Positions 1-43,143 of a stretch of DNA of 43,143 bases are shown here, one piece after another. Source of the stretch: Hyphomicrobium sp. Its GTDB lineage: Bacteria > Pseudomonadota > Alphaproteobacteria > Rhizobiales > Hyphomicrobiaceae. Made by a program: the position numbers and the translations under genes. The notes under the pieces were generated by a model. The model was not told the origin of the DNA and ran no database searches. It worked only from the letters and a program-made list of their open reading frames with translations. Where the stretch lies: assembly GCF_003987855.1 (NCBI RefSeq), contig NZ_RXIZ01000018.1:834-43976 (forward strand), read 5' to 3'. Position 1 is the first letter of the stretch. Each line of letters opens with the position of its first letter.

Positions 1-831
1 GATGTCGGCATCGCCGAACAGCACGCGGTGACCTTCGCTGCCGGGCTTGCGACCGAAGGTATGAAGCCTTTCTGCGCACTCTATTCGACTTTCCTTCAGC
101 GCGGCTACGACCAGGTCGTTCACGACGTGGCGCTGCAAAGCTTGCCGGTTCGTTTTGCAATCGACCGAGCTGGCTTCGTCGGCGCGGACGGCGCAACGCA
201 CGCTGGCTCATTCGATCTTGCGTACCTTGGGTGCCTACCCAACATGGTCATCATGGCGCCTGCGGATGAAGCTGAACTCAAGCATATGGTCGCTACCGCT
301 GCGTCTATCGACGATCGGCCGAGTGCATTCCGATATCCCCGCGGTGAGGGTACAGGGGCCGCTCTGCCGGAGGTTGGCATCGCGCTGGAGATCGGCAAGG
401 GCCGCATCATGCGTGAAGGTTCGACCATAGCCATCTTGTCGCTCGGAACGCGCTTGCAAGAAGCCATGAAAGCGGCGGAGCAGCTCGCCGCATTGGGATT
501 GTCCGCCACGGTCGCAGATGCTCGCTTCATGAAGCCGCTCGATACAGATCTCGTGCGGCGGCTAGCTGAAAATCACGACGTCCTAGTCACGGTAGAGGAG
601 GGTTCCGTTGGTGGCTTCGGCAGCCACGTCTTGCACTACCTTGCCGAGAACGGATTGCTTGATCGCGGCCTGAAGGTCCGCACGAAGGTCATGCCTGACA
701 CGTTTGTAGACCAGGACAAACCCGAGGTCATGAATCAGCGCGCTGGGCTCGCGGCGCAGGGTATCGTCGACACGGTGTGCGGCGCGTTGCAGCTCGATAT
801 CGCTCGACCGGCACGAGGACGAGCCCGCTAA
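1..831 (+). CDS. dxs: 1-deoxy-D-xylulose-5-phosphate synthase, C-terminal part (5' end outside window)
   Basis: DXS condenses pyruvate and glyceraldehyde 3-phosphate to DXP, the first step of the MEP isoprenoid pathway, in the cytoplasm using thiamine diphosphate. The reading frame is open from base 1. The first residues carry the family's [17 protein letters not shown] segment (central pyrimidine-binding domain with the ThDP-activating Glu), followed by [20 protein letters not shown] and the transketolase C-terminal domain ([12 protein letters not shown], near residues 196-210 of the visible part). 276 residues are visible, roughly the C-terminal 40-45 percent of a normal DXS. The end is intact and is followed at once by a strong terminator. 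The N-terminal ThDP pyrophosphate-binding domain lies outside the window, so completeness cannot be judged. Confidence 0.97.
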
Positions 832-840
832 AGATAGCAA

Positions 841-876
841 AGGGGCGCTTCACCAAGCGCCTCTTCTATTTCTTCG
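841..876. terminator. Bidirectional Rho-independent terminator after dxs
   Basis: A 10-bp stem (841-850 with 855-864, one G-U pair, loop CACC) is followed on the + strand by a T-rich tract (865-876). On the - strand the same stem is followed by TTGCTATCTTTAG. It sits between the convergent ends of dxs and the Cys-rich gene and can serve both. The stem runs up to the stop codon of the minus-strand gene. Confidence 0.8.
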
Positions 877-1141
877 AGCGCTTGGCTGTCTTGCTGTCGT
901 CGTCCCCGGCGATCACCTTCCGGCATTCCGGGCTGAGGCGATCGACGTTCTTGTTGAGGCAAGCGACGATTTTGTCCTCGTTTGGAATCTGCCAGAAGCA
1001 CAGGCTCAGAACGTCCGGCGTACAGGCGGATTGCTCCTCCGCAGTTCCGCTATGGGCAAAAGAAGCGGTGGTGTGCAGCAGCGTCACCGCAGCGGCAGCC
1101 GATATCGCCGCCAAGCGCCTCAATCCAAACTGACGTCGCAC
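866..1141 (-). CDS. Small secreted Cys-rich (GLG1-type repeat) protein, copy 1
   Basis: A 91-aa protein with an N-terminal signal peptide (RRLAAISAAAAVTLLHTTASFAHS). The mature part has a four-cysteine motif: ACTPDVLSLC, then IPNEDKIVACL, then LSPECRKV. This spacing matches the cysteine-rich GLG1/Cys_rich_FGFR repeat found in small periplasmic proteins of Rhizobiales. The tail is highly charged (DDDSKTAKRSKK). GTG start at 1141 is supported by a GGGAGG ribosome-binding site 7 nt upstream. The next gene on the same strand (1175-1465) is a paralogue, so the pair arose by tandem duplication and probably forms one transcript. No biochemical role is known for this family; I infer only a periplasmic, disulfide-stabilised protein. 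Confidence 0.8.
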   Translation of the reverse strand: MRRQFGLRRLAAISAAAAVTLLHTTASFAHSGTAEEQSACTPDVLSLCFWQIPNEDKIVACLNKNVDRLSPECRKVIAGDDDSKTAKRSKK

Positions 1142-1174
1142 GGTCTAACCTCCCGTAGATAGTCCAAAGGACAC

Positions 1175-1465
1175 TCAGCGTTTCTCACGCGATTTCGTTT
1201 TCGCGGAGTCGCCTCTCATCACTTCGCGGCAGGCCGGGCTGAGTTTTGCCATGTGCTTGTTCAAGCACGCGACAATGCGATCCTCGTTCGGAATTTGAGC
1301 GGAGCACAATCGGAAAACATCCGGCGTGCATGCCTGCTGTTCCTCCTGCGTGCCGCTATGCTCAGCGGCGATGGCCGAGCCCGCTAGCATGAAAGCTCCA
1401 ATGAGTAAGCAGAGCTGCGCGGTTGTTTTGGCGTTTGTCGATTGTATGCCCACGTTTGCTCGCAA
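1175..1465 (-). CDS. Small secreted Cys-rich (GLG1-type repeat) protein, copy 2
   Basis: A 96-aa paralogue of the downstream gene. It has a signal peptide (hydrophobic core LCLLIGAFMLAGSAIAA) and the same motif set: HSGTQEEQQACTPDV, LCSAQIPNEDRIVACLNK, LSPACREV, then a basic tail (KTKSREKR). Most residues between the first and last cysteine are identical in the two copies, while signal peptides and tails differ. The longest frame starts with TTG at 1465; a GTG at 1453 is an alternative and no clear Shine-Dalgarno decides between them. No ATG precedes in frame before a stop. It is the first gene of a two-gene unit read toward dxs. Function unknown; periplasmic location inferred from the signal peptide. 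Confidence 0.75.
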   Translation of the reverse strand: MRANVGIQSTNAKTTAQLCLLIGAFMLAGSAIAAEHSGTQEEQQACTPDVFRLCSAQIPNEDRIVACLNKHMAKLSPACREVMRGDSAKTKSREKR

Positions 1466-1728
1466 CGATGTTGATGGTTGTCTTGAGCGGTATGGCTATG
1501 CGCCGTGGTGAGACTAAGGCAGGCAGATACCATTTCGCCGCCGGAATGCTTGGCCCGGTTTCCTTTGGATTTAGGTTAATGGTCCTCGCAGGCGTGAGAT
1601 TTCTGCGAGCAGCACTTTGGTAGGTTCAGAGTCCGGTGTGGATAAATTCCAAGGTGGAACACGCCTGAGGCCTTTTCATCGCTCCGATAAAATGCACACA
1701 TGATTGCATTCCAATTTGGACAGTGGCT

Positions 1729-2646
1729 ATGGACCGGTTCGAGGCCATGTCGGTTCTCCTGGCCGTTGCGGACGCGGGTAGTTTGTCCGCCGGTGCTCGC
1801 AGGCTCGGAATGCCGCTCGCGACAGTGAGCAGAAAAGTTTCAGATCTCGAGGCTCATCTGCATACACGGCTTTTGAGCCGCGGCAGCCGGCGACTGGAAT
1901 TGACGGATGCTGGCCAATCTTATGTGGCGGCATGCCGAAAAATTCTTGATGACGTTTTGGAAGCCGAGCGCGCAGCCTCTGGAGAATATCTGGCGCCGCG
2001 CGGCGAACTTGTCGTTACGGCGCCCGTGGTCTTCGGACGCTGGCACTTGCTGCCAATCATCGAAGAGTTTCTCAAAGCCTATCCCGATATCGACGTGCAG
2101 CTCACGCTTTCCGATGGCATCATCAACCTTCTTGACGAGCACGTCGATCTCGCCTTGCGGATAGGGGACTTACCCGACAGCAACCTTATAGCGACGCGCA
2201 TCGGCGCGATCGGACGCATCGTTTGCGCAAGCCCTGACTATCTGGCGCGGCGTGGCGTCCCATTAAACCCTGCCGATCTTGCCGCGCACGACTGCATTTC
2301 ATTCGTCGGCTTGATGTCTTCGAGCGTCTGGGCGTTTACAAGCAAGGGAGGCAAGCAGGAGGTGGCCGTTCACTCGCGTCTGGTCGTCAATACCGCCGAA
2401 GCTGCCGTTGATGCGGCCGTTGCAGGTCTGGGGGTCACGCGCGTGTTGTCGTATCAGGCCGCCAAGGCCTTAGCTGACGGGAAGCTCACTATCATCTTGC
2501 AGCCGTTCGAGCCGGCCACGGTTCCTGCGAGCCTCGTCTACAAGCAGCAAGGATTGGTGCCACTAAAACTCAGAGCGTTCCTGGATTTTGCAATCCCACG
2601 GCTCAAAGCGGCTGTTGCGCGCAGCAATCAGCTTGCAACGGTCTGA
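1729..2646 (+). CDS. LysR-family transcriptional regulator
   Basis: About 305 aa, the normal LysR length. The N-terminal winged helix-turn-helix reads DRFEAMSVLLAVADAGSLS...ARRLGMPLATVSRKVSDLEAHL, followed by the linker helix and a periplasmic-binding-protein-like effector domain (about residues 90-295, starting ELVVTAPVVFGRWHLLP). It resembles the large group of proteobacterial regulators with the signature LVVTAPxxFGRxHLxP. An ATG at 1729 is preferred; a GTG two codons upstream (1723) is possible. It is divergent from the Cys-rich pair and convergent with the gene at 2654-3109, so the target could be the Cys-rich pair across the 260-bp divergent spacer, but nothing in the sequence proves this. 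The effector is unknown. Confidence 0.9.
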   Translation: MDRFEAMSVLLAVADAGSLSAGARRLGMPLATVSRKVSDLEAHLHTRLLSRGSRRLELTDAGQSYVAACRKILDDVLEAERAASGEYLAPRGELVVTAPVVFGRWHLLPIIEEFLKAYPDIDVQLTLSDGIINLLDEHVDLALRIGDLPDSNLIATRIGAIGRIVCASPDYLARRGVPLNPADLAAHDCISFVGLMSSSVWAFTSKGGKQEVAVHSRLVVNTAEAAVDAAVAGLGVTRVLSYQAAKALADGKLTIILQPFEPATVPASLVYKQQGLVPLKLRAFLDFAIPRLKAAVARSNQLATV

Positions 2647-2653
2647 CCGCAGA

Positions 2654-3109
2654 TCACGGGTTTGAAGAGGGAGCTGCCGGTGCACTACCAGCGGCCGGCG
2701 GTGTTTCAGACGACGGCGACGGCGCTGGCGGAGCAGCCGCCGGCGGAGCCTCAGCGGTCGGGGCGGGGGGAGCAGAAGGAGCTGCTTCGGCCGCAGCCAG
2801 CGACGAGCGCACTTCACAGAGCGTGGGCGAATCCAGCGATGCCTTGTTCATAAAGGCCCAATTCGCAAACGCGACATAACAGACGGCTGCCGTCTCTTCC
2901 TTTTGAAGGGTTACGATAACATTGTCCGTCCGGACCTTGTCGGTGACCCTTTTTGCGACTTCCAGCGGAATGAGCGTCACAGATCTGATCTGAAACCCAC
3001 GCGCCATGAGGTTGGTGAAGGAGGATTGGAGGTGATCATCCGCAGATGCGGGCGCGGAGCCGAAACCAGCAGCGGCTGCGAACATTAATCCAAGGCCAAA
3101 GCTGCGCAT
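2654..3109 (-). CDS. Secreted hypothetical protein with Pro/Ala-rich tail
   Basis: 151 aa. A signal peptide (MRSFGLGLMFAAAAGFGSAPASA) is followed by a compact domain of about 85 residues with two cysteines (AAVCYVAF and PTLCEV) that could form a disulfide. The last 45 residues are almost only Ala, Pro, Ser and Glu and look disordered. ATG at 3109 has a GGGAGAGG ribosome-binding site 4 nt upstream. The mature domain reads DDHLQSSFTNLMARGFQIRSV and contains a strand-rich, VIVTLQKEETAAVCYVAF-like core. I do not recognise a named family. It is convergent with the LysR gene, with only 7 bp between the two stops. Confidence 0.75.
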   Translation of the reverse strand: MRSFGLGLMFAAAAGFGSAPASADDHLQSSFTNLMARGFQIRSVTLIPLEVAKRVTDKVRTDNVIVTLQKEETAAVCYVAFANWAFMNKASLDSPTLCEVRSSLAAAEAAPSAPPAPTAEAPPAAAPPAPSPSSETPPAAGSAPAAPSSNP

Positions 3110-3264
3110 CGATCCTCTCCCGTAAATACCGAGGTCTCAAGTTGACCAATAAAAAAGTCACTACTACGGCGCGGGCGCTCCCTCAACTCACCAACTCTAG
3201 CGGATACTGGAGATCTGGGGACAAGGAGGATCGCCGTCGCGAATTGTGCCGGGCCGTCCGCTGC

Positions 3265-4101
3265 TTAAAGAGGTTGGAATGCGGCTACGGGGACGGCATA
3301 GCTTGGTAGGTCGAGCTTGGCATTCCCATCCGGCTGAGACTTTTGCAGGTCGGCACTTGGCGGGTCTGTGATCCAATTCATTTCATAGATTTCGATGCGT
3401 GCGGCCGCACTCTCGACGACGAGATGTGCGCCAGCCGCCGTCATCTGGTCCAGAATAGCCGGGGTAAAAGCAGAAGTCCCTTGGCTCGCCAACGCTTCCA
3501 GCGCCCCTTTTAGCGCCGGATCATTTGTCCTTACACAACAGCGCGTGTAGCGCAGACCCATGCCGATGTCGAAGGTTGCGTCATTTCGAGCGGCGAGCCG
3601 GATAGCCTCTGCGTCGGGGCCGAGCGGTTGGATCGTAGATGCAAGCGGGAGCGCCGCACGTCCGCGCGGAAGTCCCAGTACAATGGGTCCGCCGTCGCTG
3701 AACGAGAAAGCGCGGACCTTTTCGTTGATCGCAAGACGGAAGGCGGCGTTGGGGAACTCGGCAACTATCGCGTCAGCATCAACGCGAATGTGCATTGTCG
3801 ATGTGTGCGAACAAGCAAAGGATTTCGTGATATCCGGCTCACCAACCGTCCACGCTCCTTGGCGGGCAACGAGAGTGTCTCTGGCCCAGTTGACCAGTTC
3901 GTCTCGTATCCAAGGAAGAAGGCGTACGCGGACTGAAAGCGCGCTAAGCCGTGCGGGCAACTTCTCCCAAACGGCATCGCGCTGGCTTTCGCTCATTGCC
4001 ATCCACTCGCCGACTTCCGCGCCGGTGCGGCCGCAACCAAGGCAATAACCTGTGGCGTCGTCGAGCCTACAAATACCTATGCAAGGCGAGTGACGCGACA
4101 C
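3265..4101 (-). CDS. DUF1289 domain protein with a larger C-terminal domain of unknown function
   Basis: The N-terminus has the DUF1289 zinc-finger-like cluster: SPCIGICRLDDATGYCLGCG followed by R.xxEVGEW, four cysteines in C-x3-C-x8-C-x2-C spacing. Stand-alone DUF1289 proteins are short (about 60-100 aa); here a further ~200 residues follow (RVDADAIVAEFPNAAFRL ... FTPAILDQMTAAGAHLVVE) with no family I can name. I choose the GTG at 4101: an AAAGGA ribosome-binding site lies 10 nt upstream, and the longer TTG-start version (4149) would run through a strong hairpin at 4141-4161. The gene follows cbtB-cbtA on the same strand and may be cotranscribed if the hairpin does not terminate. Function unknown; metal binding by the Cys cluster is an inference. 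Confidence 0.75.
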   Translation of the reverse strand: MSRHSPCIGICRLDDATGYCLGCGRTGAEVGEWMAMSESQRDAVWEKLPARLSALSVRVRLLPWIRDELVNWARDTLVARQGAWTVGEPDITKSFACSHTSTMHIRVDADAIVAEFPNAAFRLAINEKVRAFSFSDGGPIVLGLPRGRAALPLASTIQPLGPDAEAIRLAARNDATFDIGMGLRYTRCCVRTNDPALKGALEALASQGTSAFTPAILDQMTAAGAHLVVESAAARIEIYEMNWITDPPSADLQKSQPDGNAKLDLPSYAVPVAAFQPL

Positions 4102-4140
4102 CTGCGACCGGTCCTTTATTATCCGTTTGATGATCGAAGA

Positions 4141-4161
4141 CCGGGCCAAAAGGTGGCCCGG
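4141..4161 (-). terminator. Hairpin between cbtA and the DUF1289 gene
   Basis: Perfect 7-bp inverted repeat CCGGGCC / GGCCCGG with a 7-nt loop, 23 nt past the cbtA stop. On the - strand only a short pyrimidine stretch (TCTTCG) follows, so it is a weak intrinsic terminator, or an mRNA processing/stability element. Its position argues against the TTG start of the downstream gene. Confidence 0.5.
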
Positions 4162-4183
4162 TGCAAATCCCTATTACCGGGGT

Positions 4184-4897
4184 TCAGCGCGCTGGCTTGG
4201 CGCTCAGGCGTTCGAGAAGGATCCCAAAAATAATTCCCATCGCAGCCCATAGAATGGTCTGAATACCGAAGGACGCGACGCGGAATTTCCAAAGTAGATC
4301 GGCGGGGAAACCTTCAGGCACCTCATTGATGGACGGCAGCATGTATCCGGCGAGAGACGTCAGTACGATATAGATACCGATGCCGATAAACGCGCCGTTC
4401 CAAGCACCCAAGTTCGTTGCGAACTGTCTCGCCGCGCTAATTGCAATCGCTAGGGCAGCGAGAGAGAACACGATCATGCCGAAGTACAACTGGGTTCGGT
4501 AGCCGATCGTGTCAGGCGATCCAACGGACGGTGGGTTCGCTGGATATTTGAGGTTCGGAACGAGGTAGATCGCAATGAACCCCAGTATCGCGATGATCAC
4601 CGTCGTCGTTCGCGGCGAAAGATGCGTAACCCGGCCATTCACAAATGCGAAAGCGAGTGCGAAGAGCCCACCCATCGCCGTGCCAACGACGGCAACGCCC
4701 GTGAACAGACCAATGCTGGCCTGCACATCACGACTGACGATTTCTGGCTCTTCGGGCTCCCCTTTGGCTTTGGCGACCTGTTCCTCAAAGCCAATTGCGC
4801 GATCGACTTGTGGTTCTCCGAAAACCTTAGCGAAGCCGAAAGCCAAAATACCTGCGATAAGCCCGGCAATCATGCCGCGCAGAAGCAAAGATCCCAT
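4184..4897 (-). CDS. cbtA: Cobalt transporter subunit CbtA
   Basis: 237 aa integral membrane protein with about five to six hydrophobic segments: LLLRGMIAGLIAGILAFGFAKVFGEP at the N-terminus, then GLFTGVAVVGTAMGGLFALAFAF, TTVIIAILGFIAIYLVP, YFGMIVFSLAALAIAISAA, AFIGIGIYIVLTSLAGYMLP and a C-terminal segment. The FGEPQVDRAIGFEEQ stretch and the NLKYPANPPSVG loop are typical of CbtA. The family is predicted to take up cobalt for cobalamin synthesis together with CbtB. The gene follows cbtB by 21 bp, and both lie behind a cobalamin riboswitch, the genomic pattern that defines the family. Expression is expected to fall when adenosylcobalamin is abundant. Direct transport assays of the family are limited, so the substrate is a family-level prediction. 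Confidence 0.92.
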   Translation of the reverse strand: MGSLLLRGMIAGLIAGILAFGFAKVFGEPQVDRAIGFEEQVAKAKGEPEEPEIVSRDVQASIGLFTGVAVVGTAMGGLFALAFAFVNGRVTHLSPRTTTVIIAILGFIAIYLVPNLKYPANPPSVGSPDTIGYRTQLYFGMIVFSLAALAIAISAARQFATNLGAWNGAFIGIGIYIVLTSLAGYMLPSINEVPEGFPADLLWKFRVASFGIQTILWAAMGIIFGILLERLSAKPAR

Positions 4898-4918
4898 GAT
4901 TTGAAATCTCCGCTCCGC

Positions 4919-5128
4919 CTAATGGCAAGGAAAACCGAGGAGATGGCGACCGTCATGCACGAACTCATGCACGTAGGAACCATTGAAGACTGCCATCGCG
5001 CCTTCCTCAACACCAATGAAGTACATGGCGAGAAGAAACAGCAGACCGCCGAACAGAGCCCAGGGCAGGATCTGACGCAAGGGAATGACTGGCAGGGCGG
5101 AGCCTTGCAATACCGAAGAATTAATCAT
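4919..5128 (-). CDS. cbtB: Cobalt transporter subunit CbtB
   Basis: 69 aa with a single transmembrane helix (ILPWALFGGLLFLLAMYFIGV, about residues 20-40) and the histidine-rich C-terminal tail typical of CbtB: H54, H58, H62 and H69 in the stretch VHEFVHDGRHLLGFPCH. These residues are thought to bind cobalt. ATG at 5128 has a GGAGG ribosome-binding site 8 nt upstream; this site lies just downstream of the cobalamin riboswitch and is a plausible point of control by sequestration. It is followed at once by cbtA. Length and tail match the family well. Confidence 0.92.
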   Translation of the reverse strand: MINSSVLQGSALPVIPLRQILPWALFGGLLFLLAMYFIGVEEGAMAVFNGSYVHEFVHDGRHLLGFPCH

Positions 5129-5174
5129 GAGAAGAGCCTCCGTGGGATTACGCGTCCCGTTTCAAAGCGTGCTG

Positions 5175-5300
5175 TGATCGTGAAGAGGGTCTGACTTTCG
5201 ATGGACGCTTTAGGCGTCGCACGATTACAGTGGCGCGACCGTGCCGGTTTTTCACCGGCTTCCTACCCACGACGATGCACGGTTCACCATAGGGCGGCTC
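5175..5300 (-). promoter_or_regulatory. Cobalamin (B12) riboswitch upstream of cbtB-cbtA
   Basis: Read on the - strand, the 5' leader of cbtB holds the conserved cobalamin riboswitch core: GGTAGGAAGCCGGTG, AAAAACCGGCACGGTC, then GCGCCACTGT (complement at about 5227-5237), and further down AAAGTCAGACCC, which corresponds to the B12 box. The order, spacing and the GCCACTG element match the RFAM-type cobalamin aptamer. The 3' edge is about 45 nt before the cbtB start, so control of translation or termination of cbtBA is likely. Exact boundaries are estimated by eye. Confidence 0.9.
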
Positions 5301-5330
5301 GGGCGTTTGTCAATGTGAGCAGTTGCCAAG

Positions 5331-5891
5331 ATGCCGCCGCGCCTAACTTTTGTGGCCTGTGCCGCCACGCCAGCCGTCCGCGCTGCCGCTTTCCCGCTCG
5401 ACGAAACGCTAGACGAAGCCGGAAAACGAGATGCGGTCAAAAAAGGGGAAGAATTCCGCCTTCAATCGCCGACTTTGACAGGCCCAGAGACAAGGGCAAT
5501 CGAGACCGCTGCGCTTCTAGGTCTTGAGGGGGTAGTCGAACCCGCTCTGCGCGATCTCGACGTAGGACGTTGGGCGGGATGCTCATTGAGCGGAGTGGCA
5601 GCCTGCGAACCCGACGCGCTCGCGGCCTGGTTATCTGATTGCTCCGCGGCTCCTCACGGAGGAGAGTCGATCGAAGCGCTCTTCTCGCGCGTCTCGACTT
5701 GGTTGCAGACGATTTCAACGAGACGCGGACGTTTGATCGCCGTTACGCATCCCGCAGTAATCCGCGTTGCAGTTCTCGCCGCCATTCAGGCAGGACCCGG
5801 TTCGTTTTGGAACATCGACGTAAGCCCGCTCACTGTCGTCGATCTAACATCCAACGGCATTCGGTGGGCGCTGAAATCGATTGCAAGTTAG
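5331..5891 (+). CDS. Histidine-phosphatase-superfamily protein lacking the catalytic histidine
   Basis: 186 aa, the length of small phosphoglycerate-mutase-like phosphatases. Family features kept: R55 in GPETRAIETAALLG, the acidic LRDLDVGRWAG segment (residues 72-83) and the second histidine H140 in LIAVTHPAVIR. The first strand, normally LxxxRHGxT with the nucleophilic histidine, reads LTFVACAATPAVRAAAFP: the RHG position is A-C-A, with Cys10 where histidine is expected. The protein is therefore unlikely to work by the normal phospho-histidine mechanism. It is divergent from the riboswitch-cbtBA unit; homologues of this type are often next to cbtAB or cobalamin genes, so a link to cobalt/cobalamin is inferred. 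ATG at 5331 lacks a good ribosome-binding site; no better in-frame start is seen. Confidence 0.75.
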   Translation: MPPRLTFVACAATPAVRAAAFPLDETLDEAGKRDAVKKGEEFRLQSPTLTGPETRAIETAALLGLEGVVEPALRDLDVGRWAGCSLSGVAACEPDALAAWLSDCSAAPHGGESIEALFSRVSTWLQTISTRRGRLIAVTHPAVIRVAVLAAIQAGPGSFWNIDVSPLTVVDLTSNGIRWALKSIAS

Positions 5892-5996
5892 AACGCTTAT
5901 AAGGTGTTGCGCGATTCTGGTTCGGAAAACGCCTCTCGCTTTGCGCACTACAAACCTTGCCAAAAATTGATTTTGTCTGCGTGGATTTGCGACGTA

Positions 5997-6027
5997 TGGA
6001 AACTTGATTACAGAAGTATAGTTTCCA
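5997..6027. promoter_or_regulatory. Inverted repeat upstream of efeU (candidate operator)
   Basis: Two perfect 8-bp arms, TGGAAACT (5997-6004) and AGTTTCCA (6020-6027), separated by 15 bp that contain a -10-like sequence overlap (TATAGT at 6017-6022). It lies 40-70 bp before the efeU start. It could be a dimeric regulator site or an RNA stem in the leader. It is not a recognisable Irr or Fur box. Confidence 0.4.
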
Positions 6028-6066
6028 AACGGTCGTCTCTCACTCGGCAAAACCCAAGGCCTAAGC

Positions 6067-6918
6067 TTGCTCGCTCCATTCCTTATTATGCTTCGCGAAG
6101 GCATCGAAGCTGCGCTCATTACCGGTATCGTTGCGACCTATCTTTCGCAAACGGGCCGTTCGGAATGGATGCCGGCGGTGTGGATCGGCGTACTTCTCGC
6201 CGTGGCAGTCTCTCTCTTTAGTGGCGCTGGGCTGCTGTTTGCGAGCGCTGAGTTCCCGCAGAAGGCGCAGGAATTATTCGAAGCTTTGGTGGGTTTCGTC
6301 GCTGTTGCAGTGCTCGTATCCATGGTCTTTTGGATGCGCAGAGCCGCGCGCTCGATCAAATCGGAGCTGCGGCATTCTGTCGATGCAGCCTTCACTTCGT
6401 CAATGGGTGGCACGTGGGGGCTAATCGGCCTCGTATTCTTCGCCGTGGCTCGCGAGGGGTTAGAATCTGTCTTCTTCCTTTTGGCAATCTTTCAACAAAG
6501 CGATGGGATAGCTGCCCCGATGGGCGCAGTCGCTGGAATTGCCGCTGCCGTCGTTGTCGGCCTCGTGATCTACGCAGGTGGCGTTCGGCTCGATCTTCGG
6601 CGGTTCTTTCAGTGGACCGGGATCTTCATCATTTTTGTAGCGGCCGGCATTCTTTCGGCGTCTATCGGAGCGTTGCACGAGGCTGGCCTCTGGAATGGCC
6701 TGCAGGCGCACGCCTACAATGTGAGCGCGGTGCTGCCTATATCGAGCGTTCTTGGCACCATCCTCTCGGGCGTATTCAGCTATCAGGAAAATCCGACGGT
6801 CGGCGAAGTCATCGTCTACGTCGGGTTCCTCGTGACGGTTCTTTATTTCTATCTTCGTCCTAGCCGCTCTATCGGCGGCTTCAGGGTGCGCGGAGAAAAT
6901 TCGAATGTCCGCGCCTGA
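6067..6918 (+). CDS. efeU: EfeU/FTR1-family ferrous/ferric iron permease
   Basis: 283 aa inner-membrane permease with about seven transmembrane helices. Both iron-binding REGxE motifs are present: LREGIEAALITG near residues 9-13 in helix 1 and AREGLESVFFLL near residues 129-133 in helix 4. The family (yeast Ftr1, E. coli EfeU) imports iron across the cytoplasmic membrane in the EfeUOB system. The TTG start at 6067 places LAPFLIMLREGIE at the N-terminus, the same layout as the E. coli protein (which also begins five to six residues before the motif), so I prefer it to the internal ATG at 6088. It overlaps the next gene by 14 bp, which points to translational coupling in the efeUOB-like operon. 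Confidence 0.95.
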   Translation: MLAPFLIMLREGIEAALITGIVATYLSQTGRSEWMPAVWIGVLLAVAVSLFSGAGLLFASAEFPQKAQELFEALVGFVAVAVLVSMVFWMRRAARSIKSELRHSVDAAFTSSMGGTWGLIGLVFFAVAREGLESVFFLLAIFQQSDGIAAPMGAVAGIAAAVVVGLVIYAGGVRLDLRRFFQWTGIFIIFVAAGILSASIGALHEAGLWNGLQAHAYNVSAVLPISSVLGTILSGVFSYQENPTVGEVIVYVGFLVTVLYFYLRPSRSIGGFRVRGENSNVRA

Positions 6919-8101
6919 TAAACCGAAAGCTACTGCGCCTTCGTCTCGCCTCCTGTATCTCGGGGTCGGCGCCGCGGCGACCCTCGTTATTTTTGGTGCC
7001 TGCGCTTTCTATTTCGCAACGCTACGTGTGCATCGCGACACCAGCGATGTCGTCGCCGTGTCTGTGACCTCCAAAGCTTGCGAACCCAATGCCATGTCGG
7101 TTTTGGCGGGCGATCGCACATTCGAGATCACGAATAAATCGGACCGCCCAGTGGAGTGGGAGATTGTCGACGGGGTCATGGTGGTGGCCGAGCGTGAAAA
7201 CATCGCGCCGGCGATCAAGGAAACTTTAAAAGTTCGATTGGCCCCAGGGACGTACGAAGTTACTTGCGGACTTCTGTCTAATCCGCGGGGCATCTTGGTC
7301 GTTGCACCATCGCGAGAAGCCGACGCTCAGCCCGCACGTGCTACGACACGGAGTTTTCTTGGGCCGCTGTCGGAATATAAATTCTATCTTGATCGTCAGA
7401 GCGGCTCTGCGTTGCGGGCGGCCCAGGATCTCGCCGCGGCAATCAAGGCGGGTGATCTAGACAAGTCTCGGGCGCTCTATCGCGATGGGCGAGTTTCTTA
7501 CGATCGAATAGAGCCCATCCTTTATCGCTTTTCGGATCTGCAGAACAAGATTGATCCGGCGCCGAGCTACTTCGAAAAGGGACAAGACGATCCCGCATTC
7601 GTTGGGTACGGCCGAATTGCGCGTGGGCTTTTCGAAAGGAGAAGTCTCGAGGGTCTTTCTCCTATCGCCGACGGCCTTGTCGACGATCTCACGGCTTTAA
7701 ACACACGTCTCAAGGCTATGAAAATGACCTCCGACGTGCTGGCCGACAGCGCCGCGCGCTTTTCATCTCTGCTCTCTCGCGATGGTTTGCCCGAAGAGAA
7801 TGCGGATGACCATGAGAGGAGGCTGGCCGAGCTTGACGCCAATCTCGACGGCCTAGGCAAGCTCGTAGTGTTGCTCGATCCGGTCTTGAACACAGTCAAC
7901 CAAGAACTAGCCCGCAAGGTTGATGTGGCCCTCAGTGACGTGAGGGCAATCCTCGCAAAACAAAAGGCAAGTGCCGGGCAGCCGACAAGTTCCGGGGGCG
8001 CGTCGGCTGACCGTACTCAACTTGCTCGCGCTTTCGCAGTTCTGGCCGAGTCGCTCAATGCGGTACCTTCGGCGATTGGGATCGATGCCAATGGGACGTA
8101 A
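6905..8101 (+). CDS. efeO: EfeO: cupredoxin + M75 (imelysin-like) protein with degenerate HxxE motif
   Basis: 398 aa. An N-terminal membrane anchor/signal (LLYLGVGAAATLVIFGACAFYF, residues 16-37) is followed by the EfeO cupredoxin domain (about 45-135) with family motifs: C59, AGDRTFEITNKS, EWEIVDGVMVVAERENIAP and TCGLLSNPRG (C121). From about 150 an M75/imelysin domain follows. In the family this domain carries HxxE for metal binding (HRIEYGL in the sister protein of this operon); here the same site reads GYGRIARGLF, so His is replaced by Gly236 and Glu by Ala239. The C-terminal part also lacks the HTDLWDF-like segment seen in the sister gene. Iron binding may then rest on the cupredoxin half, with the stand-alone M75 protein supplying the other site. 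Overlaps efeU upstream and efeB downstream. Confidence 0.88.
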   Translation: MSAPDKPKATAPSSRLLYLGVGAAATLVIFGACAFYFATLRVHRDTSDVVAVSVTSKACEPNAMSVLAGDRTFEITNKSDRPVEWEIVDGVMVVAERENIAPAIKETLKVRLAPGTYEVTCGLLSNPRGILVVAPSREADAQPARATTRSFLGPLSEYKFYLDRQSGSALRAAQDLAAAIKAGDLDKSRALYRDGRVSYDRIEPILYRFSDLQNKIDPAPSYFEKGQDDPAFVGYGRIARGLFERRSLEGLSPIADGLVDDLTALNTRLKAMKMTSDVLADSAARFSSLLSRDGLPEENADDHERRLAELDANLDGLGKLVVLLDPVLNTVNQELARKVDVALSDVRAILAKQKASAGQPTSSGGASADRTQLARAFAVLAESLNAVPSAIGIDANGT

Positions 8102-9425
8102 ACCACCAATTGAAGCGGCGCAAACGGATCTTCCAAAGACCGACCGTCGCAAACTCTTGCTCGGGATGGGAGTCGCAGCGGGAAGCGCGTTGACCAGCGT
8201 TGCCATTGCGGATCGTGCGTCAGCAATGGGCGATACGCAGGTAACCGATGCACCCGCGAGTCATCAGGCAGATGTCGACCAACGCGTGCCATTCTACGGT
8301 ATTCACCAGGCCGGCATCGTCACGCCGCGCCCGGCTGCGGGAATGCTGGTTTCACTCGACGTCATAGCCGATACGCCTGCGGACTTCGACAGAATGCTTA
8401 GGCTGTTGACCCAACGTATCGTGTTCCTGACACAGGGTGGCACACCGCCCGCGTTCGACCCTAAACTGCCACCATCGGATTCGGGCATCTTGGGTCCGGT
8501 CATTCATCCTGAAAATCTCACGATCACAGTGGGTCTCGGCGACTCTCTCTTTGAAACCCGCCCCTGGCTTAAGCATTTGAAGCCGCGGCATCTGCAGCGC
8601 ATGGCTCAATTTCGAAACGATGCTCTTGTCGCCGACCTCTGCCACGGCGACATCTCTCTGCAGTTTTGCGCCAATACCGCGGATACGAACATCCATGCGC
8701 TTCGCGATATTCTCAAGAACATGCCCGAATATTTGGTGCCGCGCTGGAAGCAGGAAGGAAGAGTTCCGACCATCCTTCCCAAGCCTGACGGGACCGTTGA
8801 AAGCGCGCGGAACTTTTTAGGTTTCCGAGACGGATCCGCCAACCCGCATTCGGGCAACGCTGCTCTGATGAACGAGATCGTTTGGGTGAGCGAAGCACAC
8901 GCTGAGCCTGACTGGGCGTTCGGGGGCACTTACCAAGCTGTCCGCATTATACGCAATTTTGTTGAGCGTTGGGATCGGACGCCACTGGCCGAGCAAGAAC
9001 GTATCGTCGGTCGGATGAAAATGTCCGGCGCGCCGATGGGCGGAACAGCGGAGACAGACGTTCCAGACTACAGCAAGGACCCTGATGGAAAGCGCACCCG
9101 GCTTGACGCGCACATCAGGCTTGCCAATCCGCGGACTCCTGAAACTCAAAAGAACCTCATTCTACGTCGCCCGTTCAACTATTCGAATGGGATCACAAAG
9201 AATGGGCAGCTCGATCAAGGGCTGCTCTTCATCGCTTATCAAGCAGATCTGGAAAGGGGGTTTATTACGGTGCAAACGCGGCTCGATGGTGAGCCGTTAG
9301 AGGAATACATCAAACCTATCGGTGGCGGTTACTTCTTCGTTCTTCCAGGGGCGCGGGATGCTGGCGACTATTTGGGCCGAAAGCTGGTCGAGGCCGCGGC
9401 GGCGGGTCCGCCTACACGTTCCTGA
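8091..9425 (+). CDS. efeB: EfeB, Tat-exported DyP-type heme peroxidase
   Basis: 444 aa. The N-terminus has a twin-arginine signal (TDRRKLLLGMGVAAGSALTS...ADRASA, about residues 14-45), as in E. coli EfeB, which folds with heme before Tat export. DyP motifs are present: GFRDGSANP (GxxDG, distal Asp near residue 247), the proximal heme-ligand His341 in DAHIRLANPR, and the C-terminal LLFIAYQADLERGFITVQTRL and IGGGYFFVLPG. EfeB works in the periplasm with EfeO and EfeU; in E. coli it oxidises ferrous iron and has been reported to take iron from heme while leaving the porphyrin intact (debated). ATG at 8091 (GGGA 9 nt upstream) overlaps efeO by 11 bp; ATG 8085 is equally close. A longer upstream frame to 7971 is not needed. 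Confidence 0.94.
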   Translation: MGRKPPIEAAQTDLPKTDRRKLLLGMGVAAGSALTSVAIADRASAMGDTQVTDAPASHQADVDQRVPFYGIHQAGIVTPRPAAGMLVSLDVIADTPADFDRMLRLLTQRIVFLTQGGTPPAFDPKLPPSDSGILGPVIHPENLTITVGLGDSLFETRPWLKHLKPRHLQRMAQFRNDALVADLCHGDISLQFCANTADTNIHALRDILKNMPEYLVPRWKQEGRVPTILPKPDGTVESARNFLGFRDGSANPHSGNAALMNEIVWVSEAHAEPDWAFGGTYQAVRIIRNFVERWDRTPLAEQERIVGRMKMSGAPMGGTAETDVPDYSKDPDGKRTRLDAHIRLANPRTPETQKNLILRRPFNYSNGITKNGQLDQGLLFIAYQADLERGFITVQTRLDGEPLEEYIKPIGGGYFFVLPGARDAGDYLGRKLVEAAAAGPPTRS

Positions 9426-9444
9426 AACTGAATGGAGACGCAAT

Positions 9445-10263
9445 ATGAGGCAGTATGTTCTGGCTGTTACGGCGCTGGCGAGCGCGTTGAGTTACACTGG
9501 AGCCGCAAACGCCGAAGAGGATTCAAAACTGGTCGAGCCGCTGGCTGCTTATAAAAGCTATGTGGCTGACAATACGGAGAAGCTCCTCGAAAATACCACC
9601 AAGTTCGCCGAGGCGATCAAGGCTGGTGATCTCGCGAAGGCGAAATCGCTCTTTGCTCCGACCCGCATGAATTATGAAGCGGTAGAACCAATCGCTGAGC
9701 TATTCTCGGATCTCGATCATACGATCGACGCGCGCGCGGACGATTTCGAAAGCAAAGAAAAGGATGCGAAATTCTCCGGCTTTCATCGTATCGAATACGG
9801 CTTGTGGCGCGAAAATAGCACTAAGGGCCTTGAGCCCTATGCGGACAAGCTACTCGTGGACGTCAAGGACTTGAACCACCGTGTTGAGAATTTGACGTTC
9901 CCACCTGAAATTGTTGTCGGGGGCGCCTCCGCTCTGATGGAAGAGGTGGCCGCGACGAAGATTTCGGGCGAAGAGGACCGCTATAGCCATACCGATCTAT
10001 GGGACTTCAAAGCCAATTTTGATGGGTCGCAGAAGATCTACGAACTTGTGAAGCCGCTGCTCGCGAAAGACAACGCTGACTTCGTGAAGAAAGTCGATGC
10101 GAATTTCAAAGTGGTCGACGATACGCTGGGAAAGTACAAGACGGCTGATGGCTACGAGCTCTACGACAAACTCACCGAAGCCGACCGCAAAATCTTGGCC
10201 GCAAAGGTCAATGCTCTTGCCACTGATCTCTCGACGCTTCGGGGCAAGCTCGGCCTGAGCTGA
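9445..10263 (+). CDS. Stand-alone M75 (imelysin/EfeM-type) periplasmic iron-binding protein
   Basis: 272 aa. Signal peptide (QYVLAVTALASALSYTGAANA, cleavage about residue 23; no lipobox) and then one M75 domain with no cupredoxin. The metal motif HxxE is intact: GFHRIEYGLWRE (H114, E117), and the second conserved block reads EEDRYSHTDLWDFKANFDGSQ. This is the EfeM-type short form of EfeO, predicted to bind iron in the periplasm for the EfeU permease. ATG at 9445 has GGAGA 6 nt upstream and lies 19 bp after efeB. It ends the efeU-efeO-efeB-M75 unit and is followed by a strong hairpin. It complements the first M75 domain in the operon, which lacks these metal residues. Commonly annotated EfeO or EfeM. 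Confidence 0.9.
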   Translation: MRQYVLAVTALASALSYTGAANAEEDSKLVEPLAAYKSYVADNTEKLLENTTKFAEAIKAGDLAKAKSLFAPTRMNYEAVEPIAELFSDLDHTIDARADDFESKEKDAKFSGFHRIEYGLWRENSTKGLEPYADKLLVDVKDLNHRVENLTFPPEIVVGGASALMEEVAATKISGEEDRYSHTDLWDFKANFDGSQKIYELVKPLLAKDNADFVKKVDANFKVVDDTLGKYKTADGYELYDKLTEADRKILAAKVNALATDLSTLRGKLGLS

Positions 10264-10285
10264 GAAATTCAATAGCTCCAAACTT

Positions 10286-10331
10286 GCGGCCCTGTTGCAC
10301 CACTCCAACCTTAAGGTGGTGCCGGGGCCGC
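10286..10331 (+). terminator. Long stem-loop after the efe operon
   Basis: Outer stem GCGGCCC (10286-10292) with GGGCCGC (10325-10331), and inner stem CACCA / TGGTG, giving a long imperfect hairpin 23 bp past the last efe stop. No T-run follows, so termination is probably Rho-assisted or the stem protects the 3' end. Confidence 0.5.
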
Positions 10332-10364
10332 ACGCATCTCCGCGTGGCAGTCCAACCGCAATTG

Positions 10365-10393
10365 TTGACTTCTATCGTAAGCTTTTATATGTA
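10365..10393 (+). promoter_or_regulatory. Candidate promoter of the TonB-dependent receptor gene
   Basis: A -35-like TTGACT (10365-10370) and a -10-like TATGTA (10388-10393) with 17-bp spacing lie in the AT-rich centre of the 274-bp gap before the receptor gene. This is a sigma-70-type match by eye only. No Irr, Fur or RirA box was recognised beside it. Confidence 0.4.
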
Positions 10394-10537
10394 TTTCTCA
10401 GCCTGACGATCCGTCGGGTTTCGCGCTCGCAAAATCCCTTCGGAGGATACGCGAGCGGAGAGGCAAGCCCGCCAATGTGCGCGTAAGCGCTCAGCCAGCC
10501 AGCCCCGTATCAACATGGAATATCGGGGGACGAAGGT

Positions 10538-12820
10538 ATGGCTGTGATTGGCGTGAGAGCTTTCTCTGAAGTGAGGCCTGACGGCCTCCAACCGCGCGGT
10601 CGTGCACTGGGCAAGGTTGCCTTGGCGCTTTCGGTATCGGCGGCAGCTCTAATATTACCTGGAGCAGCAATCGGGCAGGAAACGCAATTGCCGGGCATCG
10701 ACGTTCAGGGCGTGCAAGCGAAGAAAGCCAGCGCGTCGAAGGCAAAATCTAAGCCGAAGCCTAGCCAATCGAGCGAAACACAAGCAGCTGCGCCTGCTAC
10801 CGTCAGCGAGGGCGGTGATCAGGCGACAACGATCGACGCTCCTTATAATACGCCCGCCGGCGTCAGCGTTGCTGGGCAGAGCGAAATTCAGACGTTCGGG
10901 CAGACAAATTTGCAGGACGTGTTGCGCTCGATGCCGGGGGTGTCGACTGGAAATGACCCGAACAATCCTGGCATTGCCGTGAATATTCGCGGCTTCGAAG
11001 GTTCGGGCCAAGTCAACATGATGATCGATGGCGTTCGTCAGAATTTCGGATTTACGGGTCACACGGCGTCGGGCTTTGCCTATGTCGATCCATTGCTTCT
11101 TGCAAGCATCGAGGTGCAGCGCGGCGCCGTCTCGACCGCGGGAGGCGCGAACGCCATCGCGGGGTCCGCCGACATGCGTACACTTGACGTCGATGACGTC
11201 TTGAAGCCCGGCCGCAACTCAGGAGCGGTTGTGCTTTCCTCATGGGGCAGCAACGGCGTCGGTTTCTCCGAAATGGGGGCGGGTGCGATTCGTAGCGGGG
11301 CAGTCAGCGTCATCGGCGCCATCAGTAAGCATGACATCGATGACTATGATAATGGCCTCGGCCAGAGAGTGCCCTACACGGGCCAGGATCTCATTTCCGG
11401 TCTAGCCAAGGTTCATATTCAAATCGATCCAGAGCAAAGGTTGTCTTTCGGGACGGTACTCTACAATAACGACTTCACAGCGAACTCGTACGATCAAACC
11501 GTGGATTCCAAAATCTACACGGTCAAGTACGCCTACGATCCGATCGGGAACGATTTCCTTCATTTCCGGGCTGATTTTTCGGGCAGCGACATCACCATGA
11601 AGTATGGTGAGGGCATAGGAAGCGGTTCCTCAGCCAGTGGCCGTGAGATCAATGATCTTGGATTAGGATTTACGGTCCAGAATACGTCTCTCTTCGATCT
11701 TGGCGGAATTCGCGTCCAATCGAACTATGGTTACGAGTATTTTCACGACCAAGTCGATGCTTCGAACAAGCTGAACCCCGGCACAGGAGGCGGCGTGAAT
11801 CCCTCGGGGAATTCGACAACGCGTGGCGCTTTCTCGGAGACGACCTTTTCTAAGAGCATTTTCGACTTCATCGTTGGCATGCGCTACGACGATTTCAATT
11901 TAAACGGCCGCGGAGTCGTGGATCCTCACCGCCCGCCTTATATCCCGCCCTTCGTTCCGATCACCTTGCCACCCGGTGTAGAACTTGGGCCCTTTGCAAT
12001 TGACAACAGTTTTGGCGGATTCAGTCCAACGCTCACTTTGCAGGCGAACCCCGCCGAATGGTTCCAGCCCTACGTGAAATGGTCGAATTCGTTTAGCGCG
12101 CCCTCTTTGAGGCAGACGCTGCTCGATGGCAGCCACCCTGGAAGCGTGTTTGAGCCGAACTTTTTGCCGAACCCCTTTTTGCGACCTGAAAGCCAGGAAG
12201 GGTGGGAATTCGGGTTTAACTCGAGGTACGGCAACTTGCTCAAGAGCGGTGATGAGTTTCGCTTCAAGGCCGACTATTACAGTATGGACGTGAGTGACTA
12301 CATCACCGCCGCCTGTACGTCGACCGGAGTTCCGTACTGCACCTTCATCAACAACACTGGCATATCCAAGGTTGAAGGTGTCGAGCTTCAAGGCACATAC
12401 GACGCTGGATTTGTGTTCGCAGGCTTGAGCTATAGCCACAATCACACAACGCTGCCCTCACAAATGGACGGGCTTGGCATGAACAGCTATCTGCCAGGTG
12501 ATCTTGCTACAATTACCGCAGGGCTTCGCTTCTTCGATCAGCGTCTAACATTGGGTGCGCGGAGCTACATCACTTCGAAGAGCCAAAGAGGTGACGTGAA
12601 TACGGGCCCCGGAGATCCGCTCTTCTACGACGGATACACAACCTTTGATCTTTTCTCGAGCTATGCGCTGACCAATGATGTCAATGTGGCTCTTACTGTA
12701 AGCAATCTCACAGACGTTGCTTACAGCCCAGCACTGAGTTCGCCACCAACTGGCAGCAACGTTCCCGATGACACGGGTCGTGGGCGCACGTTCCTCCTTA
12801 CTACGAAGGCGAAATTCTAA
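10538..12820 (+). CDS. TonB-dependent outer-membrane receptor, heme/hemoglobin type
   Basis: 760 aa. A long N-region is followed by a signal core (VALALSVSAAALILPGAAIGQ, cleavage about residue 46) and a probable TonB box near LPGIDVQGV. A Lys/Ser/Ala-rich linker leads to the plug domain (about 105-230) with TNLQDVLRSMPGVSTG, AVNIRGFEGSGQVNMMIDGVRQ and VDPLLLASIEVQRGAVST. These plug sequences match the heme/hemoglobin receptor group (HmuR/HasR/BhuA-like). The 22-strand barrel follows and ends in FLLTTKAKF with a C-terminal Phe, as in outer-membrane proteins. An FSAPSLRQ and NPFLRPESQEGWEFG segment lies where FRAP/NPNL motifs occur in heme receptors, though not identical. Placement after efeUOB and before tonB supports iron or heme uptake. 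The ligand is inferred, not shown. Confidence 0.88.
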   Translation: MAVIGVRAFSEVRPDGLQPRGRALGKVALALSVSAAALILPGAAIGQETQLPGIDVQGVQAKKASASKAKSKPKPSQSSETQAAAPATVSEGGDQATTIDAPYNTPAGVSVAGQSEIQTFGQTNLQDVLRSMPGVSTGNDPNNPGIAVNIRGFEGSGQVNMMIDGVRQNFGFTGHTASGFAYVDPLLLASIEVQRGAVSTAGGANAIAGSADMRTLDVDDVLKPGRNSGAVVLSSWGSNGVGFSEMGAGAIRSGAVSVIGAISKHDIDDYDNGLGQRVPYTGQDLISGLAKVHIQIDPEQRLSFGTVLYNNDFTANSYDQTVDSKIYTVKYAYDPIGNDFLHFRADFSGSDITMKYGEGIGSGSSASGREINDLGLGFTVQNTSLFDLGGIRVQSNYGYEYFHDQVDASNKLNPGTGGGVNPSGNSTTRGAFSETTFSKSIFDFIVGMRYDDFNLNGRGVVDPHRPPYIPPFVPITLPPGVELGPFAIDNSFGGFSPTLTLQANPAEWFQPYVKWSNSFSAPSLRQTLLDGSHPGSVFEPNFLPNPFLRPESQEGWEFGFNSRYGNLLKSGDEFRFKADYYSMDVSDYITAACTSTGVPYCTFINNTGISKVEGVELQGTYDAGFVFAGLSYSHNHTTLPSQMDGLGMNSYLPGDLATITAGLRFFDQRLTLGARSYITSKSQRGDVNTGPGDPLFYDGYTTFDLFSSYALTNDVNVALTVSNLTDVAYSPALSSPPTGSNVPDDTGRGRTFLLTTKAKF

Positions 12821-12837
12821 GCAGGCTCAGAAGAAGT

Positions 12838-12864
12838 CGCATCGGCGGTGAACCCGCCGATGCG
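12838..12864 (+). terminator. Perfect 11-bp hairpin between receptor and tonB
   Basis: CGCATCGGCGG and CCGCCGATGCG pair perfectly around a 5-nt loop, 18 bp after the receptor stop. No T-tract follows. It may stabilise the receptor mRNA or lower readthrough into tonB. Confidence 0.55.
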
Positions 12865-12899
12865 TAACGTCGATATTGGCGAGCGGGTCAGACGCCGTT

Positions 12900-13958
12900 A
12901 TGTTCATCGAGAAAAATCATATTCGAGTTCACGCGTCAGCCTCAATGAGTGCGGACCAAGGGGCGCTCGATGCAAGCCCAGGCGACAACATATTAATTTT
13001 CAGCACCGGGCGGTACGCGAGGGAGCAGCGCTTTAAGATTGGTCAAAGTACCGGTGCCCCGAAAATTGGGTCACGAAAGTTGCTCGTTTGCGCACTTTTC
13101 TTATCGGCGACGGCTCATGGTGGCGGGTTAGCTACGGCTTTGATGGGCGATCCCGGGGAGCAGTTTGGGACCGTCTCGGAGAAGTCAGGCACCTTCAGCC
13201 TTTCGATGGAGCAGTCTGTTGTCCTTGAGTCGATTGCGAACGAGAGCAGCAAAACTGCGGCTGCCGCAGCAGCGGCCTCGCAGGCAGGAAGCGTTCAAGC
13301 GGTCGAGTCAAAGCCTCAGGAGCTGGCTGAAACTGCGAACGAGGCGCTTTCTGATGATCCGCCGCCGAAGCCTATCAAAGTTGCGGACGTAACGCCGGCG
13401 AGCCTCTCGCCGACGGATGAACCGCTGCCAATTGTCCGCGGCGGCGGCGAGCCTGATGCGGTGAGCGAGGTGAAGGCTGATACGATCACCGACGTGCCAG
13501 TGACCGAGATGCCTGACACGATCGATGAAAGAAAGGATTCCCCTGCAAAAATGGAGAAGAAAAAGGAAATAGATAAGGAAAAGAAATCTCCTCAAAAGAA
13601 GTCGCATCAGCAAGTTGCGGGCAGCGCGCTCTCACGTTCCAATTCTTCCACAGCGATGGCAAATGGCCGTGTTTCCGCGAGTCGTGGCAATGCGCTGACC
13701 TATGGAGCGCAGGTGCGGGCCAAGCTTATGAAAGCGAAGCCGATGCCCAAGGGCTTGCGTGGCTCGGTCGTCGTTTCCTTCGGAATTACCGAGACGGGGA
13801 CGTTACGTTACCTGAGGCTGTCTCAATCATCCGGAACCACATTGCTCGACAACATGGCGATAGGCATGGTCGAAAAGGCCGCTCCGTTCGATGAGCCGCC
13901 GGCAGAGCTGACGGCGGCTCAATTGAGTTATGCAATTTCGATCAATTTTTTCAACTAA
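12900..13958 (+). CDS. tonB: TonB-family energy transducer
   Basis: 352 aa from the preferred ATG at 12900 (a TTG at 12876 would add 8 residues; neither has a clear ribosome-binding site). An unusually long cytoplasmic stretch of about 60 residues precedes a single transmembrane helix (KLLVCALFLSATAHGGGLATAL) that carries the SxxxH pair of TonB helices (S-A-T-A-H). The periplasmic spacer is rich in Pro, Glu and Lys, with a basic run (KMEKKKEIDKEKKSPQKK). The C-terminal TonB domain (about residues 265-352) reads YGAQVRAKLMKAKPMPKGLRG, VVVSFGITETGTLRYLRLSQSSG and ends ISINFFN. It should transmit proton-motive force, with ExbB/ExbD encoded elsewhere, to the adjacent receptor. The stop overlaps the cydX stop on the other strand. 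Confidence 0.9.
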   Translation: MFIEKNHIRVHASASMSADQGALDASPGDNILIFSTGRYAREQRFKIGQSTGAPKIGSRKLLVCALFLSATAHGGGLATALMGDPGEQFGTVSEKSGTFSLSMEQSVVLESIANESSKTAAAAAAASQAGSVQAVESKPQELAETANEALSDDPPPKPIKVADVTPASLSPTDEPLPIVRGGGEPDAVSEVKADTITDVPVTEMPDTIDERKDSPAKMEKKKEIDKEKKSPQKKSHQQVAGSALSRSNSSTAMANGRVSASRGNALTYGAQVRAKLMKAKPMPKGLRGSVVVSFGITETGTLRYLRLSQSSGTTLLDNMAIGMVEKAAPFDEPPAELTAAQLSYAISINFFN

Positions 13959-14095
13959 CGCGCTTTCGAAGGTAGGACCGAGCCCGACGTTGACTTAGTC
14001 GCTGCTGCGTCTTCCATGAGTTCAAACCACATGGCGTTCAGCACTGCGAACGCGGCGGCGAGGGGGAGCCCTAGCATCCAAGCGAAGTACCACAT
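13955..14095 (-). CDS. cydX: CydX, small subunit of cytochrome bd oxidase
   Basis: 46-aa membrane peptide, read directly from the - strand after cydB: it starts MWYFAWMLGLPLAAAFAVLN and continues AMWFELMEDA before a polar tail. The MWYFxWxLG start and the Glu after the helix are typical of CydX/YbgT, a subunit needed for stability of cytochrome bd. ATG at 14095 has an AGGGA ribosome-binding site 8 nt upstream, and the gene begins 24 bp after the cydB stop. Its TAG stop (13955-13957) overlaps the TAA stop of tonB on the opposite strand. It completes the cydDCABX operon. Confidence 0.9.
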   Translation of the reverse strand: MWYFAWMLGLPLAAAFAVLNAMWFELMEDAAATKSTSGSVLPSKAR

Positions 14096-14119
14096 GACGA
14101 TGTTCCCTTTCTTCAATTC

Positions 14120-15277
14120 TCAATATGCGTGACCCTGCTCGTCTTGAACGGCCTTCTCGTCGACCTTGCCCCACATCACGCGATAGACCCATGATGTGTA
14201 AGCGATGATGATCGGCACAAAGATGACTGCCGCGACAAGCATGATGAAAAGGGTCATGTGGCTCGATGATGCGTCCCAGACAGTAAGGCTGGAATTGGCA
14301 TCAATTGACGATGGGAGGATGAACGGAAACATCGCCAGTCCGACAGTCGCGATAATGCCGGCGATCGAAAGCGATGAGGCGAGAAGCGCCGCGATTTCCC
14401 TACGGCCGCTGATAAAGACAAAAGCAGCGGATGCACTGAGAAGGCCAAGAATAGGTGCGGCGATCGTCAGCGGGTACTTGCCGTAATTGTCAAACCACGC
14501 GCCGGACGCCACGACGACGACCTTGGACAACGGATTTGACGGACCCGCGGGATTGATGCTGCTGGTGATGCGATAGCCGTCGACGCCGAACCACAAGGCG
14601 ACGCCGCCAACGAGGAAAAGCAGGGCGGTTGCTAACGCCGCGACGCTTCCGTAGAAGCGGGCGCGATCCGCAACCGGACCCGCTGTTTTCAAACAAAGCC
14701 AAGCGGCGCCATGCATGACGAGCATCGCAACCGATACAAGTCCACAGAGCAGGGCAAATGGATTGAGCAACTCTATGAGCGTTGTTCCATCATAGAAGAT
14801 GCGCAGATCACCGTTGAAGTGAAACGGGACGCCGCGAAGGACATTTCCGACTGCGACTCCAAAAATCAGTGCCGGAACAGCGCCGCCGATGAACAGTGCC
14901 CAATCCCATCTCGACCGCCAAGCCGGACTGTCGCGCTTTGAGCGATACTTGAAGCCGACAGGGCGTAGGATCAAGGCGAACAAAATCGCGAACATCGCAA
15001 GATAGAAGCCCGAGAAAGACACAGCATAAAGCGGCGGCCAGGCAGCAAAAATTGCACCACCGCCCAGGATGAGCCAGACCTGATTTCCTTCCCAGGTGGG
15101 CCCGATGCTGTTGATGACGACCCGGCGTTCCAGATCATTCTTGGCCACGAATGGCAGCAGGGTCGCTGCGCCGAGATCAAAGCCATCCATGACGGCAAAG
15201 CCAATCAAGAGAACGCCGAGGAGCAGCCACCAAATTAGGCGAAGGGTTTCGTAGTCGATGAGTTGATGAAGTATCAT
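14120..15277 (-). CDS. cydB: Cytochrome bd ubiquinol oxidase subunit II
   Basis: 385 aa with about nine transmembrane helices, normal CydB length. Typical segments are LRLIWWLLLGVLLIGFAVMDGFDLG, INSIGPTWEGNQVWLILGGGA, FAAWPPLYAVSFSGFYLAM and the C-terminal AVIFVPIIIAYTSWVYRVMWGKV. CydB forms a heterodimer with CydA in the inner membrane; the enzyme reduces oxygen to water with ubiquinol at high oxygen affinity and without pumping protons. ATG at 15277 is 3 bp after the cydA stop, and its GGAG ribosome-binding site lies inside the end of cydA, so the two are coupled. cydX follows. Confidence 0.97.
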   Translation of the reverse strand: MILHQLIDYETLRLIWWLLLGVLLIGFAVMDGFDLGAATLLPFVAKNDLERRVVINSIGPTWEGNQVWLILGGGAIFAAWPPLYAVSFSGFYLAMFAILFALILRPVGFKYRSKRDSPAWRSRWDWALFIGGAVPALIFGVAVGNVLRGVPFHFNGDLRIFYDGTTLIELLNPFALLCGLVSVAMLVMHGAAWLCLKTAGPVADRARFYGSVAALATALLFLVGGVALWFGVDGYRITSSINPAGPSNPLSKVVVVASGAWFDNYGKYPLTIAAPILGLLSASAAFVFISGRREIAALLASSLSIAGIIATVGLAMFPFILPSSIDANSSLTVWDASSSHMTLFIMLVAAVIFVPIIIAYTSWVYRVMWGKVDEKAVQDEQGHAY

Positions 15278-15280
15278 TGC

Positions 15281-16858
15281 TTACTCCGCAGCAACGAGGG
15301 ATGGGGAAACGAGAATGGCATCGGGTCGGTCGTCTGGTTGTGGTCCGACGCGTATGGCGTGGATCATCAATCCCATCTCGATGACGAAGAGAACCGAGTA
15401 GATCACAATGAAGCCGATGAGCGTCGTGAGAACCGTGAACGCGCCGAGGCCCGATACCGCGGCGGCCGTCGGTAAGATCCCTTCGATGATCCACGGCTGC
15501 CTTCCAAACTCCGCCACGACCCAGCCAAGTTCGGCGGCGATCCAGGGAAGCGGAATGGCAAACATGGCTACTCGAAGGAGCCATGGATATTGGTCGAGGC
15601 GATGGCGCGCCGAAAGATAGAAGAACGTAGCCATCAGGGCGATGAAGAACAAGCCAAGACCGACCATAATGCGGAAGGACCAGAAGAGCGATGGTACGTT
15701 CGGGACCGTATCCCAAGCGGCCTGTTCGATCTGTGAGTCCGTTGCCTTGCGGGGATCATCGACGTAGCGCTTCAGAAGCAAAGCGTAACCGAGATCGTTG
15801 CCGCTCTTCTCGAGCGTGTCGCGGGCTGATTGGGGAACCGCGGACGGATCACTAGTAGCCCTTATCTGCTGTACCGCGTCGTATGCAGCAATACCGTTTC
15901 GGATCCGATCCTTCGCTCGCGCGACGAGTTCCTCGATGCCCGGTATTTCGGTCGTCAAAGAGCGGGTGCCAATGAGACCCATGACCCAAGGCACGCGGAC
16001 GGCGTAATGCGTTTCGCGGGTCTTTTGGTCGGGGAAGCCGAAGAGTGTGAAAGCCGCGGGTGCCGGTTCCGTCTTCCACATTGCTTCAATCGACGCGAGC
16101 TTCATCTTCTGATGCTCGGTCGAAAGGTAGCCGCTTTCATCTCCAAGAACGACAACCGATAACGCGGATGCCAAGCCAAAGGATGCTGCGACGGTCATTG
16201 ACCGCTTGGCGAGCGCGACGTTGCGATTGTGGTAGAGATACCAGGCGGAAACGCCGAGCACGAATACAGACGCCGTGACATAGCCGGCTGACACCGTGTG
16301 GACGAATTTGGCCTGGGCCACCGGATTGAAAACGACGTCGAAAAAGTCCGTCACTTCCATCCGCATGGTCTGAGGGTTGAAGGCCGAGCCAACGGGATTT
16401 TGCATCCAGCCGTTGGCGATCAGAATCCAAAGAGCTGAGAAGTTCGATCCAATGGCGACACACCAGGTTGTCACAAGGTGGCCTACCCTCGAGAGCCGGT
16501 CCCAGCCGAAGAAGAATAGTCCGACAAAAGTCGCTTCCAGGAAGAAGGCCATCAAGCCTTCAATTGCCAATGGCGCGCCAAATATGTCGCCGACATAAAG
16601 GCTGTAATAGCTCCAGTTCATTCCGAACTGAAACTCCATCACTAAGCCTGTGGCGACGCCGATAACAAAGTTGATACCGAAGAGCGTGCCCCAGAATTTG
16701 GTCATTTGGCGCCAGATGGGACGCCCAGTCATGACGTAGACCGTCTCCATGATCGCGACGATGATCGAGAGGCCTAGCGTCAAGGGTACGAATAAGAAGT
16801 GATACAGTGCAGTGATTGCAAATTGCAGGCGCGATAGCGCCACGATGTCCAGTTCCAT
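15281..16858 (-). CDS. cydA: Cytochrome bd ubiquinol oxidase subunit I
   Basis: 525 aa, normal CydA length. The heme b595/d side is marked by His20 in ITALYHFLFVPLTLG, the heme b558 ligand His by KFVHTVSAGYV (about residue 187), and the other ligand by the Met in FRIMVGLGLFF. The GRQPW motif (VVAEFGRQPWIIEG) is present. The Q-loop between helices 6 and 7 is long (about residues 255-380), as in the E. coli-like L-type enzymes. The protein oxidises ubiquinol at the periplasmic face. Start ATG 16858 has AAAAGG 3-4 nt upstream. It lies 65 bp behind cydC with no clear promoter in that gap, so it belongs to the same transcript. Confidence 0.97.
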   Translation of the reverse strand: MELDIVALSRLQFAITALYHFLFVPLTLGLSIIVAIMETVYVMTGRPIWRQMTKFWGTLFGINFVIGVATGLVMEFQFGMNWSYYSLYVGDIFGAPLAIEGLMAFFLEATFVGLFFFGWDRLSRVGHLVTTWCVAIGSNFSALWILIANGWMQNPVGSAFNPQTMRMEVTDFFDVVFNPVAQAKFVHTVSAGYVTASVFVLGVSAWYLYHNRNVALAKRSMTVAASFGLASALSVVVLGDESGYLSTEHQKMKLASIEAMWKTEPAPAAFTLFGFPDQKTRETHYAVRVPWVMGLIGTRSLTTEIPGIEELVARAKDRIRNGIAAYDAVQQIRATSDPSAVPQSARDTLEKSGNDLGYALLLKRYVDDPRKATDSQIEQAAWDTVPNVPSLFWSFRIMVGLGLFFIALMATFFYLSARHRLDQYPWLLRVAMFAIPLPWIAAELGWVVAEFGRQPWIIEGILPTAAAVSGLGAFTVLTTLIGFIVIYSVLFVIEMGLMIHAIRVGPQPDDRPDAILVSPSLVAAE

Positions 16859-16923
16859 TTGCCTTTTCCCGCCTTTCGGTCGGCCTCCTTTCCAAGTTGC
16901 TTTTTGAGCAACCTAGATCTGCT

Positions 16924-18612
16924 TCAATCTTGTCTCAGCCGAGCAAGCAGGCTGACGAATTGCGATTCTCCTCGCGCGGCCTGCGCGATTATTTGACCTT
17001 GATCGACCCAGACGAGGCGATCAGCCATCTCCGCCTCGCGGCGGATGTGGGTGGCTAAGACAAGTGTTCGTCCGTGGAGCTTGACCATTAGCCGGGCGAT
17101 GACATCACGGGCTGTTGCGTCGTCGAGACCTTCGGTGGGTTCGTCAAGCAGCCATAGCGGAGTGTCCCGCAGAAATAGACGCGCAAGAGCGAGGCGGCGT
17201 GCCTCTCCGCCGGATAGGCCCAAGCCGCCCTCACCCAATCGGGTATCGAGACCGAGTGGAAGCTGGGCCAGACAATCGCCCAAGCCGGCCGATGCGATCG
17301 CGTTCGCGAGATCAGCGCTGTCGGCCTTGGCATTTGCGAGGAGGAGATTGTCGCGAAGGGTGTCCGCAAATAGTTCTGTCCGTTGTGTCAGAAGCGTGGA
17401 CGGCAGGCTCGCGATCTTGCCACTCGCCGCTGGAATTTCTGATGCAATGAGGGACAGCAATGTTGATTTCCCGGCGCCGCTCGGGCCGATTAAGGCAACA
17501 CGGTCGCCCTGAGCAATGCTCAGAGAAAGTCTCGATAGAGACGGATGACGTGCACCTGGATAGCAGCACGTCACGTCTTTGATGATAACGGCGACTCCGG
17601 GCGATGGCAGGTCTGGCGCCTGTGGTTCTAATGTCTCCAATCGACCGCCGACGCGTCGGGCCGCGATAATCGTTCGCCCAAATTCGATTGCCCCTCGACG
17701 CAAAGCCAAGAATGGATCCGTGGTTGCGATCACTACGAGGACAACAAGAGCGGCAACGGGTGCATCTATAATGCCCGCACGCACATATGACGATGTGAAT
17801 ACGATTGCGGACGCAATCAAAGCTGCGTTGACTACATTGAGAGCGGCTCCGGCGAGAATCTCAATTTTGTTGGTATCATCGTCCTCAGCCGACAACGCGC
17901 TATCCGCCTGGCTGATGAGCAACATTTGAGCCGGCAGCCGTCCCGCCATAAGAAGCTCGGTTTGCCCGGACGACAAGTCGATCACACGCGCGCGTAAAGT
18001 CTCGAGCGCGCGGTTTCGTCTTATCGCTGGGCGAACAGCACGCCGAGCGGCTAAGAGCGGAATGCCTATTCCTCCGATAAAGAGGATCAAGACGACAGCG
18101 ATGCCAGCCGAGACGTCAATCGAACCAATTGCGATACCGGCGATCAGAGCAGATGCGATTGCCGCAGTGCTAGGTACGATGATGCGCAGATAAAGGGAGT
18201 CCAGTGCGTCGATGTCTTGCGTGAGTCGGAACAACAAGGTTGCAGGGCGCTTGCGGAGCTTTTCAGATTCACGCATCGCGGCAGAACGGCGAAACAGTCG
18301 TTCGCGCAAATCGGCTAGAATGCCGAGGGTCGCGTCATGAGTAATCAGTCTTTCGCCATAGCGTCCTGCCGTGCGCGCTAGAGCAAAAAACCGAATGCCA
18401 GCTGACGGCGAAAAAACATCGAATGCAATGGCCGTCGCTGCGCTCATACCTGCGAGCGCTGTTGCGGTGATGAACCAGCCGGACAAGCCGAGCAAAGCGA
18501 GACCGCAGAGTGCTGTTATAATTGCGCAGCAAATTCCGCCAGCGAGCTGCCAACGCGGACCCTGCCAAAAGACGAGGAGAACAGGCTTCAGATCTTTGAA
18601 AAGTCGGATCAT
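16924..18612 (-). CDS. cydC: Heterodimeric ABC exporter CydDC, subunit CydC
   Basis: 562 aa ABC exporter half: six-helix membrane domain (about 1-320) and nucleotide-binding domain with Walker A GPSGAGKST, signature LSGGEARRLALARL and Walker B PLWLLDEPTEGLD, then the H-loop LATHI. With CydD it forms the CydDC transporter needed for assembly of cytochrome bd, reported to export cysteine/glutathione or to import heme; its exact substrate is still argued. I choose ATG 18612 because it overlaps the cydD stop as ATGA, showing translational coupling; the frame can be extended to 18645 but has no need to. Family length agrees. Confidence 0.93.
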   Translation of the reverse strand: MIRLFKDLKPVLLVFWQGPRWQLAGGICCAIITALCGLALLGLSGWFITATALAGMSAATAIAFDVFSPSAGIRFFALARTAGRYGERLITHDATLGILADLRERLFRRSAAMRESEKLRKRPATLLFRLTQDIDALDSLYLRIIVPSTAAIASALIAGIAIGSIDVSAGIAVVLILFIGGIGIPLLAARRAVRPAIRRNRALETLRARVIDLSSGQTELLMAGRLPAQMLLISQADSALSAEDDDTNKIEILAGAALNVVNAALIASAIVFTSSYVRAGIIDAPVAALVVLVVIATTDPFLALRRGAIEFGRTIIAARRVGGRLETLEPQAPDLPSPGVAVIIKDVTCCYPGARHPSLSRLSLSIAQGDRVALIGPSGAGKSTLLSLIASEIPAASGKIASLPSTLLTQRTELFADTLRDNLLLANAKADSADLANAIASAGLGDCLAQLPLGLDTRLGEGGLGLSGGEARRLALARLFLRDTPLWLLDEPTEGLDDATARDVIARLMVKLHGRTLVLATHIRREAEMADRLVWVDQGQIIAQAARGESQFVSLLARLRQD

Positions 18613-20312
18613 GCCGCCCGCTCCAAGGAGACGTTCGACATACAAATGATCCGGTCCATACGCCGCGCCAGAGTTAAGTCGTGGGTCGCGACGATGAGCG
18701 TCCTGCCCTCGGCGAGGGCGAGAAGGTTGTCGGTGGTCTCGCGCGCGGTTTCAGCATCCAAATGTGCTGTCGGTTCATCGGCGAGGATTAAGCCAACTGC
18801 AGGATCGGCTGCGATTCGCGCTAAGGCAAGGCGTAGCGTTTCGCCACCCGACAGCCCAAATCCGCCTTCTCCAATGGAGTCGAGCCCACGTCTTTCTGCT
18901 AGAGGAGAGAGTTGCGCGAATTCCAATGCACGGGCGACCCGCTCGCCAGGGATCTGCCGCCCAAGCCGAACGTTGCTTGCGAGGGTTCCTGAAAAAATAT
19001 GCGGTCGTTGACCAATCCAGGCGATCTCTCGGCGCAGCGCCGAAGCTGTTGCCGCAGAAATTTTGCGGCCTCCGATCGAAATCGAGCCGGAGGTTGGAGC
19101 GGCGAGCCCAATGAGCAGACCGAGAAGTGTCGACTTTCCGGAGCCGCTGGGTCCTAGGATCGCGACGTGCTCTCCGGCTCCTACGGCCAAACTAAAGTTG
19201 CTCAGCACATCTTCTTTTGCGCCGAAGTGCCTGAACGCGATGTTGCTGACCAGAACAGGCGGGGACATTGTGACTAGGTAATTTTCTGGACCGTCCCTGG
19301 CCTCTCCAACCAGGCCCCTGCCCTCCACCGCCAATGTTTGCAGCGCCTTGATGGCTGCTTCACCTGACGCCCGGTCGTGCCAAAAGGAGGACAGTTCTCG
19401 CAGTGGTTCAAAAAATGCCGGCGCAAGGAGCAGAATAAAGAGGCCCTGACTTAGATCGAGGGGTTGGTTCCATGTTCCGAAATTCAACTGACCGAGTAGA
19501 TGGAAGCCGACGTAGACGGCAACCATCGCCACTCCAATCGCGGAGAACAACTCGAGAGCAGCGGAGGACAGGAAAGCAATCCTAAGGACCTTCATGGTCC
19601 GACGGCGCAGGCTTTCCGCATTGGCTCGAAGTCTCTTCGCAGTTTGATCGACAGCATCGAGAGTCCGAATGGTCCTGATACCGCGCAAGCGATCGAGTAG
19701 AAAGGCGTTCATATCGCCGGTTTGCAAGAGCTGAGCTTCGCTCTCCGCTTTCGCGTTTAAACCAATGAGAATCATGAACACAGGAATCAATGGGGCCGCG
19801 AAGAGCAGAACAAGCGCAGCCGCCCACGATTGCGCAAAGATAAAGAGCAGGATTACCAGCGGTACGATGACTGCCTTCGTTTTTGCCGTTCTAAAGCGCG
19901 CAAGGTAGGGGATGATCATTTCGGCTTGTTCGCCGAGCACACTGGCGAGGCGGCCGGATTCCGCGCGGCTGGCATCAAGCGGGGATCGACGCGCGACAGC
20001 TTCGACCGCGTCGAGTCTCAAAGCCGTTGTGACTTCACGCGCTACAGAGAACGCGCGACGGCTGCCGACCGCGTCGAGGACCGCCTTCAGAACTCCAAGG
20101 ACTAGGATACCGAATGCAAGCGAGAGCAACCTATCATTCGGGGACGTAGCAGTCAGGTCGCCGATCGCGGTCGCGACAAACGCGGCTTGCGGTATCCAGA
20201 GCAGCGAGGCAGCAATCTGGAAGGCGCCGGTCGACGGAATGTGCAGGCTCGCCATGGACCGCGTCGCCGGAACGCGCGCGTGATTTTCAGTTTTGGCGAC
20301 AGACGACGCCAT
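18609..20312 (-). CDS. cydD: Heterodimeric ABC exporter CydDC, subunit CydD
   Basis: 567 aa ABC exporter half. The membrane domain is followed by a nucleotide-binding domain with Walker A GPSGSGKSTLLGLL, signature LSGGETLRLALARIA and Walker B GLILADEPTAHLD. It is the first gene of the cydDCABX unit. The frame can start at ATG 20375, but that codon lies against an FNR-type box and has no ribosome-binding site, while ATG 20312 has GGGAAGGG upstream and sits about 29 nt after the predicted transcription start. I therefore use 20312. CydD and CydC together are needed for heme insertion and redox balance of periplasmic thiols during bd oxidase assembly. Confidence 0.93.
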   Translation of the reverse strand: MASSVAKTENHARVPATRSMASLHIPSTGAFQIAASLLWIPQAAFVATAIGDLTATSPNDRLLSLAFGILVLGVLKAVLDAVGSRRAFSVAREVTTALRLDAVEAVARRSPLDASRAESGRLASVLGEQAEMIIPYLARFRTAKTKAVIVPLVILLFIFAQSWAAALVLLFAAPLIPVFMILIGLNAKAESEAQLLQTGDMNAFLLDRLRGIRTIRTLDAVDQTAKRLRANAESLRRRTMKVLRIAFLSSAALELFSAIGVAMVAVYVGFHLLGQLNFGTWNQPLDLSQGLFILLLAPAFFEPLRELSSFWHDRASGEAAIKALQTLAVEGRGLVGEARDGPENYLVTMSPPVLVSNIAFRHFGAKEDVLSNFSLAVGAGEHVAILGPSGSGKSTLLGLLIGLAAPTSGSISIGGRKISAATASALRREIAWIGQRPHIFSGTLASNVRLGRQIPGERVARALEFAQLSPLAERRGLDSIGEGGFGLSGGETLRLALARIAADPAVGLILADEPTAHLDAETARETTDNLLALAEGRTLIVATHDLTLARRMDRIICMSNVSLERAA

Positions 20313-20375
20313 TCGACCCGACCCTTCCCCGTATTCCTCAGGAGGAACTTTACTTCGCAGGCGCAAAAAGAACAT

Positions 20376-20389
20376 TGATCGACGTCAAC
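20376..20389 (-). promoter_or_regulatory. FNR/FixK-type anaerobox for the cyd operon
   Basis: TTGAT-CGAC-GTCAA differs from the consensus TTGAT-N4-ATCAA at one base. Its centre (20382.5) lies 41.5 bp before a predicted start at 20341, the class II activator position, and a -10-like TAAAGT occupies 20353-20348 on the - strand. This predicts induction of cydDCABX at low oxygen by an FnrL/FixK-type activator, and fits the cydD start at 20312. Confidence 0.75.
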
Positions 20390-20578
20390 GTTCGGGTGAG
20401 GGAGGTTGAAGATTGCGTCAGATCTTCAGGGAGGCTGTCTGCACGCACAAATCTTTCTAAAATTGCGCATTTTTCCGGAGCCGAAGCTTCATTTCTCAAA
20501 GAGATAGTGCGCCGCATTCGAATGGGCGGTCTGGCGCTTGCACTGATGTAGGCTCAATAAGTTATCGAAGGAGAGATT

Positions 20579-21085
20579 ATGAGCATCTGGCGCGCAGGAT
20601 TGCTGACGGCTGCATTGATTTCAGCATCGTCACCGAACTTTGCTCACGCTGATACGAGCCGCGTGGTGAAGTCTTGGCGCACGGAAAAGGGCTGGCTTAC
20701 TGAGCTTAGGCAGCATGAAAATGGAGCGCGCGTTTGCGCGACGGGCAAAGCGTTCAAGGACGGCCATCCGTTCGGTCTCTCCATCGTCAAGAGCGGAAAC
20801 GTGACGTTGATTACGCTTGTTGATGAGGGGCAGCCGCCGGTAAACGGCGGGAAAATGGTGTGGTCGACTGACGGCCAATCTGTGGGAACTCTCGCTGTGA
20901 CCGCTCAGGGACCCGCATTCGCAAGCACCGAGCCAGAAAGCAGCAAGACCTGGGATCTGATCCGCTCCCTTCAACCCGAAATTCTATCGATCGATGTTGA
21001 TGGACGCAAATATCTCGCCAATCTCGCCGGTATCGAACTGGCACGCGAACAGCTGGGCAACTGCGAGCGTGAAGCTGCAAGCTGA
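20579..21085 (+). CDS. Secreted hypothetical protein
   Basis: 168 aa. A signal peptide (WRAGLLTAALISASSPNFAHA, cleavage about residue 24) precedes a soluble domain rich in beta-type sequence: VVKSWRTEKGWLTELRQHENG, ARVCATGKAFKDGHPFGLSIVK and VTLITLVDEGQPPV. Two cysteines (in VCATG and in LGNCERE) may form one disulfide. A strong ribosome-binding site (AAGGAGAG) precedes ATG 20579. No family is recognised with confidence; the overall plan is reminiscent of small periplasmic stress or invasion-associated proteins, but this is only a resemblance. It is divergent from cyd and convergent with the dienelactone hydrolase gene. Confidence 0.75.
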   Translation: MSIWRAGLLTAALISASSPNFAHADTSRVVKSWRTEKGWLTELRQHENGARVCATGKAFKDGHPFGLSIVKSGNVTLITLVDEGQPPVNGGKMVWSTDGQSVGTLAVTAQGPAFASTEPESSKTWDLIRSLQPEILSIDVDGRKYLANLAGIELAREQLGNCEREAAS

Positions 21086-21105
21086 TTCTTTCGACGCTTG
21101 GCGCT

Positions 21106-22008
21106 TTACGACAAAACTGACCAGCGCCTGAGCCACGCCGACATTTGCTGCCACGCATCGTTGGCAGCTTCGGGGTGGTAACTCGGCCGGTAATCGGCAT
21201 GAAAGCCGTGGGGCGCGCCGGGATATATCTTGAACTCTGCAGTCTTTCCAGCCGCAGCGAGAGCCGCTCTCATTGTTTCCACTTGCGCCGGCGGAATGCC
21301 TTGATCCTCTGAACCGTAAAGACCAAGGACTGGAGCTTTCATTTCAGGAGCCAGTTCGATAGGGCTTTTCGGCCATACGGATTTTTGCGAGGCTGGATCA
21401 ACAAGCGAGCCGTAGAATGCAACTCCCGCCTTCACATCAGGATTGGAGGCGCAATAGATCCAAACTGCGCGACCCCCCCGACAAAAACCTATGATGCCAA
21501 GCCGGGAGACATCGCCGCCTTGGGTTTTCGCCCATGCTACACAATCGTCCAGATCAGCGACCAGCTCAGCATCAGTTTTTGCGTTCACGAGCGGCATCAA
21601 CTTCTGTATCTCAGAAATCCTGCTCAAATCGCCTTTCTTGAAATAGTAGTCCGGAGCGATCGCAAACGCGCCGAGTTTTGCCAGGCGCCGAGTAACATCT
21701 TTGATGTACTCGTGTAGACCGAAGACCTCCATCGCAACGAGGATAACCGGCGGATTCTGCGCGTTGGATGGTCGTGCGAAGTAAGCGGGCATCTGCCCTT
21801 CATTCGTAGAAATCTTTGCTGTCCCGGTATGGAGGCCTACCGCGTCGGTTACTATTGGGTTGGCTCGCACCGGCCCCGCGGCTAAGGTATATCCTGCTGT
21901 AAGCGCCGCCGAAGTCGTCATAAACCGGCGTCGTGAAAGCATCGCTCGGCGAAGAAGGCCCACGATATCTGGAGCAAGTTGATCACGAACGGTCATCTGG
22001 TTTCGCAT
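21106..22008 (-). CDS. Tat-exported dienelactone hydrolase-family protein
   Basis: 300 aa alpha/beta hydrolase. An N-terminal twin-arginine signal (SRRRFMTTSAALTAGYTLAAG, residues 25-45) precedes the catalytic domain. The DLH triad is visible: Cys176 in GIIGFCRGGR, Asp235 in GLYGSEDQGIP and His267 in PGAPHGFHADYR; E94 in VAMEVFGLHE is the residue that switches the Cys in this family. DLH proteins hydrolyse lactone rings such as 4-carboxymethylenebut-2-en-4-olide; the true substrate of exported paralogues is unknown. A second ATG (21996) is possible; ribosome-binding sites do not decide. It is not part of an operon: the next gene upstream lies beyond a 71-bp gap. Confidence 0.9.
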   Translation of the reverse strand: MRNQMTVRDQLAPDIVGLLRRAMLSRRRFMTTSAALTAGYTLAAGPVRANPIVTDAVGLHTGTAKISTNEGQMPAYFARPSNAQNPPVILVAMEVFGLHEYIKDVTRRLAKLGAFAIAPDYYFKKGDLSRISEIQKLMPLVNAKTDAELVADLDDCVAWAKTQGGDVSRLGIIGFCRGGRAVWIYCASNPDVKAGVAFYGSLVDPASQKSVWPKSPIELAPEMKAPVLGLYGSEDQGIPPAQVETMRAALAAAGKTAEFKIYPGAPHGFHADYRPSYHPEAANDAWQQMSAWLRRWSVLS

Positions 22009-22079
22009 CCTCTCTCGCTTGGCGAAAGAAGAAGTATCGGAGGGCCAGGAGGCAGAATGACGACAGTTATCTCGAGGAG

Positions 22080-22991
22080 CTATTTGGTCGAAGTCATTGA
22101 GGCTATCGAGGGTAACGCCTTCGGGCTCGGCTCAATAATAACGGTTGAGGTACGCCCGGTTACAAGACGCACACCGCTGGGAACATAATCCAGAGCAATC
22201 CTTACGGGTATGCGTTGCGCGAGACGCACCCAGCTGAATGTGGGGTTGACATCCGCCAGCAGGTTGGCGCCAGCGGTGCGGTCGCGGTCTTCAATGCCGC
22301 GGGCAATGCTTTCGACGTGCCCCGTGAGCTGCTGGTCTTCTCCCATAAGCTGCACAATCGCTTTGTCGCCGACCTCAATGTAGGGCAGCTTGGTTTCCTC
22401 GAAATACCCCTCGACGCGCAGGGAGTCGTTATCAATCAGCGCGGCTACGCCTTTGCCAGCTGTCACATAATTGCCCGGTCTCAAATCGAAGTTCGTAATC
22501 GCGCCGTTGACTGAGGCGCGAACATCGGAGCGTTCCAGGTTTAACTTTGCCATATCCCGATCAGCTTCGGCACGATGAAGATCCGCCTGGGCTTGGGCCG
22601 CTGTTGCCGTTACCTGCTCGATTTTTTGTTCACTGACAGCGATTGACGTCATGGTCTTGTATCGGACCAGGTCCTTTCGCGCGGCTTCCAGTAGAGCAGT
22701 TTTGCCCTCCACGTCGGACTCAGCTTGCCTCAAAGCTAACAGAAATCGCTCGCGGTCAATGCGAAAGAGGACGTCGCCTTTATGTACCATCTGGTTGTCT
22801 TGAGCGTAGACTTCGCTGACTAATCCGGAAACGTCAGGGGCAATTTCCACGATGTCGGCACGCACGCGGCCATCGCGAGTCCATGGCTCGAGTTCGTAGT
22901 AAGCCCACAGTCGCCAACCTATGAGCACAGCGACGAGGGTAAGGGTGACGGTCACAGCGTAGCGGAGCGTGATTTGGAGTTGGCTGTTCAT
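22080..22991 (-). CDS. AaeA-like HlyD-family membrane fusion protein
   Basis: 303 aa. N-terminal membrane anchor (RYAVTVTLTLVAVLIGWRLWAYY, residues 10-31), biotinyl-lipoyl halves (VRADIVEIAPDVSGLVSEVYAQDNQ and SVNGAITNFDLRPGNYVTAGKGVAALID), and an alpha-hairpin between them. It is the periplasmic adaptor for the FUSC permease encoded two genes upstream. ATG 22991 overlaps the DUF1656 stop as ATGA, which fixes the start; a longer frame upstream is only the shadow of the neighbour. The group is annotated for export of aromatic carboxylic acids (E. coli AaeA, p-hydroxybenzoate); the substrate here is unknown. Confidence 0.92.
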   Translation of the reverse strand: MNSQLQITLRYAVTVTLTLVAVLIGWRLWAYYELEPWTRDGRVRADIVEIAPDVSGLVSEVYAQDNQMVHKGDVLFRIDRERFLLALRQAESDVEGKTALLEAARKDLVRYKTMTSIAVSEQKIEQVTATAAQAQADLHRAEADRDMAKLNLERSDVRASVNGAITNFDLRPGNYVTAGKGVAALIDNDSLRVEGYFEETKLPYIEVGDKAIVQLMGEDQQLTGHVESIARGIEDRDRTAGANLLADVNPTFSWVRLAQRIPVRIALDYVPSGVRLVTGRTSTVIIEPSPKALPSIASMTSTK

Positions 22992-23197
22992 AGATGTGTC
23001 TTTGAAAAGAGAAAAACGCTGGCTCCTAAGAAGCAAACAAAAAGAGCAAGGTTGAAAAGTGCTCGATGCCAGACATACCGGTAAGCGCCGATTGCCCTCA
23101 ACATTCGCGATATCACGACAACTGCCACGTAGGCGATGATCGAACAGGGCAGAATCGAGGGAACAAAGACCCCGAAGACGCAAACCTCATCGGTCAT
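22988..23197 (-). CDS. DUF1656 (AaeX-like) small membrane protein
   Basis: 69 aa with two transmembrane helices (VPSILPCSIIAYVAVVVISRML and ALFNLALFVCFLGASVFLF). DUF1656 proteins are regularly encoded between the FUSC permease and the HlyD adaptor in aae-type efflux operons. Here it overlaps both neighbours by 4 bp (ATGA at each junction), so the three are translated together. No enzymatic residues are seen. A role in assembly or stability of the pump is an inference from its fixed position. Confidence 0.9.
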   Translation of the reverse strand: MTDEVCVFGVFVPSILPCSIIAYVAVVVISRMLRAIGAYRYVWHRALFNLALFVCFLGASVFLFSKTHL

Positions 23198-25224
23198 TCG
23201 GCAGCCTCCACATAAGCGGGAGACATCGGAAAGCAGGTTGGCTGCCGATCAGGAAAGAGGCTTCGCTGCAATCCAACTAAGCCGAGCAAGGCCATATTGG
23301 CTGAGTCACTCCGCTCACCGCTCACGGCTATCAGAGCCCGAGTTATCGCCGCGCACAGGAGATCTGACGTTTGAGGGTCAAAACCGTTCTGATAGCAGCG
23401 CTTCAGTCGCTGCAATACTCCGTCAACGCGCCTTCGTGAATAAGATGAGAGTCCTTCTCGTGAGCGGCGAAGATCCAAGATATTAAAGCCCTGCCGAAGA
23501 TCGCGGATGGGTCCTGGAATTCTGTGTCCAGCAGCCTTCGCACGAGGTGCTAAAAGAATTAGGCGGTCAAGCATGATGGCCGTTAGTCGGGTGTCGTCAC
23601 GCTTGCTCTCGATGTCGGTAATCTCGCCTAACGTTCTTTTATTGGCATCTGCGAGCCGTCGAATGCTCCACTCGGCACCGAGTGCTCTCAGTAACGATGC
23701 GATAATAGCGGCAGCTATCACGCCGCATGACATCGCGATGGCGTTGTTGAGAAAGGATGCTGCGTCAACATTGAACGTCTGTTGAAGCCCGACCATCGCC
23801 GCAAAGTTGATTGCGAGTGAAAGTCCAACAAGAAGCGTTTCAGCTTTTGAGATACACAAGCCGAACAATATGAGAGTGGGGGTCAGCGCTATGGATAAGG
23901 TTTCGAAGTTGTGCACGTTGGGAAGGATCAGGAAGACATATGCCGCCGAAATGAACACGGCCACGACGGCCCATTTGGCGAAGACAACAATCGATGGAAC
24001 TGGGTTATCTTGAGCGGAGAAGAGGTTTCCCGAAACTGCGGCCATCATCACGGCGGCGCCGCCTTCGGGCCACGAAGATTGGATCCAAAACATGCAGGCG
24101 ATTGTAATCGTCGCGAAGCTGACGACCGCGGAGAGTAGGGCTAGTCCGTGATCCCGGTGATGAACGGAGGCTGCACTGCCGGCGAGCGTATAGGTGAGCG
24201 GTCTTAGCGGAGCAGCGCTTTCCAGGTAAACGCTCCGTACGACTTCCAGACAGTCTGCGCATATTGCGGCTAGATCCGATAGCCGCATCAGTAGACTGAG
24301 TTCGACAAGCCCAAGCCAGGATTGCCGGGCGCGTCTTAGATCGATGGCAGCTGTGATTTCACCCCGAAGTTCATCAAGACCTCTGGCACCTTTGCTTTCT
24401 TGGTGCTGGAACCATTCCGCAAATCTGTTCACGAGGTGACGAGTGTTAGCTGATGGCTCTCCAATCTGCTTTAGTGCCAATAGCCGATCGGAGATGGCAT
24501 CCAGCACGGGTATCAACATCAGCATCCGAGGATGAACCTCGCGGATGCGACGGATGAATTCCGGATGCCCGGCAGCATCATAAATGAGATGGGTCGCCAA
24601 GTTTTCGATCTCGCCGGTGTCTCCCGCCAGCTTGAGGCGGTGTGTGTCCGCATCGGCGCCAGTCTTCATACGAAGAGCGTCAGCTGCGCTCGTATCCGCG
24701 TCAGCTAGCCATCCCTTCAGGCGGTCATAGATCGCAGGCGCAACCGAGCGGGGAAAGATGATACTCGATACGACTGCTGCACAGAGAATGCCCACAATGA
24801 TCTCCTCGGTCCGGGCCAGTGCGACGTCGAAGATGGTGCTTGGGGCGTTGACCGTTGGGAAGCCGACCAGCGCGGCCGTGTAGCCCGCGAGCATGAAGAC
24901 GTAACTGCGCGGCGTCCTATCGAGCATGGCCAAGTACAAGCAGGCCGAAGACCATAATGCCAAGGCGATAACCGAGAGCACGGGAGCGTTCGCCAAATTC
25001 GGTAAGATGATGACCGCGGCGGAAGCTCCGAGCAGCGTACCGAGGACGCGAAAGATGGCTTTTGAGCGCGTCGCACCGGAGAGCGGATTGGACGCTATGT
25101 AGACTGTCGCCACCGACCAATAGGGGTTGGGTAGCGGTATCCACAGGCTGATGAATAACGCCAGCAACGCCGCGGTGAGGGTCTTCAAAGAGAAAACCCA
25201 TTGCTGAAGGGTGGGCGGGTTCAT
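23194..25224 (-). CDS. AaeB-like FUSC-family efflux permease
   Basis: 676 aa. The FUSC architecture is visible: an N-terminal membrane block (FSLKTLTAALLALFISLWIPLPNPYWSVATVYIAS, up to about residue 170), a soluble cytoplasmic region, and a second membrane block (about 355-515, from ALLSAVVSFATITIACMFWIQSSWPEGGAAVMMAAVSGN) with a further soluble tail. These permeases export aromatic acids with an HlyD adaptor and an outer-membrane channel, which is not encoded here. It is the first gene of the three-gene unit and lies just behind the TetR operator. Confidence 0.92.
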   Translation of the reverse strand: MNPPTLQQWVFSLKTLTAALLALFISLWIPLPNPYWSVATVYIASNPLSGATRSKAIFRVLGTLLGASAAVIILPNLANAPVLSVIALALWSSACLYLAMLDRTPRSYVFMLAGYTAALVGFPTVNAPSTIFDVALARTEEIIVGILCAAVVSSIIFPRSVAPAIYDRLKGWLADADTSAADALRMKTGADADTHRLKLAGDTGEIENLATHLIYDAAGHPEFIRRIREVHPRMLMLIPVLDAISDRLLALKQIGEPSANTRHLVNRFAEWFQHQESKGARGLDELRGEITAAIDLRRARQSWLGLVELSLLMRLSDLAAICADCLEVVRSVYLESAAPLRPLTYTLAGSAASVHHRDHGLALLSAVVSFATITIACMFWIQSSWPEGGAAVMMAAVSGNLFSAQDNPVPSIVVFAKWAVVAVFISAAYVFLILPNVHNFETLSIALTPTLILFGLCISKAETLLVGLSLAINFAAMVGLQQTFNVDAASFLNNAIAMSCGVIAAAIIASLLRALGAEWSIRRLADANKRTLGEITDIESKRDDTRLTAIMLDRLILLAPRAKAAGHRIPGPIRDLRQGFNILDLRRSREGLSSYSRRRVDGVLQRLKRCYQNGFDPQTSDLLCAAITRALIAVSGERSDSANMALLGLVGLQRSLFPDRQPTCFPMSPAYVEAAE

Positions 25225-25291
25225 CGCACTTCCGGTTACGAGCGGATAATCGCGGCCCCTGATAATCGAGCTTGATTGACCCCTCTCAAAG

Positions 25292-25322
25292 GTATAACTG
25301 ACTTATAAGTCATTTTTGTCAA
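25292..25322 (-). promoter_or_regulatory. Promoter and TetR-type operator of the efflux operon
   Basis: On the - strand, TTGACA (complement of 25317-25322) and TTATAC (complement of 25292-25297) form a -35/-10 pair with a 19-bp spacer. The spacer holds a perfect 14-bp palindrome TGACTTATAAGTCA (25299-25312). Bound repressor here would block RNA polymerase. The palindrome sits between the divergent tetR gene and the pump operon, the standard TetR arrangement. Confidence 0.7.
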
Positions 25323-25391
25323 GAGCGCAGCGTCTTGTGAGGCTGCGCCCGCTGCATGTGTCATATTCAAAATCGGAAGGGGCTGACGTTG

Positions 25392-26063
25392 GTGTTGCCG
25401 GCGAAAAGTCGAATGGATCGAAAACCCAAGTTGGCTCTCCGAGATAAGCCCGTTGTGCGCCGACGTGGAACGAGCCCCGAAAAGACAGCTTTGACGCGGC
25501 AGGCAATCGTTGATGCCGCCTTGTCAGAGTTTCTGGAACGAGGTTTCGCGAATACAGCTATCGAAACCGTTGCCAAGCGGGCTGGCGTGGCGAAGGGCTT
25601 GATCTACCGCTATTTCACTACCAAGGAAGCTCTTTTCTCCGCGGTCGTGCAGCAGGAAATCGTGAATGCGCATCTCGACGTCGATGATGCCAAGCGAAAG
25701 GCCGGGGAGAAGGTCGAAGACTTTTTGCGGCGAACGCTCGTCGTCACGATACATGCGATCGAGAAGAAGAGCCGCGCGGAGATCGCGCGTGTGGTGATTG
25801 CCGAAGGTGCTCGTTTTCCCGCACTCGTGGAGATTTATCGCCGCGATGTGCTCGATCCATTGTTGCAGAGGGTGAAAAGATTGGCGTTAGCGGCGAAGCA
25901 GTCAGGTGAGTTATCCGACGACCGCCTCTATAAGAATCCGCATCTTTTGCTGGCCCCAATATGGGCGGGAATCGTGATCAACAAGTTCCTCGACCGGGCC
26001 AATCCGGTGGACATCGGTGCGCTTTTCGAAATGCAGCTGGATATGATATTCGCCAAAGCCTGA
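25392..26063 (+). CDS. TetR-family transcriptional regulator (probable repressor of the efflux operon)
   Basis: 223 aa from GTG 25392. The N-terminal TetR helix-turn-helix is clear: ALTRQAIVDAALSEFLERGF...AIETVAKRAGVAKGLIYRYFTTKEALF. The C-terminal half is the divergent ligand-binding domain. I prefer GTG 25392 because GGAAGGGG lies 9 nt upstream; ATG 25356 and ATG 25413 are other options. It is divergent from the AaeB-type operon, and a 14-bp palindrome lies in the promoter between them, so it probably represses the pump and perhaps itself, with an aromatic ligand as inducer (inference). Confidence 0.88.
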   Translation: MLPAKSRMDRKPKLALRDKPVVRRRGTSPEKTALTRQAIVDAALSEFLERGFANTAIETVAKRAGVAKGLIYRYFTTKEALFSAVVQQEIVNAHLDVDDAKRKAGEKVEDFLRRTLVVTIHAIEKKSRAEIARVVIAEGARFPALVEIYRRDVLDPLLQRVKRLALAAKQSGELSDDRLYKNPHLLLAPIWAGIVINKFLDRANPVDIGALFEMQLDMIFAKA

Positions 26064-26076
26064 TTGCGTGCCTGGC

Positions 26077-27720
26077 TTATAGAAGCGACCATTGATCTGC
26101 AGCAATCGCCCAGGCAAAGATAACCGCGTTCGTTGTCATGTGAGCGGCAATCGCATCTTCAATTTTGCCGCGTCGGATCATGATGAGGGCATAGAGCGCG
26201 CCCGCAAGCGTTGCCGCGAGCCATCTGTCATGCATCAATCCGAAGAGCGCTGAAGATATTATCAGCGCTAAGAACCGGAACGTTCGGGCGTCGACCTCTT
26301 CAAATCGCGATGCAATCAGCGAACGGTAGAGGAAGCCTCGAAACGCAAGTTCTTCCGCGATCGGCACAGTCACGATGGTGCCGAGGCCCCTAACGATCAG
26401 CCAGGCAACCACAACGGTGGGAGCAAGACCACCGAGGGATGCAGACAGTGGGGACTGTGATCCGACCGTTGGATCAGTCGTCACCCATATGAAACCAGCA
26501 ATAGCGCCGAGGATGATCGAACTCAACGCAGGCACCGATAGGAACCGCGTGTAGACGCCGCGCATAACGGTTAGAACGACTAGAACCGCGGCGACCTTCA
26601 ACGGATAGAGGAGATAGTCCTGCGGAGCTGCAACTCGCGTTGCGATCTGTGCTGCCATCAACGCGATGAAGGGCGCCAAATAGACGAGAGCGGGGTTCGT
26701 CTCTACGCTGAGCTGCGCTGTTTCGCTATTTCCGGCCGCGTGCGCGTTTGCCGTCGCGCCGAAGAACGACAATCGCTGGGCAAACGTCATTATGGTGATC
26801 GCCACGAGCAGAAAGCTGATCCAGCCGAACTGGGAATGGAACCCCCCAAGTGCGATTTCAGGAGATAGATGGGCGCCGATGAGGATCAGAAATGCAATCC
26901 TGAAACTATTCAGGATCCATATCGCGGTCATCGCTAGCGGGAAAAGCACCAGCACATTGGGAAACCGCAGCGCCTTGCGAAACAACAGGATGTATCCGAC
27001 GAGAAAGACGGCGATGAGTATCATGCCCTCGTAGCCGGAACATGCAGCGAAGATCTGAACGCTGAAGTTACCGGCGCCGAGTATGCGCGTGCCATGATCC
27101 ATGAAGGTGCCGCTGTCGATGGATTTCGCGATCCAATACGAAAGCTGCAGCGTGGCATGTGAGAGTTCGGCCCAGTTTTCTTCTGAGAAGAAGCTTCCGC
27201 CGGCCCTTTTCAGAAGCTCGCCTACGACGAGTCCGAACAGCCCGAAGAATAGCGAAAGAACAAGTTCAAGCCGGCATGTGCGTGCGATGATCCGCCAGAA
27301 CGAGATTGGTGCGCCGACTAGCAACAACGACACAACTGCTGTTGAGAGCGTGGCAGCATAAAGGTAGCTCGCCAATGTCGTAGTGTCTTGGGGAGCTTCG
27401 GCAATGTAGTAGCGGATGAGCGCCGTGCAGAGCACCGCCGCTATGCTTACGGCGGCTGTTGGCAGCACAGGCGCGTCGACTGTGCTGTTATTGAAAGCGC
27501 TTATGATTTCTGCCCGTTTCGGCCAACTAATGAGCGCGAAGATCGCGAGCGAGAGCACAAGGATTTTGACAGCAGCATGTGCGACCCCAATGACCGGCCA
27601 GATGTTCCACACGTCCGGTAGGCGCGCGAACAAGGTCGTCGCAAGAAGCTCAACCACGGCGAGAGAGCAGCAGGCCGCGAGTCTAAGCTGAGGCGAAGGT
27701 GATCTCGTCGCGGATGTCAT
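26077..27720 (-). CDS. xrtE: Exosortase E fused to a CPBP/CAAX-type intramembrane protease
   Basis: 547 aa, many transmembrane helices. Residues about 20-310 form an exosortase: catalytic Cys227 in QIFAACSGYEGMILI, Arg274 in ILNSFRIAFLI and His295 in GGFHSQFGW, the Cys/Arg/His set of the exosortase family. Residues about 340-547 form a CPBP (CAAX protease/bacteriocin-processing) domain: E456-E457 in VPIAEELAFRGFLYR, H497 in FGLMHDRW and H527/N531 in AAHMTTNAV. This fusion is the hallmark of exosortase E/protease of the VPEID-CTERM system. It probably cuts and sorts C-terminal VPEID-type signals at the inner membrane. The likely substrate gene lies 42 bp upstream on the same strand. ATG 27720 has GAGGGG 9 nt upstream. 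The tetR gene converges from the other side. Confidence 0.93.
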   Translation of the reverse strand: MTSATRSPSPQLRLAACCSLAVVELLATTLFARLPDVWNIWPVIGVAHAAVKILVLSLAIFALISWPKRAEIISAFNNSTVDAPVLPTAAVSIAAVLCTALIRYYIAEAPQDTTTLASYLYAATLSTAVVSLLLVGAPISFWRIIARTCRLELVLSLFFGLFGLVVGELLKRAGGSFFSEENWAELSHATLQLSYWIAKSIDSGTFMDHGTRILGAGNFSVQIFAACSGYEGMILIAVFLVGYILLFRKALRFPNVLVLFPLAMTAIWILNSFRIAFLILIGAHLSPEIALGGFHSQFGWISFLLVAITIMTFAQRLSFFGATANAHAAGNSETAQLSVETNPALVYLAPFIALMAAQIATRVAAPQDYLLYPLKVAAVLVVLTVMRGVYTRFLSVPALSSIILGAIAGFIWVTTDPTVGSQSPLSASLGGLAPTVVVAWLIVRGLGTIVTVPIAEELAFRGFLYRSLIASRFEEVDARTFRFLALIISSALFGLMHDRWLAATLAGALYALIMIRRGKIEDAIAAHMTTNAVIFAWAIAADQWSLL

Positions 27721-27762
27721 GCTGCGTGGCCCCTCAGCCCATCAGCAGCGTATATCCGTGTC

Positions 27763-27939
27763 TTAGCGCTGTCCCTGTTGCCATTGCCTATAGACGACAG
27801 CCGTGACGCTAAGAAGTAGTGCAACGACGGCGACGCTGCTGGCCGCGTTGATTTCAGGCGCTGGATGGGGGCCGCTTGGAGTGCCCGGATCTCCAACGCA
27901 GTGCCATAAAGCTTTGAAACAATCGATAATAAACTGCAC
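27763..27939 (-). CDS. Small VPEID-CTERM-type sorting-signal protein (probable exosortase E substrate)
   Basis: A 58-aa GTG-start gene read directly from the - strand. It begins MQFIIDCFKALWHCVGDPG, has a Gly/Pro/His linker (TPSGPHP), then the sorting-like motif APEIN, a hydrophobic helix (ASSVAVVALLLSVTAVVY) and a short tail with two Arg (RQWQQGQR). The plan motif-helix-basic tail matches CTERM signals; APEIN differs from VPEID at the first and last positions. A perfect AGGAGG lies 5 nt before the GTG (27939). It sits 42 bp upstream of the exosortase E gene, on the same strand, in an operon-like layout. Small VPEID-CTERM proteins next to xrtE are known in this system. The two cysteines (7 and 14) are extra. 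A homology search would settle it; the call rests on motif and context. Confidence 0.8.
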   Translation of the reverse strand: MQFIIDCFKALWHCVGDPGTPSGPHPAPEINAASSVAVVALLLSVTAVVYRQWQQGQR

Positions 27940-28421
27940 GCCGGCCTCCTGCGCATACTCTTTGAGTTCGAGCTAAGCCGGACCGGAACGGCATTCAATA
28001 TCGTCGTTAAGAGTTGGTTAAATCTGTGAGGCCGATTTTTCTGCGCGAAGCATCGAACCGCTTTGCGGCTCGGCACTCTTAACGCTGAAAAGGACGGAGC
28101 CACCGAGAGAAACCTAAACGACTAATCCGATCTATGCTTTGGTTGCGCTCATCTTGCAGCTATCGTGCCAGCACTTTTCTGGCGTGTTCGGCCATCCGAG
28201 AGCGCAAATACCGGAACACTGGTTTCTCTAAGGCGATTGTGTTCCTACCTGCGTTTCAAATCGGTACAACGTAAGGGAATAGGCAAGTAGGCAATGCGCG
28301 GCTATTCCGCCAAGAGAGACGCTCCCACGAGGCATTGGTCGTCGCTCTCTATGATCAGGGAAATGTCCCGCCGCTAATCAGTTCAACAGAAGCTCAAATC
28401 CCGACAGATGAGGAATTCAAA
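27940..28421. other. 482-bp gene-free spacer
   Basis: It holds the ribosome-binding site and promoter region of the exosortase E operon (27940 to about 28100, with the CtrA-type box) and the upstream region of the EthD gene. I see no convincing gene, RNA or repeat in 28100-28400. A 128-aa frame on the - strand across 27717-28103 is out of register with the small sorting-signal gene and has no matching features. Confidence 0.6.
28007..28021 (-). promoter_or_regulatory. CtrA-type box upstream of the exosortase E operon
   Basis: TTAA-N7-TTAA (28007-28010 and 28018-28021), the consensus of the alphaproteobacterial cell-cycle regulator CtrA; read on the - strand it is TTAACCAACTCTTAAC, close to the fuller TTAACCAT-type half site. 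It lies 68 bp before the start of the small sorting-signal gene. Random occurrence of TTAA-N7-TTAA is possible in an AT-richer spacer, so this is a candidate only. Confidence 0.45.
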
Positions 28422-28736
28422 ATGATTAAAGTCAGCGTCATGTATCCGTTCGCGCCAAACGCGCGCTTTGATCATGCGTATTATCGCGATCAGCATATGC
28501 CTATGGTGAAAGCGAAGATGGGCGACGCGTGCAAATACTACACGGTGGACAAGGGTCTCGCCGGCGGCGCGCCGGGAACGCAGCCAACCTATATCGGCAT
28601 GTGCCACATATTTTCTGATTCAATTGAAGCCTTTCAAGCGGGCTTCGGGCCTCACGCCAAAGAGATACTCGCGGACATCAAGAACTATACCGATCTGACG
28701 CCGGTCATGCAGATCAGCGAGGTGGTGGTAGGCTGA
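28422..28736 (+). CDS. EthD-family protein
   Basis: 104 aa, a dimeric alpha+beta-barrel (ferredoxin-like) domain. It begins MIKVSVMYPFAPNARFDHAYY and has the family's Y-x-x-x-H-M-P motif (YRDQHMPMVKAKMG) and the C-terminal EILADIKNYTDLTPVMQISEVV. EthD was named from the ethyl tert-butyl ether degradation cluster of Rhodococcus; most homologues have no proven function. ATG 28422 is preferred over the frame start at 28335 because GAGGA lies 8 nt before it and EthD proteins begin at this point. It stands alone, convergent with the gene at 28770. Confidence 0.88.
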   Translation: MIKVSVMYPFAPNARFDHAYYRDQHMPMVKAKMGDACKYYTVDKGLAGGAPGTQPTYIGMCHIFSDSIEAFQAGFGPHAKEILADIKNYTDLTPVMQISEVVVG

Positions 28737-28769
28737 GTTCATCGCCATCGAGTGCGGACACGCTTGCGA

Positions 28770-29909
28770 TCAGGGCGAGTTCGCATTCGTCGGCGGGGGA
28801 GCACCAAGGAAGAATAATATCGGCGGTGGCGGCAGGTTGGGCTGTTGAGGTACCGCAGGCGGAGGCGAAGCAGAGGCGGTCATTTGGCTGGCAGGCTGGC
28901 TACGTCGCTTTTGAGCAATTGCTCTCTTGTACTTCTGAATGGCGTGCTTTTTTATGGGCGCTGGTTTCGCGGGAGCTGCGTCGACCTCAGCAATCTTGTT
29001 GTTCTGATCGTTGAGTATCGTTAGTTGGGCTTCGGCCCGAAACGACTCGGCAGCCGTCGCGGGAAGGCGTATCGGCACATAGTTCGTGCTGTCGAACGGA
29101 TAGCGCCAATTGACTTGATCCCAGCTTTCTTGGTCATCGAGCTTAACAGCGGCAGCCGCTGCTAACGCCTCGGTTTCTCTTGGCTCAGCCATGCCTTCGA
29201 GCATTGGACCCGCGTCGGTTTTCTTCTGTGGCGGTTCTTCCTTGAGGCTTGAGGTTATTGCCTGGGCAAGAAGCTTGTTACGGAGAGGCTCGGCGAATGA
29301 CAGGCGGTTCTCCAGGTTGAAGTCAGGGTGCGGTTGAGCAGGCTGGGACGTCGGTGTCTTTTCGCTGATCGGTTGCAGGCGAGCAGGCATTAGCAGGATC
29401 AAAATCGGGATGAGCAGAGCTGCCAAGCCAAGTCTTGCAATTTCGTCGCGCCGCTTTTTGTCGGCCAATTTATCAAGTCGCGACCGAGTGTGCTGCTGGA
29501 TAGATGAGAGGTAGTTCTTCGCTGCGGTGTAAGTCGATTGCACCTTCCCGCTGGCGTACGGAAGAGAAGAGGCTTGCAGTTCGACTGGATCCGCATCCGC
29601 CTCGAGGTATTCGAGAGGCAGATTTGAATCTTGATTTGGACTGATGAGAAAAACCGGGAGGTCTAGAGGCCTCAGATCATCTGCGGCGGACTTCCGAACG
29701 CGACGTCTTTTTCGCCACGTTTGTGGGCCTCTTTTTTGGACGTCTTGATTTTCCTTACTCAGGATCACTGTCGGTCCATATCCTGAAACGCTCAATTGGC
29801 AAAAAAGTTTAGGGCAATTTGAATGGCTAAGGCAGCCATAGCTTGACCAATCGAGGTGTGCATTCGTTTCAGCTATCAGAGTTGAGGATTGATTATTCCG
29901 CGTCCCCAA
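28770..29909 (-). CDS. One-pass membrane protein with Pro-rich C-terminus, unknown function
   Basis: 379 aa at most. There is a basic, Ser-poor N-terminal part, a helical stretch rich in Lys/Arg (SIQQHTRSRLDKLADKKRRDE) and one transmembrane helix (about residues 155-172, LGLAALLIPILILLMPA). The C-terminal ~200 residues are low complexity, Pro/Ala-rich and end with a run of Pro (LPPPPILFFLGAPPP). A cytoplasmic N-terminus and an external Pro-rich tail are likely. The frame opens with TTG at 29909 but has no clear ribosome-binding site; the GTG at 29768 is an alternative, so the N-terminal 47 residues may be false. It is divergent from the wzm-like gene. I do not recognise a family; a role with the polysaccharide cluster is only suggested by position. 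Confidence 0.6.
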   Translation of the reverse strand: MGTRNNQSSTLIAETNAHLDWSSYGCLSHSNCPKLFCQLSVSGYGPTVILSKENQDVQKRGPQTWRKRRRVRKSAADDLRPLDLPVFLISPNQDSNLPLEYLEADADPVELQASSLPYASGKVQSTYTAAKNYLSSIQQHTRSRLDKLADKKRRDEIARLGLAALLIPILILLMPARLQPISEKTPTSQPAQPHPDFNLENRLSFAEPLRNKLLAQAITSSLKEEPPQKKTDAGPMLEGMAEPRETEALAAAAAVKLDDQESWDQVNWRYPFDSTNYVPIRLPATAAESFRAEAQLTILNDQNNKIAEVDAAPAKPAPIKKHAIQKYKRAIAQKRRSQPASQMTASASPPPAVPQQPNLPPPPILFFLGAPPPTNANSP

Positions 29910-30078
29910 TTCGATGCCCGTATAGATCGTAGGCTGACAGTATGTATCGCGATCTATGCGCGGGCGAGCTATCGGTGCGCGGTTGGTTAAGGCTCGAGCG
30001 AGCGGTTCTGCGCAGGCGTGTGGGTAAACTCACAATTTCCGCTAGAGCGGGGAAGAAAAAGGTTGACGATGTCGGCGA

Positions 30079-31050
30079 ATGGCTGCATCGGTTGCAACCT
30101 ATGGCTGTGGCTGGGTGAAGCAATTCACCCGGCGTTCGGTAGATTGGATATCGCACAGCTTCGCCAAACATGCCGCTCGTCAATTGCGGGCTTTTGGGCT
30201 TCAGCACTCTCCATTGTCGTCTGATCAATCATCCCGTCTGCTTGTCATCGAGGCCGGAGGTCCGGAGCAGAGATATTGGATCGACCTTTGGCATTACCGG
30301 GAGTTGTTTGCCGTTCTCGCTTGGCGCGACGTTGCCGTGAGATACAAACAAACTCTTATCGGAATAGCCTGGGCCATCATCAGGCCGCTATTGACGATGG
30401 TCGTATTCACCGTTGTGTTCGGCAAACTTGCGAAACTGCCGAGTGAGGGCAACGCGCCATATCCAATCCTGGTCTTCGCAGGTTTGCTGCCATGGTTCCT
30501 TTTCTCAAGCATCCTCAGCGAAGCATCCAATAGCCTCGTGAGTAATTCCAATCTGATCAGCAAGGTCTACTTCCCTCGGATTATCGTTCCGGTGTCTGCG
30601 AGCGTCGTCGCCCTTGTTGATTTCGGCGCAAACTTGCTGATCTTCTTTGGTCTCGTCGCATGGTATGAGTATGCGCCTAGCTGGCACGTCGCGCTTCTCC
30701 CGGTCTTCATTTTATTCGCCGTGATAGCCAGTCTTGGACCTGCGCTCCTGATTACGGCGTTGAATGTCAAGTATCGCGACGTTCGATATATCATTCCGTT
30801 CGTCATTCAGTTTGGCCTTTACGTCTCGCCAGTTGGTTTCTCAAGCGACGTCGTCCCTGACCAACTTCGTGTTTTGTACAGCCTCAATCCAATCGTTGGT
30901 GTCATCGACGGATTTCGGTGGTGTCTGCTTGGCACCGCGGAGCTCGATGTATGGGGTTTGCTCGCGAGTGCTGGGGCGTCCCTATTCTTGCTCTGGGTTG
31001 GCGTTCGATATTTTCGTCGCACGGAGCGTTCGTTTGCCGACATCATATAG
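30079..31050 (+). CDS. ABC-2 type polysaccharide export permease (Wzm-type)
   Basis: 323 aa. A variable N-terminus of about 70 residues leads to YWIDLWHYRELFAVLAWRDVAVRYKQTLIG, a stretch typical of the TagG/Wzm permeases of the ABC-2 family. Six transmembrane helices follow, ending SLFLLWVGVRYFRR. These proteins export lipid-linked O-antigen or capsule chains with a Wzt-type ATPase, here encoded 20 bp downstream. The start is not certain: ATG 30079 has only a weak ribosome-binding site. It opens a co-directional cluster (30079-36257). Confidence 0.9.
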   Translation: MAASVATYGCGWVKQFTRRSVDWISHSFAKHAARQLRAFGLQHSPLSSDQSSRLLVIEAGGPEQRYWIDLWHYRELFAVLAWRDVAVRYKQTLIGIAWAIIRPLLTMVVFTVVFGKLAKLPSEGNAPYPILVFAGLLPWFLFSSILSEASNSLVSNSNLISKVYFPRIIVPVSASVVALVDFGANLLIFFGLVAWYEYAPSWHVALLPVFILFAVIASLGPALLITALNVKYRDVRYIIPFVIQFGLYVSPVGFSSDVVPDQLRVLYSLNPIVGVIDGFRWCLLGTAELDVWGLLASAGASLFLLWVGVRYFRRTERSFADII

Positions 31051-31069
31051 GCAACACAAGCAGTACACG

Positions 31070-32329
31070 ATGGACACAAGCGTCATTCGAGTCGAAGGCC
31101 TCTCGAAGAGGTATTCCATCGCGCGCCAAAGGCGAGACCGCTACAAGGCTTTGCGAGACGTCATTTCAAGTGCCGCAAAGAGCGGCCTGCGCATGAGCAT
31201 CGACGCGCTTATGCGGAAGTCTCGCGCACCTTCCGCCGAGTTCGAGGAGTTCTGGGCCCTTAGAGATGTTTCGTTCCGGGTTTCCCGCGGTGACGTGGTT
31301 GGTATCGTGGGGCGAAACGGCGCTGGCAAGTCGACATTGCTTAAAGTTCTCTCGCGCATAACCGACCCGACGCAAGGACGCGTTTCTGTTCGCGGCCGAA
31401 TTGCTAGCCTGCTCGAGGTTGGTACGGGGTTTCATCCCGAACTCACAGGCCGGGAGAATATATATTTGAACGGTGCCATTCTCGGCATGAGGCACGCGGA
31501 GATCCGACGAAAGTTCGATGAAATCGTTTCGTTCGCCGAGGTCGAGAGGTTTCTCGATACGCCGGTTAAACGGTACTCCAGCGGAATGTATGTGCGGCTA
31601 GCGTTTGCGGTCGCGGCGCATCTTGAGCCGGAGATTCTGGTCGTCGATGAAGTTTTGGCTGTGGGGGACAAGGAGTTTCAGCAGAAGTGCTTGGGCAAGA
31701 TGAAGAACGTCGCGGGTGAGGGGCGGACCGTTCTTTTTGTCAGTCATAATCTCGCGGCCGTGCGAAGCCTTTGTAACCGGGCGCTGCTAATGTCCGGAGG
31801 CGAAATTGTTATTGATGCCCCGGTCGATGCTGTCATCCGACGTTACATCAGTTCGAATGCCGGGGAATATTCCGTGTCGTTTGCTCCAAACGACTCGCGA
31901 CCGTCAATTTCGTTTGTCCGCGTCGACCGCGACGGGCTTTGCGATCGCTCTTTGGTGATAGAGATTGGTTTCGTTTCACCAAGACCCCTACAGACTGCGG
32001 TCCGAGGCGTGGTCTTGCGGGCGGATACCGGCGAACCGGTCTGGGGATCAAATAGCAGATTTCATCCAAGCAACCATTCTATGAAGGGCTTTTCCGTGGG
32101 TAGTCTGCGATGCGAAGCCAAGGGATTGCCGCTTTCAGCAGGGACCTACCACATCTCGGCTTGGCTGGCTGACTGGCACGAGGACCTTGATTCAAAATTG
32201 GATGTCTTGAGCATCGCCTTCGGCGAAGATGCAAGCGATCATCTGCGTCCACCTGTTTCAGCTCTTGGACATTTGGACTGGCCAGCAAGTTGGCGCGTGA
32301 TGCCAAGCGAAGCCGTTTCAGCGGCCTAA
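31070..32329 (+). CDS. Polysaccharide export ABC transporter ATPase with carbohydrate-binding C-terminal domain (Wzt-type)
   Basis: 419 aa. The nucleotide-binding domain (residues 1-about 245) has Walker A GRNGAGKST (about 82-90), signature YSSGMYVRLAFAVAAH (about 169) and Walker B ILVVDEVLAVGD, with H-loop FVSHN. The segment LLEVGTGFHPELTGRENIYLNG is diagnostic of polysaccharide exporters. Residues about 265-410 form a Wzt_C-type beta-sandwich (VRGVVLRADTGEPVWGSNS..., LSAGTYHISAWLAD) that binds the chain end in Wzt-type proteins. ATG 31070 follows the permease stop by 19 bp. The presence of the C-terminal domain points to end-modified chains; two methyltransferases follow downstream. Confidence 0.93.
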   Translation: MDTSVIRVEGLSKRYSIARQRRDRYKALRDVISSAAKSGLRMSIDALMRKSRAPSAEFEEFWALRDVSFRVSRGDVVGIVGRNGAGKSTLLKVLSRITDPTQGRVSVRGRIASLLEVGTGFHPELTGRENIYLNGAILGMRHAEIRRKFDEIVSFAEVERFLDTPVKRYSSGMYVRLAFAVAAHLEPEILVVDEVLAVGDKEFQQKCLGKMKNVAGEGRTVLFVSHNLAAVRSLCNRALLMSGGEIVIDAPVDAVIRRYISSNAGEYSVSFAPNDSRPSISFVRVDRDGLCDRSLVIEIGFVSPRPLQTAVRGVVLRADTGEPVWGSNSRFHPSNHSMKGFSVGSLRCEAKGLPLSAGTYHISAWLADWHEDLDSKLDVLSIAFGEDASDHLRPPVSALGHLDWPASWRVMPSEAVSAA

Positions 32330-32447
32330 ATCAATGAGTGATCGCTAAATCGGTGTTCGTGCAGCGATAAGGCTTCGGCGCGCGCTTCAAACCAGAGCTG
32401 AGGCCACGCGGTGGCAAGCCATCTACGATCGGTATCGTCAATCCACG

Positions 32448-33056
32448 ATGCTGTCTCGACAAGCTTACCTCGACAATCTCGCCATAGCTTCTTTGGTCGC
32501 TGGCAAAGCTGCTCTCTCAGGTCACGGAGTGGTGGAATGCGGGACTTGGCGGGGCGGCATGGCTGCAGGATTGATGGAAATTTTGGGTAGCGACCGCTGC
32601 TATCATTTCTTTGACAGCTTCAGTGGTTTGCCGGAAGCGAGAGTGATTGACGGCGAGGCTGCCTTACTTTGGCAAGCCAACAAAAGTGGGCCAACCTATT
32701 TCGAGAACTGCACAGCGTCTGAAGACGAGTTTCGAAAAACGATAGCTTTCGTCGGAAAGACTAGCCACGCATGCACGATACATCGAGGATTGTTCAACGA
32801 TACTGTTCCCAAGTCCGAGACGGGAGCACTCGCGCTGCTTCGTGTCGACGGGGATTGGTACGACTCCACGATGACGTGCCTCGAAGGGTTGCTTCCGCGC
32901 GTCGCAATCGGCGGTGTTGTGATCATTGATGATTATGGAACATGGGACGGGTGCACGCGCGCTGTGCATGATTATCTGGCGGTCCATAAGCGTGCGGAGT
33001 CGATTGAGAGATACGGCCGTAGTGCCGTTCCCTATCTTCGAATTAGAGGCACCTGA
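32448..33056 (+). CDS. TylF/MycF-type O-methyltransferase
   Basis: 202 aa. Family motifs: VVECGTWRGGMA (residues 28-39, SAM site), FDSFSGLPEA (55-64), LRVDGDWYDST (131-141, metal-binding Asp134/136), and VVIIDDYGTWDGCTRAV with Asp161/162. TylF/MycF enzymes methylate sugar hydroxyls in macrolide biosynthesis; homologues in bacterial surface polysaccharide clusters methylate sugars of the chain. It lies in a co-directional set with Wzm/Wzt and the glycosyltransferases, so it probably acts on the exported glycan, perhaps as a terminal cap recognised by Wzt (inference). Confidence 0.9.
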   Translation: MLSRQAYLDNLAIASLVAGKAALSGHGVVECGTWRGGMAAGLMEILGSDRCYHFFDSFSGLPEARVIDGEAALLWQANKSGPTYFENCTASEDEFRKTIAFVGKTSHACTIHRGLFNDTVPKSETGALALLRVDGDWYDSTMTCLEGLLPRVAIGGVVIIDDYGTWDGCTRAVHDYLAVHKRAESIERYGRSAVPYLRIRGT

Positions 33057-33062
33057 GTCATT

Positions 33063-33812
33063 ATGGCCGAGATTGTGTATCACTGTGAGCGGAACATTCA
33101 TTCGCTCCGCGGCGCGCGCAGTGGACTAGAAAAGCTGCTGAGGGGAAGGCAAATTGCCAGTCTTCTGGACGTCGGCTCTGGCAGAGGGACCTGGCTCGCC
33201 GCCGCCAGGGAATTGGGAATAGAAGATATCGCCGGCATCGACGGAGTCGCGGTAGATGCGTCTGAGCTTCACATCGACCCAAGCGTCATCCGAATTTTTG
33301 ATCTCAGAAAAACAGTATTTCTGGGGAGACGCTTCGATCTGGTTCTGTGTCTCGAAGTCGCCGAACATCTTGATTCAAGCTCGGCAGAAGCATTGATCGA
33401 GACGCTTTGTTTGCACGGCAACCTCGTTTTCTTCTCGGCTGCGGCTCCCGGCCAGCACGGCGAACACCACGTCAACTGCCGCTGGCCTTCATATTGGCAG
33501 GGGTTGTTCAACGCAGCAGGCTACGTCTGTAACGATGATCTACGTGAATATATCTGGGATGATTCCGAAATCGAGCCTTGGTACAGGCAAAACCTGTTCT
33601 CGGCACACTCAGATCCAGAGCTTGCAGGGACAGAACCGCGAATCCGGGCGCTGATTCATCCTGAGATGACGCGACACATGGATTTTGCGGACTCTCCGCT
33701 GGCTAGGAAGCAGTTCAATCTTTCGGAAGGCGTTTACAGTCCATATCATTACATGCGCCTTTTTGGTCGATCGATCAGGCGCCGCATTACCCAGGGTGCA
33801 GCCAGCACTTAG
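33063..33812 (+). CDS. Class I SAM-dependent methyltransferase
   Basis: 249 aa with the SAM-binding Rossmann motif LLDVGSGRGTW (residues 34-44), the acidic second strand GIDGVAVDASEL and the post-I motif RFDLVLCLEVAEHLD, a typical Methyltransf_23 layout. The C-terminal half is less conserved. It starts 6 bp after the TylF-type gene and ends 1 bp before the GT2 start, so it is within the same unit. Its substrate cannot be read from the sequence; a glycan or glycolipid is likely from context. Confidence 0.88.
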   Translation: MAEIVYHCERNIHSLRGARSGLEKLLRGRQIASLLDVGSGRGTWLAAARELGIEDIAGIDGVAVDASELHIDPSVIRIFDLRKTVFLGRRFDLVLCLEVAEHLDSSSAEALIETLCLHGNLVFFSAAAPGQHGEHHVNCRWPSYWQGLFNAAGYVCNDDLREYIWDDSEIEPWYRQNLFSAHSDPELAGTEPRIRALIHPEMTRHMDFADSPLARKQFNLSEGVYSPYHYMRLFGRSIRRRITQGAAST

Positions 33813-33813
33813 G

Positions 33814-34878
33814 ATGGACCGAGCTTCAATATATGGTGCGTCAGTAATTGGCGTGTCAGTTGTTATCTGCGCGCATAACAGTGCCGCACGAGTTCGGCCT
33901 ACGCTCCAAGCTCTAGCGCGGTGTCGTGCACATTTCCCAGTTGAGATCATACTGGTTGATAACAACTCGAGCGACGCCACTGCCGAGATTTCCGAACAGA
34001 TATGGCTGGCCGTTGGAAATTCCCATTTCGCCTTCTCGGTCGTAAGTGAGCCGCAGGCAGGCCTTATCTACGCTCGAAGAAAGGGAGCTGCGGTCGCATC
34101 GTACGACATCGTCATTTTCTGCGATGACGATAATTGGCTGAGCGAAGATTACCTTGTGAATGCCGTCAGGATCATGGCGGACGGAGGTGTCGGCGCTGCT
34201 GGCGGCTGCTCTACACCGACCAATCCAGAACGGTTGCCGGCGTGGTTCTATACCTTCTCCTGGGGTTACGCCGTCGGAGTGCCGTTCGACTGCATCGAGA
34301 AACTGCCGTCAGGCGACGTAACGGAGCACCATGTCACTGCGTTATGGGGAGCGGGCATGATTGTCCGCCGCGACGCGCTGCGTTTTCTTTTCTCGTTACC
34401 AGGCTTTCCAGCGCTTACAGGCAGAAAAGGTTTAACCGTCGCGTCCGGGGAAGATCTAGAAATATCCGCTTGTATCGCCTGCGCGGGATACAGCCTCCTT
34501 TTCAGCAGCACTCTGCATTTCAAGCATGATATTGCGCCGGAACGCCTCACCGCGGATTATGCAAAAAAGCTTTTCGGAAGCTTCGGAGCAGGGTTTGAAG
34601 TGGTCGGTCACTACCGAACTACAGCAGAGGCCCTGAAGTATCCGTGTTGGTGTGCAGTGCTCGGGTCTATTCGAATTCTAAAGCACGCACTGCATTGGCG
34701 GTTGCGTCACGATTCATTTCTGCCAGTTCTGGCTGCCTTACGGCTCTCTATTGCCATGAATGAGCATCAGCGGCGAATTTTCGATACGGTGCAGCGGATT
34801 CAGAAGCACCGGACAGAACGTATGGGTCCGACCTCGCCCGCCAAGTGTTCCGTTGTTTCGCAGCCCTTAACTGAATGA
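33814..34878 (+). CDS. Family 2 glycosyltransferase
   Basis: 354 aa from ATG 33814. GT-A fold motifs: SVVICAHNSAARVRPTLQAL (residues 15-34), EIILVDNNSSDATAEI (44-59), AGLIYARRKGA and the metal-binding DDD at residues 104-106 in IVIFCDDDNWLSEDYL. A later GAGMIVRRDALRFL and SGEDLEISACI segment matches the ED acceptor motif. It starts one base after the methyltransferase stop and overlaps the next gene as ATGA. It is a cytoplasmic enzyme building the repeat unit or adaptor of the surface glycan. Confidence 0.9.
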   Translation: MDRASIYGASVIGVSVVICAHNSAARVRPTLQALARCRAHFPVEIILVDNNSSDATAEISEQIWLAVGNSHFAFSVVSEPQAGLIYARRKGAAVASYDIVIFCDDDNWLSEDYLVNAVRIMADGGVGAAGGCSTPTNPERLPAWFYTFSWGYAVGVPFDCIEKLPSGDVTEHHVTALWGAGMIVRRDALRFLFSLPGFPALTGRKGLTVASGEDLEISACIACAGYSLLFSSTLHFKHDIAPERLTADYAKKLFGSFGAGFEVVGHYRTTAEALKYPCWCAVLGSIRILKHALHWRLRHDSFLPVLAALRLSIAMNEHQRRIFDTVQRIQKHRTERMGPTSPAKCSVVSQPLTE

Positions 34879-36257
34879 ATGCAGCTGAGGCCCGCTTGGG
34901 AGACCTTCGGAGACGAGTCTGCCTGCATCTCGTAGGCGCTTCGACGATCTCAGGAGGCGGGGGCTCGAATACCTTTATTCGGGGATTAGCGCGTCGGCAG
35001 GCTGATCTCGGATGGACGCCGATCGTGGTGCTCAGTCAAGGGCGTGGCCAGACTGTCGGAAATGACGATAAATCCAGCGAGAATTTCGAAGTGCGCGTGC
35101 TTCCTGAAGTTCGAGGAGTTGACCGACGCGCATATTATAACCGCTGTCCGGTCGAGGCACCCGGAGTCGCGGAATTGTTCAGCGAACTGTGTCCGCGAGT
35201 CGTGCATTTTCATACGCTCAATCCGGCCGCGGGGAGGTTGCACCTAGAAGCGGCGAAGGCTGTGAATGCGCGTACGGTCGTGACTTATCATACCGGTGGT
35301 ATCTCCTGCCCACAGACAGGTCTTCTGGAAAACGGGCGAGCGCCATGCGACGGCCGTCTTTCACTCGAGCGCTGTACGCGCTGTCGCTTTGCTAACCGGG
35401 GGATCCCTAGGCCTGTCGCCGAATTTCTCGCCCGTCATCCAAGTAGAATGGGGTCACATGCTGATTCTTCGTTATTTGGTCGATTGGTATCATCGCGCGC
35501 AATGACCGATGAGTTCATTCGTTCCTTTCATCACGCCGTCAGCCTAATCGACGTTTTTCACATTCAGTCTCGCTGGATCGCTGACGTTCTTCGGACAAAT
35601 GGAGTTCCAGCATCGAAGTTGGCGCTTGTGGAAATGGGGGTCGCACAGGCCGCTGCCGTCGGGAGATCTGACTTACCTGAGAGCTTCAGCAAGGATCGTC
35701 CGCTTCGACTGGTATTCGCGGGGCGCTGCATCGATGTCAAAGGCATTGAAACGATTCTGGCTGCGTTTCGAATTCTGCCGCCCGCAGTCCCTGTGGAAGT
35801 CTCGTTTCTAGGTAGTGGATGGGAAACAGCGTATGGCGTGAAATTGCTTCGTCAGTTCGATCGGGACATTCGGCTCCAACGGCCGCGCGTGATTTGCAAT
35901 GATGATATTCTAGAAGAGTTAGGCCGGCACGACGTCTGCATCGTTCCTTCAATTTGGCTAGAGACTGGCCCCTTGGCTGTCTACGAAGCGATGGCGGCGG
36001 GAGTGCCTGTGGTTGGAAGCTGTCTTGGCGGTATTGCCGAACGCGTCCGTCACAACATCGATGGACTGCTATTTCAGCCAGGTAATGCGCGAGAACTTGC
36101 GCAAATCATTCGAGCACTCGTGGCCTGCCCAGACCGACTCCGTCAGCTGCAGCGGAATATTAAGCCCCAACGTACATTTGATGATATGACGCAAGAGTTG
36201 GACAAGATTTATCTTGAAGGAGAACCAGCTTCGTGCGGATCCGGCTCAGGATGCTAG
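34875..36257 (+). CDS. Family 4 glycosyltransferase
   Basis: 460 aa. An N-terminal GT4 domain (LHLVGASTISGGGGSNTFIRGLARRQADLGW) and a C-terminal half with LVFAGRCIDVKGIETILAA and the EX7E motif E363...E371 in ETGPLAVYEAMAAGVPVVGS. Around residues 143-175 a four-cysteine cluster occurs (C..x..C...CTRC), as in some GT4 enzymes of rhizobial surface polysaccharides. The ATGA overlap with the GT2 gene shows coupling. It closes the co-directional cluster; the following gene is on the other strand. Confidence 0.9.
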   Translation: MNAAEARLGDLRRRVCLHLVGASTISGGGGSNTFIRGLARRQADLGWTPIVVLSQGRGQTVGNDDKSSENFEVRVLPEVRGVDRRAYYNRCPVEAPGVAELFSELCPRVVHFHTLNPAAGRLHLEAAKAVNARTVVTYHTGGISCPQTGLLENGRAPCDGRLSLERCTRCRFANRGIPRPVAEFLARHPSRMGSHADSSLFGRLVSSRAMTDEFIRSFHHAVSLIDVFHIQSRWIADVLRTNGVPASKLALVEMGVAQAAAVGRSDLPESFSKDRPLRLVFAGRCIDVKGIETILAAFRILPPAVPVEVSFLGSGWETAYGVKLLRQFDRDIRLQRPRVICNDDILEELGRHDVCIVPSIWLETGPLAVYEAMAAGVPVVGSCLGGIAERVRHNIDGLLFQPGNARELAQIIRALVACPDRLRQLQRNIKPQRTFDDMTQELDKIYLEGEPASCGSGSGC

Positions 36258-36298
36258 TTCCGCTTGAAAGTCTTTAGCGAGCCGGCAGAAGTCTTCCG

Positions 36299-37483
36299 TC
36301 AAGTTTGCTTTCGTTCGGCACCTAGAGAAGCTGTGAGATAGAGGTTCACGCGGAGACCTCCGTGCGCCACTGGTCCCTGGGGCTTTCCGAATGGAAGTCC
36401 AGTCGCCGAGGCCAGCGACGGTTCGTTCGTTATGAGACCAACCCGCCATCCTGGAAACCTGGTGATGAGGATTTCGCCAAAGTTTCGATAGAGCGCGACA
36501 AGACGTTTCTTATCGCCGATTCGATCTCCATAGGGCGGGTTTGCGATGACGAGGCCGGCAGGACCGTCCGGCGCTTTGAGCTCTTTAATCGAAAGCTCGT
36601 GAAATTCAGTCAAATGTTCGACGCCTGCGCGCTCCGCGTTTGCTCGGCTCATTGTAATTGCCCCTGCATCGCGGTCGCTCCCGTAGAAGCGAGGGACATT
36701 CGCCCGACTAGGCTCCGTTGCCAGCATTGCCTGCCACGCGACTGGATCGAATGTGGCTAGTTGCTCGAATGCAAAGTGCCTTGATCGGCCGGGCAGCAAA
36801 CCTGCCGCTATTTCCGCAGCCTCTATGACGAACGTGCCGGAACCGCACATCGGATCCAGCACCGACTCGTGGCCGCTATAGCCGCACATGCGTAGGAATA
36901 GAGAAGCCATGGTTTCACGCATCGGCGCTCTATTGACTGCCTGCTTATGGCCACGCTTGTGAAGAAGATCACCGGAGGTATCGACAGCGATTGTGCAGAC
37001 GTCGTTCTCGATGCGAGCCCTAATGCAAACGTCAGCATTTGAATAAAACCGAGCGCCAAGCTCTTCTTGGATTGCTCTTTGAATGCGTTGTTCGGCGGCG
37101 CCTGAATGATAGATTTTCGAATGTGAACAGGATGCTTCCACTCGGAAGGGTACGTCGCGTCGCAGGAATGCGTTCCAACCCACTTTGCGCGCGCGCTTGT
37201 CGAGTTCAGACAGATGTGATGCCCTGAACGATGTAATGCGCGCGACGACGCGCGTGGGACCGCGAAGTTCCAGATTGGCGCGCCAGACATCTGGCCAGCC
37301 GCCTTTGATCGTTACGCCCCCTTTGCGAATCGAAGGGGACTTAAAACCCTTCTCCCTGATCTCATTCTGGAGCGCGGCCTCAAGGCCAGGAGGCACGACG
37401 AGAAAAATTTCCAATTCGTTTGTGTAGGAACCCATGGGGTCTGCATAGCGACAAGTCTCGCAATCTGCGACAGCTTTTTTCAT
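36299..37483 (-). CDS. rlmL: THUMP-domain RNA methyltransferase (RlmL/COG0116 type)
   Basis: 394 aa. A THUMP domain (about residues 45-170, with SELDKRARKVGW and SNADVCIRARIENDVCTIAVDTSG) is followed by a class I methyltransferase domain with DPMCGSGTFVIEAA (about 210-222) and the N6/N2-type catalytic motif NPPYGDRIG (about 313-321). E. coli RlmL methylates G2445 of 23S rRNA (N2); E. coli RlmL is fused to RlmK, while this is the short single-domain form typical of alphaproteobacteria. The start is ATG 37483; ATG 37435 would give a protein that begins closer to the family start (GSYTNELEIFLVVPPGLE). It is convergent with the glycosyltransferase cluster. Confidence 0.88.
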   Translation of the reverse strand: MKKAVADCETCRYADPMGSYTNELEIFLVVPPGLEAALQNEIREKGFKSPSIRKGGVTIKGGWPDVWRANLELRGPTRVVARITSFRASHLSELDKRARKVGWNAFLRRDVPFRVEASCSHSKIYHSGAAEQRIQRAIQEELGARFYSNADVCIRARIENDVCTIAVDTSGDLLHKRGHKQAVNRAPMRETMASLFLRMCGYSGHESVLDPMCGSGTFVIEAAEIAAGLLPGRSRHFAFEQLATFDPVAWQAMLATEPSRANVPRFYGSDRDAGAITMSRANAERAGVEHLTEFHELSIKELKAPDGPAGLVIANPPYGDRIGDKKRLVALYRNFGEILITRFPGWRVGLITNEPSLASATGLPFGKPQGPVAHGGLRVNLYLTASLGAERKQT

Positions 37484-37580
37484 CTCGATTGGGCGATGGC
37501 GTTTCGCTGGGCCGGTGGCGAAAGGCGGTGAAGCCGCTTACATTAGCACGATCGATGATGGCGTAGGAGTGGCGAGCCAA

Positions 37581-38030
37581 ATGGACAGAACGGAGCTTAC
37601 TTGCCGGCTCATCCGGCCTGACGAAACATACGATGGTAAGCAGGGCTTGACGTACTTCTGCGGGATAGCCGCGGAGACGGTCGGATCCAAAAGCATCTGT
37701 ATGCATCTTCTAACCATCCCACCGGGCGGGCGGGCCAAAGCCCATATGCATGAAAATCACGAGACCGCAATTTACGTTTTAGATGGTGAGGCGATTGCGC
37801 TTTACGGCGACAAGCTTCAGCATCACGTCGTCACAAAATCCGGCGATTTATTTTACATCCCAGCAGGTGTGCCGCATCTGCCTATCAACATAAGCGACAA
37901 GCCTATTTCTGCGATAATCGCTCGGACCGATCCCAACGAACAGGAAAGTGTCGTCTTGCTGCCGGATTTGGAGATTTATGCCGATCAGGCAATTGCGCGG
38001 CTCGTGAAATTAGGCCCGCCGGCGGGATAA
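37581..38030 (+). CDS. Cupin-domain protein
   Basis: 149 aa single-cupin protein. Motif 1 is clear: PPGGRAKAHMHENHETAIYVLDG with H55, H57 and E61 as metal ligands. Motif 2 is SGDLFYIPAGVPHLPIN with H99. The N-terminal TCRLIRPDETYDGKQGLTYF and the C-terminal ARTDPNEQESVVLLP are typical of a widespread group of mononuclear cupins with no assigned reaction. I use ATG 37581 (GGAG 11 nt upstream) rather than the frame start GTG 37515, which adds residues not found in the group. It is divergent from rlmL and convergent with the next gene. Confidence 0.85.
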   Translation: MDRTELTCRLIRPDETYDGKQGLTYFCGIAAETVGSKSICMHLLTIPPGGRAKAHMHENHETAIYVLDGEAIALYGDKLQHHVVTKSGDLFYIPAGVPHLPINISDKPISAIIARTDPNEQESVVLLPDLEIYADQAIARLVKLGPPAG

Positions 38031-38037
38031 CAAGATT

Positions 38038-38055
38038 CTTGAGAGCATCCTCAAG
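38038..38055. terminator. Weak hairpin between cupin and small membrane protein genes
   Basis: CTTGAG (38038-38043) pairs with CTCAAG (38050-38055) around a 6-nt loop, between the convergent stops. No strong T-tract follows; a bidirectional weak terminator is possible. Confidence 0.35.
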
Positions 38056-38338
38056 CTTCTGGCTTTAACGGCGCTGGCGGATGGCTAGGTTCTTTGTGAA
38101 AGTATTTGAGCGTCACATAAGCTCCGATCCAGGAGCCTACGATGGCGAATGCCACGTATACCCAGTTATTCGTGTAGCTTATCACCGCAAAAGAGGAGAG
38201 CATGTACCAAATGCCGCTCCAATTGGCAGCTGATAGCGGACGCCTGCTCACAACTGAAGCCGTGAACTTCACATATGCCGCGTCCGTTGCAGCGGTTGCG
38301 ACGAGCACGCCTGCGCCAATTAGCGGGTCAAAATTCAT
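38051..38338 (-). CDS. Small three-helix membrane protein, unknown function
   Basis: 95 aa. Three hydrophobic segments: LIGAGVLVATAATDAAYVKFTASVV, SGIWYMLSSFAVISY and VYVAFAIVGSWIGAYVTLKYF. A short Pro-rich tail ends the protein. ATG 38338 is fixed by a perfect AGGAGG 5 nt upstream, so the longer frame to 38392 is not real. Similar small proteins are widespread in Rhizobiales as hypothetical membrane proteins; no function is known to me. It stands alone beside the 420-bp AT-rich spacer that precedes the chemotaxis genes. Confidence 0.8.
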   Translation of the reverse strand: MNFDPLIGAGVLVATAATDAAYVKFTASVVSRRPLSAANWSGIWYMLSSFAVISYTNNWVYVAFAIVGSWIGAYVTLKYFHKEPSHPPAPLKPEA

Positions 38339-38392
38339 CCGGTCCTCCTGGGCGTAGAATTCAGCGGCTAAATCGGGGCGCGTCCGATGCAT

Positions 38393-38758
38393 TTATGCAG
38401 GCCGCCGATCGTCGGATATGGGGACGTTAAGCGATACATATTCAGATTATTATAATGACGATCCGCGCCCCATTTTTTGTTGCATATCGCATGGCCGGCG
38501 AGTCGGTTTTAAAATTCATTAAATACCCCGTGGGGGATCTTTGTTTTTTAGCTTGCAATAGGCGCGCTCGGCGGATTTTTTTACGTCTGATTACCTTTGG
38601 TAATTGCAGATAATACTTACCTGAGTCTGATTTCTATCAGGTTATCTTGTCTCGTTTGTAGACAAATCCGCGGTGCAATTATCCTCAAATTAATTACTCG
38701 GACCGATATCATAAATGCACACAGATTCCGGGTCATCGCAGCAAGAGGTCATTTAATC
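38393..38758. other. AT-rich spacer upstream of the chemotaxis operon with two inverted repeats
   Basis: No gene seen. The stretch is far richer in A/T than its neighbours. It holds two perfect inverted repeats: ATTACC-TTT-GGTAAT (38590-38604) and ACCTGA-N12-TCAGGT (38619-38642). Promoters of the chemotaxis unit and of the small membrane protein must lie here. A TTAA-N6-TTAA near 38512-38525 resembles a CtrA box but has the wrong spacing. Confidence 0.5.
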
Positions 38759-39088
38759 GTGCGCCAAAATAAAAACGAGAGCGCTGATTCCACTTTGGAT
38801 CTTTCGGGTCTTTTGACCATACGAACGATCAATGAGGCTAAGGAAGTTCTCTGGCGTGCCCTGAAGGACAACAGGGCCCTGCGCCTTTTGATTGATGACG
38901 AGGCCGACGTAGACGTTGCGGGGATCCAGCTGATCCTTTCTGCAAAAGCTTATGCAACGAGCGAATCGATCGATCTTTCGCTCTCGGCGCCGATATCGGG
39001 TCGGGGATTGAATGTGATGGAGCGTGGAGGATTTATCGCTGGGCTATCGGATGAGGGTCGGCGTTTTTGGTTGCTGGAGGGCCGCTAA
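38759..39088 (+). CDS. STAS-domain protein of the chemotaxis operon
   Basis: 109 aa from GTG 38759 (GAGGT about 8 nt upstream; the frame runs back to 38597 but that part is not STAS-like). It has the STAS fold order: STLDLSGLLTIRTINEAKEVL, ALRLLIDDEADVDVAGIQLILSAKAYA, IDLSLSAPISGRGLNVMERGGF. In STAS anti-anti-sigma factors a Ser or Thr follows the Asp of the D-S/T-x-G motif; here the site reads DVAG, so phospho-regulation of the usual kind is unlikely. Small STAS proteins often lead chemotaxis operons in alphaproteobacteria. It touches cheY (stop TAA, then ATG). Confidence 0.75.
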   Translation: MRQNKNESADSTLDLSGLLTIRTINEAKEVLWRALKDNRALRLLIDDEADVDVAGIQLILSAKAYATSESIDLSLSAPISGRGLNVMERGGFIAGLSDEGRRFWLLEGR

Positions 39089-39457
39089 ATGGCTGGGTCA
39101 ATTCTAACGGTAGACGATTCGTCGAGTATACGTGTTGCAATCAAAGTCGCGCTGACGGGCGCCGGATATACCGTCACTGAGGCGGGCGACGGCGCTGAGG
39201 GAATTCGCAAAGCCAACGCCGGTAAGTTCGATCTCATTATTACCGATCTCAACATGCCCGTAATGGACGGGCTTACCATGATCGAAGAACTGCGAAAAAT
39301 TCCGGCGCACGGTGGCGTACCGATCATCTTTCTCACCACGGAATCTGATGCCGCCCTCAAGCAACGCGCTAAAGCCGCCGGCGCAACGGGTTGGCTCACG
39401 AAGCCTTTCCAGGCCGACAATCTGCTTAAGATAGTCAAGAAGGTTCTGGGCCAATGA
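39089..39457 (+). CDS. cheY: CheY-like response regulator
   Basis: 122 aa single receiver domain. Phospho-acceptor Asp53 in LIITDLNMPVMDG, acidic pair Asp9/Asp10 in ILTVDDSSSIR, conserved Thr in FLTTESD (about 83) and Lys105 in WLTKPF. It should be phosphorylated by the CheA encoded next and act on the flagellar switch or another target. The ATG follows the STAS stop at once, and its own stop overlaps the cheA start as ATGA. Confidence 0.95.
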   Translation: MAGSILTVDDSSSIRVAIKVALTGAGYTVTEAGDGAEGIRKANAGKFDLIITDLNMPVMDGLTMIEELRKIPAHGGVPIIFLTTESDAALKQRAKAAGATGWLTKPFQADNLLKIVKKVLGQ

Positions 39458-41409
39458 CGGGAAATACAGAAGCAATCGAGACATTCCGCGTGGAAGCTGC
39501 GGAACTCTTGGAGCGTATTGAGCAAGGCTTGTTGGATCTCTCGCGTAAGCCCGGCGATCGGGCTCTTGTGGATGAGGTTTTCCGCAGCCTTCATACGCTC
39601 AAAGGGTCTGGAGCGATGTTCGGTTTCGATGCGCTGGCATCGTTTACGCATCATTGCGAAACCGCTTTCGACAAGGTTCGAAAAGGAGAGGTTGTGGCCA
39701 CTCCGAACCTCGTTTCCGTCGTGCTGGCAGCGCAGGACCACATGCGCACCCTGCTTGGCGGGGGTGCGGGTGACGACGCGGTCGGAAAAGATTTGCTTGG
39801 GCGACTCGAGCGTGAAGTGGCAATTGCTTCGGGATCTGCTGGCCCAGAACCTGCGGATAAGACTGAGTGGACCATTCTCTTTACGTTACCCCCGAACGCG
39901 CTTGTCAACGGATGCAATCCGCTGGCGCTTCTCGCAGAAATGCGAGAACTGGGGGACTGCACCGTCATCGCGGATGTCTCGGACGTCCCACCACTTGATG
40001 CTCTCGTCGCGAATGAATGTTATGTCTCGTGGAGAGTGACGCTCCATTCCGATCGGCCGCGCACTGAGATCGAAGACGTCTTCATGTTCATCATCGATGA
40101 CATGAAGCTTGAGATTCAACAAGCCGGCTCGAAGGCGATTGAACCAGCAGCTTCGACAGCTGTTGATGTGCCGGCAGAGGTGTCGTCACCCGTGCCGGCT
40201 TCCCGCCAGGCGGAGAGCCGATCGTTGCCGAAAGGCGGCGAGAGTGTACGCGTGCCGGCAGAGCGCCTTGACGAATTGATGGATCGAGTCGGCGAATTGG
40301 TCATCGCACAATCGCGACTCAGCCAGATCGCAGCTGCAAGTCCAGACCTCAACTTGAGAGCGGTGTCGGAAGATATCGAGCGGCTTTCGAACGAATTGCG
40401 CAACACCATGATGGTTCTGCGTATGGTTCCAGTCGGGACCCTGTTCAGCCGTTTCCGTAGGTTGGTGCATGACCTTGCGAGGGATACCGGCAAGAGCATT
40501 GAGCTGACGACAGAGGGCGAGGCCACAGAGGTCGATAAAACCGTGATTGAGCGGCTTGCCGACCCGCTCGTGCATCTGGTGCGGAACTCGATCGACCACG
40601 GGTTGGAGACTCCGGATCAGCGTAAGACCGCGGGCAAGCCAGAAACCGGCCAAGTCCGACTTGCTGCTCAGCATGCTGGCGGCGAAGTGGTGATAACGAT
40701 CACGGACGACGGCCGAGGCATCGATCGTGGCCGCGTTCGCGCAAAAGCCGAGGCGCAAGGGCTCATCGTGCCGAACGCTCAGCTCAGCGACCAAGAGCTT
40801 CTGCAGCTGATCTTCCAGCCAGGTTTTTCCACGGCTCAGACCATTACGAACCTGTCGGGGCGCGGCGTGGGAATGGATGTCGTCAAGCGTACGGTCGAAG
40901 CCTTGCGTGGTTCGATCGACCTGACGAGCAAGCCAGGCGTCGGCTCTGAGGTTTCTCTGCGTATACCTCTCACCTTGGCGATCATTGATGGTCTGCTTGT
41001 GCGCGTCGGCAAGGGCCGGTACGTCATTCCTCTATCTGCTGTCGAAGAGTGTCTGGAACTCCCGGTCGAGCAGGATATGCGGTCGCGAGGCCGGAGTTTC
41101 ATCTCGCTTCGTGACTCACTCGTACCCTTCCTCAGATTGCGTGAGCTCTTCCAGACGGGCACTGAGCCTGACCGCTATCAGAAGGTCGTGGTTGTGTCGA
41201 CGGGCTCCGAACGTGTCGGCCTCGTCGTCGATCAGATCATCGGCGATCACCAGACCGTCATTAAGGCGATGTCGAAGCTGCATGAGGACGTCGCGATGTT
41301 CTCAGGCGCCACGATCCTCGGCGATGGCGCTGTAGCGCTCATCCTCGACATTCCGCATCTTGTTGAGACGGGCCAAAATCAGGAGGCGCAGCTGCGCAAG
41401 GCAGGATGA
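39454..41409 (+). CDS. cheA: Chemotaxis histidine kinase CheA
   Basis: 651 aa with the standard order: Hpt domain with His47 in RSLHTLKGSGAMFGF, a P2-like region (about 130-250), dimerisation P3 (VPAERLDELMDRVGELVIAQSRL), the HATPase P4 with N box LVRNSIDHGLETPDQR (about 375-390), G1 DDGRGIDRGRVRAKA, F box FQPGFST and G2 SGRGVGMDVVKR, and a CheW-like P5 (from about 510). It autophosphorylates in response to receptors and passes phosphate to CheY. ATGA overlaps on both sides tie it to cheY and cheW. Confidence 0.97.
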   Translation: MTGNTEAIETFRVEAAELLERIEQGLLDLSRKPGDRALVDEVFRSLHTLKGSGAMFGFDALASFTHHCETAFDKVRKGEVVATPNLVSVVLAAQDHMRTLLGGGAGDDAVGKDLLGRLEREVAIASGSAGPEPADKTEWTILFTLPPNALVNGCNPLALLAEMRELGDCTVIADVSDVPPLDALVANECYVSWRVTLHSDRPRTEIEDVFMFIIDDMKLEIQQAGSKAIEPAASTAVDVPAEVSSPVPASRQAESRSLPKGGESVRVPAERLDELMDRVGELVIAQSRLSQIAAASPDLNLRAVSEDIERLSNELRNTMMVLRMVPVGTLFSRFRRLVHDLARDTGKSIELTTEGEATEVDKTVIERLADPLVHLVRNSIDHGLETPDQRKTAGKPETGQVRLAAQHAGGEVVITITDDGRGIDRGRVRAKAEAQGLIVPNAQLSDQELLQLIFQPGFSTAQTITNLSGRGVGMDVVKRTVEALRGSIDLTSKPGVGSEVSLRIPLTLAIIDGLLVRVGKGRYVIPLSAVEECLELPVEQDMRSRGRSFISLRDSLVPFLRLRELFQTGTEPDRYQKVVVVSTGSERVGLVVDQIIGDHQTVIKAMSKLHEDVAMFSGATILGDGAVALILDIPHLVETGQNQEAQLRKAG

Positions 41410-41921
41410 GCGAAGCAGTGAACTCTGACGCAGGTGCAAGAGACATGTCTGACGAGCTTGAAGTTCTGACATTCGATCTTCATGGCGAGACGCTGGCGCT
41501 TGAAGCGAGCATCGTTCGTGAAATCATGGATATGACGGCAATAACGGTAGTGCCCGGCGCATCGGCTCTGGTCGGTGGCGTTATCAACTTCCGTGGCAAG
41601 GTTATTCCTCTTGCAAATCTGCATCTCGCTTTCGGAATGGAAGTGGGTCCGACCACGATCGACAGCCGCATCGTCGTCATCGAATTAGAGCTCGATGGAA
41701 CCTTTACGTTCATCGGACTGCGAACGGATAAGGTCAATGAGGTGACCACGCTCGATCTTACTAAGAAAGAGCCGCCGCCGAGCATCGGTATGCGTTGGCG
41801 GCCTGAATACGTGAAGTGTCTTGTGAAGAGGGGCGGCGAGTTCGTTGTGCTGCCCGATCTGCATAGCATCTTCGCTGTTGGATCTCACACGACGGGAGGT
41901 ACGCTCAAGGCCGTCGCTTAA
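41406..41921 (+). CDS. cheW: CheW coupling protein
   Basis: 171 aa, one CheW domain: LEVLTFDLHGETLALEASIVREI, VPGASALVGGVINFRGKVIPLANL and FTFIGLRTDKVNEVTTLD. It links chemoreceptors to CheA in the signalling array at the inner membrane. The start overlaps the cheA stop as ATGA. A short N-terminal extension (about 20 residues) precedes the domain. It is followed by the receptor gene after 141 bp. Confidence 0.95.
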   Translation: MSEAVNSDAGARDMSDELEVLTFDLHGETLALEASIVREIMDMTAITVVPGASALVGGVINFRGKVIPLANLHLAFGMEVGPTTIDSRIVVIELELDGTFTFIGLRTDKVNEVTTLDLTKKEPPPSIGMRWRPEYVKCLVKRGGEFVVLPDLHSIFAVGSHTTGGTLKAVA

Positions 41922-42062
41922 GACACTTTTTTGGAATGCCCTGCGCATCATGCGCCGGCGAGACTCATGACGAGTTCCGTTCGATAGCAACGGTGAAGCT
42001 ATCGCAATCCGTTCATGACATTCGCAGGGAAGCCGTGAGGTTTCCATTCAAAGGGCATTGCT

Positions 42063-43143
42063 ATGCGATTCACGATCAAGACCAAGCTTGCGTCGACGTT
42101 TTCTATCCTCACCGTGCTGTCCGCAGTGATGGCTGGCATCGCCATCTACAACCTCAGCTCGCTCAACAGCCAGATCACGGACATGATCTCGGGGCCGGTC
42201 AAACAACAGCAGTTGTTGAGCGATCTTCAAAATACCTTGAACGTCGTAGCGCGCAGCGAAAAGAACGCTGCATTGACGAACGATGCGCAATTGACTGCTG
42301 AATTCAAGAAGCGCGCTGAAGAAGCGTCGGCGAAGGTTCGTGGCCTTATACCGCAGATACTTGCTGTATCTGACGGTACAGTCAAATCGCTCATCGATGG
42401 CCTTCAGAAGTCGATGGATGAATATTTCGCTTTAGATCAGGAAGTATTGCGATTGGCATCGCTCAATACTGCAGAGGCCAATGCTCAAGCCGGCAACATA
42501 TCTATGGGCGAAGGTCGCAAAAAGCTCACAGCTATGTTCGATATCGTCGATAAGGTCGACGCAGCTGCTGCTCAAAATATGAGAGACACCGACGAGCGCA
42601 CGAACGACCAGTACGTCACTTCGCGCAATTTGCTGACTGCTGCGACGTTGATCCTGCTGCTGACATCTGTTGGGGCCGCAATTTGGATCTCGGTCATTGT
42701 TTCTCGCGGTCTCTCCAAGGGCGTAGCCCTGGCGCAGGCCGTGTCGATCGGCGACTTGGATCAGAACGTCGACGTTACGACGAACGACGAGATCAAAGAT
42801 CTCATCGATGCGATGAACCGCATGACGGCAAACCTGCGCGAAACTGCGCTTCTTGCCGATAAGGTCTCCAATGGCGATCTGACAGTCGAACCCAAACCGC
42901 TGTCTGATAAGGACATCCTTGGGCTTGCCCTTCAGCGCATGGTGGAACGCCTGCGCAGCGTCGTCACTGATGCAATCGCTGCCTCTGAGAACGTGTCATC
43001 TGGCAGCCAGCAGCTTTCGTCGGCATCGGAGCAGGTGTCGCAGGGTGCGACCGAGCAGGCTTCGGCGGCCGAAGAGGCCTCGGCCTCGATGGAAGAGATG
43101 GCAGCCAACATCAAGCAGAACGCTGACAACGCTGCGCAGACGG
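42063..43143 (+). CDS. Methyl-accepting chemotaxis protein (3' end outside window)
   Basis: 360 codons visible; the frame is open to the end of the window. It starts MRFTIKTKLASTFSILTVLS with a first transmembrane helix, a periplasmic four-helix-bundle sensor (about 35-190, 4HB_MCP-like, no Cache motif seen), a second helix (LLTAATLILLLTSVGAAIWISVIV, about 196-219), a HAMP domain (about 216-270) and the start of the methyl-accepting coil (SSGSQQLSSASEQVSQGATEQ, then ASAAEEASASMEEMAANIKQ), a methylation-type helix. AAAGGG lies about 8 nt before the ATG. It is probably the receptor of the preceding che genes; ligand unknown. The signalling tip is beyond the window. Confidence 0.93.
   Translation, partial: MRFTIKTKLASTFSILTVLSAVMAGIAIYNLSSLNSQITDMISGPVKQQQLLSDLQNTLNVVARSEKNAALTNDAQLTAEFKKRAEEASAKVRGLIPQILAVSDGTVKSLIDGLQKSMDEYFALDQEVLRLASLNTAEANAQAGNISMGEGRKKLTAMFDIVDKVDAAAAQNMRDTDERTNDQYVTSRNLLTAATLILLLTSVGAAIWISVIVSRGLSKGVALAQAVSIGDLDQNVDVTTNDEIKDLIDAMNRMTANLRETALLADKVSNGDLTVEPKPLSDKDILGLALQRMVERLRSVVTDAIAASENVSSGSQQLSSASEQVSQGATEQASAAEEASASMEEMAANIKQNADNAAQT

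Follow-up and report, generated by a model that had tools for sequence, protein, structure and literature searches.

A 58-codon gene upstream of xrtE in Hyphomicrobium encodes a probable exosortase E substrate that appears to lack a signal peptide

Directly upstream of xrtE, the gene for an exosortase E/CPBP protease fusion, the genome of a Hyphomicrobium sp. (assembly of 3.78 Mb, 99.6% complete) carries a genuine gene of 58 codons. The pair lies on the minus strand of the window, by which we mean the whole stretch of 43,143 nucleotides that was analysed. Judged from sequence and genomic context, the product of the small gene (MQFIIDCFKALWHCVGDPGTPSGPHPAPEINAASSVAVVALLLSVTAVVYRQWQQGQR) is very probably a substrate of XrtE, and the precursor appears to have no recognisable signal peptide, the start codon in use leaving no room for a classical leader. 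With only slightly more reserve we also favour the proposal as a whole, in which a dedicated XrtE substrate would be inserted N-out without a leader, cut by the exosortase and turned into a peptide product. Relative to the preliminary description of this DNA, what appears to be new is the lack of a signal peptide in the window copy and the presence of this state in two separate xrtE clades. The literature searched, which consisted largely of papers available without subscription, yielded no report of exosortase E substrates free of a signal peptide.

The small gene and its partner enzyme

The reading frame runs from a GTG codon (27939-27937) to a stop codon at 27765-27763, and the exosortase/CPBP fusion begins, on the same strand, with an ATG 42 nt further on. 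In the product, APEIN (residues 27-31) is followed by a hydrophobic helix (peak 19-residue hydropathy C-terminal of the motif, 2.17) and by RQWQQGQR. A low-confidence structure model (mean pLDDT 66) has a helix at residues 32-57, and the Pro-Glu-Ile-Asn stretch is the presumed cleavage region. These features agree with the preliminary description, which had listed a GTG frame with a perfect AGGAGG site, APEIN, a helix and an Arg-containing tail, 42 bp from a same-strand exosortase/CPBP fusion. AGGAG is also found close ahead of the start codons in four relatives (G007, G011, G014, and G016).

Related copies are present in seven genomes of the genus, the window's included. They lie directly ahead of xrtE in G007, G011, G014, and G016, and on another contig in G004. 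Between the window and G014 we counted 13, 9 and 29 differences at codon positions 1, 2 and 3 over 57 codons (NG86 dN 0.20, dS 2.1; the G014 row is without its start codon), and between G007 and G011 4, 3 and 17 (dN 0.063, dS 0.56). Since several other dS values of the pairwise comparison were saturated or undefined, we relied on the codon-position pattern for coding constraint. The frame at 27763-27939 is a genuine gene because third-position changes dominate among relatives and because its occurrence is tied to xrtE. Its shortness and GTG start would suit a chance frame in the xrtE leader, but the codon-position pattern, the ribosome site, the co-occurrence and the related copies in the seven genus genomes contradict this reading and leave it a negligible probability. 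The preliminary description had named, as observations that would speak against the gene, a frame without conservation in relatives, which is contradicted by the copies in G007, G011, G014, G016, and G004, and a frame that changes like noncoding DNA, which is contradicted by the excess of third-position changes.

By score and by residues, the window enzyme is exosortase E/protease (TIGR04162; E 1.4e-64, 219 bits against a cut-off of 150, profile positions 42-515 of 516). Pfam recognises an exosortase domain (PF09721) and an Rce1-like CPBP domain (PF02517, residues 440-533), and xrtE is the sole match in the genome to the exosortase core model TIGR04178. The exosortase Cys stands at residue 227, where the preliminary description had placed it. 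We take Cys227, Arg274 and His295 to be the catalytic residues of the exosortase, and EExxxR to be the CPBP protease motif. CSG was found in all 31 XrtE sequences, 30 of which had themselves been picked with a CSG-type pattern, and N..RI in the corresponding position in 29 of the 31; in G111 and G466 the pattern hit elsewhere. The EELAFR motif was not found in two XrtE fragments (G452 and G488). A comparison of the window XrtE with named genomes gave five loci, two of them in Hyphomicrobium MAGs, the nearest at 70% identity. The AlphaFold model of XrtE (mean pLDDT 46) was too poor for use, and a phmmer search against PDB gave no match at E <= 1.

Table 1. Features of the small gene, its upstream region and xrtE in the window
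Feature	Position	Strand	Basis
xrtE, exosortase E/CPBP protease fusion, 547 aa	26077..27720	-	TIGR04162, PF09721, PF02517
EELAFR (Glu456-Arg461), presumed CPBP protease motif	26338..26355	-	invariant in alignment A3; PF02517 match
His295 codon (HSQFGW)	26836..26838	-	HS..GW in 31/31 XrtE
Arg274 codon (NSFRI)	26899..26901	-	invariant in alignment A3
Cys227 codon, presumed exosortase nucleophile (CSGYEG)	27040..27042	-	invariant in five XrtE rows of alignment A3
Gene for the 58-aa putative exosortase E substrate	27763..27939	-	ORF; related copies in relatives; codon-position pattern
Predicted hydrophobic helix, about residues 32-50, basic tail after it	27790..27846	-	hydropathy and model
Sorting motif codons Pro28-Glu29-Ile30-Asn31	27847..27858	-	Pro and Glu invariant in 14/14 aligned cores
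WxC core codons Trp12-His13-Cys14 of the predicted mature peptide	27898..27906	-	WxC in 13/39 family copies
Shine-Dalgarno AGGAGG	27945..27950	-	spacer of 5 nt to GTG, read from sequence
CTGGCACGATAGCTGCA, putative sigma-54-type promoter site	28155..28171	-	215 bp upstream of GTG; sequence match and conservation

Association with xrtE and relation to VPEID-CTERM proteins

The curated VPEID-CTERM model, TIGR04161, matched in 4 of 385 genomes of the class (above its cut-off in 2), a reach too small for an analysis of co-occurrence, and we therefore built our own profile, A2, from proteins of 14 of the first 15 genomes with xrtE. TIGR04162 matched in 27 of the 385, above the cut-off in 4 including the window genome, the rest being mostly CPBP-only matches. 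The first genome set numbered 60, our own included; xrtE was above the cut-off in 15 of them, and A2 matched in each of these 15. Among the 45 genomes without xrtE we detected one weak partial match (G005, E 8e-4), which sits in a 476-codon frame read as a permease. The family set comprised 103 genomes, 27 of them above the TIGR04162 cut-off. G452 was counted as the 28th genome with xrtE (148 bits; a further piece lies on a different contig), and G029 and G487, where the CPBP part alone matches, were counted as lacking it. A2 matched 27 of these 28 genomes versus 1 of the 75 others (G005). In the remaining xrtE genome, G488, a DAPEIG variant lies directly ahead of xrtE and is picked up when the same core profile is run at small scale (E 2e-4), and a PE[IF]-helix-basic protein is encoded in all 28 xrtE genomes among the 103. 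Since A2 derives from all but one of the first 15 genomes with xrtE, the fair test is in the 88 genomes outside those 15, where it matched 12 of 13 with xrtE versus 1 of 75 without (Fisher 8e-13, a nominal value since the genomes are related).

The putative substrate gene lies directly upstream of xrtE and on the same strand in 25 of the 28 genomes, overlapping the longest xrtE frame in two. The exceptions are G004, with substrate and enzyme on different contigs, and G028 and G445, where the substrate lies 1.2-1.3 kb downstream. A two-gene arrangement with xrtE, and small genes upstream of xrtE to be tabulated in relatives, had both been put forward in the preliminary description, and the 25 adjacent same-strand pairs bear this out. 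Its reading of the 58-residue protein as an exosortase E substrate is strongly backed by co-occurrence, adjacency, the conserved frame and the motif.

The preliminary description had also suggested a search with the VPEID-CTERM model. This failed, the 58-residue protein giving no TIGR04161 match at E <= 10 (cut-off, 33 bits), and no match was found over the whole genome, or in the named control genomes, at E <= 0.001. Among nine other family copies (of 38), six scored 13.9-28.5 bits and three had no match. The copy in G009 reaches 28.5 bits, below the cut-off of 33, the copy in G081, a genome from another part of the class, reaches 49.8 bits, and comparison of profile A2 with the G081 protein gave a probability of 93.7. 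The window family thus seems to form an outlying VPEID-CTERM branch, continuous with the rest and beyond the reach of the curated model, so annotation relying on TIGR04161 would miss it. The likenesses to the VPEID-CTERM/exosortase E system are an enzyme above the TIGR04162 cut-off, a PE[IF][DN] motif with a helix and a basic C-terminal tail (alignments A1 and A2), the small gene beside the enzyme, a Gly/Pro-rich linker ahead of the motif in the window's branch, and the co-occurrence with exosortase E expected of VPEID-CTERM proteins (28/28 versus one weak match in 75). The window protein differs in having no TIGR04161 match, in its APEIN motif and Trp/Cys core, and in having no recognisable signal peptide. 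The PEP-CTERM model TIGR02595 gave 0 matches over the genome, as it did in the control genomes.

APEIN had been described as a drift from VPEID. The motif does differ, but it is a variant of the clade rather than a lone drift, since five of the seven genus copies without a signal peptide have PEIN and the other two PEID. Elsewhere in the class, in G111 (L070), three small proteins of APEVS/VPEIS type are encoded near xrtE and the motif drifts further. The two N-terminal Cys, considered unusual in the preliminary description, are part of a recurrent core (IWHC, FWNC, FWDC, KWNC) and so are not unusual. A Cys precedes the motif in 25 of the 39 family copies (14 have none), and Trp-x-Cys occurs in 13 copies from six genera, versus a mean of 1.4 and a maximum of 7 in 5000 shuffles, with kin kept in the set. 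The 39 copies are phylogenetically dependent, and their starts and leader labels were read by eye. Mature parts were split with a crude A-x-A rule that leaves leader residues in G026, G031, G445, G473, and G463 and mis-splits G444d. Because the Trp/Cys core recurs, the product of the 58-residue gene is suggested to be a defined peptide rather than arbitrary cargo.

We found a second copy in the window genome (G000:C19, near 123843; 77 aa, A2 E 6e-7), which we read as bearing a leader, with a mature part starting at GCFLFICWPDGGGSGGGSPAAAPEID. The preliminary description had named a VPEID-type protein elsewhere in the genome, combined with noncoding-like change in the small frame, as grounds against its reading; the first half was found, in this copy, and the second half is contradicted. 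Second leader-bearing copies in G011, G007, and G014 (L088, L089, and L090) are read as lying between an acyltransferase-like gene and a B12-dependent ribonucleotide reductase-like gene. Two to four substrate copies are present in 9 of the 28 xrtE genomes, and 11 extra copies, on other contigs or far from xrtE, have diverse mature parts, as expected of substrates. A tiny protein tied to xrtE might also regulate XrtE or the envelope, or be a membrane partner of either, with PEI as an uncut docking site, and several family members do have fewer than ten residues from leader to motif and hence little cargo. We consider this quite improbable, given the multiple and diverse copies, an architecture in three parts that is the same as in sorting signals, and the continuity with TIGR04161 proteins seen in the G009 and G081 copies.

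N-terminus, topology and proposed processing

Exosortase substrates nearly always have an N-terminal signal peptide; for PEP-CTERM proteins, the founding paper (PMC1569441) gives an estimate of 97%. Nine copies of the present family were read as leader-less, namely the seven of the window's genus and those of G025 and G506. Signal-peptide status was judged by eye and by hydropathy, and in leader-bearing copies with several possible starts the start was chosen by hand. From the upstream stop to the start there are 11, 3, 3, 3, and 11 codons in the window, G007, G011, G016, and G014, respectively, and 5 in G025. The proteins of G025 and G506 are 42 residues long, with 14 residues ahead of PEF. 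The net charge of the N-tail is 0 or negative in all nine leader-less copies, against 0 to +3, and positive in 26 of 30, in leader-bearing ones; Lys and Arg are absent from the first six residues in 8 of the 9, whereas all 30 leader-bearing copies have at least one. The N-tail being neutral or acidic and the C-tail basic, the predicted insertion is N-out/C-in.

The N-terminal stretch MQFIIDCFKALWHCV might instead be a short atypical signal peptide, either cleaved or acting as a signal anchor, so that only the Gly/Pro linker and PEIN would be periplasmic. Over 12 residues, the hydropathy of the seven genus N-tails (1.3-2.2) overlaps that of leader-bearing copies, and the low-confidence model of the 58-residue protein has a helix at residues 2-15. 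In G014, whose GTG carries an AGGAG site, an in-frame TTG seven codons further up is a possible start that would add a basic stretch. This TTG and the leader-like hydropathy of G007 and G011 (2.1-2.2) argue for keeping an atypical leader in view. It is nevertheless unlikely, given that six of the seven genus tails have no Lys or Arg in their first six residues, that Asp or Asn falls within the stretch in six of the seven and no A-x-A site is present, that Trp-x-Cys belongs to the mature part of leader-bearing relatives (e.g., AFWNCAAPEID and AFWDCPPVPEFD), and that the short G025 and G506 copies keep so few residues ahead of their motif.

On the XrtE tree, the leader-less state that we favour occurs in two clades (seven rows, 100/100, and two rows, 100/100), which needs two changes, and 0% of the 200 bootstrap trees unite the leader-less rows in a single clade. 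Of the 28 forks of the tree 10 are open, and the rows of G488 and G111 are long; the starred branches, taken alone, would also allow one origin. The start of the G025 protein (MGWASFAAAYC) resembles the end of the G034 leader (GWVSSAAAVC), which suggests loss of the leader through truncation.

In the processing that we propose, the sole C-terminal helix of the precursor would insert in the inner membrane in the N-out/C-in orientation, probably by the YidC/Sec route as for small N-tail proteins; N-out insertion without leader cleavage is probable. Cys7, Trp12, Cys14, the Pro/Gly linker and PEIN would then face the periplasm, where the exosortase half, with Cys227, Arg274 and His295, would be expected from its family to cut at or near PEI-N. 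Argued from analogy, a cut near PEI is moderately likely, somewhat less so than the insertion. A Trp/Cys peptide of about 30 residues would be released, or transferred to an acceptor. The CPBP half may afterwards make a second cut or clear the leftover helix, which is the weakest step and a doubtful one. Slightly better placed, and still tentative, is the broader conjecture that exosortase E serves here as a maturation enzyme for tiny Trp/Cys peptides and not as an anchor of surface proteins. The leader would have been dispensed with in at least two lineages, the sorting helix would both export the N-tail and present the cut site, and the product, made from a sigma-54-type promoter, would have about 14-30 residues.

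Parts of this scheme have counterparts in other systems. The PEP-CTERM/EpsH system (exosortase A type) likewise has a tripartite C-terminal signal and a membrane enzyme with a Cys nucleophile and a proposed catalytic triad, according to PMC1569441, and upstream of the window gene there is a putative sigma-54-type site, a kind reported there for proteobacterial PEP-CTERM genes; motif and enzyme are different, and the PrsR model is below its cut-off in the window genome. In the MYXO-CTERM/myxosortase system, as presented in PMC11980579, the CPBP protease MrtX acts on a Cys-bearing tripartite signal, a precedent indicating that CPBP enzymes can act in sorting, and XrtE too carries a CPBP half. 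The Cys of MYXO-CTERM is invariant and lies in the signature motif just ahead of the helix, whereas in the window family it stands at a variable distance from PEI or, in 14 of the 39 copies, was not found, and XrtE adds an exosortase half. A lipidated-Cys model borrowed from myxosortase was rejected on the same two observations. For insertion, the analogue is mechanistic only, with no sequence relation claimed: small YidC-inserted proteins of Pf3 coat type, YidC supporting insertion and N-tail translocation of Pf3-Lep according to PMC5766580. A natural leader-less substrate of 58 or even 42 residues would be a minimal one-helix substrate for probing the exosortase reaction and would imply, if the reading is true, that sorting signals can also take on the role of export signals.

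Upstream region and neighbouring genes

The substrate gene and xrtE probably form one transcription unit, with a candidate sigma-54-type promoter. Scanned for TGGCACNNNNNTTGCW, the window has no perfect match and a single one with one mismatch, at 28155-28170 on the minus strand; sites with at most two mismatches are at chance level (22 found versus 20 expected). CTGGCAYRATWGCTGCA starts 218-279 bp upstream of the start codon in the window, G007, G011, G014, and G016. It occurs once in each of these five genomes, from which the pattern was derived, and in none of the other 17 of the 22 genus genomes. Among 39 upstream regions, two of them shorter than full length, 6 have a site with at most one mismatch (three in those five genomes), versus a Markov mean of 0.14 and a maximum of 2 in 200; the other strand has 0. 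At up to two mismatches, no site was found in 28 of the 39 regions, G004 and G019 among them. A scan for sigma-70 sites gave a single weak one, which lies on the opposite strand. Haft et al. 2006 (PMC1569441) described sites of sigma-54 type ahead of most proteobacterial PEP-CTERM genes. The model for the PEP-CTERM regulator PrsR matched in all 60 genomes at E <= 0.001 and was above its cut-off in one, the window genome being below it. This one regulator (G004:C312:3202-4527) may belong to a separate PEP-CTERM system.

In G007, G011, and G014 the beginning of a divergent, luciferase-like gene covers the site, so that coding constraint on this gene could be what keeps the site. A tblastn search with this gene gave no significant match at the window and G016 loci, where the 17 site bases are identical. 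The opposite strand at both sites reads AAIVP, as does the start of the luciferase-like gene, and for this reason the conservation in the window and G016 may be a coding remnant of the divergent gene.

Polysaccharide genes lie at 30079-36257 in the window, and an EPS link near the closest relatives is possible. Besides xrtE, neighbour families of at least 90 codons are common to at most 7 of 18 loci, and we therefore claim no such link; the cluster shared by 7 loci is a mix of ABC-type genes that includes the window gene at 30764-32329. The gene at 28770-29909 on the minus strand has 379 codons and, by eye, encodes one TM helix and a Pro-rich C-terminus. Its product had no NCBIfam match at E <= 10 and no Pfam match, and relatives were found in 3 of the 17 other loci (G007, G011, and G014). 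A gene for 240-283 residues is a direct or close neighbour of xrtE in 5 of the 18 loci (L058, L059, L060, L064, and L065); its product, read as an outer-membrane beta-barrel, is a possible envelope partner of the xrtE system. On the other side of xrtE, the window carries FUSC/HlyD efflux genes (22080-25224, minus strand) and a divergent TetR-type regulator (25356-26063, plus strand), and genes of these types also lie beside xrtE in G007, G011, and G014.
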